Below the pieces are notes generated by a model. That model made no database searches, had not been told where the DNA came from, and saw only the letters and a list, made by a program, of their open reading frames with translations. The position numbers were made by a program, and so were the translations under genes. Below, one piece after another: positions 1 to 64,000 of a stretch of 64,000 bases of DNA; positions within the stretch are counted from its first letter, which is position 1; the number at the start of each line of letters is the position of its first letter. Where the stretch lies: the NCBI RefSeq assembly GCF_000497045.1, contig NW_015961952.1, forward strand, positions 62,001 through 126,000. The letters run 5' to 3'. The DNA comes from Kalmanozyma brasiliensis GHG001 (taxonomy: Eukaryota; Basidiomycota; Ustilaginomycetes; Ustilaginales).

Positions 1-37
1 GCGCAGCAGCAGTGTCGGCCGCCGACTTGGCCGCCAT
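1..37 (-). CDS. possible 5' end of a gene running off the left edge
   Basis: Read on the minus strand, an ATG at 37-35 opens a frame that stays open to the window edge and would start MAAKSAADTAAA. Only 12 codons are visible, so this may be chance. TSR3 transcribes in the same direction and ends at 333, so a downstream same-strand gene starting here would fit the spacing. No product can be named. Confidence 0.2.
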   Translation of the reverse strand, partial: MAAKSAADTAAA

Positions 38-332
38 CGCTCCCGCCAACTGCTCATGCTTTGGTGTGGCGAGCCGATAAGATGAGATGGAAGACGAAGG
101 GCAGCGGTGAAGGCCGAGCGTATTGGTGCCAAGAAGCTTAATTTTCTCAGGGTCCAATCTGACTCGTTATCATCTTCTTATCGAGGGCCGAATGTCGATC
201 CAGGTTGATATCGGGCGTGCTTCAATGGCAAGGAAGGAATCTCGACGGGATGTGGACGCAATGCCGATGGCAATAGGTGGCGCGAGTCAGCGTGCATTTG
301 CTAAAGATGAAAGACAGAGCAAGATCTCCTTC
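38..332. other. intergenic, 3' of TSR3
   Basis: This is about 295 bases between the TSR3 stop codon and the possible gene start at the left edge. The short frames here have no recognisable product and I see no RNA gene or repeat. Confidence 0.4.
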
Positions 333-1394
333 TCAGGAGGCCGCTGATGGATCCGTGACGCGAACAATCTTGGAAAAGTCCTGTTGGAGCGCTCTCTCCT
401 CGGCCTCCTTCTCGTCCTCACTGCCGAAAGGATCATCCTCGTCCCTCGCAGCAGCCTCATCAGCAATTCTATCCAGCGTCCCCTGTATCCCGCCCGACTC
501 GTCAAACCTCTTCTTCTGCTCCTGCTTCTCCAGTCGGTCCTCTTCCACCATTTTGCGGCTGAGCTCATCAACCTCGCCGGCATCTTTGCAATCTCGATAG
601 GCTCTAATCCACCTCGCATTGATTTTTGGGAAATGCTCTCCCCAGCCAAACTTGGACAGCAACAGCCTGCCCTGAGCTGGCATGTCGACCAAATAGAAAG
701 CGGCAGCTAGCGCTTCGACGCAATTGAGCTTCATCGGCTTGCCATAGTTGACGGGGTTGGTGGCGATCATATGCGGCAGCAGGCGCTCGTTGGGACTCTT
801 GAGCTTGCCGAAGGGGACCTCGTCGAGTCGCGCCCAGCTACATTCGACCACCGCTACGCCGTTCTCGGCCACGATGTGGGCATCGGCAGGAGAGAGTGTT
901 TGGGTTGCGTTGGGGGTGAGGACGATGCCGCGGAATTTCTGACCGACTCGCAACTCTTGGATGAGACCAAGACGAGAGAGCTTTTTGCCAGAACAGCGCT
1001 TGGGGTCGCAGTGATTGAAGTCCCACATGGCGACAGGGACGGATATTGAGGTGACATCGTCGCCCCCATCGATCGAGTTGGCGTCGCTGTCACCCAGATC
1101 GCTTGTGGCGTCCTGCTCGTCGTCATCGGATCTGTGCCTGGAGGGACCAGCTTCAGAGGACTCTTCGTCGCTGCTGCCCTGATCCTCGGAGTCGACCTCA
1201 TCCTCGTCGCTGTCGTCGCGCCGTGGTCCATCAATGGCGCTGTCCGGTCTCCAGCTATCCGTGTCGAACGCCGATGCATACCGATCAGCCAGGTTGCGTC
1301 CTCCACCGCGACCACCGCGACCTCGACCTCTTCCGCCTGGTGCACCTCCTCGTCCCCCCTTGCCACCTCTTGCAGATGCTGACGGCTTGCCCAT
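333..1394 (-). CDS. TSR3: 18S rRNA aminocarboxypropyltransferase Tsr3
   Basis: Tsr3 transfers the aminocarboxypropyl group of S-adenosylmethionine to a hypermodified pseudouridine of 18S rRNA late in cytoplasmic 40S maturation. The predicted protein has 353 residues. Residues 10-33 are a Gly/Arg-rich RGG-type tract and 58-115 are strongly acidic and Ser-rich. The conserved catalytic region starts at MWDFNHCDPKRCSGKKLS (about 123-140) and continues through ECSWARL (184-190), LLPHMIATNPVNYG (205-218) and LNCVEALAAAFYL (223-235), all family hallmarks. A further acidic tail follows. The frame extends upstream to a GTG at 1445, but the ATG at 1394 is the first methionine and immediately precedes the RGG tract. 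The yeast protein is shorter; the extra length is low-complexity sequence. Confidence 0.93.
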   Translation of the reverse strand: MGKPSASARGGKGGRGGAPGGRGRGRGGRGGGRNLADRYASAFDTDSWRPDSAIDGPRRDDSDEDEVDSEDQGSSDEESSEAGPSRHRSDDDEQDATSDLGDSDANSIDGGDDVTSISVPVAMWDFNHCDPKRCSGKKLSRLGLIQELRVGQKFRGIVLTPNATQTLSPADAHIVAENGVAVVECSWARLDEVPFGKLKSPNERLLPHMIATNPVNYGKPMKLNCVEALAAAFYLVDMPAQGRLLLSKFGWGEHFPKINARWIRAYRDCKDAGEVDELSRKMVEEDRLEKQEQKKRFDESGGIQGTLDRIADEAAARDEDDPFGSEDEKEAEERALQQDFSKIVRVTDPSAAS

Positions 1395-2651
1395 GATCTG
1401 TTGTCGCCCGTTGTCGAAGATGAGCAGATGTGTGGTCAGCCGCACCTTGCATGCTGAGAAGAACGGCGAGGGGGCATGTGGAGAATTTTGAAACTAAAGA
1501 AGTCGGGAGTCGGCGTGACTCTCGCGCGAAGAACCTAATTTGTCAATTTGAGCGACTCGACACTATGAGAAAAAGACGGCTTTGGAAGGACGTGAGCTGG
1601 CTCAGCGAGACGAAGAGCGATCCAAGCTGTCAACTCCGTTTGAGGCCGCACTTCAGAAGAGTGGTGTTCGAGACCCTTTGGTCACTCAGTCACCCGGCTT
1701 CTACCCGGCTTGATTGGCTGCGCTTTAACCCTCAGCACGCTTTGTTCAACGAGACTGACAGGCTCAGTATGATCATCGCTGAATGATCGCATCGACTCCA
1801 TGCTGTCAATCGTGTGTTCGAGGCTGTATTGCTCCAGCAGAGGCTACCTAGTGAAAGACGCAGAATGGTCGCAGGACGAAGGAACAAGCGCAAAGGGTGC
1901 AGCTGAAGCAAGCGCTTTCACGCTCTCAGAGTCAGCAGTCTCTGGATGCGCGGACGGATCGGAGATGAATCCAAGCTCAACTGTGAAAACAGCAGCAAAG
2001 CCATCTGCAACTGCAACTTTTTGGAAATGGAAATCAGGCCGCATGACCCTCTCTCGTTCTCTCCACACGCCCTGATGCGGATGGCCGATTTTGGAAAAGC
2101 CGGATTCGAGGCAGCACACCGCCTAACCGGTTACAAATGCTTTCTTCCTAGGCCGTGAGCAAGTGAGTGAGTCAGGAGGCGCTCGCCTTTACTTTTGCTC
2201 GAGGCGAGGCTTTGCGGGGATCGAGGCGCTACGCCCGCTCCACACGACTCGTCTCGCACCCTGGCCATCGAGTGACAAACGCCCTTACCGCCAGGTTCAG
2301 CACACAAGCCGCTTGCTCCGACCGGTTTCAACAGCTGCCACGGCCCCCTGCCGCCCTGAGCTCTCAGTAGCCGGCATTGGCTCGCCCTGCCTTCCCGAGT
2401 CGAGAGCCAGATGCATTGGCGCATCACAGCCGACGATCCCCTGTATGCTCCGCTCCGCCTGACCTCGGGCTGAAATGACTGAGCCCAGCTCTCGATTCAC
2501 AGAGGCCGCTTCGTATATACTCTCGATCCAGCCAGTGTGTGCTTCTTCCTAGCCCTCCACCAACCGTTCCTTCTGATAGACTTGATCATTTCCCCTGCGA
2601 TCACGTCTCCCCCTACACCCTCTCCCTACACCTATAGTACAAAACGCAGTC
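1395..2651. other. divergent intergenic region TSR3 / isocitrate lyase
   Basis: This 1.26 kb region lies upstream of both TSR3 (minus) and the isocitrate lyase gene (plus). The short reading frames on both strands overlap one another and resemble no family. The right end is pyrimidine-rich just before the lyase start. A carbon-source-responsive promoter is expected for the lyase, but I did not find a clear published-type element by eye. Confidence 0.5.
2514..2519 (+). promoter_or_regulatory. TATA-like element of isocitrate lyase gene
   Basis: A TATATA hexamer lies 133 nt before the lyase ATG and is followed by a C/T-rich stretch ending in CACC-type sequence. This order is typical of strongly expressed fungal genes. 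The assignment is by position only. Confidence 0.4.
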
Positions 2652-4247
2652 ATGGCTGATCAGGAGCTCAAGCAGTTCGCCGAAGAGGTCGAGCAGGTAA
2701 AGCAGTGGTGGAAGGCACCCCGTTTCGCCAACACCACCCGCCCTTACACCGCCGAGCAGGTCGTCTCGAAGCGCGGCACCCTCAAGCAGACTTACCCCTC
2801 CAACATCCAGGCCAAGAAGCTCTATGCTACCCTCGAGGCCCACGCCTCCAAGGGCACCACCTCGCACACCTACGGTGCCCTCGACCCCGTCCAGGTCACC
2901 CAGATGGCCAAGCACCTCGAGACCGTCTACGTCTCCGGCTGGCAATGCTCCTCTACCGCCTCGTCCACCAACGAGCCCGGTCCGGATCTGGCGGATTACC
3001 CCTACAACACGGTGCCCCTCAAGGTCGAGCACCTCTTCATGGCACAGCTCTTCCACGACAGGAAGCAGCGCGAGGAGCGAACCCACATGTCGGCCGAGCA
3101 GCGCGCCAAGACGCCCGTCATCGACTACCTTCGCCCCATTGTCGCCGATGCCGACACTGGTCACGGTGGTCTTACCGCTGTCATGAAGCTCACCAAGCTC
3201 TTTGTCGAGAAGGGAGCCGCGGGCATCCACATTGAGGACCAGGCGCCCGGTACCAAGAAGTGCGGTCACATGGCCGGTAAGGTGCTGGTGCCCATCCAGG
3301 AGCACATCAACCGTCTCGTTGCCATCCGTCTGCAGTACGACATCATGGGTGTCGAGAACCTCGTCGTCGCCCGTACCGACTCGGAAGCTGCCACCCTCAT
3401 CACCACCAACGTCGACGAGCGCGACCATGCCTTTATCCTCGGTACCACCAACACCAGCCTCGAGCCCCTGGTCGACATTCTCAACCGTGCCGAGAACGAG
3501 GGTGCCGATGGCCCCAAGCTCATTGCTCTCGAGGACGAGTGGCTCTCCAAGGCGCAGCCCATCCGCTACGGTGACGCTGTCGCCGCCGAGCTCGAGAAGA
3601 AGGGCAAGAAGGCGGAAGCTGAGAAGTTCCGCAAGGAGGTCATTGGTCAGTCGCTGCTCAAGGCCAAGGCCAAGGCCAAGAGCCTGGGTGTCGAGGTTGC
3701 TTTCGACTGGGATGCCTGCCGAACCCGCGAGGGCTACTACCGCTACCAGGGCGGCACCGACTGCGCCATCAACCGCGCCATCGCCTTTGGCCCCTACGCC
3801 GACCTCCTCTGGATGGAGACCAAGTCGCCCATCCTCGAACAGGCCAAGGAATTCTCCGAAGGCGTCAAGGCAGCCCGGCCCAAGCAATGGCTCGCATACA
3901 ACTTGTCGCCCTCCTTCAACTGGGACGCCGCCAAACTCTCCACCGAACAGATGAAGTCCTACGTCTGGGACCTCGGCAAGCTCGGCTTCGTCTGGCAATT
4001 CATCACCCTCGGCGGTCTCCACTCCAACGCCTACATCTCGGACCTCTTCGCCGCCGGTTTTGCGAAGGAAGGCATGAAGGCCTACGTCGAGCTCGTCCAG
4101 AGGAAGGAGAGGGAGATCGGTTGTGACGTGCTCACGCACCAGAAGTGGTCCGGTGCCAACTTTGTCGATGCTTGCCTCAACACGGTGCTCAAGGCCGCGA
4201 GTACGAGCGCTATGGGCAAGGGCGTCACCGAGACCCAGTTCAAGTAA
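2652..4247 (+). CDS. ICL1: isocitrate lyase
   Basis: The enzyme cleaves isocitrate to glyoxylate and succinate, the first committed step of the glyoxylate shunt used on acetate and fatty acids. The intron-free gene encodes 531 residues, the usual fungal length. The signature KKCGHM is at 202-207 with the catalytic Cys204, and SGWQCSS (95-101), ADADTGHGG (165-173) and NLSPSFNW near the C-terminal third also match the family. The KKCGHM hexapeptide favours isocitrate lyase over methylisocitrate lyase. The protein ends in TQFK, so there is no C-terminal SKL-type peroxisomal signal. Codon use is strongly C-ending, as in highly expressed genes. The start is supported by the match of the first residues to the family. 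Confidence 0.97.
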
Positions 4248-4883
4248 ACTAAAAGCTCCACGTCGGTTATGCAAGCTACGAGTTCTTTTGCAACGTCTTT
4301 TCCGTGCTGCCGTGCGTGCTCATTCCTAACAATCAAGAAGTGTGTTGAGGCATTCCATGCCAAGATGGTGTGTCACTGCGCCTAGATAAGGTGCGAGGCT
4401 CTCGCTCACGACCCTTTCCGCTGCTGCTTCGAGTGCGGCTGATCGGCGTGAATCGCATGTGATCGCGCTGTGTCTGTGTGTCAAAGTGGATCACAGTGCG
4501 TCGACGCGCGTCGTCGTGGTGTTGGTGGCAAGGTTACGCGATCCTTTGCCACTTTACTAGGCGCTTGTGCCGAGGACCCACTTCCGTTGCACTTTCTCTC
4601 CATGCTGCCCGGTGCGTACGTTGTCTGCTGTTACGACGCTACACACGTGTCTGCTGAGGAGGTCAGATCGTGTTCCCGAGTCAAGAGACGTCGATGCCTC
4701 GCAAGTGTGCTGAGACGCTCAGTGTGAGCATGGCTCGTACTCTCTTCAGATCCTCCCACATGCTCCTCAGACGGTGAGTTGAAGCGGTCAGCATTCGTTC
4801 GCCATACAATCGGGCTGAGACTCTTGTATGAAAGTGATCGCATTGCGTGCGTCTAGCGTGGTAGCATTGTCCGGCAGGTCTTC
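4248..4883. other. convergent intergenic region ICL1 / AKR1
   Basis: About 640 bases separate the ICL1 and AKR1 stop codons. No frame here looks coding and no RNA gene is recognised. It presumably holds both 3' untranslated regions. Confidence 0.5.
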
Positions 4884-7364
4884 CTATGCAGCATGACCCG
4901 CATTCGTCGTAGGTAGCAACCCCCCACCCGCTGCCCCCTTGACACTCCCCCACATACTCCACCTCCTCCCCATCCCCTGCTCCCTCCCCTCCTCCTCCTC
5001 CTCATCCCCCTCCTCAGCATCACTCCTCAACAACGAATACACATTCCCCGCTCTCGCATACCCACCCCACCCCCGGCCGGTCACCGTATCCACCAGGAAC
5101 GGCATCACCTCGCAGTGACCGGGACTGATCTCCGCGGGCAGATCGTACAGCGTCGCATAGTCCACATTCAGATCCTGCCCCTTAGACCAGAAGTCTTTGC
5201 AGTTGGCGAGGGGGCCGTGGTCGAAAGGATTCGCGGCTGCGCTGGCACGTTTGAGACCCTCGCCCGCCTTCCCACGAGTATACAGATCCAGTCCTACGAT
5301 CGACAGCAGCCAACCGCCGCCGCTCGAGCAGACGCGTTTGACGAAATCCACCTTCGAGTGCGCGTGGGGTCGACTGGACGAGCCGCTCCCCTCCTCCCCG
5401 TTGTCTGCCAACTGCGCCTTTTGGATCCCCTGCAATCGGTCCGTTGCGCCTTCAACCGTGCTACCCGGCTGCGCGCGGGCCTGCGCCGAATGCTGCGCAA
5501 TAAAGTTCGTCTGCCCCGCATAGCTCTGTCCCCCTTTTCCACCCATGAACCCAAACCTGCCGAGGTTGGACACTTCCAACGTCGTCATCTGGCGTGCGAT
5601 CTGCCAGCCCTGCGCAACCAACAAAATCACCGTCCAAGTCAGCTGCAGTGCCGCCCACAGCGTCACCCCCAGCAAGAACGGATCGTACGTCGTCGCCGTG
5701 CACAGGAACGCCGGCAGATGGCACGTTTCGTAAGTCGAATCGGGCAACGGCGTATACGGTGGCGCGTTGACCGAGTAGTACACCACCGAAAGGTAGATGA
5801 ATTGCAGAATACCCATGACGAGCGCTCCAACGAAAAGGAGGAACTGACGGTGGTTGTCGATGCCGATGCAGTTGGCCACCCAGGGACAGTGGTGGTCGTG
5901 CCGCGCGACGCAGCGTTTGCACAGCTTGCAGTGCTTCGAGCGCATAGGCTTGCGCGCCATGCAGGCGACGCAGTAGGTTTGGCCGTTGAGTCGTCCTTGC
6001 TGAGCGAGCTGAGTGACCACTTCGCGGCGGTGCAGTGCAGACGGGGCGAGTGGCGCGTAGCCGGGCGAGATCGAGGCAGCTCTGAACAGTTTCCACGAGC
6101 AGACGAGGATCGAGAGGGCAAAGACGAGATTGTTGGCAGCGTAGCCAGGCGTGCCGGAGGCGAGCTTGTGCAGCCACTCCCAGCCTACCCAGACGATGGA
6201 TCCGGAAACAATGGCGAGGAAATAGTTGGAGCGCTGTAGGAAGTCGTGCTCCTGCGGATCAAGGATGACGCGCGTAACGATGTGATGCATGCCAAAGAAC
6301 TCTGCCGCCGCAAAGGGTGTCGCAGTGTACCAGGGCAATGAAGCAAATGTGGCAAAGATGAATCCGAGTGCGGCAAAGGGGACCACCATGATAGCCAGTC
6401 GAGCCTTGGTGTCGGTGCTCGCGCCAAAGGTGCGCTGCTTGCGACGACCATCTTCCTCGAGGCCAATGTCGGCCATTGCCTTGCGGTACGCACCGATCGA
6501 CTTGAGCTCCATGGCCATGTCTCTTGGTGTCTTGCCCGAATCTTCTTTCGCGAGGAGATCCGCCTTCGCATCGGCTAGCAGTCGGATGCAGAGCCGATTG
6601 CCCTTGACGACGGCCCAGTGCATAGCAGTGAGGCCGGCACCATCGCGCTTGTGCACATCTGAGCCGTGCTTGAGCAAGATGTCGACCGAAATGGCGTCGC
6701 CTTGGTAAGCGGCCCACATGAGAGCCGTGTGACCTTGCGAGTCGGTCGAGTCGAGTCCTTCTGGCGAGCTGAGAGACGGCTGTTGAAGCATGAAGACGAG
6801 CGGCATGACAGCGCTCGAGTGGACGGTGAGATGCAGCGCGTTGAATCCTTGCGAGTCGGTGATGGTGGGGTCGGCGCCCCGCGAGCAGAGCAGCTCCTGT
6901 ACGTAGACGTGTCCATTTCGCGCGGCCCACTGCAACGGGCTAGCTACGAGGTCGCCTCCGAGGGCGTCGACTTCCGCACCGTGATCCAGAAGGTAGCGAC
7001 AGGTGGCGAGCTGCGCGTTGATGGCAGCCCAATGCAAGGGCGTGATGCTGTCCTCGTCGCGATCGTGGACGGTAGCTCGACCCGAGTCGACGAGGCGCAT
7101 GATGGCGGGGAGATCGCCGCGCTGTGCTGCTGTGTGGATGGTCAATGGCATCTGATCCTGGCCAGGGGTATGTGCCCGGCTGGGAGCGCGTGTGCCGAGT
7201 CCATTGCTGCCGCTTGGCAGCGTGTCCAAGACTGAGCTTCCATTCTGCTGTGTTGGCTGCGGCGATCTGGAGGAGGAATGCAGAGGGTCGGTCAGGCCGT
7301 TGGCGCTCGAGGTGGCCACGGCCTGCGTCGCCGATGAGTTGAGTGGCGTCCCCGGTGCGGCCAT
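4884..7364 (-). CDS. AKR1: palmitoyltransferase Akr1 (ankyrin-DHHC)
   Basis: Akr1-type proteins S-palmitoylate membrane-associated substrates at the Golgi and endosomes. The 826-residue prediction has about six ankyrin repeats (about 74-285, e.g. [23 protein letters not shown]), then hydrophobic segments (about 322-343, 381-396, 411-424), the cysteine-rich domain (about 464-505) with DHHCPW at 490-495, and further membrane segments. The active-site motif is DHHC, whereas budding yeast Akr1 has DHYC. The C-terminus has an acidic DEEEEEG-type tract encoded by a CCT/CTC-rich stretch. The frame extends upstream to 7649 without a better start; the ATG at 7364 begins a plausible Ser-rich N-terminus, so it was chosen. 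The gene is divergent from the downstream mitochondrial gene. Confidence 0.95.
4988..5015. repeat. CCT/CTC microsatellite inside AKR1
   Basis: A short (CCT)n-like run encodes the Glu/Asp-rich tract near the C-terminus of Akr1 on the minus strand. It is a site where length variation between strains would be expected. Confidence 0.6.
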
Positions 7365-7964
7365 AGCTGCTGTGTCGGTGCCTCCGTTCTGAGGAGAGGC
7401 TGCTGAATGAGAGGGCCGGAAGGTGATCCGATGTGGTGAGCAGTGTGCTCGACCAATCACAACGGCATGCTTTTCCGTTGTGCGTCGCGATTCAAGGTGG
7501 CGCCTGTCGCTGTTCGCGTCCTTAACGTTGGCAGTCTCGACTAGCTGGTGGTTGTGATGATGGTTTGTAGAGAGGCACACGATGGTGTTTGAGGTTTCAG
7601 GCCAACGTTCAAGAGCTCCACACCGACACAGCCTGCAGTGCCGATCCAACTCCGAGCCTCGTCAAATTTAGCGACGCGGGTCACACGCAGCTCTCCAAGC
7701 GAAAGGGTCCTGTGCTTTCTTCGGGCTGAGCTTTCCGGTGGGTCGCAAACACGATCGGCTGACGAATCGGGCTGCTTGTTCTTTTTATCGCCCTTTTTGA
7801 AGCCCTCTTTTTTCGGTTTTGCCTCCACTCGCGCTCAATAAAAAAGTCATCCTGGACCGGAACGAGCCGAAAGATCTTCCCGACTTGCTAAGCTTGGACT
7901 CAGCCTTTCTTCCCACGCTCGACTATCCCATCAGCCCGATTACATTGCAGGTCCTATCGGCATC
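7365..7964. other. divergent intergenic region AKR1 / MRX10-like
   Basis: This 600-base region contains both promoters. The AKR1 frame stays open as far as 7649, but that sequence is rich in His, Arg and Cys without any family match, so it is treated as untranslated. An AATAAA at about 7837 lies on the plus strand but no plus-strand gene ends there. Confidence 0.5.
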
Positions 7965-9551
7965 ATGCTGCGCTCAGCGTCTTGCGCCGTCAAAGCTGCG
8001 GCTCAGTCACACCGCTTGGTGTCATCTGCCCCGACTCGTTTGCTTTCATCTACATCCCTCCGACAGCGCAGCGATGACGCTGCCAACGTATCTCGGAAGG
8101 GCAAGTCCCCCTCATCGTCGGATGCAAGTGCCTCTGTAGCTGGATCAGTCATCCCATCTTCGTCATCCAAGCCGTCGACATCGACCTCGAAGCCGGTGCA
8201 GATCTCCTACAACCCGCCCAACAAGTCCAACGCCGGCGGCGGGTCCATCACCCTCAACCTCCCGCCGCAGCTCGTCCAGGCCATGTCGCGCAAGAACCCC
8301 GTTGCGCCCACCAAGACCTCTTCCGCGCGCGCCAAAGCACAAGCATCCAAGGCGCTGCGACAGACACTTCCCGAACCGACGACGGGCGAAGTGTATGCCT
8401 GGGCCACCGCCTACTCGTATTCCTTTTCCGAACTCATCCGCTCCGGTCGGCTGCCCGGCAATTACCAGGTGTTCGAGGACAACGAGGTGATTCACATCCC
8501 GCAGTGGCCCATTTCCTCCAGTAGTGGTGCGTCAAGCTCAAACAGAGGCGAAGTGTTCATCTTTCGATCCGGGTCGTACGTCACTTGGGGTCTGGATGAG
8601 GAGCAGAGTCGGCGGTTCTTGAGGAACGTCATTCAGGGTAGGGATCTCAAGTACCAGGTCGAGGTGGGAAGGTACAGCCAGATTGGAGATGAGGCCATGG
8701 ACTATCTGTATGCCCCGAGCCAGCTGACGCGCGTCCAGGGCGATATTGTTGTCATAGGCCAGCCGCCGCGGTCGTTGGATGCCGAGGCGGAGGCTGCCTC
8801 TGACGACGGAGAAGACGGGCATTTGAGCTTTGATGCTTCCACTTCATCTTCGAGCGAGATACCGTCTTCAACGGCTCCGTCGAGCACCAACGAGACGACG
8901 CCATATACGACCTTCGGCACGGAATGGACGCCCACGCTGGCCCGACTCGCGTTCTCCCAAGGCCTCGCCCGTTCCGCCCGTCTCTCGGTCCAGGAAACCC
9001 TCCTCTCCACGTTCCTCACCAGCATGTCTCCCATCCCGGCTCTCCTCTCTTCCACCGGCTCCGTACCTCTCTCTCGCACCTCGGTCATCAAGCACACCGG
9101 CACACTGCTCCGTCTGCGCCAAACAGCCAATCTGGACAGGGACAACTTTTACGACGAGCCCGAGGTATACTGGGAAAACGCAAAGATGGAGGACCACTAC
9201 CGCTCCATTTGCGGCAACTTGGATATCAGCCAGCGCTTCGAGACGCTCAACGAGAAGCTGGACCACTGCGAGAATCTGCTAGGAGTAGTGAGGGCGCTGC
9301 TGACGGAGAAGACGACGCACAGGATGGAGCTGATCATCATTGGGTTGATTGCGTTCGAGGCGGGCATGGCGCTGGTGGGGCATGGATGGGTGCCGACGCC
9401 GGAGAATGTGAGGGGTTGGTGGGGGGACATCAAGGGGTACTTTGGTGGCGAGACAAGGCCAGAAGCACATGATGGGGCGGTGCGAGAGCAAGCGATGACG
9501 GCGGAGACTTTGTCGTCGTCGCTAGTCACGCCGCAAGCCCGCCTCGTCTAA
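7965..9551 (+). CDS. mitochondrial DUF155 protein (RMND1/Mrx10-like)
   Basis: This is a 528-residue member of the DUF155 (RMD1/RMND1) family. Members with a presequence (yeast Mrx10, human RMND1) are inner-membrane proteins that support mitochondrial translation. The N-terminus (1-35) has Arg, Ser and Ala but no acidic residues, typical of a mitochondrial presequence. A low-complexity linker follows (50-130). The DUF155 domain starts at about 143 and contains EVFIFRSGSYVTWGLDEEQS (196-215), which is characteristic. A single hydrophobic helix lies near the C-terminus (about 455-478), in the position expected for the family's membrane anchor. The gene shows no intron. It converges on TRS120, with 137 bases between the stop codons. 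Confidence 0.88.
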   Translation: MLRSASCAVKAAAQSHRLVSSAPTRLLSSTSLRQRSDDAANVSRKGKSPSSSDASASVAGSVIPSSSSKPSTSTSKPVQISYNPPNKSNAGGGSITLNLPPQLVQAMSRKNPVAPTKTSSARAKAQASKALRQTLPEPTTGEVYAWATAYSYSFSELIRSGRLPGNYQVFEDNEVIHIPQWPISSSSGASSSNRGEVFIFRSGSYVTWGLDEEQSRRFLRNVIQGRDLKYQVEVGRYSQIGDEAMDYLYAPSQLTRVQGDIVVIGQPPRSLDAEAEAASDDGEDGHLSFDASTSSSSEIPSSTAPSSTNETTPYTTFGTEWTPTLARLAFSQGLARSARLSVQETLLSTFLTSMSPIPALLSSTGSVPLSRTSVIKHTGTLLRLRQTANLDRDNFYDEPEVYWENAKMEDHYRSICGNLDISQRFETLNEKLDHCENLLGVVRALLTEKTTHRMELIIIGLIAFEAGMALVGHGWVPTPENVRGWWGDIKGYFGGETRPEAHDGAVREQAMTAETLSSSLVTPQARLV

Positions 9552-9688
9552 AAGTCCACAGACCGTCGAGATCGTACACACCTCTCACATGCAATCACAC
9601 ATAGCATCACCACTTTTCACCTCTCCCACGCCACGCGCATTGAACAAGCCTGTGCATCTCCTTGATTTGGCATCGCAGCGCAACAACT

Positions 9689-12600
9689 TTAGACAGCCGG
9701 GAGCACGTTGACGGTAAAGACCGCACTAACAAAGCTCAGCCTCTCCCCCATCCCCGCGGTCGCCTCTTCGACCAGCACCAAAATCCCGTACCTGCCAGGG
9801 GACATGAACGTCACGCCCCACTGCACCGACCTCTCTTCTCCCCTTCGCAGCCCGCCTTGCTGTTTCGACGCGGTGAACGTGCCATCTGAAACGATCACCG
9901 AATCCAACAACGTCGTGTCTTGTGCCGTTCCTCCACTGGGTGAGGTAGGCACGAGGCGTATGATCGGATGAACGGTCCGATTGAGCCTGTTGGTGATGCT
10001 TGCTGTGACGGTGACGAAGCTCTCGGCGCGCACCTCATCGTCGAAGCTGAGCGAGACCTTGACGGGGTCTTTCTGCAAATGCAACAGTCCGGCTTCATCC
10101 AGCACCAGTCCTCCACCCGAGATCATGCCGCGCAGGGGAACTTTGCCACCCCTCACACCTTCCTCCCCTTCCGCCTCTCCTATTGAACCCCACAACCCGC
10201 TCCCAGTTAGTGTTCGCCATCCGCCACTCAATCGCTTCAACAACGCTTGTCTATACCAAAAGTTACGCCTCATCTCGCGCTCCTCCTCCTCGCCCAGCTG
10301 GATCTTGGAGACGATGAACTGCCTTCCGTCGTCCTTGCGCGATGGGATGGGTGGAAACAATCCCCCGTCCCCTCCTTCCCCGCTCGCAGACCCCACAACC
10401 GCCCTACCCGTCCTCGCATCCAACTCCAACCGCGGTTGCGGCAACACCAGTCGCACCGTACACCCCGCCCTGACCACGCGGAACAGCTGCAGCGGCAACA
10501 CACCACCCGTATTCAACGCCAGCCGCAACAACACGTCCTCGCGATGCACGTTCGATACGTCTACACTCAGCAGCGCGTATTCGGCATCGTCCTCTTCCGT
10601 AGCTAGCTCTTCCGCTACCGCGCTCGCCTCTTCCTCAGACGCCAAGAGGATGTCTGCATCGGTACCTGGGAAGACCTGCAATGCGGCCGGCACGGCATCG
10701 GCCGAGAGCAGACACTCTTTCGTCAAGGTCGCCGCCTCGCTCGCTCTCAACGGGGCAACCGTCAAATTGCGACAGACCAGAACCGGATGTACGCTCACCC
10801 GGAACGACAGGTCGAGCGTTCGGACGAAGAACTTGCCCTCCGCCACCGACGCGTATTCCACCCGAATCGACGCGCATGTACACCCGATCTTGCCGGTCAC
10901 CCGAATGGGGAGGATCGTCGACGCCCCCCGTTCGATCCGAACCGCTTCCCTTGCAGCACACGACAGCACCGGTTGGTGGAGCAGATCCCATTCCACCTCG
11001 TACACGTCTGACGGCAAAAGCGCCGATTCGAGCAGCGTCCGTCTGGCCAAATCCTCGGCATCACTGCTGAAAGTTACGTTGACATGGTTGATGTCGAGCG
11101 AAGGGGAAAGGTTGTGCAGCTCGAGATGGATGGTTCGCGGTTCGCCTTCGTAGAGGTCGAGGCCGTGTAGCGGGACGAGGTCGTGGCAGTAGGCTGCGAG
11201 GCTGGGTTGAGCGGGTACGACGGATACTTCGAGCCATTTGGTCGTCGCGGTGTTGGTGTCGGGGGCCACGGATTTCTGCTTGAGCACAGAGCTCCGTGAG
11301 TCGAGGCCGGACACTTTGAGTCGTGTTTTGCGGTCGTCCGTCTCAGCCGCTTGTTTGCGTCGCTGTTTCGAGTTCGCCTCGTCGTAGATGGGGAGTAGAA
11401 AGGTTTGCTCCTCTGTACACCCACCGGCGAGCGTCAGGGTGAGACCCTTGATGGTGACCTTGCCGACGTCTTTGGCGGTGCACGAGAGCCGCACGGTCTG
11501 GAAAGAACAAGGTGGGATCGAGACTCGTTCTGCCTCGTCCGCGTGGAATCCTGCTCCTTCGCCGACCAATTTGATCGTATCGATGTGCAGATCGACCGAG
11601 AATGGGTTCTGCAGCGTCGCCATTACTTCGATCGGCTCGTTCTGCACCGCGATGGCCTTGCCCTTGCCAGCAGCGGACCCGCCGGACGGATTCCAGAAGA
11701 ATGGATTGTTCAACCCCGCCACGCCCTGATCTGCGGCAGCACCGCCTTTGCCGTTCGCCAGAACCTGCTTCGCGTCCCTCTCGTAGGGCATGCGCTCAGG
11801 CGCCAGCGGTAGGACTTCCAAACTGCAAAGCGGTTCGGGCGGACCCCAATACTTCACTGCAAGGTCTTGAGCCCCTGCCCAGCGAGCAGCTTGCACCGAG
11901 CGTTGGGTGCCGATCATCAACTCTTTCTGCTCTTGCGCTTCCAGCAGAGGGTAGAAGTCGCGCAGGAGGATCGCGCCGAAGAACGCCATGCTCACGTAGT
12001 CGGAGAGCAGCTCGGCGATGCCTATGGTCTCTTTGAGGAGTGCCACTTGCTGCTCTTTCCACCCGAACGGTGCTTCGTTGGCGATTTCGAGCGGCGTCAG
12101 GAGTGGTACCTCGCTGTCTGCACCGGCAGTCGGTGCAGCGGGTCGATCTGACGGCTTCCACTCTTCCGCACCGCCCAGATTGGGTGATGCATAGGCGCTG
12201 CGCAACCCCTCCGTCGCCTTGGCCAAGATGTGGTACGACGGGATGTTGCGCAGCGGGTCGACCTCAACATGAATCCCATACGTCTCACAGATCTGCATCG
12301 CCAGCACGAGCACCGCTTCTGGGCCTCTCCCCAACGAGTCGTACGTCGTCTGAGCCACGATGTTCCCCAAGATCTCCTCGCCCTTATCACCAAACTGCTG
12401 ATGCTGCAAGATCGGCAACGATGCTGTTGTCGGCGGTCGTGCATTGGCCCGCTTCGCCTTGATCAGCAGGCTGACAATCGTCGATTGGAGATTGCGCAGC
12501 AGGTGCGCCTCTCTTCTCGAGAAGCCGATGCAGCCAAAGATGGCGGTCAACGTGCTGAGCAGCGTGATCTGATCAGTCGCTTTGAGTGCCACGATCGAGT

Positions 12601-14482
12601 GCGAGAGCGCCGTCGACGCAGCCGCAGCGATGTCGTGCCTCTCGACACCCGAGATGGCGGTCAAGCCGAGGTAGGTTGCGTTCGTCGGCTTGTCCTCCGC
12701 CAACGCCGGAGGCACGCCTCCGTAGACGAGCTGATCGAAGCACTCGCCATTCCAGCCGCCGGACGCCCAGACAGCCAGCAAGAACCGCGCGTACTGTGTG
12801 CAGGCGCTTGCGTGTATAAGCGGATGCGTGTAGTCTCTCGCCGAGTCGCTCGACACCGACCGTACCGATTCGAGCATCACACTCGGCGGAGCGAGGCACT
12901 TGGAGTAGATGATCACGGCGATGGTGTAGGCTTCCGCGATCTCGCCCCAGCTCTGCTTTGCGTAGGGTCGAGGGACGCCGTCCTTGTCCTTGTCCTTCTC
13001 CTTGTCTTTGTCTTTGGCGGAAGCCGAGGTCCAAGGCAGGTCGAAGCAGGGCGCTCTTTCGAGCACGATGCCACCCATTCGAGATGCCAGCACTCTGGCG
13101 ACGGAAAAGCCTTCGAGAGCGCTGGCAAACCACACAGCATCTTGACCGCCCGCTAGAGCCCGCTCCTTTCCAAGAGCATTGAGCGCGCTGGTGTATCCTT
13201 CCAGTGCGTCCCATAGATTACCGGAAAGTAGATGCAGATCCGCTTTGACCTTGGCGTATCTCCCGGACCCGGTCGGACCAGTGCTCGTTCCGCTTATGAT
13301 GCGTTTCGCGCTCTTCTTGTTTGCGTTGGCAGCGAGAATCTTGCTTCGTGTGCTGTTCTCGGACGTCGGCGAGGAAGTGCTTGACGTAGAGGAGGATAAG
13401 TCGAAGGGCTGATGGCCACCGCCAATCGCACTTTGAGGCCGCGATCCAGTTGGCGTGCTGTTCCCAGTGTCGTTGCTACTGGTGCTGCCGAAGCCACTGA
13501 ACAGGCTCGAGGCTCGGGTGGCTGCTTCTGTCGCTGCTGTACTCGTCTTACTGAGCCACGAACTTGTCGAGGCCGATGATGATGCTGTCGATGAGGCGGT
13601 CTTGTGGGGATTCATGCCTTCCAGCGTTTCCCTTGGTGTCTCTAGCGGTGTCCCTTCTAGCCCCGTGACAATGTCGTCTAAGCCATCTAGAACGTTGGCG
13701 ACAAGATCCGCGAGAAGCGTTTTGAGGTAGAAGCGCACATCTTTGCCATCTTTGCGCACGGCTGGAAAGATGATGAGCCCTCCGTCTCTGTGCGCTGCGA
13801 ATCCTGGAGCGTCCGGCGACGCAGCTGGATCCGCCTCAGTCGACGCAGCTGCTGCATCTGAGCTCGGCGACGTAGCATGCTGTGCGGCATTGATCTTGGC
13901 AGCTAACGCGTCCTTTATCGAGCTCAAATCCACCGTTTCTGGCCGCTTTGCTCCCGAGTCAAAGCCGAAGACCCTGTGTATCAATGCACCCGGATGGAGC
14001 TCTCTGAGCGCTGCTGGCGCTGTCTCCAGCTCCAGCTTGTCGACCACGTTGCTCGAGTACGTCGCCAGTCCGAGCGCACCGAGCACTTGCCTGTGCATGT
14101 TGAAGGGCGCGAGGAAAGAGTGATCCGGATCGTAGCTCGTGACGAAGGAGAGGTGAACCTCGCCTGTCTGCAGTATTGGCGATGTTGACGCTGAGGCCGA
14201 AGACGATGGTGCCGGGCTTGAAATGTTTGCTGCTCTTCCGGTGGTCGTTATCTCTGCAGCTCGACGCCTGGCGGTGCAGCTGGAGGGCAGGTCGGCGAGC
14301 CGGATGGTCTCGAAGGACCTCACGTAGTCGCACCATCTCGCAAAGTCAGCTTCCGAGGTCCCGCCCACTGGAGCGAGAAGGATGCGCAGCTTGGCATGGT
14401 CGGTGAAGCTTCGTCCACCGATAGGAGAAGGCGTTGGCGCTGCATGATGGCCGACCTGCTGGCCAGGGTGATGTGCGACCAT
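9689..14482 (-). CDS. TRS120: TRAPP complex subunit Trs120 (TRAPPC9)
   Basis: Trs120 is a large subunit of the TRAPPII complex, the exchange factor for Rab11/Ypt31-type GTPases at the late Golgi. The 1597-residue uninterrupted frame opens with the family's N-terminal region (FTDHAKLRILLAPVGG, about 26-41, then the segment around YVRSFETIRLADLPS). It carries the middle region with TPR-like helices (WDALEGYTSALNALG, ALEGFSVARVL) and ends in a long beta-rich C-terminal half (e.g. IELHNLSPSLDINHVNVTF-like, GRYGILVLVEEAT). Insertions rich in Ser/Thr/Ala (about 215-400) and a KDKDKEKDKDKD stretch (near 500) make it longer than the yeast protein. The ATG at 14482 is the first in frame. Confidence 0.9.
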   Translation of the reverse strand: MVAHHPGQQVGHHAAPTPSPIGGRSFTDHAKLRILLAPVGGTSEADFARWCDYVRSFETIRLADLPSSCTARRRAAEITTTGRAANISSPAPSSSASASTSPILQTGEVHLSFVTSYDPDHSFLAPFNMHRQVLGALGLATYSSNVVDKLELETAPAALRELHPGALIHRVFGFDSGAKRPETVDLSSIKDALAAKINAAQHATSPSSDAAAASTEADPAASPDAPGFAAHRDGGLIIFPAVRKDGKDVRFYLKTLLADLVANVLDGLDDIVTGLEGTPLETPRETLEGMNPHKTASSTASSSASTSSWLSKTSTAATEAATRASSLFSGFGSTSSNDTGNSTPTGSRPQSAIGGGHQPFDLSSSTSSTSSPTSENSTRSKILAANANKKSAKRIISGTSTGPTGSGRYAKVKADLHLLSGNLWDALEGYTSALNALGKERALAGGQDAVWFASALEGFSVARVLASRMGGIVLERAPCFDLPWTSASAKDKDKEKDKDKDGVPRPYAKQSWGEIAEAYTIAVIIYSKCLAPPSVMLESVRSVSSDSARDYTHPLIHASACTQYARFLLAVWASGGWNGECFDQLVYGGVPPALAEDKPTNATYLGLTAISGVERHDIAAAASTALSHSIVALKATDQITLLSTLTAIFGCIGFSRREAHLLRNLQSTIVSLLIKAKRANARPPTTASLPILQHQQFGDKGEEILGNIVAQTTYDSLGRGPEAVLVLAMQICETYGIHVEVDPLRNIPSYHILAKATEGLRSAYASPNLGGAEEWKPSDRPAAPTAGADSEVPLLTPLEIANEAPFGWKEQQVALLKETIGIAELLSDYVSMAFFGAILLRDFYPLLEAQEQKELMIGTQRSVQAARWAGAQDLAVKYWGPPEPLCSLEVLPLAPERMPYERDAKQVLANGKGGAAADQGVAGLNNPFFWNPSGGSAAGKGKAIAVQNEPIEVMATLQNPFSVDLHIDTIKLVGEGAGFHADEAERVSIPPCSFQTVRLSCTAKDVGKVTIKGLTLTLAGGCTEEQTFLLPIYDEANSKQRRKQAAETDDRKTRLKVSGLDSRSSVLKQKSVAPDTNTATTKWLEVSVVPAQPSLAAYCHDLVPLHGLDLYEGEPRTIHLELHNLSPSLDINHVNVTFSSDAEDLARRTLLESALLPSDVYEVEWDLLHQPVLSCAAREAVRIERGASTILPIRVTGKIGCTCASIRVEYASVAEGKFFVRTLDLSFRVSVHPVLVCRNLTVAPLRASEAATLTKECLLSADAVPAALQVFPGTDADILLASEEEASAVAEELATEEDDAEYALLSVDVSNVHREDVLLRLALNTGGVLPLQLFRVVRAGCTVRLVLPQPRLELDARTGRAVVGSASGEGGDGGLFPPIPSRKDDGRQFIVSKIQLGEEEEREMRRNFWYRQALLKRLSGGWRTLTGSGLWGSIGEAEGEEGVRGGKVPLRGMISGGGLVLDEAGLLHLQKDPVKVSLSFDDEVRAESFVTVTASITNRLNRTVHPIIRLVPTSPSGGTAQDTTLLDSVIVSDGTFTASKQQGGLRRGEERSVQWGVTFMSPGRYGILVLVEEATAGMGERLSFVSAVFTVNVLPAV
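12981..13016. repeat. TCCTTG/TCTTTG microsatellite in TRS120
   Basis: A degenerate hexamer run of TCCTTG and TCTTTG encodes the Lys-Asp/Glu repeat of Trs120 on the minus strand. Confidence 0.7.
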
Positions 14483-14965
14483 GGCAATGAGCCCTCGCGA
14501 TCAGCAGCTAATTTCTGCAGAGCCGCTGTCGAGACGAGCTTCCCTCCGCCTCTTCGAGATTGCTTGTGAGCATCCACTGAGCGACTGGTCGCGTCGGTGC
14601 CGAGTCGTCCGTAGTGCGCGGAGCAGAGGGGGGAAGTTGATGGTGAAGAGAGAACACAGGATACATATCGTGTGGAGCTTTCTGAGCTTCCAAAGCTGCA
14701 CACCTGCATTGAACCGTGCGGCGGAATTTCTCGTGGTGTCAGGTCGCGTGCACCTTCACCTCCAAAATCAACTCGTGGTCTCATCATCATGTTCCACTCA
14801 CCCTTCGTCTGTAAACTTGAACTCACCCGGGCCCACCCAGGAGACCATGCAATCATAGGTGAGAGAGAATGACAAAAAATGTAAGAGTAGCCATTGCAAA
14901 AGAAAGACTGATATATTATGCGATACGACTGCAACCTCCTACTCGGTCGAGCCAAGCGAGACATC
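14483..14965. other. intergenic region TRS120 / nit2
   Basis: About 480 bases lie between the nit2 stop and the TRS120 start, both on the minus strand, so this holds the nit2 3' end and the TRS120 promoter. The segment 14868-14925 is A-rich (ACAAAAAATG, GCAAAAGAAAG). No gene is seen. Confidence 0.5.
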
Positions 14966-17900
14966 CTACTTCTTCTGACGCTTCATCTCGACCTTGGTTG
15001 ACGACATGCCCGTGCTGCCAGGCGACGAGACAGGCGGAGTCGGCGCCGGAGCGATGGGTACGTTGCCCGTTCGAATCCCGGCAACCGACCCGTTCGTGCT
15101 GGTCTTGTTTCGTCCGGCAGGTCCGCCAGACGCGTTCGACGGTGCTCCGCTGCCAGATCCATTCTTGCCTGCGGGTCCGCCTGCTCCACCAAGATGTCCA
15201 CCAGCTGGTGCAATGTGGGCATTGCTGCTGCTCCCACCGCCGATCGAGTTGCGACCACGCGCAGCTTGCGCTCCGCTGGCACGGTTTCGCTTCTTGATCA
15301 CGTCCGTCTTGAGCGACAGTGGCCTGACGACGCCGTGCAGCTTGAGGAACAGGCCGCATGCGTTGCACAAGGGCTGGCCCTCGGGATCACGTCGCCACAG
15401 CGGTGTCTTGGTGGTGTTGCAGTTCGAGCAGACGGTGGGAGGATCGGCGGTGGCCATCGAACTTGCTGACGGCAGATCCTTGAGGTTGACCGGATGACCC
15501 GACGATGGTCCTGACGCAGCTCGTGAGTGCATGCCATTGGGAGCACCAGGGATGAAACCTTGGCCACCGGGCATCGAACCCATCTTCTTTGATCCGGAAG
15601 ATTCGCCCATCGCAGCCGCTTTCTGGATCGCCTGCATGCTCGGCGAGGCATTCGAGCGCGAGAAGCCGGGCGCACCTGGCTCTTGACCCACAGGCAGGTC
15701 GCGACGGTAGCCGCCAGCCAGCGGCGAGGACTGATACTGCGAATGGTGCAGGCCAGGCGGCGTTGCTCCGTTCGAAGCTGCGCTGCTCGATGGACTGTAG
15801 GTCCATGTCGAAGAACCTTCGTCGCCGGATCCCGTCAGGTTGCCCATCGAACCTGACATGGCATCTGGGACCCCTCCTCCAAACACCTGATTCGGGTTGA
15901 CGTGCGTGAACGAGGGCTGCGGTCCACCAAGGCCAGCGTCCGAGTTGTAGAACATGTTCATGATGGCTTCCAGGTCGGACGAGTTCTGAGCGGAAGGCGG
16001 CAAGCTGCCGACCATCGCATGCCCAGGTCCCGCCATGTGTGCGACCGGCGAAGCTCCCGAGCCGCTGCCCATCGTCTGCTGAGGGGATGCACTGGCTCCT
16101 GCCATTATGTTGCCGGAAGGGCTCGCCATGGGCGTGCCAGCTTGGGATGCGAGGGTTTCGAGCAAGCTGTCAAAGTCGGTTGGCGCCTCGCCTGGACGAA
16201 GATTGCTACCGGGGGCTCGAATGGTGCCCATAGCCATCTGCTGTTGGTTGAGACCTCCAGGAGGAGGCACTGCGAAGTCGAAGGTCGACATAGGTAGGTT
16301 GAGCGTCTGCAGGGGACCGGGACCGCGCATGCCGAGCGATGCAATGTTGCGCGATAGACCGGCGGCAATACGTTGATCCATGGTGATGGGCATCTGAATG
16401 GCCGGCCTTGCGGGCGACAGGTCGTCTCGGAAGGGACGCTTGCGATTGTTCATGGCTTCGGCCGCCAGCTGGTCGCGACGCGGCCCCCGCGACATGCTCC
16501 TGTCCCGGACCTTGTGGTCGAAACTGGTCTTGCGGACGAGTCGGGGCAGGAAACCGTACTCGGGATGCTGATTGGCCGCGATGCCGACAAAGTCGCCGAT
16601 GCCAGGAATGCTGTCGAGAGTCGAGAACGGCGCCCCGAAGCTGTTGGCGGCTCCGATGGAAGCCATGTCGAGACTCGACTTCTTGGCTTCTGCTGCTTTC
16701 GATTGGGCCTCTGCTGCAGCATACCAGGCATCGAGGTCCGCGCCGAACAGATCGGTGTGCGCTGCTTGGCGGAAGGCCGTCTGGATCTGAGCTTTGCGCA
16801 CGGCACTCGCCGTCCTTCGCGAGCCGCTGGGTCCTGCGGAGCCGATGTCAAAGCTACCCCCGGAAGCAGGACCCATGGCACTGGGCATTTGAGAAGCATC
16901 GCCCAGTGGGCCGTTGGGCTTGAGCAGCTCGGCAAAGTCGTCCGTGTCGAGGGCGCTGTCAAAGGCACCGAATGCGTCGCTGTCGTCGAACGCGGCGAGA
17001 TCGGCAAAGTTGAAGGCAGCTCCAGCATTGGGAGCGGATCGACTGAACAGGTTGCTTCCATCCAGAATTCCTTCGTCTTCGATGGTGTCGAGACGCGCCG
17101 GTGCACGGGAGCGGGACCGGCTGACGCCACGCCAGTCGACGTCCATGGCGCTGACCGAACGCGAACGAGACCGACTCTTGCTCTTCATCCTCCAGTCGAC
17201 GATGTCCACCGCTCCTGCCGGCGCTGCTGTGCTTTCGGGTGTCCTGGGACTGCGACCTCGGCGTCCACGCTCCTCTTCTTCTTGCTGGATGACTTCGGCG
17301 AAGCGAGTCTTGCCCTTGAGCACGCTGCTAGCGGCGCGAGATTGTGAATCAGCAGCGTCGAATCCTGCTGGCTGAATTGCAGTGAAGCCACCAGCGAACG
17401 CGTCGCCAGGGAACGAGCCACTGCTCCTTCGAGAGCCCGCACCTGACTTGGTTGAAAGAGTCGGCGAATGACGGGCGCTGGATGCGTGGCTTCGGCTCGC
17501 ATTGCTGGCGTTGGACTGCGCTTCCAGTGCCACTTTGGCCTCTGCTGCCTCCTGTTCCTTCTTCTTGCGCAAGGTCATGGCCATCATCCTCCATGTCAGG
17601 TTCTCCATGCGTGCGCCGTTGGGTAGCTGCGACTTTTGCTTGGCGTACATCTTCCAGACTTGGGTAGCCAGCGGATCCTTCTTGGACATCTCGTCCGGAT
17701 CCAAATTCTGGTCTTCTTCGTCGTCCTCCGCTCCTGCAGAACCGCGGCGACTCATGTTGAGACCGCCGGGGATGGCTGCCATGCTGTCCATTTCGTCCGC
17801 GAATCCTGTGCTCTGCCGAGATCGAGCCTCCGCGTTAGATGGACGACTAATGCTGCCGCGCTGCTGCATCGAAGCTTGCGATCCGGACGCGGTCATGGGT

Positions 17901-19126
17901 GCTGCTGCTGTCGAAGGAGGAGGGAAAAAGCCGCCAAAGTCGGTCGACGCTGTCTGCGGCGATATCAAAGAGTCGGGTCCACCACGGTAAGTGCTGAATT
18001 GGGGTGGCTGCTGCGAGAGATGAAGCAACGGTTGCTGCGATTGCTGGATCTGCTGCTGGTGCAGATGACGGTCGTTGGGCATGGGCTGAAAGCCGGTGGG
18101 CGGCATCATCGCGCCCTGCTGAGGCAGGAAGGAATTCTGCGGCATGGAACCAAACGCCATTCCTGGCTGACTTGTGTACGAGCCAGGCGTGGGTGGCATG
18201 GAGGCGTTCATGCCACCAGGAGGCGGCGGAACAAATCCGTTCAGAGTCCGTTGGCTGCCAAACGTCGACCCATATTCTGGGCCGATCTGACCTGAGCTTG
18301 AGAGTTGGCTTTGTCCGGGCATTTGCGCATTGATGCCGATAGCATGGGAAGAGATGTCTGCGTGAGCGGCTCGAGACGGCGACGAGGATCGCGAGGGACC
18401 GGCGCTGGGAGCCGCAGAGTGCGGGTTCGATGCGTAGGCGCTCGGCCGACGGGCGTGACTTTGATACGACCCAAAAGGCTGCTGCATGTGGTTGGCGGCA
18501 GATGCGAAACTGCCGTGAGGCGGCATCGGTGCCCGCATACCGGCGTCGGACCCAGAGGGACCCGCATTGCTGAATTGGAAAGGCGAGGCGGAACCAGGGA
18601 AGGAGGGCGACGGCAGCGCTGAGCCTGAGGGTGTATGCGCCGCACTATGCGCCGATTGCGAGTCGCCACCTGGCATGCCCTGCATCTGTTGACGTGCAAG
18701 ATGCTGCTGCATCGCCTGAGAAAGCAGCGAGATCTGCGGCGCTGATGGGCCTTGCGACATGATGCCGGTGCATGCGTCGCGGCTGTCACCAGAGCCGGGA
18801 CCAGATACGGAAAGTACGTTTGCAGCTCCAGGAGGCGTCAGTGGTTTCGTCTCGCCTGGGTCGTAGTAAGACAAGGGACGGTCGCTGCGAATGGAAGACA
18901 GGGTGGAATGTTCGCTGCCAGTCGTGGGATCGACCTGCGGCACAGGAAAATTGGACGTGACGGGCGGTGCAACTACTTTCAGTTCCGTCGCAGCGCTGCC
19001 GTTGCGAATGTCGAGGGGGCCGTCGTTGATGAGATTGTGCTTAAGCAGACCGTATTCGTCTGTGAGGGGTGTCGTGGTCCCAGATCGAGGTGGAGTGCCG
19101 GGAAGGACCAAAGAGTGGGGAAGCAT
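14966..19126 (-). CDS. nit2: GATA-type nitrogen regulator, Nit2/AreA-like
   Basis: This is a transcription factor expected to activate genes for secondary nitrogen sources when ammonium or glutamine is lacking. The 1386-residue protein has one GATA zinc finger near the C-terminus (about 1232-1256, Cys-X2-Cys-X17-Cys-X2-Cys: CSNC, TPLWRR, LCNACG) followed by a basic tail with KKRNR. In the middle is the AreA/Nit2-type conserved region (about 485-520; [15 protein letters not shown] then [14 protein letters not shown]), which separates this family from other GATA factors. The rest is Gln/Ser/Pro-rich. The frame runs to a TTG at 19258, but the first ATG is at 19126 and opens [13 protein letters not shown]. 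The gene has an unusually long upstream region and a probable 5'-UTR intron. Confidence 0.92.
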
Positions 19127-22100
19127 TGGTTCGGACAGGGGACGAGCGTCGTTGAACGTTTGCGAGATGAAGTATGAAATGGGGCGGATTTGGAGGGCGT
19201 TGCGAAGATGAAGAAGCAGAATCGCGGGCCGACCAAGATGAATGGAGGTCAAGGACAAAGTGATGCAGGAATCGATCAGTAAAGATGAGCTTTTGTGACG
19301 AGCGATGCCGGACGGCGGTCGGTGCGAACTGGTGATGTGAGATGCCGAAGAGCTGGGCTTGAGATCAAGTCAGCGGGCGGAAAAGCCAGCTGCTGTTCTC
19401 TCGTCGGACGCAATATGGTTAGATTGCTGAGCCAAGCGATGGTCGATGGTGCAGCTGCTGTTGCTCTGCGCACTCGCCATCCAAGGTGAGGCTTCTGAGT
19501 AACGTTGTCGTAAGGGGCTTTCGCTGCACGGAACCAATAGTGGCTTTGCGAGTGCGACGAGGGATGATCGTAATGATGTTGCAGAAATGGCGGGCTGCGA
19601 GCGTGTGGACGATCCTTCGACGTTGACTTGATGATGATGACAGTGAGGGCGGGGATGGCAGGGCTGCGTGGATCTACACTGATCGTTGATGTCGATGGCA
19701 AGGAGAAAGGGATGGCAGACTTACCTTGGAGATGTTGTGCTCTCGGCAGGAACCGTGTGCGGAAGGGCAGGTGCGAGCAGAGTTCTGCCGGCGGCGAAAG
19801 GCGGAATGCGCTAGTGTTGAGTATTTGGTGGCTGAACTCACAGCGAGGTCGGGATAACGGGACGAAAGGGTCGAGTCAGCGGCGACGAGAGGATGTGAGT
19901 GGGGGGAGATGGTGAGGATGGCGACCGCGTGTGAATCCCACCGAAAAATCGCCAGACCAGAAACCTTAGATCTACCGATGAGGTTCAAGCTCGGAAGCGA
20001 AAGTCAGAGGCGGTTGGCAAGAAGGCGGAGAAAGATTGCAGAATGCAAGCTGCAAAGGTGGTTTGCAGAAACATGCGATGGTGGTGGACAGGGCCAGGCT
20101 CAGGAAGGAGCAACGGTTGAAACAGGCCTCGAAACGAGGGAACCACAAAATGCACGCTCTCTGCGCCGCCATTCGGCGGGACCAAGCGAGAGGTGACTGA
20201 GCCAGAGGAGAGAGGCAGGCAGGGTTTACAGCGTCTAAAAACGCTTAATCCGACAAGGCACGGGAGAAGCGTGAAATCGAAGAGCTCTAAATCTTACAGA
20301 CTGGTCTGAGACTCGATTCGCAGCCTCGAAATCCTCTTGGAGAATTGTTTCTCGGTGAATTTCCCTTTGGCTGGGCCTGCAGTGAGTTCCTGGCGTGTCG
20401 GGTGGGCCAGAGGCAAGCAAGCGGAGTGTGATTCTAGCGAACCACGCAACCGAGGCTGCACGACACAGCAGCCGCCCACCGATGCTGCAGCTGACCGGAC
20501 CTGTTGCGCCTGCTTCACCATCATCACCCGAGTCAGCAGGGTGTTTGATGGATCGGACCAGCCGTGCGCTCATCTTAGCAATGAGTCCACCTGACTGTCA
20601 ACGATCCGTCTGAGCGCATGTTCGTGGTGCGAAAATCGTGATTTTCAGTCGAGCTGCATTGATCGGCCGTGCCGAAACCCACCTGCTCGACCACCTCTGC
20701 CTGCGCCAGGTCAGTCTCACGATCGAAGGAGGCTCCCGCCGGGCAAAAAGGTCTGAAGGAGGAGCCTGGAATCGAGCTGCTGAGGAACAATGCATTGGAG
20801 CAAATACGGCAAACAGGCAATTGAGACAGTGCCACATCTCGAAGATCGATTGTACCCAGCGGTGGAATGTTTGCGGGCGGACGATCAGATGAGGCCCAAG
20901 CGTTGGCATGGAGGCAGGTAAGCACGCGGTCTCTCAGACTGGCCCGTGAGAGCAAGCAAGCCACAGGACCTCCATGGTCAGTGCTAAACGAGTTCAGCGG
21001 GAGAGGGAGGAAGACGAGTCAGTGAGCAGCACATGGTGAGCAGCCGCCTTTTTTCACAGTAGCGAGCGGGTCGGCTCCACCGGAAGGGACACAGGCTCTA
21101 ACCAAATTTGTGGGTCTTGAAAGCGACCTTTCCAGCTCAAGTGCCCAGCGATTCTATTTTCGTGAGCAGTTTCCGAAGAAAGCCTGAAAGGAGACTGAAC
21201 AGGCATCGTTGAGTCGGTCAAGCCGTTGGCGAGAGAAGCTGCTGACATGTGTGCAAAGCGAGCTAAGCAGTCTCACTTTGCGTCCACGAGCTGCAGGTCT
21301 GCACGCATCCAATGCTGGTCGGCCAAATTGGCCCGTCCTCGTCACTCCGATGGTCTTGCGAAGGAGGCCGAGCCACCACCGCTGATGCATGGATCCGCAT
21401 GGCATTGACGACGTGCATGATGTCGTGGCGTACAGTAGCCATCCATGGGAGAAACGATGACAGTCCTCTGACGGGTCCAGCCGAAGCGTGGCTGGGCTCC
21501 GTCATCCTTCTGGCACCTCAATAGGTTCAACCGAGATGCGGCCACCCCGTCCGCTGCAGGCAAGCTCTGACAGGTGTAAAGCTTTGATAGATCGACTGCC
21601 ATCGGTCCGGTCGGGACGTGACTCGCTCGTTTCGAACCGGACGTGCCTGGTCTGGTCTTGGCGAAGTCAGAACGTCACTTCTGTGCTTCTCTCAATCTAT
21701 GCGAGGCCGGTCGGAATCGCCGGTGAACCCATCCCGTCGTCACCGACGTCAGAGCAAGGGCTTCCGGTCTTCACCGACACTGCTTCTTCGAGCAATTGGG
21801 TGGCCGCCGAGATATCCGGATACACAGACAAGACCCTACGTACATCACAATTCTCCGGATGATCTTGACAGGATCACTCATCGCAAATCGATCGTCGGCT
21901 CATCGATTGTGTTCGTGTGGCGCTGGCTTCGGCCAATCCGCCGGCGGATGCTGTCAAGCGTGGTATGGCTGAGACGAATCGCTCGTCAAGCGGAGGGATG
22001 GTTTTGCCAGGAGGTCGGATGGTAAGCGAACGTTCTGATTGGCTCTCGATAAGCGGTTGATGCCCAGAGATAACGGGGTGGTCACTCTGCACCCAGCTTC

Positions 22101-22351
22101 GCGGACGGTGAAAACTAAATTCGGCGAATTCTTCCACAGGTGAATCTGGCGGTCACTTCGTCTAGCGGATGGAAGAGTGGTGGCGACCAGCACATCACCG
22201 ATCGACAACCCACCCGGTCAGCTAGGACTGCACACAATCTCGCTCATAACGTTGCTTGCACACCAGCTGGATCCAAGCTTTATCATGGTATGGACTGAAG
22301 GAACTGTTCTATTCTATGTTACTGACTGACAATGCGGACCATGACACTCGC
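19127..22351. other. 3.2 kb non-coding region upstream of nit2
   Basis: This is the longest gap in the window. It lies between the nit2 start and the 3' end of the EF-3 gene, both on the minus strand. All reading frames are short, overlap on both strands, and resemble no family. Matches to the GATA core occur (for example at 22047-22052 and 22068-22073), but no more often than chance would give. It probably contains a long nit2 leader and promoter; a non-coding transcript cannot be excluded. Confidence 0.5.
19719..19726 (-). other. candidate 5'-UTR intron donor of nit2
   Basis: On the minus strand the sequence reads AG then GTAAGT, a perfect fungal donor, with the intron starting at 19724. 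There is no long frame here, so an intron would lie in the nit2 leader about 600 nt before the ATG. A possible acceptor is CTCACATCACCAG ending near 19330. This is read from splice consensus only. Confidence 0.4.
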
Positions 22352-25300
22352 CTACTCGTCATCCGTATCGGGCTCACGGTCACCACCGTACGTGAGCCAT
22401 CGGCTGAGACGCAAACGACGACGCTCCTCCTGCGCCTTCTTGTCGTTACGGGTCATCTTCTTCTTGCCCTTCTTGGCCTTGAACTTGGACATGTCCTGGT
22501 CGCCCTCGTCGCCCGAGCCAGCCGGCGTGGGTGCTGCTGAGGATGCAGGAGTGCCTGCCTTGGACGCCAGACGCGAGGCTGCTGTGCTGCCGGGCATGGG
22601 GGTACCAGGCACGGAAGCGCCTGGGGTCGAGGCGTTCTCCATCTCGTCCAAGAAGGCGCCTTCTGCGATGGAACCCTTCGTTCTTGACATGATCCTTCCG
22701 TTGTCGACGTTCCAGATCTCCGGGCAGAGCGCACCCACGAACTCCATGTTGTGCGAGATGATCACCACGGCGCCCGCCCAGTCGCGAATCGCAGTCGCCA
22801 GACCACCGAGCGCATCGCGATCCAAGTAGTTGGTCGGCTCGTCGAGCACCAGCACCTGAGGGTTGTTCCACATCGCCGCTGCCAGCACCACCTTGACCTT
22901 CTGACCGCCCGAGTAGCCGCCCACCGCGTGGTGCTGCGCGATCTCGCCCTGCAGACCCACGGCCTCGAGGTGCTGACGGATGAGCTTGACGCTGATCTCG
23001 CGCGAACCCGCACCCTCGCGTGACGCCTCGAAATCGTCAAATTGCTGCACGAGCTTGCTGAAGCCGAGCTCGAGCAGACGCTCGCGCGGAATCCAGGCGT
23101 TGTTGCGGTGCTCGTACCCGACCCACTTGATCTCGTACTGGTACGACTTTTTGAGCTTCTGTCGTCCGACAATGTACTCGACCTTGCGCTGCTCGCCCGT
23201 GGTCGACTTGATGGGCGTCTCCATCTGCGCCTTCTCCTCGTCGGTCATCTTGCGCGACGCCTTCTCGGTCATCTCTCGATCGTGACCGTCCTGGTATCGC
23301 CAGGCAATGTACTCGACGGCGCTCTTCTCGAGATGCTGCTCCAAGTGGTGGAACGCGTGCTGCGCCATCATGGCGATACGCAGGTTGGGGTGCTTCTCCA
23401 CTTTACCTTGCTGAGGCACCGTCTCGCCCGTGAGGATCTTGATGAGCGTACTCTTGCCCGCACCGTTGGGACCAAGCACACCCACACGACTCGACAGACT
23501 GATGGCGCACGACGTGTCGTGCAGCGATGGCTTGCTCATGCCCGGGTACGTGAACGTGCAGTTGGACATCTTGAGGATGGTACGCGTGTTGGAGCGCACA
23601 CCCATGAGCGAACCAGGAGGAGGGAACTCGAACTTGACCGTGGTCGCGGCCAACGAGTAGTACGCCTTGGCCTCGGGTTTGGTCTTGACAAAGTCCGAGA
23701 GGTTGCCCTTGTAGTAGCGCAGCTTCTTCTTCTCGTAGTGGATGATATCGGTGCAGATGTTGTCGAGGAAGCCCGAATCGTGCGATACGGTGACGACGGT
23801 AATCTGGCTGTTGGTGACGAGGAAGTTCTCGAGCCAGGCGATGGACGCAACGTCGAGATGGTTGGTGGGCTCGTCGAGCAGGTAGACGACGGCGTCCGAG
23901 AGCATGGCACGAGCCAGCTCGAGCTTCATCTTCCAACCACCCGAGAGCGAGTTGACGGGGTTCTGCTGCTTCTCCTCGTCGAAGCCGACCTCGCGGAGCT
24001 TTTCGGCGACTTGCTCGCGCGACTTGTTGGCGAGCGTCTTGTCGTTGGCGATAAAGTCGATGATGGGAGTCGATCCGTCCTCGCCCTGCAGACTGTGCTC
24101 CACCATGAGGGTACGCACCTGGTCCTGCGAGGGGTAGCCCTCGACCTTGCCGTCGCGCATGGCCTTGAGCAAAGTGGACTTACCACTGCCGTTGGCGGCA
24201 ACGACACCATATCGGTGACCACGGTACAGCTTGAGCGTGGTGTGGTTGAGCAGGAGAAGGCCACCGTAGGCGAGCGAGAACTCGGTGCGGCAGAGGCACT
24301 CGCCGGCCTCGTCGTCATCCTCCTCTTCGGAGTTACCGAAGCGAGCCTTGTCGAGCTCGATGTAGGTCTTGCGGAGATCAGCGGTAGCGAGCTGGGCCGC
24401 CTCGGCATCCTTGCAGACGCGGCGGAGGTAGGGCTGCACGTAGACGTCGTCCCAGGCGCTGGCGTGGAGAACACGCTTGTTGGCAAGGCGGACGATGCAC
24501 TTCGACAGGTATTCGAGGCCAGTGAGGGCGAAGGAATCGCTCTTGAGGTTAGCGTGCTCCTCGGGCACCTGGGGCTGGACGGCAGCCAGGATGGCATCGA
24601 AAGCGGCGCCGCGGTGCTGCTCGAAGATCTTCTTGGGGTCTTCTGTGGTGGCGTTCTCGCCCACAGCAGCGGTGGCGGCAGTGAGCGTGTCGAGAGCGCT
24701 CTTGGCGTGCTCACGCACCTCGGGGAAACTGGCACCCTTCTCGATACGCTCAACACCAGGAGTGAGCTCGGGCAAGAACCTGACGGCCTCGTGCGGGTCA
24801 CGAACGAGCTTGCAGAGGTTGTCGACAACGACGACGGCTTGACGCTGCACGTTCTGGCTTCGCTCGTTGAGGGCACGGGCGAGCAAGGGGACCATGACAG
24901 CAAGCGCGGGGCCAGTGACTTCGGCGACAAATGTGGTTCCGGACAGCTTCTTGATGCATTCTGGCACGGCGTCAGGCTGGGCCATGCATCCGACCAGGTC
25001 AGGAATGAAGGGTCGGATGTCCTTGTTGTCTAGGCACGCCTCGCAGACCTTGATGGCGGTCTTGCGGGCTTGTTTTGAGATCTCGGACTTGGTCTCGTGC
25101 ATGGCCTTGGTGAGGTAGGGGATGAGCTCGACGAGTTCGTCGCCGATTTGCTCGCTGGCAGAGCCACTGAGACGGCCGAGCAGCTTGAGTGCGCCTACCT
25201 TGGCCTGCCACTTGGCGCTACCGGAACCTAGAACCTCGTAGAGGACAGCGAGGAATTCGGGAGCGGCCTCGGGAGGGACGAGGGAGAGAAGCGATCCAGC

Positions 25301-25645
25301 AGCCGTCTCGGCAGCTTGACGAACGACCTCGCCCTTGTCTGCGTACAGCTCGAGGATGGCGGGCAGAGTGTAGAGCAGCCATGGCTCCGCACCGAGAGGA
25401 CTGGGCGCGTTCTTGCCGCCTACCTTGACAAAGATGGCATCGAGACCAATGGCGCCAGCTTCACGCTCGTATCCGCTCTTCTTGTTCTTGGTGGCCTTGA
25501 CGAGGCTGTCGAGGATGCCTTCGGATTGGAGGACGCGAAGGCCGTTCTGGTTGACGTATTCGGCGAGCTTCTCTGCTGCGACGTAGCACTCTTCGGCAGA
25601 AGGGGCCTTGTAAAGGGCTTCGAGAGCCTGTGTTGCGCCCGACAT
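22352..25645 (-). CDS. TEF3: translation elongation factor 3 (EF-3 ATPase)
   Basis: EF-3 is the fungal ribosome-bound ABC ATPase that helps release deacylated tRNA from the E site during each elongation cycle. The 1097-residue protein has the N-terminal HEAT-repeat region (1-about 320), then two ABC domains with Walker A motifs NGSGKST (near 480) and GPNGAGKST (near 720), signature motifs LSGGWKMKL and YSGGQKVKV, and Walker B segments ending LLDEPTNHLD and VLDEPTNYLD. The chromodomain-like insertion (about 820-855, EYIVGRQKLKKSYQYEIKW) sits in the second ABC domain, as in EF-3 and not in other ABC-F proteins. The C-terminus is Lys/Arg-rich, for ribosome binding. The ATG at 25645 fits the family start; the frame extends 30 codons further upstream. 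Confidence 0.97.
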   Translation of the reverse strand: MSGATQALEALYKAPSAEECYVAAEKLAEYVNQNGLRVLQSEGILDSLVKATKNKKSGYEREAGAIGLDAIFVKVGGKNAPSPLGAEPWLLYTLPAILELYADKGEVVRQAAETAAGSLLSLVPPEAAPEFLAVLYEVLGSGSAKWQAKVGALKLLGRLSGSASEQIGDELVELIPYLTKAMHETKSEISKQARKTAIKVCEACLDNKDIRPFIPDLVGCMAQPDAVPECIKKLSGTTFVAEVTGPALAVMVPLLARALNERSQNVQRQAVVVVDNLCKLVRDPHEAVRFLPELTPGVERIEKGASFPEVREHAKSALDTLTAATAAVGENATTEDPKKIFEQHRGAAFDAILAAVQPQVPEEHANLKSDSFALTGLEYLSKCIVRLANKRVLHASAWDDVYVQPYLRRVCKDAEAAQLATADLRKTYIELDKARFGNSEEEDDDEAGECLCRTEFSLAYGGLLLLNHTTLKLYRGHRYGVVAANGSGKSTLLKAMRDGKVEGYPSQDQVRTLMVEHSLQGEDGSTPIIDFIANDKTLANKSREQVAEKLREVGFDEEKQQNPVNSLSGGWKMKLELARAMLSDAVVYLLDEPTNHLDVASIAWLENFLVTNSQITVVTVSHDSGFLDNICTDIIHYEKKKLRYYKGNLSDFVKTKPEAKAYYSLAATTVKFEFPPPGSLMGVRSNTRTILKMSNCTFTYPGMSKPSLHDTSCAISLSSRVGVLGPNGAGKSTLIKILTGETVPQQGKVEKHPNLRIAMMAQHAFHHLEQHLEKSAVEYIAWRYQDGHDREMTEKASRKMTDEEKAQMETPIKSTTGEQRKVEYIVGRQKLKKSYQYEIKWVGYEHRNNAWIPRERLLELGFSKLVQQFDDFEASREGAGSREISVKLIRQHLEAVGLQGEIAQHHAVGGYSGGQKVKVVLAAAMWNNPQVLVLDEPTNYLDRDALGGLATAIRDWAGAVVIISHNMEFVGALCPEIWNVDNGRIMSRTKGSIAEGAFLDEMENASTPGASVPGTPMPGSTAASRLASKAGTPASSAAPTPAGSGDEGDQDMSKFKAKKGKKKMTRNDKKAQEERRRLRLSRWLTYGGDREPDTDDE

Positions 25646-26693
25646 GGTGTCGTTGGTGCTTTTGGTGATGTGATGGGGGCTCCTGGGGGTATCGACTCGA
25701 AGTGGGCCAGGATGGATCCGAGGAAAGCGGATCACTTATCAGACACGCGCGGCTTGAAGGTGTGGTAATGAGCGCGTAGATGTACGGGAACCTATGAGTG
25801 GTGGTAGATGGAGCCAAGGAAACGGAACGATGGACGACGTCTACAGCAGACCGAAGCGTGTGATGGTCCAGACAGTCGGTGAGAGCGTGTGGTAGGACGT
25901 GAAGAAGGATCAGTGGATCTCTGATGCTCATCTATGTGCGTGCACCGTGAGAGAGCAGATCTCTTGCCTTGCAGAGCAGCTGAGCCCTTCGGCTCCAAGA
26001 GGAAATTTTTGAACGGATGGAGCCTGGAAATTTTTGCCGCGTGTGTTGAACTTTTTTCCTTTTCTTCTGAACGCAAGCACGTTCTTCTGGTTGAGCGCCT
26101 CTGAGCAGCACCCTCTGTCATTTCGTGGCTTTGAAATCGATGGACTGGCACCAGGGCAAAGGGCCGAGCGCCGGAAAATTTCACAGGCTGCAGATCACAC
26201 GGGCTCAGGGTCCAGCTGCAAGAGGAAGGATCGGGCATCTGACGAGGACACCAGATCGGCACGCGACGCGACTTGCCCTTTCGCTGCCTCAGTTGTCGGG
26301 TGTGACTTGTGACTTTGGAGAGAGAGGACCCTTCATGCTCGAGCAACCGAAAAAGTGTTGGTCTTCGAGCCGAAGCTCAGAGCTTGGTCCAGCTCAGAGC
26401 TTGTATGCGAGCGACATCGGAAGCTTCCAACATCTCTTGGTCGCAACGTCGGCATCTCTCCGCTCCGCTTCGTCACCGTACCGACGCTCGCATCTTGGCG
26501 ATTCCCCTCGATCCGACGGACGGCGTTTCTTTCCCACGGTCGTGTGAACCTTACTTCAAGTCGATCTGCACTCGTAATTTTCATGGACTCATCAACATCT
26601 TCGCAGAAGACTTCCGTAGGCAAGTCTCCGCAACATGACTGAGTCGGAGCAGGCGAACCCGACGCTGTGTCAGCAACGCTAGCATCGGTCATA
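25646..26693. other. divergent intergenic region EF-3 / SFI1
   Basis: This 1.05 kb region holds the promoters of EF-3 (minus) and SFI1 (plus). Its frames look non-coding. It contains three A/T-core elements of the GGAAATTTTT type, listed separately. Confidence 0.5.
26001..26036 (-). promoter_or_regulatory. two RRPE-like elements upstream of EF-3
   Basis: Two copies of AAAAATTTCC (minus strand) lie at 26001-26010 and 26026-26035, about 360-390 nt upstream of the EF-3 ATG. A related GGAAAATTTC is at 26173-26182. They resemble the rRNA-processing element (AAAATTTT core) known from promoters of yeast ribosome biogenesis genes. Function here is inferred. Confidence 0.35.
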
Positions 26694-29600
26694 ATGGACG
26701 CATACCATCAGAGGCAACGGGTCTCTTCCACGCCCACACGTTCCGACCCGACCTCCAGTCTGGGACAGCTTCGCCAGAACCTACGCGATGCTCGCCTTCG
26801 AGAGACCATGCATCGCCCTCACTATCCGTCGCCTCTGTCGCGGTCACCAGTGCAGGCCTCCATCTCGTCAGCGTCTCGTACAGCTGCATCGGTGGCAAGC
26901 TCCTCTCGGTCCACGGTCTCCACGTCGACCACACCGCCCTCTTCCACATCCCGCTTCTCCATCAGCCAGGCATTTCAAGCTTTGAACGACGACGATATTG
27001 GCTTCTTTGATCGCCTCATCTCCTCCCTTCCAGCCCATGCTGCCGACTTTGCGCAGCTCAAGTCCGCATACACTGCTCACCTGGCCGACGAGCTCGATTA
27101 CAGGCATCGTCAGGCGAGCTCATCTCAGCACGCCGATCATACCGACTGGGACGCTCATCTTTGGTTCATTCTGCTCAGCCTCGTCAAAGTGCGCGGCAGC
27201 ACGTGGCGAGAAAGGTGGGACTCGGTCCGACTTGCTTTCGGCCTCGACCCTCACAGCGGCGACGAGACAGACCAGAGCGCCGCAACACAGAACACAAGCG
27301 TCAGCGCAACGGGCAGCTCGACTCAGCATGCCTCCGACTCGGAGTCAGAACACGAGTGGGAGAAGAGTCATCGACAGCGGCTGCATGACCAACGAAACAG
27401 ATCGCGCTCAGAACACGCACCCCGACTCGACCTCGGTCTACCGCGGTCGAGCAGCCCGCAACCAAGCCGTAGACAAGAAGCCCTAGCAGAGACGCCAACT
27501 CGATCGCTGCGGGACGAGCTGGACCAGGACGATCGGTCGCGTCTTCGGCGAACGCAGCTTGATGATCCGATTTCTGCAATCCAGGCTCGTCTTAGTCGAA
27601 TGCTGGAGACAGAAGATGATCTCGAACAGAACGACTCGAGGGCGACCGACGACCGCGAAGAGACTTCCGCAAACCACGTCGCTCGCCTCCCCTCCGACGC
27701 TAGACGCCGCTTCGATCAGCTCGTACAATCGTCCCTCCTGGCGCGTTCCAGACTGCGACAATCTCAGGCTGAGACCTACGAGACGGAAGCGCAGGGGGAA
27801 ACCAACGAATCAATCGGGGAAGCCGACTGGTGGCGGGCGCGTCGACTCCTGCAGACAAGCTTAGCCTGGTGGGTCACATTGACTCGCAAGCATCTCGAGA
27901 GGAGTCAAAACGCAGTCGATGCCAGCGGGCATGTCCTCGTACAAAAGGCATGGGAACGCTGGAGAGCCGAGTCGCTCCGAGGTCTGGAACCTAACGAGAT
28001 CGGTGAAAAGACGGACCGAGTCCGCTGCACTCTCACCGCCTTCCGACACTGGAAGCGCCGCGCACATACTGCCGTCGAGCGCAAAGAAGAGCTCAAGAAA
28101 GGCTCGATGCGGACAGCCTACTACACCACGACCGCGTCTGTCAAAAAGCGGATGCTAACGCAGGCATTCGCTCTTTGGAGACATCGTCACAGGAGCAGTC
28201 TCGCGGACGACATCCGACAGCATCACCTTCAGAGCGGCGCATTTGCTCTGTGGCAGATGCGCTCTTCTCAATGTCAACAGCTTTCCACTCGAGAAAAGGT
28301 CGTCAAGATCCAGCAGAACCATTCCATCCTCTCGCGCGCCTGGGATCGATGGGTGGACAAATCGGACCAAGCGCAAGACGTGCGACAGTTTCAGCATCAT
28401 CACCATCGACGACTGGCTTTAGATGCGCTGCACATTTGGCGAGAGCGAGCGACGCTGTCCAGCCTGGCAGAGGCATTCGCAGAGCGCCGGCTGAAGCTAG
28501 CAGCACTCGATAGCTGGAAGGTCGCTGTGGAACAGCGACGCTCGCACCGTAAGCAAGAGGCTCTGGCGAGTCGTTGGCGTGCCCGGCGCCTCAAGTCAAG
28601 CTCCCTTGCTGCTTGGCGAAATCGGAACCACGACCTGTCTGCAAAGCAGCAGCAAGCGATCGAGATGCACAAAGAGGCTCAGAGCGAGAAACTCCGATCC
28701 GCGCTTCGTCGCTGGCAGCTCCGATCGCGCGCAGCTCTGCTCGATCGCGTCCGCACAACGGGAAGCATGGAACGCTCGTTCCACCAGTGGAAGCATCGCT
28801 ACACCACATTGGCAACCAGTCTCAACAAGCGCGAAACATCCATCGTCGGTCGGCGTCAAGAGCAAGTCAAAGTAGCCTGCTTCGTACGATGGCGACAGCT
28901 GGCAAAGCAGATACGCGACCGAGAAGCCGATGCACAGGCTAGGCGCAACGAAACAATATGCAACGACTTCTTCATTGCCTGGCGAAACAAACAACTCGAG
29001 CATCGTCTCCTGCAGCAAAAGTCGGAAGCCGTCTCTCACTTCTTCACATTGCGCTCGACATTACGACAATGGCGAGTCCGACTGCGCGAGCATCGCGGGG
29101 ATGTCAAAGAAGCAGCGCACGATCAACGCTTGGCCCACCAGGTCTTCGAGATCTGGAGATCGAAAGCTGCGAAACAGCAACGTCTAGCGACGCTGCTGCA
29201 GGTCACCCTGGCCAAGAAGGACGAGGCGCTTGCACGGGCTTATTTGAAGGAATGGGTCGCCAAGATCATCGAGGTGCGGAATCGAGAGCTCGAAGTCAAG
29301 GAGCAACGAGAGCGCCGCCTCGTCAAGGCCGCCTTCTACGCATGGATCGAGGCGTGCTTGCGACACGACGATCTTCTGGCGCTGATGAACAGCTACATCG
29401 ACGTCAAAGAAGAGGACAGGAAGAGGCAAACGTTCCTGCGCTGGCTCGACGCTGCCCGCGAGCACAAAGAACGGCGCGAGAAAGCGGAATTGCTGGCAGT
29501 CAACACAAGGAAGAAGCTGCTTCTCGCGACGTGGGGCACCTGGCAGGACAAGATCAGAGAGCGCTTGTTGGCGACACAAGAGTACGACATGCTGATTCGC

Positions 29601-30662
29601 AGGCAGCAGCTAGCCAAACAGTGGGCGCTCAAAGCCTGGCAATCCCAGACGCTCCTGCTCCCAGCAATTCGGATGCGAAACACGTCGCTCAAGCGGAGCG
29701 CCCTGCAGCAATGGCGGGAGCACCTCCCGGAAGCACAGAAGCTGAATCAAGCTGACGGAATCCTCCGCAGGAAGCTTTTGCAACGCAGCTGGCAGGCGTG
29801 GAAGGACAGTTCAAAGGCCAAGCGCCAGCTTCGAGCCGCGGCCCGCTTTGGTGCTGGCAGTATTAGCGCGCAGAGACTGCGGAAGTTGTCGGCCGCGGCC
29901 TCGGCTGCGAATCGCTCGGCAGGCTCTCCATCTCCATCCGCAGCCCATTCGTCTTCCCCGCTACGACCTTCTAGCATGGTCACGCCTGCACGGCGGCCGA
30001 GGACGAGCATGGCGCTCCGAGCTCCGACGCCTGTAGACGACGGCGCAGAAGTGGCGGCGGAAGGCAGCAGACCAAGCCGACCCACGAACAGGGAAGCGAG
30101 CTTCTCAAGACGAAGTACGTCCGTGCCGCGTCACCTCGAGACGAGCTTCTCGGCGACCTTGGAGGCCGCCACTCCCGTGCGCAGTGGCAATGCTTCGAGG
30201 GAGCGAGACGCCGACTCGCCCTCCAAAGAGGCTCTCTCCCGCAAGACTCGCACTGCCGCCGCTTCAGCTGTTCCATCGTCGACCAGCTTCTCTCTGGCTC
30301 TCAAGTCGTCCACCTCCACCATCTCGGCCACGCCGATGAGCCCACGCCAACCACGACCCACTCACAAAGGTCCCACCCTTTCATCAGCAGCCCAGCGAAG
30401 CGCCCTCACCGGCCAGGCGAGCGACACCGACTCGGACTACGTGCGCAGGATCCGACGATCGGCAAAGTATGAACAAGGGACGCCAACTGCAGGGTCGCGC
30501 ACGGTGGGTCTGCGTCCGCCGGTCAGCAATGATGGCTTCGAGTCCGGCGACTCGGTCCAGTCTGCGCCCGTGCAACCACGGCGGCACCGGGAGTCGCTCG
30601 CCGTGGCCGAAGACATGATCTCACAACTGCGCGCGAAAGCTCGGCCCAACAGCGTCATGTAA
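26694..30662 (+). CDS. SFI1: spindle pole body half-bridge protein Sfi1
   Basis: Sfi1 forms long alpha-helical filaments that bind centrin/Cdc31 and drive duplication of the spindle pole body. The 1322-residue frame has a Ser-rich N-terminus and acidic region, then from about residue 390 to 1045 a series of about 22 tryptophan-centred repeats of the form AFxxWRxx (for example AWERWRAES, AFALWRHRH, ALHIWRERA, SLAAWRNRN, ALQQWREHL, SWQAWKDSS), spaced about 25-45 residues. This is the Sfi1 centrin-binding repeat. The C-terminal 280 residues are Ser/Pro/Arg-rich and likely phosphorylated. The frame opens at a GTG (26667); the first ATG is at 26694. No intron is evident. Confidence 0.9.
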   Translation: MDAYHQRQRVSSTPTRSDPTSSLGQLRQNLRDARLRETMHRPHYPSPLSRSPVQASISSASRTAASVASSSRSTVSTSTTPPSSTSRFSISQAFQALNDDDIGFFDRLISSLPAHAADFAQLKSAYTAHLADELDYRHRQASSSQHADHTDWDAHLWFILLSLVKVRGSTWRERWDSVRLAFGLDPHSGDETDQSAATQNTSVSATGSSTQHASDSESEHEWEKSHRQRLHDQRNRSRSEHAPRLDLGLPRSSSPQPSRRQEALAETPTRSLRDELDQDDRSRLRRTQLDDPISAIQARLSRMLETEDDLEQNDSRATDDREETSANHVARLPSDARRRFDQLVQSSLLARSRLRQSQAETYETEAQGETNESIGEADWWRARRLLQTSLAWWVTLTRKHLERSQNAVDASGHVLVQKAWERWRAESLRGLEPNEIGEKTDRVRCTLTAFRHWKRRAHTAVERKEELKKGSMRTAYYTTTASVKKRMLTQAFALWRHRHRSSLADDIRQHHLQSGAFALWQMRSSQCQQLSTREKVVKIQQNHSILSRAWDRWVDKSDQAQDVRQFQHHHHRRLALDALHIWRERATLSSLAEAFAERRLKLAALDSWKVAVEQRRSHRKQEALASRWRARRLKSSSLAAWRNRNHDLSAKQQQAIEMHKEAQSEKLRSALRRWQLRSRAALLDRVRTTGSMERSFHQWKHRYTTLATSLNKRETSIVGRRQEQVKVACFVRWRQLAKQIRDREADAQARRNETICNDFFIAWRNKQLEHRLLQQKSEAVSHFFTLRSTLRQWRVRLREHRGDVKEAAHDQRLAHQVFEIWRSKAAKQQRLATLLQVTLAKKDEALARAYLKEWVAKIIEVRNRELEVKEQRERRLVKAAFYAWIEACLRHDDLLALMNSYIDVKEEDRKRQTFLRWLDAAREHKERREKAELLAVNTRKKLLLATWGTWQDKIRERLLATQEYDMLIRRQQLAKQWALKAWQSQTLLLPAIRMRNTSLKRSALQQWREHLPEAQKLNQADGILRRKLLQRSWQAWKDSSKAKRQLRAAARFGAGSISAQRLRKLSAAASAANRSAGSPSPSAAHSSSPLRPSSMVTPARRPRTSMALRAPTPVDDGAEVAAEGSRPSRPTNREASFSRRSTSVPRHLETSFSATLEAATPVRSGNASRERDADSPSKEALSRKTRTAAASAVPSSTSFSLALKSSTSTISATPMSPRQPRPTHKGPTLSSAAQRSALTGQASDTDSDYVRRIRRSAKYEQGTPTAGSRTVGLRPPVSNDGFESGDSVQSAPVQPRRHRESLAVAEDMISQLRAKARPNSVM
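27860..29830 (+). repeat. Sfi1 centrin-binding repeat array (protein-level)
   Basis: This part of SFI1 encodes about 22 diverged units with an invariant Trp preceded by an aliphatic or aromatic residue and followed by Arg/Lys/Gln. The repeats are recognisable in protein but not as DNA repeats. Confidence 0.75.
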
Positions 30663-30881
30663 AGTAGGATACCAAGGTGCTTTTCTTCTTTCAAAATCAA
30701 GCAGCCCACGCGAGGGACATTGCTGTACACATGCGCATCACAGAACGGACAGGCTTTGACAGAACCTCGAGTGAAATTGCGATGGGATGAGGGACCGAGA
30801 ACAAATGTTACACCAGAGCTACGATTCGAGCCGGGCTATATCAGGCGCGCACGATAGCGTTTGGCACGGCGCAACGCGGCA

Positions 30882-31339
30882 TCAGACACCCATGATGACG
30901 ACGTCGTCGCCGTTGCAGACCTGCTTCCTCCAACTGCCCCGCGTGTTGGTAACGATCTTGACGTCGGTGCAGCGATTGTCTGTCTTGGTAAGCGTGTAGA
31001 TGGCGTGCATCGAGTCGAGCATGCCTTCGTACGTGTTGTAGTTCATCGTCACCAGCACGTCTGCAGGAAAGAATTGGGAGGGTTCAGCTTCGATTTCGTT
31101 GTGATGATGCCGGAAAGAAAGACAGAAAGACACTCACATTCTTTATCGGCACTGTACACAACGTTCAAGCCAGAGGTGAAGTTTTCGAAGAGGGTCTGAC
31201 GGGAAGGGTTGACGAAGCAGACACGCAGGTCCGCCGGGTCAGCACCTGCAGGATTGCAGAAGGCCGGGTTCGAGAAGGACGCCGCCGAGGCACCGAGCGC
31301 CAGGAGCAGGAGCGAGAAGAGGGCGAAGTTGAGCTTCAT
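30882..31339 (-). CDS. small secreted protein, two exons, unknown function
   Basis: I do not recognise this gene. Exon 1 is 31138-31339 and exon 2 is 30882-31060; the 77-nt intron (31061-31137) has donor GTGAGT and acceptor CTGCAG, and splicing restores one frame of 126 residues. The first 19-20 residues (MKLNFALFSLLLLALGASA) are a clear signal peptide. The mature part is about 106 residues with four cysteines (contexts AFCNP, RVCFV, NRCTD, QVCNG), which could form two disulfides, and one NFT glycosylation sequon. There are no membrane segments. Size, secretion signal and paired cysteines fit an apoplastic protein or effector candidate, but this is inference. It is convergent with SFI1 and divergent from kpp4. 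Confidence 0.8.
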
Positions 31340-32189
31340 CGTTGGAGAGGCGGTGGGAAGTATGTCAAAGTGGTTGGGAGTGGCTTGGTGAGAGAGATGG
31401 CTTCCCGAGTGTTTCCAGGACTATTTAAGCTTTCTGTGAGGAGGTGTCTGACGCTCCCCCGCCCCTGTGTAGGCACCCCTGTGTACAAGTGGACAGAGCT
31501 CGGCAGCGTCGTTCCGATATGAAGGGACCGCAGTGGGATCCAGCTACACAGCCACCGGCGATGTGCCTTGATGTGGCCTCGCTAAGTGGGCGGTCACGGC
31601 AAACATTGACTCGAATGAGGTCGGAGATATGAAGGCGGTCGCATCGGTGGGCGTATGGAGTGCCTAGACCGCGAAGATTGTGCTGATACAAAGGTCTGAT
31701 CACTTGAAGATCATGAAGAGGCTCTAGCCGCTGAAGATCTCGTACGACTCCTTCTCATGAAACTGCTCCTACAGTATGACCTCGTAAGCAAGAGCGTCGC
31801 CATGTGTCTGGCGTGCACGCTTCTGTCTGGATGACGGCGTCGAGCGGAGCGGTGTCTGCAAAATTCAAATGCGGAGAGCGCGTGATTTCAGGGTGCAGCA
31901 GCGCCTGAGTCTGAAAATCGCGCGTGTCACCGCCAAGTTGAGTCGAGCCAAATCGCGCTCAAAGGGAAATCAACCGTGCACACCACCAACACCAACTGCA
32001 TATCCCAAACACCATCACCCCCTCCCTCTCGGCAGCTGGGCCATTCAGCAGGTCGACTCAACGGAAAGCAAGTGCCTCCTATGCAGATCGCATTCCACCC
32101 GCTCTGAGCAGAGCTCTGCGTCAACAGCAACGCTAACGGCTCCCAGTATATCTACCACCTCTGCTTCGCCCCTCCATTATCGACACGAG
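31340..32189. other. divergent intergenic region secreted protein / kpp4
   Basis: This 850-base region holds the promoters of the secreted protein gene and kpp4. The kpp4 frame stays open back to an ATG at 31869, but the extra 107 residues are basic, low-complexity and family-free, so this is treated as leader. Confidence 0.5.
31421..31428 (-). promoter_or_regulatory. TATA-like element of secreted protein gene
   Basis: The minus strand reads TTAAATAG about 82 nt upstream of the ATG at 31339, a usual distance for a TATA-type element with a short leader. Assigned by position only. Confidence 0.35.
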
Positions 32190-35100
32190 ATGAGTGCCAT
32201 CACACCCACCAGCCCGGGCTTCCCGCTCACCATGGGCGCAGGTGCCAGCGTCCATCAGCTCGCAGGCCCCTCCTCCATGACGGGTAGTCCGCGCTCCCGG
32301 CCCGCCACGCCTCTCTCCGCCGCCTACCTCCCCTCTGGACCCACCTATGATGATCTCGGCAGATGGGACGACGCAGATGTGGCTGCCTGGCTAAGCTCAG
32401 CACGCCTCGGCCATCACGCGTCCACTTTCGCCGACAACGACATTCGCGGCTCTGTCATCCTCGATGTGGATCAGGCCGCGCTCAAGGAAATGGGCATCAC
32501 CATGGTCAAGGACCGCGTACGCATCTCGGCCGCTATCAAGCTGCTCAACAAGCGGTGCGCTGACTCGGCCATGGCACGCAGGCCTAGTGTCGTCTCCATC
32601 CCGCCCCTCTCCCCCTTGGCAACCCATGCGCTCTACGCCAATGAAGGAGAGATCGAGTACCTCCAGAATGATCCCAACGCCGATCCATCCGCCGACGGTC
32701 TCAACTCCCAATTTGGGCCCAACTCGATGAGCGTGCGACGAGGTCAGATGCGGCCACCTCCTCTCACACTGAAGCAGTCGACATCTCGTGGCATGCCGGG
32801 CTATGCATCGCCTGCCAACACCATCAACAACAACCAAGGCTTCGGTCTCAGTGCTGCCCGTGGCCTCACCCCGGGAGCAGGGCGTGGCAGCGTGTGGAAC
32901 ACGGCTTCTTCGTCCACCGCGGACGGCGGAATGCACCGCAAAGTCAACTCGATCGGAAGTCTCGCTGCACCTGCCATCGTCGGTGCCGCGACCGGCCTCC
33001 CTGCCTCCCGCCATCCCTATGGTCAGAGCGGGCAGAGCAGCCGACCAAACACTGCGACGGGCGCCAGTGGGCATCCGAGCGCACACGCGTCGCAGCGCGG
33101 CGCTCTCCCTTCGATCAGTCCCACCAGCGCGTCTTTCGGCAGTGGTCCCACCAGCAGCCTGGGTCGTCCGGCCACCGCAACCGGCGCTCCGTCTATTAAT
33201 TCCGTCGCAGGAGGATCATCAGGCAGCCAAGGCTACTCGCCGCTCACCCCAATCTCCGAAGCCAACTCGTACGGAGCCACGCCCACCACCCCATCTGCCC
33301 TTCACCGCCAACAGCAGGCCATGGGCTACTCGGTGGGTCGCGGCCTGTTTGTCAATGCACCGCGGTTTGCTGCGGCCTCCTCCGCTCCCGAACAGCAGCA
33401 GCCCTCCTCGAGTGGCACCCTCCGGCACGTCGATAGCGGCGAGGGCTACAATCAGCACGCCAACTACTCGACCGCCCATCAGCCCACATTGGAAGATCTC
33501 AAACGCCGAACGATCAAGTTCATCAGCGAGGAAGACAACACAACGCGCACCGTCAATGTCAGCGACTGTCGAGATGCCTACGATGTCATGTCGCGGGTCC
33601 TCCGGAAGTTCCTCAAGCCGCCAAGTGGCAACAGCTACACACCCACCGCGGATCAGGGGCCCACAGGCGATGAGCTTGGCGGGACAGAAACGTGGGGCAT
33701 CTTCGCCACCAGTGCAGACGGACAGAACACCAAGGCGCTGTCCGACAACGAGCTGCTGGCCATCTGTCATGCTCCGCAGCCGCACGATCCTCTCCGAGAG
33801 CGTGGCCTGACGCTTCGCAGAATTCCCAATCATCTGCCGGGTGAGGATGCCCGCAGGGTCCCAGTGCGCTCGGGGAGAAACAAGCTCGAGGCTTTCTTCG
33901 GCGAGCGCATGCCCGTCGCACAGATGCAGCCCGCCGGTCCTGGCTCTGGCCCCAACGGAGACGACGGCGATGCTGGCAGCGTCACCATCAGCGGCAAGAA
34001 GATGAAGCGCGCTTCGACTGTCAGCATCATGTCCGGTCTGGGAGTGGGCCCACTCAGTCACGGCAGCAGCAGCGGTAGCCATCCGCCAACTTCAGGCAAC
34101 TACCATACCGGCAACACTGGCACCATCAAGGCTTCCAAGCGAGAGAGCAAGCGCCACTCGCCACCTCCCATCGCCAGCAAACCGAGCAAGATCCGCAACT
34201 TTTTCGGCCAGCGTCCCCCCTCCGAGCTCATCAACACGAATCTGGCCGATTTCTTCCCGTCCACCGACTCGAAAGCGCTCCAGCGCACGGCAAGGAGATC
34301 GATCTACGGTCGCGCCTCGGCAAGCACGAGATCCAAGCGCAACAGTACCTGGAGCTTTGTCGCTGACCCCGATGCGCCGCCTCTGCCTACCAAAGAGTCG
34401 TACGATGGCCATGAGCCCCCTTCGGAGAGGTCGTCTGCTTCCCTCCGAGAGCGTGGCACCCCGCCCATCATTCAGATCGCCCATGACCAGCCGTCGGAGA
34501 CTGACCCTTTCAGCAACGCTCTCCGCTTGTCGTCTGGGTCCCAGACGCAGCCGCAGCCAAGTGGTGCAGGGCCCCCGACGCTGCCACCCGTCGTGGATCG
34601 GAACTCGCTCGACGAGTGGTCGCGCGACCTCAAGGCGGTCGGATCACCGGTCGCCGAGCTCCCTTCGACCTTCCCACCCAACAAGCCGGGACGAACCATG
34701 GGCCAGCAGCAGCTTCCTCCGCCCATGCAACGGTCGCCGTCGCAGGGCAGCACGTATATCAATCGACCCTCCGTGTCGCGTCGCACCTCAGGCGAGAGCG
34801 CAAGGAGTCGACGCAGCTTGGCCTCCCAAGTTCGACAAGGTCTCAGTGCGGCTCGCGAGCGCAATGCCGACACTGCCAGCTTGCTTACGGTCGACGAGAT
34901 CACGCAAGAAGTCGAGAACAGGAAAGAAACTACCTCGCTGGCCGGCGCAGGGGGAGGCTGGGTGGTGGACGAGGACGGCGTGCCCATTCCCATCCCGGGT
35001 GCTTCCGCACGCTCTTCGTCTGCCGCTGCCTCGACACGGCCTTCCAGCGGTGCCACATCGTCGCACGTCCACGGCAGCTTGACCGGTCATGACGAGGAGG

Positions 35101-36737
35101 ACGAAGAGGCCGACGAGTCTTCCGACCTCGAAGGGCTGCCCCACACGGACAAGAGGCGCAGCGTCATCTCGAAAGCGGAGTCGACCCACGCCGCGGCTAG
35201 CGTCTCGTCCCATCGCGCCCCGTCCGTGCTGCAGGCTCCTGGCGATGAAGCCGATCGTCATCTGGGCGATCCCATGGCTCTTGCGCGCAGCACCACGTCC
35301 CGAGCCAGCTCCGTTTCCGAGTTGCGACACTCGATCGCAGGTCACGGCGACTTGAGTGAAGGTGACTCGGAACCGGGCCTGAGCGACTCCGATCTGGGTT
35401 CGGACGGCTCGGACACCGACGACGACGATGTAGCCAACGACATCTATCAACCGTCCGCCGCGGCCAAGGCGCCTATCAAGTGGCACAAGGGTGCGCTGAT
35501 CGGCGCGGGTTCCTTCGGCAACGTCTTCCTCGGTATGAACGCCAAGACGGGTCTTTTGATGGCGGTCAAGCAGGTCGAGCTGCCCGCTGCCGATTCTCAA
35601 GTGGGTCAGCGCAAAAAGAGCATGCTCGATGCGCTCGAGTCCGAGATCAAGCTGCTGAAAACGCTCGAGCACGAAAACATCGTGCAGTACCTCGACTCGT
35701 TTGCCGACGATACGCATCTCAACATTTTCCTCGAGTACGTGCCGGGTGGATCCATCGTGGCGCTCCTACGCAACTACGGAGCGTTTGAAGAGCCGCTGGT
35801 GCGCAACTTTGTGCGGCAGATCCTCAAGGGGTTGTCGTTCCTGCACAATCGAGGCATCATGCATCGCGACATCAAGGGCGCCAACATCCTGGTCGACAAC
35901 AAGGGGGGCATCAAGATCTCGGACTTTGGTATTAGTAAGAAGGTCGAGTCGGATCTCGTGTTGTCGACCAACAAGGGCGGATCTGCAGGCGGTGGAGCGG
36001 GTGGACCCGCCAACCGCCCCAGTCTGCAGGGTAGCGTCTTCTGGATGGCCCCCGAGGTGGTCAAGCAGACGAGCTACACCATCAAAGCCGACATCTGGTC
36101 GCTCGGGTGTCTGGTGGTCGAGATGATCTCCGGCACGCATCCGTGGGCCGAGCTGAACCAGATGCAGGCACTGTTCCAGATCGGAATGGGGAGGAAGCCG
36201 ACGCTGCCGGACGAGATCAGCAACGAGTGCCGCGACTTTTTGGAGAAGACGTTCGAGCTGGATTACAACAACCGGCCGTCTGCCGACGAGTTGCTCAATC
36301 ACGCGTTCATGGGGACCGAGATGACGTTCCCTCCCTCCGCCGCCGCGGGTGGCGAGGACGAGGACGGCTCGCCAGCTGGCGCGACTGGCCACAGTGGCGA
36401 GGCAGCGGAGGGCGAAACCACCGTCGATGCGACAGCCGACGGCGAGACGGGCACCACGAGGGAAGGCAGAGACAGCAAGCGTTCCGGGCGCTCCAAGTCG
36501 TTGCGAAGGCTCGAACGCGAGAAGAGGCACAAGGAAGCTGCAGCGGCCACCGCAGCAGCGCTCGACGGCGGCTCGCCGAGCACGCCCACCACGCGCATCG
36601 CTCCCCATCCAGCCACCCTCGGCGCCGCCCGGTCTCCGACAGCAGGCATGCCAGAGAGCGTCTCGACGTCGTCCATCGCCACGACGCGCGGCATCCCTTC
36701 GCCGCCCACGGACGCTTCGAACGATCCCGCGTCTTAG
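32190..36737 (+). CDS. kpp4: MAPKKK of the pheromone cascade (Ste11/Kpp4/Ubc4 type)
   Basis: In smuts this kinase activates the MAPKK Fuz7, which drives mating and appressorium MAP kinases; the adaptor Ubc2 binds through SAM domains. The 1515-residue protein has a SAM domain (about 53-122, WDDADVAAWL to IKLLNKRC), a Ras-binding-like domain (about 436-480, RRTIKFISEEDNTTRTVNV), long Ser/Pro-rich linkers, and a C-terminal protein kinase domain (about 1096-1375). The kinase has GAGSFGNVF, the ATP-binding Lys in MAVKQV, HRDIKGANILVD and DFGISK, followed by APEVV, so it should be active. This domain order is that of Ste11-type kinases. A Ser/Thr/Ala-rich tail of about 140 residues follows. The start at 32190 (MSAITPTSPG) was chosen over the in-frame ATG at 31869. 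Confidence 0.92.
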   Translation: MSAITPTSPGFPLTMGAGASVHQLAGPSSMTGSPRSRPATPLSAAYLPSGPTYDDLGRWDDADVAAWLSSARLGHHASTFADNDIRGSVILDVDQAALKEMGITMVKDRVRISAAIKLLNKRCADSAMARRPSVVSIPPLSPLATHALYANEGEIEYLQNDPNADPSADGLNSQFGPNSMSVRRGQMRPPPLTLKQSTSRGMPGYASPANTINNNQGFGLSAARGLTPGAGRGSVWNTASSSTADGGMHRKVNSIGSLAAPAIVGAATGLPASRHPYGQSGQSSRPNTATGASGHPSAHASQRGALPSISPTSASFGSGPTSSLGRPATATGAPSINSVAGGSSGSQGYSPLTPISEANSYGATPTTPSALHRQQQAMGYSVGRGLFVNAPRFAAASSAPEQQQPSSSGTLRHVDSGEGYNQHANYSTAHQPTLEDLKRRTIKFISEEDNTTRTVNVSDCRDAYDVMSRVLRKFLKPPSGNSYTPTADQGPTGDELGGTETWGIFATSADGQNTKALSDNELLAICHAPQPHDPLRERGLTLRRIPNHLPGEDARRVPVRSGRNKLEAFFGERMPVAQMQPAGPGSGPNGDDGDAGSVTISGKKMKRASTVSIMSGLGVGPLSHGSSSGSHPPTSGNYHTGNTGTIKASKRESKRHSPPPIASKPSKIRNFFGQRPPSELINTNLADFFPSTDSKALQRTARRSIYGRASASTRSKRNSTWSFVADPDAPPLPTKESYDGHEPPSERSSASLRERGTPPIIQIAHDQPSETDPFSNALRLSSGSQTQPQPSGAGPPTLPPVVDRNSLDEWSRDLKAVGSPVAELPSTFPPNKPGRTMGQQQLPPPMQRSPSQGSTYINRPSVSRRTSGESARSRRSLASQVRQGLSAARERNADTASLLTVDEITQEVENRKETTSLAGAGGGWVVDEDGVPIPIPGASARSSSAAASTRPSSGATSSHVHGSLTGHDEEDEEADESSDLEGLPHTDKRRSVISKAESTHAAASVSSHRAPSVLQAPGDEADRHLGDPMALARSTTSRASSVSELRHSIAGHGDLSEGDSEPGLSDSDLGSDGSDTDDDDVANDIYQPSAAAKAPIKWHKGALIGAGSFGNVFLGMNAKTGLLMAVKQVELPAADSQVGQRKKSMLDALESEIKLLKTLEHENIVQYLDSFADDTHLNIFLEYVPGGSIVALLRNYGAFEEPLVRNFVRQILKGLSFLHNRGIMHRDIKGANILVDNKGGIKISDFGISKKVESDLVLSTNKGGSAGGGAGGPANRPSLQGSVFWMAPEVVKQTSYTIKADIWSLGCLVVEMISGTHPWAELNQMQALFQIGMGRKPTLPDEISNECRDFLEKTFELDYNNRPSADELLNHAFMGTEMTFPPSAAAGGEDEDGSPAGATGHSGEAAEGETTVDATADGETGTTREGRDSKRSGRSKSLRRLEREKRHKEAAAATAAALDGGSPSTPTTRIAPHPATLGAARSPTAGMPESVSTSSIATTRGIPSPPTDASNDPAS

Positions 36738-37164
36738 CTTCGCTCTATTGCTTCATTCACGCGAGGACGGTCTTCACGATGAATCTCACACAAGGGGAAG
36801 ACGTTGCGAATGCCTCGGCGTGTGTGAGCCCGTGAGGGAAAGCAGCCTTGTCGATGAGTCTTTGAGTCGGTGCCACGGGTCGCAGAGGAAGCGAGGCGGT
36901 CCGACCGCACAGCACCGTGGTGAAGCTCGGAGCAGGAAGGGCTGTAACCAGGTGAGCTGAATGTGCGTTGCGATGCGCAGAGCCTGACGTAACTCCATGT
37001 TGACCACTTTGCAAGCAAAGATAAGGGAAGAAACGATCTGCGATTCCGTGCTCGTCGCGGCAAAGAAAGGTGCGAAAGATGATACAAGTATGAAGGGGTA
37101 TAGAGCGAGGACCGGTACGCTCGTGTTGTGAAGAATGAAGCTGACGGCCAGACCACTGAGACGA
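36738..37164. other. convergent intergenic region kpp4 / ThuA-domain gene
   Basis: About 430 bases between two convergent stop codons, with no convincing coding frame or RNA gene. Confidence 0.5.
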
Positions 37165-38283
37165 TCAGACGCAGATGGCTAGCAGCATCGACACTGCCAA
37201 CGCTGCCGCCACGTTCGACCGTCTTGTCCCTCGAGCGCGCCGTGTGCCGCTGGTCGAGATCTGCGATTTGGACCACGGCAGCGGACTACCCTTGACCGTG
37301 ACGCTCGACACGCCTGGGCCCGAAATCGCCCCCGTCGCCCCTTTCCTCATCGTCCTACTCGCCGCGGTTGGATCGAACGCGCTCCCCACCGCGCCTTCCG
37401 ATGCGTTCGCCGAGCTGCTCCTCAACGTGGGACTCTCCAACAACCATCCTACCGCACCCATGATGTGCTGTTGAAACGCCTCATCCTTCCACATAGCGTT
37501 TGTATGTCCGAGGGCGGTGTAGAAGCTTCTTCCCTCGCCTCCTGTCCCTGCTGTCCCCTCTCGAATCTCCTTTTTGGTTGGATCTGTTCCACCGCCGACC
37601 TTTACGTGTCGATTGTAGTCCAGCTGGTTGCCCTCTTTCCACCATGCTATCGGATGAATCTCCCCCTGCACGCGTGCTCGTTGCTCCACCGTCTCCACTG
37701 GGTCCTTGTACGAACCTTCATCCGCCGTAATCACATACTGCTTCCCCAGCAAGGAGGGGTTCGAATTGAAATTGTACATCTCATCATACACCCTCCATGT
37801 CGCATTCAAATGTGCGGTGGCCGGGTGGGAAGTGTTGACGTTGAGCGTGGCATGCGTGATTTGGGGGTGGTAGTTGAAAAACGCGCCTACGAGACGACCG
37901 TACCAGCTGTAGTGGTAGAGTGCATCGCACGCCTCGTGCACACCCAGGAAACCGCCGCCCGCTTCGATGTACTCCCGCAGAGCATTGGCGCCGGTGGGGG
38001 AGAGAGCCTTGCCAGAGACAGAGATGAAGAGAAGTGCATCGAATTGTGTGAGGAAGTCAGGGGATTCGAAGTCAGAAGGATCTTCGGAGTGGACCGTCTC
38101 GATCGGTGGGATGGCCGTGGAAGAGAGGTGCTCGATGACAGAGACGGCTGTGGGGATCGAATAGTGACGAAAACCTTGCGTGTAGGTGTAGATGAGGATC
38201 TTTTTGGCTGCTAGTGCGGGCGGCGTGAGGAAGCAGAGGAGGATGAGGAGCGTCCATGCCACGAACGGTGGCAGCGCGGTCAT
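37165..38283 (-). CDS. secreted, probably GPI-anchored ThuA-domain protein
   Basis: The ThuA fold is a glutamine-amidotransferase-like domain found in bacterial trehalose utilisation loci and in secreted fungal proteins; the reaction is not established. The 372-residue protein starts with a strong signal peptide (about 1-25, FVAWTLLILLCFLTPPALA). The ThuA domain (about 27-270) shows KKILIYTYTQGFRHYS, FDALLFISVSG, YIEAGGGFLGVHEACDALYHYSWYGRLVGAFF, HPIAWWKE and FYTALGHTNAMWKDE. The C-terminus is basic then hydrophobic (AAALAVSMLLAICV), consistent with GPI attachment after a Ser-rich linker. There are two NxS/T sequons (NTS, NAT). The ATG at 38283 was chosen because it directly precedes the signal peptide; the open frame continues to 38430. 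Confidence 0.87.
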   Translation of the reverse strand: MTALPPFVAWTLLILLCFLTPPALAAKKILIYTYTQGFRHYSIPTAVSVIEHLSSTAIPPIETVHSEDPSDFESPDFLTQFDALLFISVSGKALSPTGANALREYIEAGGGFLGVHEACDALYHYSWYGRLVGAFFNYHPQITHATLNVNTSHPATAHLNATWRVYDEMYNFNSNPSLLGKQYVITADEGSYKDPVETVEQRARVQGEIHPIAWWKEGNQLDYNRHVKVGGGTDPTKKEIREGTAGTGGEGRSFYTALGHTNAMWKDEAFQQHIMGAVGWLLESPTLRSSSANASEGAVGSAFDPTAASRTMRKGATGAISGPGVSSVTVKGSPLPWSKSQISTSGTRRARGTRRSNVAAALAVSMLLAICV

Positions 38284-40402
38284 CGTGTGTGCAAGCAACT
38301 CAAGGCAGTGCTGAGCGAGGGCTTGGCTTACCGCGACGACGGAGACTTGACTAGCGGTGCTGACAGCTGAACATCGACCGCTGATCCGATGTGAGGAACA
38401 GATGGCCCAAATAACGAATAGCTGCCGCAAGTAGGCGGGTTCGGCGTCGTTGACTTGGTAGGTCGCTGCTCAATTGCGGGGGATACCGTCGGATCGCCGC
38501 GTACTCAAGAGTAGGCTCGGCGATAGCTGTAGTGCCAGTCAAGGCCAGGAAGCTTGCCGATCTGACGAAGCGAAGAGTGAGTCCAGCTGGGAGGTCGAGA
38601 GATAGCAAGGAGCGCTTCGAAAGCAATGAGGTCGGGATGTGGTGAGGAGAGGCAGACGGGGTGGTCCTGACAGGCAGTTGAAAGATGATGAAGCGCATAT
38701 AAGCGACTGGGGAAGCACAGCAGAAGGAGCGGAGTGTAAGGAATGAAGGTATTGATGAGGGAGAGGAGGAAGCGATAGGAACAAGTATGATGACATTCGA
38801 CGTTCACGCCCAGCACAGCTGGCTCTGCGCCACGGCCAGGAGTGCGGCTCGGTTACAAAGAGGCACAAAGGAGGCATATGAGGGGCAAGGCATAGGCAGA
38901 GAGCGAGAGGACTGTCCGAGAGCGAAACAAGACTGGCTCAGAGGCTTATAGAGGAGGACCGTGGCATGCTTGGCGGCTCGCCGCAGGACGGGAGGAAGAA
39001 TGAAGGCTTAACGAGCCGAAGAACGCAAAGGAGGGCCACAATTGACCGTTCATGAGGTGAGAAAGAGAGGATTTGTCGGTGTCATCGGCTGCTCATGATC
39101 GTACTGCAATGAGCAGCCTGGAGGGGACATCGCTTAGCTCCGTTGCATAAACAACGAAGCACTCGATCTTGCATTGCCGGGCACTGACCTCGTTGCTCTC
39201 ATGTTCTTCGGGGCCTGCCGCAATCTTCGAGGCGATGTGTCGACTTCGAACACAGGTACCCTTCTCGGAAATGTAGCCAACCGAGCGACCTGAAGAGGCG
39301 GACACGAACGGAAAGCCCTGCAGGAGCAAGATGACAATCGCACCTGCAGCAAGGAAGGCCTGCACGCCCGCAGTAGTGGCAAAGCGCCTTGAACCTTTGT
39401 TTGCAAGCTGTCATCCGGCTGGCAGGTGTGTTTGTCTGAGTTTGGAATCCAGCAGCGGACCAAGGAGCGCTGGATGACAGATGAAGGAGGTTCTCGCGCT
39501 CCTCAGTTTCATTTGTCGATCCCTTGCTGCAGAATGCAGATCAAGTGGAACATGCTCGGCTATGTACGACAGGTCGACAGCGAACAAGCTACGCGTTGGA
39601 AATTCGTGCCGACAGCGTTCTTCGAGGGGCGACCGCTGTCAGGGATGGCAAACTTCTGGAATGCAGCAAGGAGCAAGCGAGGTTCGGCTCTCGCAAACCC
39701 TGTGCTGGAATCTGCAAGGTTGTCGTCCTGCACGCTGCTCGCTCGGAGTGTGACATCGCCGTGCTGATACCACGTCGCATCGTCCAAGAAACCATCTCGG
39801 CAGCGTCGGGTCGATCTTTAACCGCAGCCTTGGCTGAAGATGCTGTCCGTGTTGCTTTCGTCAGACCCTCGTTCTGACACAAGCTGCAATAAAAGTGTGA
39901 TTGCGATCACTCTGGGTTCGGGGGTGCCTTGACGTGCCTAGTGGCGTTGAGGAGTGACTGCCAAGCATGCTCCCTGGCCTGGCCCGACATGGCTTGCGAA
40001 GTGGCGAGCGTGAGGCACGAGCTGGCGCGCTCGAATTTTGTTAACTTGTTAGACTCTGTCTAGCAAGACAAGCGAGGAAATGGACCTCGGCACGTGACAG
40101 AGCCAGGGTCTTTCTGAAATTTTTCGGAAGTTCCTTCCTCAACGGTGCTCAATGCTCCACATTCCTTCTTCCTTGCCTACATCCTACGAGCCATCATCCT
40201 CACCCTCCTATCACATCACCACAACACAGGCTCCGTACGGTATCCACGGCGGCGCATCTGCTATTCGTGCAAGCTCGACGACCTCGACATTCTCACCTCG
40301 ATAGCGTGCAGGGCAGCAAACGCCCACACCAGGCGCTGAAAGCATCTCGCATCCCCATCATCACCTCATTCTGATCGACGAAAGCCCGCCACCACCACCA
40401 CA
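38284..40402. other. divergent intergenic region ThuA gene / UTP15
   Basis: This 2.1 kb gap has overlapping frames of 70-117 residues on both strands between 39.1 and 39.9 kb, none with a recognisable domain. One minus frame (39365-39093) has a signal-like hydrophobic stretch but no ATG. An AATAAA on the plus strand at 39886 follows a short plus frame ending at 39877. I cannot support a gene here, though a short transcript or decayed gene is possible. Confidence 0.4.
40091..40127 (+). promoter_or_regulatory. CACGTG and RRPE-like element upstream of UTP15
   Basis: A CACGTG palindrome at 40091-40096 is followed by TGAAATTTTTCGG at 40115-40127, about 280 nt before the UTP15 ATG. The second matches the rRNA-processing element seen upstream of ribosome biogenesis genes in yeasts, which suits UTP15. 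Role inferred from sequence and gene type. Confidence 0.4.
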
Positions 40403-42121
40403 ATGGAGTACTCGTCCCTCCGCCCCGTAGAGCAGCGCTCTACCCGCCCATCCTCGTCGCGCTCTCCCGAATCCCACTACTGGCGCACCTTCCGAGCCCC
40501 CGTCTTTGTCAAAGAGCTCGCGCCCATCACTTCGATCCACTTTGTGCCTCCCGTCTCGGTCTACTCGACCACCTCTCCCGACGATGACCCGACCGCCACC
40601 CCTTCCGTCTCCACCATCGGCTCGACCTCTACGCAGCCGACCTCGGTCACCGCGCGCCAAAAGTTTGCCGTGACCACCGGCGCCCGCGTCCAGATCTACT
40701 CGATGCGCAACAGCCGCGTCTCGAAAACCATCTCGCGGTTCAAAGACGTTGCGCGCTCGGCCAACTTTCGCTCGGACGGCCGGCTCATGGTTGCTGGTGA
40801 CGACAGCGGGCTCATCCAAGTGTTTGATACCACCTCGCGAGCCATTCTGCGGTCGATGCGCGGACACACGGGTCCTGTGCACGTGACGAGGTTCTCACCG
40901 AACGGGACGCAGATCATGTCCGCGTCGGATGATAGGACGGTCAGGCTGTGGGACGTGCCCGAACAGAAGGCGGTGCATGTGTTCGAAGGGCATGGAGATT
41001 ATGTGCGATCGGCGGTGGTCAGTCCGGATAACCCGGCGCTGATGCTCTCGGGAAGTTATGATGGGACGGTCAAGCTGTGGGACGCGAGGACGGACGGGTG
41101 CGCCATGAGCATGACCCACGGTGCTCCGGTGGAAGACGTGCTGGTCTACCCAACAGGAGGAGGAGGTGTAGCATTGTCCGTGGGTGGACCAGTGATGAAG
41201 GTGTGGGATCTCATGATGGGCGGGCGGTGCATGGCGTCCATCTCGAACCATCAAAAGACGATTACGTCGTTGTCGCTGAGCGTGCACTCAGGAGCGGACT
41301 ATAGCGCGAGCAACGCGGACAGCGTGGGTGGCATGCGCGTGTTGACGGGTGGACTGGATCATTTGGTCAAGGTATACGATCCGGCGCAGGAGTTCAAGGT
41401 GACGCACACGATGCGATACCCTTCGCCAGTCCTATCCATGGCGGTGTCGCCGGACGAGTCGCACATCGCGGTAGGTATGGCGGATGGCACGCTCTGCGTT
41501 CGGAAGCGCGATGTCAAAGCCTCGGAGTTGGAGCGCCGCGAGTCGTCGCGTGCGGCGATGAACGCGGGCGCGTACGAATTCTTCCTCCAAGGCAAAGCGG
41601 CGGCGTCCAACCTTCCCTCGGCTGTCAACGTGCGCAAGACGACGGACGACATCCGCGTGGACAGTGTGCGCAGACGAAAGCTGCAGGACTACGATCGCTT
41701 CCTCAAGGCGTTCCGCTACGCCGATGCGCTGGATGCAAGTTTGCGAAAAGGTGTCGCGCCGAGTGTCACGTTCGGGCTGATCCTGGAGCTCATCCACCGC
41801 AGTCCACGTGGTAGTCTCGATGGGCTCCGAAGGGCAGTGGCGGGGAGGGACGATGTGACGCTCGAACCCGTGCTCCGCTTCCTCCTGCGCCACGCGGCGA
41901 ATCCCACCTACGTCGAGTTGGTTTGCGACACACTCAACGTCATCGTCGACACGTATGCGAGCGTCATTGGCCAGAGCCCGCTGATCGACGATCTGTTCGG
42001 CAGGATCTGGGCCAAGGTCAGCGACGAGCTGCGCCTGCAGAGGGAGTTGATGCAGGTGAGGGGCAGCTTGGAGATGGTCTTGGCGGCGACGGCGTTGGGT
42101 GCGGCTGGAGTGGGTGCGTGA
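40403..42121 (+). CDS. UTP15: U3 snoRNP protein Utp15
   Basis: Utp15 is a subunit of the t-UTP/UtpA complex, which binds nascent pre-rRNA and is needed for 18S rRNA production in the nucleolus. The 572-residue protein starts with the family's N-terminal segment (SHYWRTFRAPVFVKELAPITSIHF). A WD40 propeller follows (about 45-350) with blades ending DSGLIQVFD, DDRTVRLWD, YDGTVKLWD, GPVMKVWDL and LDHLVKVYD. The C-terminal UTP15_C region (about 410-560) contains RRKLQDYDRFLKAFRYADALD and FGLILELIHR. No intron is seen and the start is the first ATG. Confidence 0.95.
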   Translation: MEYSSLRPVEQRSTRPSSSRSPESHYWRTFRAPVFVKELAPITSIHFVPPVSVYSTTSPDDDPTATPSVSTIGSTSTQPTSVTARQKFAVTTGARVQIYSMRNSRVSKTISRFKDVARSANFRSDGRLMVAGDDSGLIQVFDTTSRAILRSMRGHTGPVHVTRFSPNGTQIMSASDDRTVRLWDVPEQKAVHVFEGHGDYVRSAVVSPDNPALMLSGSYDGTVKLWDARTDGCAMSMTHGAPVEDVLVYPTGGGGVALSVGGPVMKVWDLMMGGRCMASISNHQKTITSLSLSVHSGADYSASNADSVGGMRVLTGGLDHLVKVYDPAQEFKVTHTMRYPSPVLSMAVSPDESHIAVGMADGTLCVRKRDVKASELERRESSRAAMNAGAYEFFLQGKAAASNLPSAVNVRKTTDDIRVDSVRRRKLQDYDRFLKAFRYADALDASLRKGVAPSVTFGLILELIHRSPRGSLDGLRRAVAGRDDVTLEPVLRFLLRHAANPTYVELVCDTLNVIVDTYASVIGQSPLIDDLFGRIWAKVSDELRLQRELMQVRGSLEMVLAATALGAAGVGA

Positions 42122-42518
42122 GGAACCAGCAGATGCATGCATTTGCTCCAATCACTATCGATGTGCAGCAGTGTGCGCGTGTGTTCGCGAGATGAGATCA
42201 AGATGAGAAATGTCGTCGCAGAACAGACAGACAGGTCAAGAATCGAGACGTGAAAGGAACTCAGCCTCAAAATGGTGACACAAAAAGGCGGCCCAAAAAA
42301 TCACGCTTGCCGCACAGCTTGATTCGGCATCACAAACACAGACACGAGAGAAAGGAAGAAGCAAGATGAGATTGTCCATAGCAAGGCATGATCAACCGCG
42401 GATGGGACCGCGCTTTGACCGGAACGAATCGTAGCTAAAAGTGGTGAAAGAAACGAGTGCATGTAGAAACGAAAACGAGAGGTCGGAACCAAATCGAACA
42501 GTCGGCAAGACATGGAAC
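42122..42518. other. convergent intergenic region UTP15 / cts1
   Basis: About 400 bases between convergent genes. It includes A-rich runs near 42280-42300 that may belong to 3' ends. No gene is seen. Confidence 0.5.
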
Positions 42519-44072
42519 CTACTTCATGCCGTTCCTGACGTTGTCCCACTTAGAGTAGGGGTAGCTGATGTGGTTGAGCGTCGAGTCGAGTACGCCCATG
42601 TTCTTGGCGCAGATGGTGACGATGCTCCTATCCGCACCTCCCTGGGCCTTAGTTGCGTCACCGCTAAGTTCCCAGAACATGGCGCCCCTCAGTCGCTTGT
42701 TGACAATGTACTGGCACTTCAACAAGACATTCTGAGGAGTATCATAGCTGATAAACTCCCTCTTCTTGGCATCGTAGCTCCAGGAAGCGGCGATCTTGGT
42801 GTTGATCATCTCCTTGGCACCCTTGACGGGCAAGAACTTGTAATCCCAGTTACCCGCCTCCCACGTACCCTGGCCTGTACCGTTGTAAGGCTTCTGCGGG
42901 CCATCGGTGTTTTCGAAGCCACGTCCGTACAGCGGAATGCCGAGGACGAGCTTGTGGCTCACCACACCTTGGGCGATGTACCAGTTGATCGCGTTGTCCG
43001 CCGAAGGAGGTTGACCTTTGATCGACCAAAGGTTAGCCTGATGGCCCGTGACGGTGGACCAGGAGCCGGCGAAATCGTACGCCATGAGGTTCCAAAAGTC
43101 GAGGTACTGGTCCATGTCCTTGGCACGCAGCTTCTGGTAGTGATCGGGTCCACACGGCGCTGCGATCGAGAGGAGGTACGGGTTGGCATCCTTTTTCTTC
43201 TGCTGGTGCGCGGTCAGACCGGCGCGAAGCTCCTTGAGGAGGGACACGTAGTTGGCCGCTTGCGCGTCGTTGTCGGGGTACTCCCAGTCGATGTCGATGC
43301 CGTCCAGTCCGTCGTTTTCGAGAATGGTAATGGCGGAGGAGACAAACTTGGCGCGCTTGTTGCGGTCCGACGCCATAGGTGCAAAGTGCGGCCCAAAAGT
43401 CCAACCTCCCACCGAGAGCATCAGCTTTAGTGCCCGGTTCTTCTTCTTGAGCAGCAGGAACTGCTTGAAGTTGCCATAGAGGTTGTTGCCACTGTCATTC
43501 CAGGAGTCACCGGTGTAGTGCAGCTGCTCGTCTGCCCACAGGTCCGTGAGGATGCATTCGCCCGTGTTGGGGTTCACATCGGCAAAGGCGTAGAGGACGT
43601 GCGTGAGGTCGCACACGGGCACGTCGAGGGGCGAGTACTTGCGGCCGTAGATGCCCCAGTTGGTGAAGTAGCCAAGGTTGATGCGCGGCACGATGGCGCC
43701 GTTGGTGGTGAACTCGTGGCCTTCAGAGTCGGTGATGGTGGTGGAAGGGTCGGCGGTGGTAGGGGGTGTGGTGGGCGCCGTGCTAGGAGTAGACGCGGCG
43801 GGAGTGGTGCCGGCCGAGGTCGAGGGAGCGGACGCAGCAGGGGCGGTGGTGGTTGGCACCGTTGCGGCGGGGGTCTGGGGCTGGGTGGTGTCAGCGGCGG
43901 CGTAGGCAGCAGGCTTGGTGGGCGAAGGCGGGAGCGAGGGCGACTTTTTGGGCTCCTCGTCGAATCGCTTCGACATCTTGTGTTTCAGACCTGGTATGCG
44001 AAGGGCGAAAGGTCAGTCATCGTTCCTGTGGACGACATGCTGTGCACTCGAGTGATGCTTACCTTTGAACAT
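42519..44072 (-). CDS. cts1: GH18 chitinase, Cts1-like, without signal peptide
   Basis: This family 18 endochitinase hydrolyses chitin; in Ustilago, Cts1 acts in mother-daughter cell separation and leaves the cell by an unconventional route. The gene has two exons: 44063-44072 (only 10 nt, ATG TTC AAA G) and 42519-43990, joined over a 72-nt intron (43991-44062) with donor GTAAGC, a CTGAC branch site and acceptor CAG. The protein has 493 residues and starts MFKGLKHKMSKRF, with no hydrophobic signal sequence. A Pro/Thr/Ala-rich segment (about 25-90) precedes the GH18 barrel, which has LSVGGW (195-200) and DGIDIDWEYP with the catalytic Glu240. If the intron is ignored, translation would begin at 43976 and lose eight residues. 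Confidence 0.92.
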
Positions 44073-45389
44073 GATGGCCTGCAAAAGCGTGACGCTAGGG
44101 GGTAGTGCGGTGTGTAGTTTGCGGAGGTCTGTTCGAGGCTCGTATACGCGATGAGCTCGCTGATGATGATCTCTGTCGACGACGACGACGTGGGAAGGAG
44201 ATGATGGTGGTGGTGAGGTCGGAAGTGGAAGCTGAGCGATGAGGGGAGAAAGAGGCGCAGGAATCGGACTGTGTAAATAGGAACAGGAGCGGAGGTTGAA
44301 TGCAGCGTAGGAAAGTGGGGCGGTCTGGCTCTTGCAAGGCAGCGTCGAGGACGAGTGACGACGTTGAGTGGACCACAAGGCGAGGACTGCAGTGGACAGC
44401 ATCAACAACTCGAACGAGAATCTACCTCATCCCGAGACGCTTTTTTGGTCTTGGCTGTGAATTCCACACCGCGGAAATGGACAGCTTTCGATCTCGAACT
44501 CGCGCCCACGCGCACGTCCACAACACCCTCCTCGAGAGAAGCGCAGTTTGGATTTTTGGCTTTGAACCCCTGTCTCTGAACCAGAAGAATGCATCGAATC
44601 ACTCGCAGCGGATAGCAAGCTTGTCCTGAAGTGGCATGGCCTACATCCTCATGCACCACCATCAGAGCGTTCAGGGACACCGTTCAGGGATGAGAACGCC
44701 AAATCTTGGCTCAGCCTTGGCTCCTATCTATGCGCAAGCGTACGTCTTTCATCGTGGATGAAAGTTTGATGGTGACGGCCGACGAAGGCACCCACTTGAC
44801 GGCGTTGAGCTTCTGAGCCGCCTCTCAAATCGCGCGTGGTGTGGAATGAATCTCATACGCACCCCCTCTTGTCCCCCCTTGCGGCATGTGGTATCCACAA
44901 TGCATCGCAGAAGCGACAACCACCACAGGAGTACGAGGAATGGCAGGTTGCATGCGCTTCTCGGCGTCGACTTCGGAGGCAGCAGGCGAGGGATCTCCAT
45001 GCGATCGGCACCTGGTTCCAACTCCGCCCGCCTTGGCTTCAACTCTACGCTGCACCTCATGCTCGCTGCCATGTCGATCTCCTTTTTGGCGAGACCAACA
45101 CCGGCGAAATTTGCCAAGGTGTGAGATCGACATGTTGCCAAAATTGCCAAAATTTCCGGCCGATTGGAAATTCTGCGAGAAGGGTCCGGCAATCTTCGGC
45201 TTGAACCCTTGTGGGACGGCAGGGTTGCGCGGACCTTCTCCACAACTCTTGACAAGCTTGAGCTTTCGCCTTCGAACACCACCAAGATCCGATTCTCGAG
45301 GTACCGATCGACCGAGCCTCCTAAAAGGTGTCAAGATCTGAGCTTATCTGGCAACCATCACTCGCTGTCATCAGGAGACAACCGATACA
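44073..45389. other. divergent intergenic region cts1 / BNA6
   Basis: This 1.3 kb region holds both promoters. Frames of about 120-180 residues overlap on opposite strands at 44.8-45.3 kb but have no family resemblance. A 12-bp inverted repeat (45070-45134) is listed separately. Confidence 0.45.
45070..45134. repeat. 12-bp inverted repeat upstream of BNA6
   Basis: CATGTCGATCTC at 45070-45081 is exactly reverse-complementary to GAGATCGACATG at 45123-45134, with a 41-nt spacer. It lies about 260-320 nt before the BNA6 ATG. Such a repeat could occur by chance in a window of this size. Confidence 0.6.
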
Positions 45390-46298
45390 ATGTCGACCTC
45401 GACCCCTGTCTACGCTAACCTCCTCCCGCCCTCGTGGAAGGTCAAGATCAGCGAATGGCTCAAGGAGGACTGTCCCTCATTCGACTGGGGCGGCTTTGTG
45501 GTCGGCGAGGCTCCTAAGCGCGCCACACTCTTCTGCAAGAGCGAGGGTATTCTCGCCGGCGTCCCCTTCTTCGACGAAGTCTTCAAGCAGCTCGATTGCA
45601 AGGTCACGTGGAACTTCACCGAGGGCGAATGGCTCAAGGTTGCTACGGAGGGCGGGAAGGTCAAGATTGCAGTAGCGACGGTGGAGGGTCCATCGCGTAA
45701 GATTCTGTTGGGTGAGAGGGTGGCATTGAACACGCTGGCGAGGTGTTCGGGTATTGCTACTGCGTCTGGGCTGTTCTTGCAGAAGGCGCGGGCGGCAGGG
45801 TATCAGGGCATCGTAGCAGGAACACGAAAGACCACACCCGGATTCAGGGACGTTGAGAAGTACGGCATGCTCGTCGGTGGCGTAGACATGCACCGCTACG
45901 ACTTGAGTAGCATGGTCATGCTCAAGGACAACCACATTTGGTCCACCGGTTCTGTCACCAACGCCGTCCACGCTGCGCGGTCCGTCTGCGGCTTCTCCCT
46001 GCGCATTGACGTAGAGGTCCAAAGCTACGACGAGGCGGTCGAAGCCATCCAGGCAGGTGCAGATGTGATCATGCTCGACAACATGGAGGGAGAGTCGCTC
46101 ATCAGCAACGCAAAAAGGTTGAAGGACGAGTTTTCCGCGAAACACAAGTTTTTGCTCGAAAGCAGCGGAGGGATTGACATCGACAACGTTCAGCAGGGAG
46201 GTCATGTCGACAACTCGATCGACATTATCTCGACCAGCTCGATCCACCAGTCGACCAAGCACGTCGATTTCTCGCTCAAGATCGATCCTTCCTCGTAG
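45390..46298 (+). CDS. BNA6: nicotinate-nucleotide pyrophosphorylase (quinolinate phosphoribosyltransferase)
   Basis: The enzyme converts quinolinate and PRPP to nicotinate mononucleotide, the entry of the kynurenine route into NAD. The 302-residue, intron-free protein has the N-terminal domain with [12 protein letters not shown] (23-34) and [10 protein letters not shown], then the barrel with [18 protein letters not shown] (about 108-125), the PRPP/substrate segment [15 protein letters not shown] (about 142-156), [15 protein letters not shown] and IMLDNM. C-terminal ESSGGID and [11 protein letters not shown] match the phosphate-binding loops of the family. Length is normal and the start is the first ATG. 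It is followed 211 nt later by SPO11 on the same strand. Confidence 0.95.
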
Positions 46299-46509
46299 AT
46301 TTGCCAATACAACAATCTTACAGCGGACGACTCGGGTGTGCCGACCATCGAAAGACGGACCTTCCGGTGATGACAACGTGATTCGGCATGGTTCCCGACT
46401 AGGTCCCTACTTTGAACGAACGGGCCACAAAGGTGTTTGCGGTGTCTGCACATGAGAGCGTCTCCTTCCTCACCATCATCCATCTCCTGACCTCGTCGAT
46501 CGGCGGGCC

Positions 46510-47808
46510 ATGACGAGCACACAACCAGCCGTGCTTGCGCGCATCGATGAGCTGATCACCCATTTTGTGCGTCAGCTCGTCTTGCAGGATGCGGCTCTCC
46601 AACAGCCCACGCCACCATTGTCGCTCTCCTCCGCTGACTCGCAAGCGTCATCTAGCGATCGACCAGCCAAGCGACGCAGAGCAGCACGAGAGGCAAAGCC
46701 CAAAGTGACACCCATGAGACTGCTCAGCTTCGCCCAAGATGGGGAGCGGAAGGAGAGCAACGTGTCGTACCCACCGTCGAGCGTTGCGCGACTGAGACGG
46801 TTTGGTGAGCCTTTCCTTCTCCCTTCTCTTCAAGGATCGAGCTCCTGACGAATCCGCCAACCGCTCTCACGCATCAGCTCAGATCCTTAAAGTGCTCTCT
46901 CTGATCCAAACCAACCTGCTACGCGGTACACTGGTGACCAAGCGGTAAGTCATCCCCTCTCGTCCCCTGCCTCACTGCCTCTCAGTCCGCTGACCAGCTT
47001 GAAAGAGATCAACACGGGGAGCAGGGACATCTTCTACCAGTGCCTCCAACTGTTCCGCACCCAGGCCGCGTCGGACCGCATCATCAACCAGATTGTCACC
47101 TTGCTCGGCTGTGCGGCTCGGGCGGAGCTCAACATCGTTGCTAGCCCACGCGGGATGATCGCTGGACCGCTAACCCTGGTGCCACCGCGGCAGGAAGCGA
47201 TCAAGTGTAGGGCGGGACAAGCGCGATTCATCCCGCCCGAGGTCGGTGTTGGGTGGAGAGTTGACCTTCAATGCACGCCGGAGTGCGCTTCTGCAAGGTG
47301 TGCGCATCTCGTGCTGGTGGTGGAGAAGGAGGCGGTGTTCAAAACCCTTCTCCAGCACCAGGCCTTGGCTTCGAATGCCAGCTCGATAGATTGGGGACGA
47401 GTCGTCATCGTTACGGCCAAAGGCTATCCAGACCACGCCACACGCACACTGCTACGTCTGCTTTCGTCCTCTCAGTGCCAGTTCGGCCGCGAGATTCGGG
47501 TGCTGGGACTGTTCGATGGCGATCCGTACGGCGTGCACATTCACCACCAGTTCGGGGTACAATGGCTCGGTGTTGATGTGGAAGACTTTCTTCCCCCCAA
47601 CGAAGGTGGGGCATTGGTACAGCTGCGCAACGACGAGCGGACGATGGCGGTGCGTCTGCTCCGCACTCTGCCTCGAGACGAAGTCGAAAAGAGGACGAGG
47701 TTGACAACCATGCTCCTGACGGGGTACAAAGTGGAGATCGAGGCAGCGTACGACGTTTCCTCTGGCCTCGTCGGGTATGTTGAGCACAAACTTTCGGAGT
47801 TGTCATGA
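46510..47808 (+). CDS. SPO11: meiotic double-strand-break protein Spo11
   Basis: Spo11 is the topoisomerase VI A-like protein that makes meiotic DNA breaks. I read three exons: 46510-46804, 46878-46944, and one ending at 47808 that starts at 46998 or 46986. Intron 1 (donor GTGAGC, acceptor CATCAG) joins RRF to AQILKVLSLIQTNLL, a conserved Spo11 segment. Intron 2 (donor GTAAGT) has two in-frame acceptors: CTCAG at 46985 (41-nt intron) and ACCAG at 46997 (53 nt), differing by four residues. The predicted length is about 385-390. SRDIFYQC carries the catalytic tyrosine. The Toprim domain has LVVEKEAVF with the metal-binding Glu and DGDPYGVHIHHQF with the Asp pair. All key residues are present. 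Confidence 0.9.
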
Positions 47809-47825
47809 ATGCATATCGTAAAAAA

Positions 47826-48905
47826 TTATACACGAGGAACGGTCTCTCGGTCTGGATATTCGATCGAGGTGTCGAGCCCGTTGTGACCGTGGGGCTTGTA
47901 CGGGTTGCCCTCGTCTTCGCGGCCGCTCTGCACACGGAACGGTCTCAATCCCTCCCGCTCTTCGCCCTGCGTTGGTGCGTAACCCTCTTCGCCCGCGCCC
48001 ATCATCCGTTCATTGGGGATGCGGGGCGAGTACGGCTTGTGACTCTGCGCATGGCCCAGCGGGGGATAGTAGAGCTTGTAGCTCCAGTATGCTACTACCA
48101 GCCCCAAAAGGCCGCCAGCAATGACGTCGGTTGCGTGGTGTCTGTAGTCCATGGTGCGGCTGACGGCGATGAGGGTGGCAGCCATGAGCGGGGTGCCGCA
48201 TAGCCAGGCCGTTACCGCGTGCCCTCGACGGTCGAACAGGTGCAGCTTGCCGGCGAGGTAGAGCGAGAGATAGGTGAAGCCTGCGAAGGAGGTCGAGGCG
48301 TGACCCGAGGGGAACGAGCGGAAGCCGTCGCGGAGGATCTTGTTGTCGACGCCGACGGTGCAGATGATGTCGGTGACGAGGCCGTACGGCGAGGCGTTGA
48401 CGGAGCCGGGAGCCGGTTGACACCTGTCGATCAGATCCGGTCGAGGTCGGCCGACTGTGCACTTAATGATTGTCGTGACGGTCACAGTGAGTGCTTGGGC
48501 GAGCACGAAGCCGAGCAGACCGTTGTGCAGGTCCCACACCGAATTCGAGACTCCAAGTGAAAACCCAACGATGATGATCGCAGGGATCAACACCGCCAGC
48601 ACGCCAAGCAACCACGTCGGCACCCGCTCGTGCACCGCATACGTGTGCTGAATGGATGTATCCGTGAGCGAGAACTCCCGTCGGAAGCCGTGGACGTTGT
48701 TGATAATCGCCAGCAGACCCGCAAGAAGGATCGTAATGATCCAGTCGGGGAGGTAGGAGCGGAGAAGTTCGAGCTTGCGCCGACGTGTGATGGGGGTGTG
48801 GTGCGATGACCAGCGCAGTTGCGAGTAGAGCGACTCGCGATTCGATTGCTGCTGGCCGTTGCCTGTGTGCGACGAGGAGGAGGCGGTGGGTGCGTGGTCC
48901 GTCAT
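47826..48905 (-). CDS. DPP1: diacylglycerol pyrophosphate phosphatase (PAP2 family)
   Basis: This membrane lipid phosphatase dephosphorylates diacylglycerol pyrophosphate and phosphatidate. The 359-residue protein has about six hydrophobic segments and the three PAP2 motifs: KCTVGRPRP, PSGH within SFPSGHASTSF, and SRTMDYRHHATDV, which carry the catalytic His residues. The soluble C-terminus (about 290-359) is charged. The frame opens at a TTG (48917); the first ATG is 48905 (MTDHAPTASS). The stop codon lies only 17 nt from the SPO11 stop on the other strand, so the 3' untranslated regions must overlap. Confidence 0.93.
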   Translation of the reverse strand: MTDHAPTASSSSHTGNGQQQSNRESLYSQLRWSSHHTPITRRRKLELLRSYLPDWIITILLAGLLAIINNVHGFRREFSLTDTSIQHTYAVHERVPTWLLGVLAVLIPAIIIVGFSLGVSNSVWDLHNGLLGFVLAQALTVTVTTIIKCTVGRPRPDLIDRCQPAPGSVNASPYGLVTDIICTVGVDNKILRDGFRSFPSGHASTSFAGFTYLSLYLAGKLHLFDRRGHAVTAWLCGTPLMAATLIAVSRTMDYRHHATDVIAGGLLGLVVAYWSYKLYYPPLGHAQSHKPYSPRIPNERMMGAGEEGYAPTQGEEREGLRPFRVQSGREDEGNPYKPHGHNGLDTSIEYPDRETVPRV

Positions 48906-49460
48906 GATCGCATCCAATCCAACAGTCGGGTATGTTCTAGGATGGTGGTCGTCCGGAGGGAAACGTTCGAGCTTAGGAAGCTTTCACTTCAGGGGGCTAG
49001 GGTTGACAGATTCGGCCCGACTGAGAAGGTGCCAAGCGTTAGAGTGGAGGCTTTGCGCCGTGGTCGTGCGAGGCGGTGCGCACAAGCGAAGTGGTGTTGC
49101 GATTTCTCTACGCCAAGCATGAGCCTAAAACAGATCACGTTCAAATTCAAATTCGAGGACCCACCCTCGCTCCGACCCCGGAACCACGACTCCCACCCGA
49201 AAAAGTGGGAGCATGGCAACGCGTGCGCAGTCCCACGGTTCATGGTGTGGAGTCAAGGGATCGGTTTGACTCAACTGCTGCAGATGGTCCATATGCGCCG
49301 TCATTGTTAGACACTTCAAGCCATGCTTGCGAACCATGCTTGCGAAGAGGAGAGCCGTGAAATCAATGTGACACGAACGTGCTTCATGTCATGTGCTGAC
49401 TTGGCGTGCAACGGGACCACCTGAAGGAAGTAGAGGCTTGCATTTCGTTCGATCTGACTG
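48906..49460. other. intergenic region DPP1 / ATG6
   Basis: About 555 bases hold the DPP1 promoter and the ATG6 3' end, as both genes are on the minus strand. The short frames have no recognisable product. Confidence 0.5.
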
Positions 49461-51101
49461 TCAGGCGGCCACACCGGCTCCGCCTCTCAGACCGCCTCCG
49501 CCGCCGGCAGCCACATCCCTGCCGTTGATGACGACCCTTCCGCCTTCTGCACCCTGCTGCCCCCTTCTCTCGCGCTCCCCCATCCACATCAGCACCCGAT
49601 TGCACGTGACCAACACATGCCGCAAGGCCCTCGTCCACGTCTCGTCGCTCCCGAATTGCAGCCTGATGCTCGCCTCGCCGATCTTGTCCTTGTTGATCGC
49701 ATGCGGTGTCTGGAATGCACCGTCCTCCCTCGCGGCAAAGTCGACCACCTGCTTAAGACACGCCAGGAAGCCCGTTTGGGCGTGGTCGAAGCGTCTGCTT
49801 TGCAACAGACGGCCAATCTGCCAATCGGACGAGCCGTAGAGTTCGTAGACCGTCTTTTCGCCGCTTTCCTCTCCATCTGCTGCTTCGGCTGCGTCAGTTG
49901 CTGCTGAGGAAGGAAGGTAGGTGGATGCGGACGAAGAAGCGGATGAGTAGTGCTGCGTGCGCGCATCTTCGTAGCGATACACAACGCTAAATGAACCCTT
50001 GGGAATGAGGCGGTAGCCACGAAAAGCGATGTTGAGCTTGCGAGAGAGCACGTCGAGCAGCAGCGCCGTTTGTCCCCATGCCGCGTTGATCTCGTTCCAC
50101 TCCACCGGTTGCCCGGGAAGCCTGCCGAGACGGAGACCGTTGATGGTGGCAATGCCGCCTGAGTGGCCGATGCAGAAGGCGTCCGTGTAGACGTTTGTCG
50201 CTTGCAGCCGGGCCAGCAGCTCTTTGTCGTGCGCCACGGCCATCGCGAGCGACGCCTTCTCCTCTTCCAGCTTCGACAGCGTCAGCGAGTGCGAAGAGTA
50301 TTGCGACCAGAACCGTTCTTCTTCCTGTTGCAGCGCAGCTTCTTCTTCGGCAATGGCTGCGAGTTGCGCTTCGATATCTAATCGCGCAGCTTCGGCTTCC
50401 TTGAGCTCGCCCAATGCGGTCGACTCGTCGGTGATGAGCTCGTCGATCTCGTGTTGCAAGCTCTGGCATTCCTCTAGCTGCTGCTGTCGTATCGCTGCCG
50501 TGTCCTGATCACTCTCTATCTGCCTTGCTGTGGATGAGGAGAAAGACCCGCGACGTTGAAGGCTGGACCGTGCTGACGATGGCAACACCTTATATCTGCG
50601 CAGCTCGGCTTCAAATGCGAGGTACGAGTCGCGCTGCGAGCGCACTTGCGACATTTGCGAGTCCATAATGTCGAGCAGCGTGTCTGTACATGCTTTGCAG
50701 AGTGGATGATCGATGACCGTCGACGAGGAGCTGCGAGATTTAAGATTCTTCTTGCTGATCCGCGATGCTGACGGTGATCCTTTGCCGCTTTTGGCCACAG
50801 GCGGATGCGATAGCAGATCGAAGAGCGCCGATGAGGCGGCGAGTCGTGCGCTTAGCGAGTTGGCATCATTTGGACCTTCGCCAGCAGTGGGCTTTGACGT
50901 CGAAGCGGCATCCTCTGGCTTGTCTGTGGATAGAGCTGGTATCCTCGATGATGATGATGATGCCTTTGAGTTCAAGGCGTGGCGCGGCGCGATGAAAGAG
51001 TCCTGCACGAGGTCATACGCCGATTGATTGAGGTCGAGATCCGAGGAGACCGACGGATGCAACAGCAACGGCTGCCGACAGCGCTGACAGCTCCAGGACA
51101 T
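49461..51101 (-). CDS. ATG6: autophagy protein Atg6 / Beclin 1 (Vps30)
   Basis: Atg6 is a core subunit of the class III phosphatidylinositol 3-kinase complexes for autophagy and vacuolar sorting. The 546-residue protein starts MSWSCQRCRQPL with a CxxC pair, and a second CxxC is in PLCKACTDTLLD (about 137-148), as in the family. A Glu/Gln-rich coiled coil spans about 205-295 (EECQSLQHEIDEL, AIAEEEAALQQEEERFWSQY). The BARA domain follows, with NVYTDAFCIGHSGGIATING and GLRLGRLPGQPVEWNEINAAWGQ, and GYRLIPKGSFS further on. The C-terminus is Gly/Arg-rich. Ser-rich insertions lie at about 45-70 and 385-405. It is divergent from the first gene of the four-gene array. Confidence 0.95.
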   Translation of the reverse strand: MSWSCQRCRQPLLLHPSVSSDLDLNQSAYDLVQDSFIAPRHALNSKASSSSSRIPALSTDKPEDAASTSKPTAGEGPNDANSLSARLAASSALFDLLSHPPVAKSGKGSPSASRISKKNLKSRSSSSTVIDHPLCKACTDTLLDIMDSQMSQVRSQRDSYLAFEAELRRYKVLPSSARSSLQRRGSFSSSTARQIESDQDTAAIRQQQLEECQSLQHEIDELITDESTALGELKEAEAARLDIEAQLAAIAEEEAALQQEEERFWSQYSSHSLTLSKLEEEKASLAMAVAHDKELLARLQATNVYTDAFCIGHSGGIATINGLRLGRLPGQPVEWNEINAAWGQTALLLDVLSRKLNIAFRGYRLIPKGSFSVVYRYEDARTQHYSSASSSASTYLPSSAATDAAEAADGEESGEKTVYELYGSSDWQIGRLLQSRRFDHAQTGFLACLKQVVDFAAREDGAFQTPHAINKDKIGEASIRLQFGSDETWTRALRHVLVTCNRVLMWMGERERRGQQGAEGGRVVINGRDVAAGGGGGLRGGAGVAA

Positions 51102-51382
51102 GATGTCGTTGGAGCAGAATGCTCGCCTTGAGGCGATGCTCTGATCGGATTGACGGCGTGGCGAGATCGAAATGGTGGAGTGCTAAGTCCAAAGTTGGCC
51201 AAAGCGAAGTGCAGCACATTTCAGGGTCCAGACGCGCTCCGCCTTTCAGAAACCTCAAAAGTGACACCAACGCACGTCACTCTGGCAAGTCACGTCCTCG
51301 CTCCCTTTGCTCTGTCTCATCACCACCCTCGCCTGGACGTCGTCGCAGCGTAGCACTTCATAGCTCTCTGAAATCAGCCCCC
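51102..51382. promoter_or_regulatory. divergent promoter ATG6 / array gene 1
   Basis: This 281-base region serves ATG6 (minus) and the first array gene (plus). AAGTGACAC at 51259-51267 and AAGTCACGTCCTCGC at 51287-51301 recur in similar form before array gene 2, so the promoter appears to have been duplicated with the gene. Confidence 0.45.
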
Positions 51383-51847
51383 ATGTCTCCGCAGCCTGAT
51401 CAAGCCGACCGTAAGCGTAAGCTGCCGCCCTCAAACGAGGAAGCTCCCCGCGCAAACCCTGTCGACCCAAACTCCAGACCGAGCCCTATCATCGTTGGCA
51501 GCTCTTCACCACCTGCAGATTCCAGTGTTCCTACCTTCGCGTGCACCAAGCCGGACCATGCATCGCTCGCTTTCACGATCGAGGACATGTATAGAGCGAG
51601 CAGTGCCGACTGGGACGAGGTCAAAGAACCAGACTTTACCGACATGAAGCCCTACGAGCAGGACGCGGAAGAAGCGAACCGCCAAGCTATCGAGCACCAT
51701 CATCGCAAGATCAAAGACTTGTTCATCAAAGTCAAGGAGACTCATCCGGAACTGGATCTGACCGACGTTTCAGATTCAGACGGCGAAGAGGAGGGCTTAG
51801 ATGAAGATTCGGAGGCAGAGTATTCCGAGGAAGAGGAGTATGAATAA
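51383..51847 (+). CDS. array gene 1: small acidic-tailed protein, unknown family
   Basis: I do not recognise this family. The 154-residue protein starts MSPQPDQADRKRKLPPSN, with a short basic NLS-like cluster and no signal peptide. The conserved core has PDHASLAFTIEDMYRASS (about 58-75), a His/Lys segment EHHHRKIKDLFIKVKETHPELDLTDVSDSD (about 108-137), then an acidic tail rich in Glu. It is the closest relative of array gene 2 (same PQPDQ-DRKRKL start, MYR-S motif, HHH-K, LTDVS). The frame extends upstream to 51119, but the ATG at 51383 aligns with the start of gene 2. It is intron-free. A nuclear protein is possible but unproven. Confidence 0.8.
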   Translation: MSPQPDQADRKRKLPPSNEEAPRANPVDPNSRPSPIIVGSSSPPADSSVPTFACTKPDHASLAFTIEDMYRASSADWDEVKEPDFTDMKPYEQDAEEANRQAIEHHHRKIKDLFIKVKETHPELDLTDVSDSDGEEEGLDEDSEAEYSEEEEYE

Positions 51848-52191
51848 GAAGCTTCTCCCTTCAGTGCCTGTGAGTGAGATCCTCTTTGCGATGTCTGCAA
51901 GACGGTCACCGAGAAGTGTGAACCGACAAGACGTTTTAGGACTACGTCAAAGGTAGTCTGAGTACGCCGGCGTTCAAAGAGCTGTCTCTTTGGAAAGCGC
52001 GCATTGGTCACCGCGCTGGTTTCATTTGCCTCACCACTTCCAGGGACGCGCTCTGCTGCGCAGAAAGTGACACTTTGTTCGACAGGTCACGCCTCGCAAT
52101 CTTCCTTCACTACCTCACAACTACTGCCATCCCTCAAGACGACTGTTCCTTTGCGGATCTTTCGGAGTCGCTTCTCATCCTAGCATTCGTC
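51848..52191. other. spacer between array genes 1 and 2
   Basis: This 344-base spacer carries GATCCTCTTTGCGATG at 51878-51893, 31 nt after stop 1, and AAGTGACAC (52065-52073) plus AGGTCACGCCTCGC (52084-52097) before gene 2. Both types recur at the corresponding place of the other copy. No additional gene is seen. Confidence 0.6.
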
Positions 52192-52650
52192 ATGCCGCCG
52201 CCGCAACCTGATCAAGTTGACCGCAAGCGCAAGCTGTCGCTTTCCAATGTGAACGCCCCCCGCACCTGTCCTGCCGGCCTCAATGAAAAGCCCAATCCCA
52301 TCAGCGTTGCCAGCATGCCGCCTTCTGCTGGACCAGACACCGGGGCGTGCGAGGTCCTCAAGCCTGGATACGAAACGCTCGTCAGGAAGCTGGAGCAAAT
52401 GTATCGCGAGAGCCGCTCTGAGGTCAAGGAGAAGAAGCAAGAACAAAGGAACATGGCCGGCTACGACCATTTCCAAGTGGAGCAAGTCGAGATGGAGCTG
52501 TATGGAAATCAACATCACCACAGCAAGATGAAGGCGTTGCTCAAGACGATCAAGAGATCCAATGCCGAGCTCGTTCTGACTGACGTGTCAGAGACTGACA
52601 TCGAGTGGGAGGAGGATTCATCGGAAGAGGAGGACTCGGAAGGAGAGTAA
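52192..52650 (+). CDS. array gene 2: paralogue of gene 1, unknown family
   Basis: This 152-residue protein starts MPPPQPDQVDRKRKLSLSN and follows the layout of array gene 1: NLS-like N-terminus, a Pro/Ala-rich linker with PNPISVASMPPS (gene 1 has PSPIIVGSSSPP), then PGYETLVRKLEQMYRESR, QHHHSKMKALLKTIKRSNAELVLTDVSETD and a short Glu/Ser tail. The residues between the two core motifs are longer and Lys/Gln-rich. No signal peptide, membrane segment or known domain is visible. The ATG at 52192 was chosen because it aligns with the start of gene 1; the open frame begins at 52075. Confidence 0.8.
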   Translation: MPPPQPDQVDRKRKLSLSNVNAPRTCPAGLNEKPNPISVASMPPSAGPDTGACEVLKPGYETLVRKLEQMYRESRSEVKEKKQEQRNMAGYDHFQVEQVEMELYGNQHHHSKMKALLKTIKRSNAELVLTDVSETDIEWEEDSSEEEDSEGE

Positions 52651-52920
52651 TGCCAAGTCAATCCCGACAGCGCTTTGCGTGGAAAGATCCTCTGCGATGA
52701 TTGTGAGCTGGTTTGTGAAGAGCACGAGTCGTTCATGAAGGTGGACTGGTGAGAGGTCTCGTAAGAGGTGACAGGAGGCCAATTAGGGGCCAGAGGGCTC
52801 GTGCGCTGCTGTACTTGCACTATGATCTCTACCTTCGTCACGGTCGTCTTTCGCCACGATTTACTCGATCACCATCTGCAGCAGAGCGCTTCCAAAAGCT
52901 TTACTGCTCGCTACTTCTGT
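52651..52920. other. spacer between array genes 2 and 3
   Basis: This 270-base spacer has GATCCTCTGCGATG at 52686-52699, 36 nt after stop 2, matching the 3' flank of gene 1. Nothing else is recognised. Confidence 0.6.
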
Positions 52921-53388
52921 ATGTCGCCTCCTCAGAAGCGCCCTAGGCCTCAAGACGGCTCTGACAACGCTCCTTCCGACTGCAAGCGCCCCACGCCTTC
53001 GCCCGACAATAGCTCCTCTGGCCCCAGCGCCGCCCAGTCGAGCTCCGAGCCGGCGACCGTCGAAGCTGGTCCTGGCCCCACCTCCAGCGCTGCTGTTTTC
53101 CAGGAGGCATCAAAATGCCATGAACCTGCTCACACCGCAATTCTCGAAGAGCTCATGAAGCTCTACACCTTGAGTACCGGAATCAAGAAGGACCTCAGTT
53201 ATGAACCGGACGAGCGCACAACCGCCGATCTTCTCATGATAATCCTTCAAGAATTGGACGACATCCACTGCATTGTCAAGAGGATGTCCAAGATGGCCAA
53301 AGACTCAGACCCAGAACTCGAATTGGTCGAGGGCAGGCCGGATCTGGACGAATTTCTCTACTACGAGGGTGCCGTCATCCGCTGGTGA
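52921..53388 (+). CDS. array gene 3: diverged paralogue, unknown family
   Basis: This 155-residue protein starts MSPPQKRPRPQDGSD with a basic NLS-like cluster. After a Ser/Pro/Ala-rich linker it has PAHTAILEELMKLYTLST (about 74-91) and, about 35 residues later, VKRMSKMAKDSDPELELVEG, which correspond to the two core motifs of genes 1 and 2. It shares EELMKLY with QQLMKLY of gene 4 and so pairs with that gene. It lacks the HHH motif and the long acidic tail, and ends GAVIRW. No signal peptide or known domain is seen. Membership in the family rests on the motif spacing and its position in the array. Confidence 0.72.
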   Translation: MSPPQKRPRPQDGSDNAPSDCKRPTPSPDNSSSGPSAAQSSSEPATVEAGPGPTSSAAVFQEASKCHEPAHTAILEELMKLYTLSTGIKKDLSYEPDERTTADLLMIILQELDDIHCIVKRMSKMAKDSDPELELVEGRPDLDEFLYYEGAVIRW

Positions 53389-53704
53389 AGAGGATACTCA
53401 GAGGGTGTCGTCGCGCAGGGTGCCAACGTGAATGCTGACGTGATCGTGTACAAGCTTGTGATCGAGTGTGCTTCCGAGCCTTGACGCTGCGAGAGAACGG
53501 CGATTGTGATTCGATCAGTCAGGTGGGAACGGTGGGACGCCGAGGAGTGGCCCCACCGGCGAGCGCGTCGAGGGCTAAGTCGACGCTTCATCCAAAAAAC
53601 GTCTCCACACATCCTCTTCACTCGATTCCTCACCAACCCTGGTCAAGAAGCTTCCCAACCACTCTCTGGCCTCTCCAGCTCGCAACCCAGTGTTGACACT
53701 TGCA
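53389..53704. other. spacer between array genes 3 and 4
   Basis: This 316-base spacer ends in a C/T-rich stretch before gene 4. No gene or clear duplicate of the promoter motifs of genes 1 and 2 is seen. Confidence 0.5.
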
Positions 53705-54280
53705 ATGTCGTCTGCTACCGACAAGACTCAAAGCGTCGCCGACGTCGCCGCGGCCGATCCTGCTGCTGTCGCTGCTGTCGCCAAGCCCGCGACCCCCGCC
53801 GCTGAGCCCCAGTGCACCAACCCCACTCATCTCAAGATCTTCCAACAACTCATGAAGCTGTACAAGGAGAGCAGCGACATGGACAACTATGTCAACTACT
53901 GGTGGCAGGCTGACGACCTCCCGTACAAGCACGACATCCACAACATAATGTACATGGCAAACGACACCCACGCTAGCCTCAAGGCCGTTTGCCAGATGGT
54001 CAAAAACGTTCAGCCCGAGCTGGAGATGGTTGAAGCTCCCAAGTATGTCGATTCAGAGGAGAGTGAGGAGGAAGAAGAGGAGGAAGAAGAAGAAGAAGAG
54101 GAGGAGGAAGAGGAGGAAGAGGAAGAGGACGAGATTGAGGACGAGGAGAGTGAGGACGAGGATGAGGACGAGGAGAGCGAGGACGAGATAGATTCGAAAG
54201 AGGCCGATCCGAACGAGGCCAAGTCGAACGAGTCTGAGTCGAACGAGTCTGAGTCGAACAAGCAGTCCACGAGCAAGTGA
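53705..54280 (+). CDS. array gene 4: paralogue with long poly-Glu tail, unknown family
   Basis: This 191-residue protein starts MSSATDKTQSVADVAAADP, then has PTHLKIFQQLMKLYKESSD (about 41-59), an aromatic stretch with NYWWQADD, and SLKAVCQMVKNVQPELEMVE (about 90-109), the second core motif. The C-terminal 75 residues are extremely acidic: 21 consecutive Glu codons (54065-54127), then Asp/Glu/Ser, ending in SNESESNE repeats and KQSTSK. The N-terminal basic cluster of genes 1-3 is replaced by Ala-rich sequence. The open frame starts at GTG 53690, but the first ATG is 53705. It converges on the next gene, with 101 nt between stop codons. Confidence 0.78.
   Translation: MSSATDKTQSVADVAAADPAAVAAVAKPATPAAEPQCTNPTHLKIFQQLMKLYKESSDMDNYVNYWWQADDLPYKHDIHNIMYMANDTHASLKAVCQMVKNVQPELEMVEAPKYVDSEESEEEEEEEEEEEEEEEEEEEEEDEIEDEESEDEDEDEESEDEIDSKEADPNEAKSNESESNESESNKQSTSK
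54065..54127 (+). repeat. GAG/GAA trinucleotide run (21 Glu codons)
   Basis: An uninterrupted purine run of mixed GAG and GAA codons encodes 21 consecutive glutamates in array gene 4. The mix of codons suggests it is not a very recent expansion. Confidence 0.9.
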
Positions 54281-54381
54281 CGGCTGAGAACAAAAACCAT
54301 CCAGGCAGCCAACTCAAACCTCACCGTCAAAATTGTTCTTCAAAGTAGCAAAGCAATGAACTGAGTTTGATCTCACAACAA

Positions 54382-57090
54382 CTACGTACGCTTCCCAGCC
54401 TCGACCTGAGCCTGTAAGCTCTGCATGAGCACGGCGAGCCCGCTGAGCTGACTCGGGCTGAGTCGGCTGAGCACCACAGAAATATGCAGGATCTGCTGTT
54501 TCCCTCCTGCACCATCGGCGCTCGCCTCTGCAGTGCCTTCGCTGATTCCGAGAAGGACTGCGGGGACGCTCTGCGCCGGATCGATTGGGATTGGCAGGCC
54601 CTCGAGACCCTGTGGTTGTCCGTTGGCGCCAATCACGGGTCGGATGTGCGGGCTTGGTGTGGGCTGGATGCCTAATGCCGAGAGTCGAGGTAACGAGGCT
54701 ACTGGGATGAGCAAGGGTATGGGGTGATTCGGAATGGAAGGGTTGGCGTTCGCTGCCGGGGCTGGAGCAGGTGCTGGTGCAGGTGAGGCAGCTGCTGGCG
54801 GAGTCGCTTTTGCAGTGCCATTTGCCTTTGGAGTCTTCTTCGGCGCCGCGGAGGGAGCAGGCGACGGTGAAGGCTTGGCAGGCGTCACAGCTCGCGGCGT
54901 GTTGAGGCTCGTCGCGCTGGTGAGCGTTGGATGCATTGTCGGCGGCCGAACCGTCATTGGCGAAGCTGCATTGCCGGGAGGCGATCCTCCAGGTGGTCGC
55001 ACCTGCGTCGGCGTGGGTGGAAGCGTTGATGCGAAAGCTTCGCCAGAGTAACCGGGTGCTGGACCAGGCATCGTTGGCGGCACGGGCGATGCGGATGGCG
55101 GTGGACGTGTCATCGCAGCTGAACCAGGTGGCAAGGAAGGCGGCGACATGGCAGCTGCGCCTGCAGCGCCTGGTGTACCCGGTGCTGAGCCGGTCGCTGC
55201 TGGCTGCTTTGCCGCTGGCTTCTCCTTCTTCTTGCGCGGGATGGGGATCGGAGGCCCTCCCGGTGTGCCGGGCAACGGATGCTTGCGTGGCCTTCCTCGA
55301 CCTCGATGAGGTGTTGGGCCCGGCGTCACGCCTGGAGTACCCGGGGTTCCTGGTGTACCCGGTGCACTTGCCGCTGCTGCTGCGGCGGCTGCAGTCTTTG
55401 CTTTGCTCTTGCTGGATGGCTTGACCGGTGTCGCCGCTGCCGTCGAAGGTGTAGCTGGCATCGAGGTAGTGGCAGGCATGAAGGGCGCAGACGTCGGAGC
55501 AGCCATCGGCATCGGTCCGCCGTTCATTCCCGGAGCCGTAGCGCCAGACACAGGAGCGAAAGGCGGTGCTGAGCCAAACGGCGTGCCTGGCGTGGACGGC
55601 ATCGAGAAGCCATTGGGCACGGATGCAGCAAAGGGCAAGCTGCCGCCAGGAGGGAACGGATAGCCTCCGGGTGTGCTTGCTGGCGTGCTGACAGCCGAGT
55701 ACGAGCTTGACACCGCAAACGACGCCGGCCCTGACGGTGCAGGAGTGGCACTCGCACTCGGCGCGGGCGAAGCTGCGGGCATTGCGGGTGCACTCGGTGG
55801 CTCTGGCGGAGGCGTATAGATGCCCAAGCGATGGCGTGCTTCGCGCTCTTTCTCGAGCTTGGCCGCTTTGGCAGCTGCTCTTTCCTGCTGACGTTTGACT
55901 CTCTCCAGCTCGCGTTCCCTTTCCCTTTCCCGCTCGATCTCGTCGGTGATGCCGAAGCTGAGGTTGATCTTTTCGGATGATTCCGCAGCATCGATCTGCC
56001 GTGTCTCTTCCATCTTCTCGAGCTTGGCCTTGAGCTCTTTGAGCTCTTCAATCTGCGACAAGACTTCTTCCCGATCATCGTTGTAGGCAAGCCTCTCAAG
56101 ATGTTCGAGCGAGATTGATGTGTTTGGCGCGCGCTTGTGGGTGGTGTCGAGCCTGGTGAGTGTGCGTTGGAAGCGAGAAGCAAGCCCTTTCCGCCTTGCG
56201 AAGACAGACTCGGCCCAGTCCAGGGTGGGAAAGTTGGGCTGCGGGATGTTAGGGAGGGGCGTAGGAAGACTGAGCTCGTTGAGCTGGACGTCCTCCCCGT
56301 CTAGCGCAGTGTCGAGGTTCGTTTCAGCGCTGGCGTCTGTGTCGACTTTGATGGCCGACGAAGTCAACTCGGATGAAGCTACCGCTGCGAGCGCACTCTG
56401 CTCTGCCATGTCCACATCTCGGATCATGCTGCGTTTGAAATGCTCGGCATGCGCAATGCGTCGACGCTTCCGTGTTCTGACATCGCTGAGGACCGGGTCT
56501 TGCTTCAAGTCGAGTGCCTGCAGCAGATCTTGATGCGGGATGTTCCAGACGTGATACGGCAAAAGCCGTCGCAGTGCATCGCGAGCATCTATGAAGGGTG
56601 ACAGGTCGGGTCGGAGGATTGCTCTGTGGTCTTTGCTGAGGAGCTGGTCGACTATGGAAGCAGGGTCGTCGTTCGTCCGCGCTTTCAAGTCGAGGGCATC
56701 AGCATCGCGAGCGTCCTTGTGCCGCAAGTCGGCGCCTTTTGATTGCTTGCCACCATGTGAGAGGGACGCTCGATTGACGTCGACCCGAAGTTGGGAGAGA
56801 GAAGCAGCTTGGTCTTCTTCTGGCTCCTGCTTGACGGCTATCGAGCTTGCAGCGGAGCCATTGACGCCATAAATGTGGTTGCTGCTGCTGCTGAAAGTGC
56901 TGCTTGGATCTGCTGATGCTGTGGGCTGCTGTTGTGATGGTACTGAGCTCGAGGCGTGTGATGAGGCGCTGCCCCCCGAGAGGGCAGCTGGGTCGATGGT
57001 CAACAATGCATTTGCTGACGACGAAGTGCTGGCGATGTTCTGTGGTGGGTAGGTCGACGTCGATGTAGGGACCGGCGAGTACGCTTGCAT
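54382..57090 (-). CDS. GLTSCR1-domain, AT-hook chromatin protein
   Basis: This is a 902-residue protein, mostly low-complexity Pro/Ala/Ser/Thr. The conserved part (about 150-200) reads DHRAILRPDLSPF then DALRRLLPYHVWN, matching the GLTSCR1/BICRA domain, whose animal members are subunits of the non-canonical SWI/SNF (BAF) complex. A Lys/Arg-rich motif RKRRRIAH follows, then a charged helix (about 350-440, EELKELKAKLEKMEE and ERERERELERVKRQQERAAAK). RGRGRPRKHPLPG (about 620-632) is a typical AT-hook for minor-groove DNA binding. The C-terminus has helical segments (SPSQLSGLAVLMQSLQAQVEAG). The open frame starts at a GTG (57207); the ATG at 57090 is the first methionine. Chromatin-remodelling function is inferred from the domain. 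Confidence 0.7.
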   Translation of the reverse strand: MQAYSPVPTSTSTYPPQNIASTSSSANALLTIDPAALSGGSASSHASSSVPSQQQPTASADPSSTFSSSSNHIYGVNGSAASSIAVKQEPEEDQAASLSQLRVDVNRASLSHGGKQSKGADLRHKDARDADALDLKARTNDDPASIVDQLLSKDHRAILRPDLSPFIDARDALRRLLPYHVWNIPHQDLLQALDLKQDPVLSDVRTRKRRRIAHAEHFKRSMIRDVDMAEQSALAAVASSELTSSAIKVDTDASAETNLDTALDGEDVQLNELSLPTPLPNIPQPNFPTLDWAESVFARRKGLASRFQRTLTRLDTTHKRAPNTSISLEHLERLAYNDDREEVLSQIEELKELKAKLEKMEETRQIDAAESSEKINLSFGITDEIERERERERELERVKRQQERAAAKAAKLEKEREARHRLGIYTPPPEPPSAPAMPAASPAPSASATPAPSGPASFAVSSSYSAVSTPASTPGGYPFPPGGSLPFAASVPNGFSMPSTPGTPFGSAPPFAPVSGATAPGMNGGPMPMAAPTSAPFMPATTSMPATPSTAAATPVKPSSKSKAKTAAAAAAAASAPGTPGTPGTPGVTPGPTPHRGRGRPRKHPLPGTPGGPPIPIPRKKKEKPAAKQPAATGSAPGTPGAAGAAAMSPPSLPPGSAAMTRPPPSASPVPPTMPGPAPGYSGEAFASTLPPTPTQVRPPGGSPPGNAASPMTVRPPTMHPTLTSATSLNTPRAVTPAKPSPSPAPSAAPKKTPKANGTAKATPPAAASPAPAPAPAPAANANPSIPNHPIPLLIPVASLPRLSALGIQPTPSPHIRPVIGANGQPQGLEGLPIPIDPAQSVPAVLLGISEGTAEASADGAGGKQQILHISVVLSRLSPSQLSGLAVLMQSLQAQVEAGKRT

Positions 57091-57670
57091 GACCCAGCTA
57101 GCTGTAGCGCCAGGATGAAAGGCAAGGGAGCGCGATGGCCTTGAAGACGAGCAGCACGACCTCGATCCTGAGTCTGCTCCTTTACGAGATGAAAGACGAC
57201 TGCCCACTTGCTATGTCGGTGCGTTTTTTGCTGGTGCTGAGTCTTTGACTGAGCAATCCACTCGGATAAGCCGGAGCTATGGCTGACAGCGTTCCTGCGT
57301 CGTTTGCTGTGCTTGAGCTTTGATGTTGTTTGCTTCGTGCGTTGGTTCACCTGTCAAAAAGACGTTCTTCTTGACGGATCTTCCGATCTTTCTTCCTGGC
57401 TTGAGTGGTGACCATCAAAAATGCATGCTCTCAAGTCGGGAGAGACGACGCAAACGCAGGCGCAGCACCTTTTTGATTTTCCCACCCTCGTGACTTGGAC
57501 ATTTCTGGTGAGATCAGCGATCGGATCTCCCGATTTACGTTTCGACTCAGCTTTCACTACATGCTTAGCTCTCATGCTCTCTGTTCTGGTCGGTCAAGCA
57601 ACAGCGTTCATCAACCTGCAAGTCTGAGTGATTCCGATTGTGGAAGAGCTGTGTTCCACGTTGAGACTCG
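57091..57670. other. intergenic region GLTSCR1-like / ICMT-like
   Basis: This 580-base region holds the promoter of the AT-hook gene and the 3' end of the methyltransferase-like gene, both on the minus strand. The short frames have no family resemblance. Confidence 0.5.
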
Positions 57671-58339
57671 CTAGCGACCAAAGACGTCACCAAGAGGCAA
57701 GAAGCGCCAGACCTTCTTCTTGTACGCCTCGTACTTGCTTCGAAGCTTGCTCGAGTCAAACTTGGCCTCCTCCTCTCTAATCGCTGAATAGTAGATGCTG
57801 AACACCACGAGTAGAGCAGACAGAGCAATGCCTCCTGCATGCGACACAAGAAAAGCGTGACCGTGATCGGGGTGGTTCGAAGAGCTGGTGACGATGAAGC
57901 CAGCAAGCAGTGAGGCGAGGTAGGCCGAGTAGAGCGGGTTGCGCACAAAGGCCCACGGACCCGATGTGATCAGAAAAGTGGGCGCATCGTCCGAGAAGGC
58001 GGCTGTGAGACCCGAGAAGGTCTTCATCGTATACTGCGCCCACCAGAAGAAGACCAGGCTATAGAGCACGAGCAGCAGTCCAATCCAGATTTGCGTTCGC
58101 TCAGCGGCTTTCGAGAGCGCGAAGAACATGGCCGCGTCGGATGACACGAAACAGAGCGCAACGAGCGGCATGAGAGTGACTGTACGCAAGGTCATGTGCG
58201 TCTTGCCGAAGAGCAGCGGAGTGAGGCCGCAAAAGGTAAAGTCGGCGATGGCTTTGAGTACCACGAACGCCTGCTTGAGGTGGTCCAGATCGCGCCAAAC
58301 GGCGGGCACATCCGCGATGAGTGAGCGTATCTCTTCCAT
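57671..58339 (-). CDS. ICMT/PEMT-like integral membrane methyltransferase
   Basis: This 222-residue protein has about five hydrophobic segments (about 40-60, 65-80, 85-102, 140-152, 168-186). The C-terminal region has GPWAFVRNPLYSAYL (about 126-140) and IREEEAKFDSSKLRSKYEAYKKKVWRFLP (about 187-215), the cofactor-binding pattern of the isoprenylcysteine carboxyl methyltransferase / phospholipid methyltransferase superfamily (RxPxY and E-E-x-F). It is more like the small bacterial-type members than canonical Ste14, so the substrate is unknown. No intron is seen. It is divergent from the PTM1-like gene. Confidence 0.75.
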   Translation of the reverse strand: MEEIRSLIADVPAVWRDLDHLKQAFVVLKAIADFTFCGLTPLLFGKTHMTLRTVTLMPLVALCFVSSDAAMFFALSKAAERTQIWIGLLLVLYSLVFFWWAQYTMKTFSGLTAAFSDDAPTFLITSGPWAFVRNPLYSAYLASLLAGFIVTSSSNHPDHGHAFLVSHAGGIALSALLVVFSIYYSAIREEEAKFDSSKLRSKYEAYKKKVWRFLPLGDVFGR

Positions 58340-58885
58340 GACGAGGGTATCTTGAATCAGATTGCGCAGTATTAAGCTTGGGGGATGCGTCTTCGAAAGA
58401 GAGCGCGGGTCGATGCCGTTCTTTATACGACTCTATCCCTAGCTGCGGTTACCACCAGGTGGATACTCTTATTGTCACTTGCGTAGAACCAGCGGCAACC
58501 CCAGCGGTTCGGTAAGAAGAAGGACACGTAGCCCGTCGGCAAATATGAGTCTGTCGCTCGTCGATGGAGTGCAGATTGGCCGCGGTCGATGATCACAGTC
58601 AGAGAGCAAGTTGACTTGGCAGCCAGGAGCGATCTTCTGGGAACAGCAATTCTGGAAGAAGCCGTGCATCCCTTTGGACCCTGATTTTTCGAGAGAGTCG
58701 GGCACGCCTAGGAAAAGCTTCCCGCGTCAGACGCTGTGCCGTGTCATCATGCACGGACAACCCACTCGTCTCGCAACACGGCCACAAAGCTTGGCAGTCA
58801 CATTCTCCTCTTTCCTTCTTCTCCGTCACATCATCGCCTCTTCACGTCACGGGCCCGCGATCACATCGGATCGAAGGTTGACAAG
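58340..58885. other. divergent intergenic region ICMT-like / PTM1
   Basis: This 546-base region has the promoters of both genes. The PTM1 frame stays open back to a GTG at 58736, but has no earlier ATG. One TATA element is listed separately. Confidence 0.5.
58421..58427 (-). promoter_or_regulatory. TATA box of ICMT-like gene
   Basis: The minus strand reads TATAAAG, 82-88 nt upstream of the ATG at 58339, which is a good TATA match at a fitting distance. Confidence 0.45.
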
Positions 58886-60923
58886 ATGCTCTCCGAGCGA
58901 AACAGTCGCTTCGATGCGACAGGCCGCCCAACATCAATACGAAGCTTCTTCCTCGTCGCGTTCATTTATCTACTCGCTCTCGCAGACACGGCAAAAGCAT
59001 TCACCGTCGCCATCTCGGACAAAGATCAGCTGCGCCAAACATGCTCTGGCATGGTTGCCGGCGGCGACAGCCGCATCGAAGCCTTCTTCCACAAAGGCTC
59101 CACTGGCACCGTCGCCACCATGTTCTACGAATTTGAGGATTTCAGCCGGCTCGGCAAGCTCAGCAGCAAGACCGACGCTTTCGGGTACAGGCTGAAGAGC
59201 TTTGTTTGCACGCCAAGTGCCGTCACGGAGAAGCTATGTACCCAGGAGCAGCTGGGCAACTTTATTGTGGATGACAGCAATGGCCCGGCGAGCACGGTGC
59301 AGTTGCAGAGGATGGACTTTGGTCCGAGCGGGACGGAGGAGGAGAAGACGCTGGTGAGTACTTGGGTAACCCCACCCAGAGGATGGCGGACGGAAGCAAT
59401 ACTGACGAGTTTTGACACCTCTTATTACCGATCCAACAGCGCTACAACGTGACCAAGACCGGATACTACTGCTTCGGTGCGAGTGAGCTGCGCCCCTTTC
59501 CCGGCTTCTCTTCACGTCGACCGCTCAATGACTAACCCCTCTTCCTTCTACCTATACACTGAACAGCTGAGGTGCCGCTAGCCTCCCTCGAAAACGCCCC
59601 CTCGGGCACCGGCGACGTCTCTGTCAACGCCGCCTTCGCCGGCCGCGTCGAGTTCTTCAACAAGTTCCACGGCAACCTTCCCGCCGCCGAATACCCAAAG
59701 CTCAACTTCTACTTCTCCATGACACTCGCATACATCGTCCTCGGTGCCTACTGGCTCTCGCTCTGCATCAAGCATCGCGACGAGATGCTCACCGTCCAGT
59801 ACTTTATCTCGGGAACCATTGGCTTTCTCGTCCTCGAGATGGCCGCGCAGTGGGTGTACTACTACTACCTCAACAACCATCTCATCGACTTCTTCCGGAT
59901 TAGCGAGGTCAATGGGCGCACGAGCGTCACGGCGGTGGCACGGTTCCTGCTGGTGTTGACCAGTGTGCTGGACGCCGGGAGGAACTCGTTGTCGTTCTTC
60001 CTGCTGCTGATCGTGTCGATGGGATATGGTGTCATCAGGCCATCCATTGGGCCGGTGATGACAAGGGTGAGGCTGCTCACGGCGGTTCACTTCGTCTTCG
60101 GCGTGCTGTACTCGGTCGGCATCGTGCTCATTCAGCTTGATCAGGGTGGAGCGTGGACCCTTGCCTTCATCTTCCCACTATCGATGACGCTCACCGCGTT
60201 CTTGACATGGACTATGAACTCGCTCAAGGCTAGCATCGAGCATCTCACGCAGCGAAAGCAGACCTTCAAGAGGGAGATGTTTGTCAAGCTGCGCCGCATC
60301 CTTCTCGGGGCTGTGGTGGTCATTGTAAGTACCTTCACAGCTTTCGTCTCTTTCCACACACCCCATGCTGACACTCTTCCCTTGATCGCTATGTGACACG
60401 CTCGCAGTTCTTCTTCTTCATCGCCTCCTCGGTTGCCTTCTCACAATCAGGCGGCGAAGGTTTCGCACCGAATACATGGCAGTACCGCTGGTTCCTGCTC
60501 GACGGCTGGCTTGCTCTGCTCTACTTTGCCGTCTTTTGCGCCATCGCGTGGCTCTGGCGACCGACAGGACACAACATGCGGCTCGCGATGTCGGACGAGC
60601 TGGCGACGGACGACGATCCCACCGCGGAAGGGTACGAGGTGGACACATTTGCAGCGAGAGGGCCCGACGGACCGGATAGCGAGGACGAGGACGATGTGGA
60701 AGCGAAAAAGACGTCGCAGGGGAATGGAAGAGGCGTCAGGGATGATGCTGTGGTCTTTGAGATCGGGGATGAGGAGGATGATGGGGATGTGAGCAAGGAT
60801 GTGGGCGCAGCGGGGAGAAAAGTGGGATCAGCAGGAGAAAGGCAGGGGCTCATGGCAGGAAGCGCGAACAACTCGGAAGAGACGCTGGTGCCAGGCAAGA
60901 GGAGGGCCGACAAGAATGATTGA
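58886..60923 (+). CDS. PTM1: PTM1/GPR107-like seven-transmembrane protein
   Basis: The family (Lung seven-transmembrane, GPR107/108, yeast Ptm1) consists of Golgi/endosome membrane proteins. Four exons: 58886-59353, 59440-59482, 59567-60324 and 60408-60923, giving 594 residues. Introns of 84-86 nt and 83 nt have donors GTGAGT, GTGAGC, GTAAGT and CAG acceptors; intron 2 has a CTAAC branch site. Exon 2 could instead end at 59476 (GTGCGA donor), two residues shorter. A signal sequence (about 12-36), a luminal domain with TGYYCF before the membrane part, seven hydrophobic segments (about 195-445), and an acidic, Asp/Glu-rich cytosolic tail are visible. The ATG at 58886 is the first in frame. Confidence 0.9.
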
Positions 60924-61359
60924 GCAGCAGAAGGCGATAGCTCTGGCCGCTCGTCTGCACGCAGCCGTCCGCATTTGCATCTAGATTCTTCCCTTTCCAT
61001 CATTTCTCTGTTTGTGCTCTCCTGTGCAAGACGGCTGTTCATTGCTGAAGCGATGTGGGCTCGACTTGGGCTTGTCACGGATGTACACCAGGTCATGTTT
61101 GAAGGTCTCGCAGTCGGCTGGGAGCGGGCCTGTATTTTCGCACGAGAAAAATTGGCTGTGGAACTGGAAGAAAGTGTCGAAAGTGACATTTTTTGGCGAG
61201 ATCCATTCGACTTCTCCTCACCATCACTCATCGTCGCCTCGTCTTCATCGCCTTCACGACCAGCCGCACATCTCGTTCGTCAGCGCACCTGCCCAGGCCA
61301 CTCAAGCACGCTCGCAGTACACATCACACAATCACAGCCGCTTCTAACCCAGCTCCATC
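60924..61359. other. intergenic region PTM1 / mitochondrial L32
   Basis: This 436-base region holds the PTM1 3' end and the promoter of the ribosomal protein gene. TTTTTTGGCGAGA at about 61190-61202 resembles an E2F/MBF-type core, but this is a weak observation. Confidence 0.4.
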
Positions 61360-61773
61360 ATGTGGGCATCAACATCACGCGCGGGCGCAGCGCACCTTCA
61401 ACTCTCTCTCACACTCGGCCGCACCTCCTTCCGACTGCGACTTCCACTGCTGCCCGCCATCTCCACACCACCATCAACATCATTCACACCAACGCTAGCA
61501 ACAGCGACCCCATCGCCCCTCTCCGAAGGCAGCTCCTCCTCACCAACATCGGAACTCATCGGCGGTCTGTGGGACGGCCTCCTCCGCGCCGTACCCAAGT
61601 CAAAGGTCTCGCACTCGCGCAAGTCCATGCGTTCGGCAAACAAGGGCTTGAAAGATAGGGTGGACTTGGTGCACTGCAGCGCCTGCGGCAAGCCCAAGTT
61701 GCAACATCATATCTGTTCCAGTTGCTATTTCGAGTTGAATAGGCAACGGAAGGTGGCTTTGAAGGGGCAGTAG
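61360..61773 (+). CDS. MRPL32: mitochondrial large-subunit ribosomal protein bL32m
   Basis: The protein has 137 residues. The N-terminal 75 residues (MWASTSRAGAAHLQLSLTLGR and a Pro/Ser/Thr-rich stretch) act as presequence, which in yeast is removed by the m-AAA protease before ribosome assembly. The mature part has the bL32 core: VPKSKVSHSRKSMRSANKGL (about 79-98) then a zinc-ribbon with CSACGKPK (about 108-115) and CSSCYFELNR. The start is the first ATG and there is no intron. It converges on LYS1. Confidence 0.93.
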   Translation: MWASTSRAGAAHLQLSLTLGRTSFRLRLPLLPAISTPPSTSFTPTLATATPSPLSEGSSSSPTSELIGGLWDGLLRAVPKSKVSHSRKSMRSANKGLKDRVDLVHCSACGKPKLQHHICSSCYFELNRQRKVALKGQ

Positions 61774-62211
61774 AGGGGGCAATAGGAGGGCATGAGAGAA
61801 GTGAGGTTGGAAGCGTGGATATCGGTCCAGTACGAATGGGATGTGACGAGGGAAAGCAGACGGACAGGACAAGCTCGGCTTCTGCACCGGTTTAAGAAGA
61901 TGGGATCGACACAAGGTCAAGTTCCGTCCAGCTCCAGATGGGCACATCCGAACAAGGCAATGTTCTGGAGCTATACCATTGCAAACATTCTGCCTCGCTA
62001 CAGCGCTTGTCACACGGCCCAGCCCAACTCCTTTCAATCGCATCGCACTCAGCTCATCCGCATTCTTGATCGCAGCGTGCTCTCGGTGTCGTTTCTGCCT
62101 CGCGTTCTCACAGTCCGCAGCCAGGCAACTTGTTTGCGTGAATGTATGCTTTTGTGTTTCGTATCAGACTGATCTCTCCGCGGTCTCTCCGCTAAGGGGT
62201 ACGTGCTGAAC
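61774..62211. other. convergent intergenic region MRPL32 / LYS1
   Basis: About 440 bases between convergent stops with no convincing gene. Confidence 0.5.
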
Positions 62212-63381
62212 TCAAGCACCCTGCTTCTCAGCTTCGGCCAGGTGGTGTCGGAACAGCTTCTCTGCTCGCTGCCACACGGCGCCCTTGCCCTCCTCCAAGG
62301 TGTCCAGCTGGGTGGTGTCCTTACCGAGCACCTCCCTGAGCTGCAGCAAGCTGGGCAGGAGATCGTTGCTGAAGCCCTCGGAGCTCTCCCTTGGCAGCAG
62401 GGTGGGCAGGTGGTCGATCGAGATGACCGTCAGTGCTGGGTTGCCCTCGCCCGTCTTGACGTCCACCGTAGGCTTGTCGAACGTCGTGTTGATATCGTAA
62501 ATCGGAAGAGGGTTGTTAGGGTTGGTGGTGTCGCACGAAACGTCGACCACAACGCCGAGTCGGCGGGAAGGACCGGCAGCCTGGATGGTGGGTTGGTCGA
62601 GGAACGGCGGGATCTTGCTCGTCAGGTAGATGCAGTTGACAAAGATGTCGACGTCGAGCAGCTCTTGGTAGGGGCCGTGCTTGGCGGAGGTCTCTGCCAT
62701 GTCCCAGCGAACAATGTCGTCGGATGCGACGCCGGCTTTTTCGAAAAAGTCGATGGCACCACGACCGCATCGACCGAGAGCGCCAACGACGAGCGCCTTG
62801 ACCTTGCCGTCTGGGCGGCTCTTCTTGATATGTTCGATCTGCTTCTTGGCGTGTGCGATGAGCGCCTGTTCGTTCGGGTACGCCTTCTGCGCTCCAAGTC
62901 GTCGCTGCTCGCCCTGAACTTGCTCCGCCAGTGCCAGCAGTCCGAGTGCGGCACCGGCGAACCCGGCGTGCCACCCGAACGCAGCCACCCGGCGTCCGTT
63001 GGCGTCCTCCAAAAACTCCAAATCGTACAGCTTTCCACCTCCGCGCTTGAAGCGACCCAAAACGTCGACCCAGCCAGCCTGCTTCTTGTAGCAGTGCGCA
63101 AACTGGATGTGCGTGTGCGGCAGATCCGGCCCGGGCTCCTCGAGCTCCTTGAGGCCGATGATGGGGATCTCGGCGGGGAGGCTGTGGAATGTGTTGTGGG
63201 GGGCCAGCTTGCAGCCGACATCCGAGTACTCCTTGTCGTCAAAGATGCGCTGCGGGTCGGACTCGACCGTGATCTCGAATCCAGCATCGATGAGCTTCTT
63301 GGCGGTGGTCGGGGTGAGCGCGGCGCGGTGCTCGGCCGGCTTCATCTCGCAGCGCAGGTAGAGGGGTTGTTTGGCAGACAT
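62212..63381 (-). CDS. LYS1: saccharopine dehydrogenase (NAD+, L-lysine-forming)
   Basis: Lys1 performs the last step of the fungal alpha-aminoadipate pathway, oxidising saccharopine to lysine and 2-oxoglutarate. The 389-residue protein starts MSAKQPLYLRCEMKPAEHRAAL, as in the family, with LPHTHIQFAHCYKKQAGW (about 96-113) and the GWHAGFAGAALGL segment (about 145-157) next. The NAD-binding region holds ALVVGALGRCGRGAIDFF (about 200-217), and DVSCDTTNPNNPLPIYDINTTF and ISIDHLPTLLPRESSEGFS follow. The C-terminus KQGA lacks the SRL-like peroxisomal signal of budding yeast Lys1. The ATG at 63381 is in line with the family start; the open frame reaches 63480. Confidence 0.96.
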   Translation of the reverse strand: MSAKQPLYLRCEMKPAEHRAALTPTTAKKLIDAGFEITVESDPQRIFDDKEYSDVGCKLAPHNTFHSLPAEIPIIGLKELEEPGPDLPHTHIQFAHCYKKQAGWVDVLGRFKRGGGKLYDLEFLEDANGRRVAAFGWHAGFAGAALGLLALAEQVQGEQRRLGAQKAYPNEQALIAHAKKQIEHIKKSRPDGKVKALVVGALGRCGRGAIDFFEKAGVASDDIVRWDMAETSAKHGPYQELLDVDIFVNCIYLTSKIPPFLDQPTIQAAGPSRRLGVVVDVSCDTTNPNNPLPIYDINTTFDKPTVDVKTGEGNPALTVISIDHLPTLLPRESSEGFSNDLLPSLLQLREVLGKDTTQLDTLEEGKGAVWQRAEKLFRHHLAEAEKQGA

Positions 63382-64000
63382 CGTTGATGTGTTCTCGGAA
63401 GGTGAAGCAGGGATGATGGTGATGAGATAATAAGTTGGAAGAGTCGAAGATTGCGCAGATGATATACCATGGCCGACCAAAGGTGGCGCACTGACTCCTT
63501 TGCGCAGGTGATTCGGCTTTGTTCCGAGAGCCTCAGAGCTTTCTCACGCCTCTGTGACGCTGTGTCGCCTTGACCTTCTTCTCAAAGTCGAGTCAGTCCA
63601 TGATCTGTTCTCACGTCCACCTTTTCTTCTCGTCACTTCGGCTTCTCGCCGAAACGCCGCAAAATTTTACAAGGTGTCAGATCGACAATGGTGCAGTGTG
63701 GGCAATTTGTCTCGGATCCGTGATCGGCGCTGGCTGCTGCCTTGGCATGCAGACAGAGGGCAGCAGGAACAGTGAGGACCCTGTCTTGTCCAATTTGGCC
63801 TGCAGCTCAAAGCTTCTTTTGGACATCGCGTCTTCGTTCTTCCTCTCCACCACGTCGCGATCTGTAAGTAGAGCAGCAGTTCATGTAGTAGCCTTCATCG
63901 GCATTCGAGTTATCCACACGGTGTCAGGAGCCCCGCATACCACATATGTCGATCGATCTCGTCGCCCAGCTTCATATGTGACCACATCCCGTCCACTTTT
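63382..64000. other. LYS1 promoter region to the window edge
   Basis: This stretch holds the LYS1 promoter and no recognisable coding region. TGACTC cores at 63492-63497 (plus) and 63590-63595 (minus) resemble half of the Gcn4 site. A GTAAGT at about 63862 is a donor-like sequence on the plus strand and may belong to a leader intron of a gene beyond the edge. Confidence 0.4.

Follow-up and report, generated by a model that had tools for sequence, protein, structure and literature searches.

What are the four small, uninterrupted reading frames arranged head to tail on the + strand of Kalmanozyma brasiliensis GHG001 contig C5, at 51383-54280 of the window (the whole stretch of DNA analysed, 64,000 nucleotides, C5 bases 62001-126000), and do they constitute a gene family? 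A preliminary description had placed four head-to-tail frames of 152-191 residues between ATG6 and an AT-hook gene, and the place, strand and lengths that we find are the same. The identities given for the two neighbours are likewise borne out: the left neighbour matches Pfam APG6, and the right neighbour carries the AT-hook-like sequence RGRGRPRKHP together with a GLTSCR1 domain (Table 1). The ATG6 gene is divergent from gene 1, with 281 bases separating their start codons, and the GLTSCR1-domain gene is convergent with gene 4. With each frame taken from its first ATG, the + strand of the interval 51101-54400 contains four frames of at least 150 codons, which are exactly genes 1-4; 500 base shuffles of the interval gave 0.07 such frames on average and never more than 1. 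Reading from an upstream ATG gives 242 codons for gene 1 and 188 codons for gene 3, and it is this 188-aa form of gene 3 that stands in the protein database.

Table 1. Coordinates of the four array genes, their low-complexity segment and the flanking genes (positions in the window).
Feature	Position	Strand	Description
ATG6/Beclin gene	49461..51101	-	Pfam APG6 E 2.5e-59, APG6_N E 6.8e-23
Gene 1	51383..51847	+	154 aa; basic cluster DRKRK; C-x4-H and HHH in the core; acidic tail; orthologue P0008
Gene 2	52192..52650	+	152 aa; nearest paralogue gene 1; C-x4-H lost (V-x4-Y); acidic tail; orthologue P0009
Gene 3	52921..53388	+	155 aa; 3-6 subgroup core; without acidic tail
Gene 4	53705..54280	+	191 aa; 3-6 subgroup core; long tail of Glu/Asp
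GAG/GAA low-complexity array	54055..54187	+	codes for the acidic tail of gene 4
GLTSCR1-domain gene	54382..57090	-	Pfam PF15249 E 6.1e-9, obtained on a longer, GTG-started version of the frame; coordinates are for the frame from its first ATG

A six-gene family at two loci

The motifs first quoted for the array are all present (PQPDQ.DRKRKL, MYR.S, HHH.K, LTDVS, LMKLY and the series HPELDL/NAELVL/DPELEL/QPELEM), and genes 1-4 share a core of the form P-x-[HY]-x2-[IL]-x3-[LI]-x2-[LM]-Y ... K-x3-[PA]-E-L. The proposed pairing of gene 1 with gene 2 and of gene 3 with gene 4 is recovered by BLASTP (E 7e-28, 38% over 133 aa, and E 2e-11, 32% over 76 aa, respectively). A search of the K. brasiliensis genome with gene 4 returns, in addition to the array, two frames on contig C9 (E 1.1e-12 and 6.4e-8), gene 5 (171 aa) and gene 6 (156 aa), which are in tandem on the minus strand; gene 5 matches gene 4 with E 8e-13 and gene 6 with E 3e-15. 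Contig C9 also encodes the protein PSEUBRA_002029. With each of the six proteins in turn as query, own-genome searches recover the others in part, and they yield no seventh member among the best candidates scored across the 17.27-Mb genome. One match, at C21:610176 (E 0.0014), was considered as a paralogue and rejected, being the acidic end of a long frame that has no relation to the family; among the best candidates scored, all other own-genome matches outside the family have E above 0.1. We thus count six family genes, at two loci, in the K. brasiliensis genome. The four array genes are related, as had been proposed, but the family is larger than the four, with genes 5 and 6 on C9.

The C5 and C9 loci are alike in layout: in both, the outer neighbour of the first family gene is in divergent orientation to it, and that of the last family gene is in convergent orientation. 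Genes 5 and 6 are flanked by a NAC/UBA-domain gene (nascent-polypeptide-associated complex alpha), which we take to be EGD2, and by a long frame that has, by eye, the appearance of a multi-membrane transporter and whose sole Pfam match is DUF3955 (E 7.2e-5). In the upstream regions of the six genes, common 6- to 10-mers show no excess over random pieces. GTGAC-type words are present close to genes 1-3 and 5, and we make no claim for them because shared upstream k-mers are no commoner there than in random pieces.

The common ancestry of the two pairs had at first been inferred from motif spacing and adjacency, and a profile-profile comparison between them had been named beforehand as a test. 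By BLASTP, gene 1 matches gene 5 across the subgroups (E 5e-4), and gene 2 and gene 4 give no match; the own-genome search with gene 4 returns gene 1 (E 1.2e-4) and that with gene 1 returns gene 4 (E 3.0e-4), values to which the acidic tail may contribute. The profile-profile comparison, made by hhalign with tail-free cores of genes 1 and 2 plus their orthologues against those of genes 3-6, shows significant similarity (probability 94.1%, E 1.3e-7; a single comparison). In core shuffles of 16 cross-group pairs, which include orthologues and are not independent, no more than 1 shuffle in 1000 matches the observed score for seven pairs, 5-9 do so for four pairs and 30 for one pair; for the four pairs that involve gene 6, 72-241 of 1000 shuffles reach it. 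Because of the profile-profile match, the core shuffles and the two C9 paralogues, we consider it well supported, at the level of sequence, that subgroups 1/2 and 3-6 share an ancestor. In a tree, the split between 1/2 and 3-6 has full support, the branching order inside 3-6 is without resolution, and a long-branch warning applies. The family has apparently spread through tandem duplication at two places and is apparently lineage-restricted.

Orthologues and distribution

Three protein searches returned two foreign proteins only, P0008, the orthologue of gene 1, and P0009, the orthologue of gene 2, both encoded on one 4368-base metagenome contig. The preliminary description had held that synteny is kept; among the array genes, this is supported for genes 1 and 2, the orthologues of which are both listed on that contig. 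Between gene 1 and P0008, 69 of 73 core columns are identical (95%), as against 36 of 55 N-terminal columns (65%) and 18 of 26 tail columns (69%). Between gene 2 and P0009, the identical columns are 59 of 77 in the core, 27 of 56 in the N-terminal part and 9 of 21 in the tail. Because its core is 95% identical to that of its orthologue as compared with 65-69% in the flanks, gene 1 looks constrained in its core, not simply fast-evolving, and the contrast between core and flanks is the pattern that would be expected if the core is folded and constrained and the ends are loose. The initial impression that only short core motifs survive and that the genes diverge quickly applies among the paralogues, but not to the core of gene 1 between orthologues.

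In other smuts, the protein searches, which need shared 5-residue words and could miss diverged relatives, returned no relatives from a database that includes records marked NCBI, UniRef and nr. The search with tails covered 7990 candidates, many of them probably drawn by the Glu-rich tail, and missed gene 3, though gene 3 stands in the database; the tail-free search missed gene 6, which the search with tails had found; and genes 4 and 5, which the database may lack, were returned by no protein search. Because the word-based search missed known family members, the absence from other smuts is provisional. When prokaryote genomes and viral contigs were scanned with the gene 1/2 alignment, 176 and 142 pattern matches came up, none of them a relative.

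Predicted fold and possible role

For the eight whole proteins (genes 1-6, P0008 and P0009), no Pfam match lies above cut-off, and a Pfam scan of trimmed forms, reported without cut-offs, agrees with this result. Gene 4 has nine weak Pfam matches, each of which includes the acidic tail. At E <= 0.1, NCBIfam gives just two matches, both to gene 4 and far below cut-off, and a search of PDB sequences gives one match, with E 6.4. The initial statement that no known domain is visible therefore stands. AlphaFold places helices at residues 60-86 and 93-123 of gene 2 (10-residue block means of pLDDT 89-96 over residues 61-120) and at residues 47-80 and 83-113 of gene 6 (block means 78-92 over residues 41-120); the two models were built on the same 7 sequences and are not independent. 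The core is predicted, for one member of each subgroup, to consist of two long helices. The two-long-helix arrangement is generic. Foldseek and VIA return generic helical matches only, and known hairpins, tubulin cofactor A and CHMP4B among them, are found in the set of solved structures that align with both helices.

An acidic C-terminal tail is present in five of the six genes, the exception being gene 3, and the pI of the six proteins is 4.05-5.04. A basic cluster is present in genes 1 and 2, as DRKRKL, and in both orthologues, and a different basic cluster is present in gene 5. By hydropathy alone, no N-terminus is signal-peptide-like: the 15-residue means that start within residues 1-20 peak at 1.5, in an Ala/Val/Asp run of gene 4, and are 0.93 or less in the other members. 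Hydropathy also reveals no stretch of the membrane-spanning type. In agreement with what had been proposed at the outset, the family proteins are probably intracellular.

We tentatively propose, as a reading that falls somewhat short of probable, that the genes encode small intracellular adaptor or chaperone-like proteins, those of genes 1 and 2 acting in the nucleus. The N-terminal arm, which is of low confidence in the models, would probably be disordered, and the core, of about 75-90 residues, would form two long helices, most likely packed as an antiparallel hairpin. The hairpin would bind another protein or pair with a paralogue or with a second copy of itself, and basic surfaces, such as those of histones or ribosomal proteins, would be bound by the acidic tail, in a manner likened to that of acidic-tailed chaperones. 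Entry into the nucleus is possible for the products of genes 1 and 2, with DRKRKL as a candidate nuclear import signal.

C-x4-H occurs at the start of helix 1 in six of the eight sequences, a His occurs in helix 2 in seven of eight, and a Cys seven residues beyond that His occurs in three of eight; genes 4 and 5 alone have all four C/H residues together, with partial loss elsewhere. These residues may come together where the hairpin is open and make up a putative metal site. If this is true, the paralogues would be differently tuned versions of one switch, because the four residues are complete in genes 4 and 5 and partly lost elsewhere. As a whole, the idea that these proteins make up a module confined to this lineage, working inside the cell in metal sensing or in conflict, is a long shot.

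The alternatives to an adaptor or chaperone-like role are each less likely than that role itself. It is unlikely that the proteins belong to a conserved helical family and have diverged from it so far that the sequence similarity is lost, candidates being tubulin cofactor A, a Mediator subunit such as Med11/22 or, in CCR4-Not, the coiled coil at the N-terminus of Not3/Not5. A weak lead in this direction is that the best Pfam match of P0009 is Not3 (18.5 bits, below the cut-off of 25.8) and that the VIA matches to gene 2 include a Not5 structure; but Not3 matches P0009 alone of the eight proteins, the Foldseek E-values are near 1 with many unrelated proteins and designed bundles tying, and the best E in the PDB sequence search is that given above. 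We think it quite unlikely that these are selfish or conflict genes, that is, intracellular, lineage-restricted genes of spore-killer, meiotic-driver or allorecognition type that have undergone tandem duplication and divergence. The tandem arrays at two loci, the strong divergence of the paralogues and the apparently narrow distribution would suit such genes, but the proteins have no membrane-spanning type stretch by hydropathy, a toxin/antidote layout is not seen, and the core of gene 1 is strongly kept between orthologues, as against the hypervariable pattern expected. Very unlikely, too, is that the genes encode effector-like proteins that leave the cell by an unconventional route and act in a host, be it insect or plant. 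Small, orphan genes that occur in clusters in the Ustilaginales are, in layout, like effector clusters, which is in favour of this reading; against it, K. brasiliensis is not known to have a parasitic stage. The strain GHG001 was isolated from an insect larva (PMC3868848), but the N-termini are not signal-peptide-like, no member has more than 3 cysteines, and the basic cluster and acidic tails suit an intracellular protein. Finally, the notion of chance or decaying, functionless open frames, to which orphans with low-complexity ends might point, is exceedingly improbable because of the contrast between core and flanks in the orthologues, and the excess of frames over shuffles and the existence of six paralogues also oppose it.

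Comparison with known systems

The family is unnamed in the titles and abstract openings listed for papers on the K. brasiliensis genome and on tandem or orphan smut genes, and a print record may exist. Ustilago maydis has clustered secreted-effector families of tandem, small, diverged, lineage-restricted genes. The six genes have in common with these clusters the tandem arrangement of small, diverged, apparently lineage-restricted genes, but differ from them in an N-terminus that is not signal-peptide-like (by hydropathy), in the acidic tails and in the basic cluster of genes 1 and 2. Acidic-tailed nuclear chaperones are a general class of small proteins with an acidic C-terminal tail. The family shares with this class small size, the acidic C-terminal tail and a possible nuclear import signal, but Pfam and the PDB sequence search reveal no sequence relation to it. 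With tubulin-binding cofactor A (PDB 3mxz, 1h7c), the likeness is structural (Foldseek E 0.69, 11-18% identity, with no sequence family match) and is found equally with many unrelated helical proteins.

We conclude that the six genes are an undescribed orphan, apparently lineage-restricted tandem gene family and not a new kind of system, a classification that we adopt because orphan, mostly domain-free, partly duplicated genes are ordinary in smut genomes; knowledge of established systems is left unchanged. The parts of a comparative study on which we draw report 201-1186 orphan genes in each smut lineage, some of them in species-unique paralogue clusters and most without domains (PMC5897528). 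These gene sets are, like the present family, orphan, partly duplicated and mostly without a conserved domain; in those same parts, the counts are for nine smut lineages and K. brasiliensis serves for the species tree only (PMC5897528). Orphan families mostly remain "hypothetical protein", but the six-gene family has testable features, namely six paralogues, two loci among ordinary genes, a better-conserved core and two predicted helices, and it offers a compact case of the origin and splitting of a new intracellular protein family via tandem duplication in the Ustilaginales. In contrast to the smut orphan gene sets, the six genes described here make up one defined family whose members lie at two loci and whose core is predicted to have two helices.

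Surroundings of the array

By Pfam, the genes at 40403-48905 of the window are ordinary neighbours. ATG6 and gene 1, the first gene of the tandem array, have their start codons 281 bases apart and may therefore be served by one bidirectional promoter.

Features in and beyond the window (window positions unless a stretch is named)
Feature	Position	Strand	Source or remark
UTP15	40403	+	Pfam
GH18 chitinase-like gene	42519	-	Pfam
Quinolinate phosphoribosyltransferase	45390	+	Pfam
PAP2 phosphatase-like gene	47826	-	Pfam
Gap between ATG6 and gene 1 start codons	51102-51382		281 bases
Upstream extension of gene 3 (188-aa form)	52822-52920		protein database entry
GAG/GAA-rich array coding for gene 4 acidic tail	54055-54187		
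Two further family members, in tandem	L012:7638-8108 and 8675-9190	minus	contig C9, outside window

Gene ends within the family

The protein database gives gene 3 as 188 aa, translated from an upstream ATG; the start (MS/MP) that the other members have in common favours the 155-aa form. For gene 4, length differences between strains are likely in the GAG/GAA array. The pair on contig C9 (genes 5 and 6, in stretch L012) is flanked by a convergent NAC-alpha-like gene and a divergent transporter-like frame. Directly 3' of both stop codons, inspection by eye finds sequences resembling intron donors and acceptors (GGTGAGC...TTTCAAG and GGTAAGC...CTCAG), which raises the possibility of introns in the 3' untranslated regions of these genes.

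Resemblance to Not3/Not5

The Pfam family Not3 (CCR4-Not) matches P0009, the metagenomic orthologue of gene 2, below the cut-off (E 0.0014), and the VIA rows for gene 2 itself (52192-52650) include a Not5 structure. Both resemblances may merely reflect long helices.
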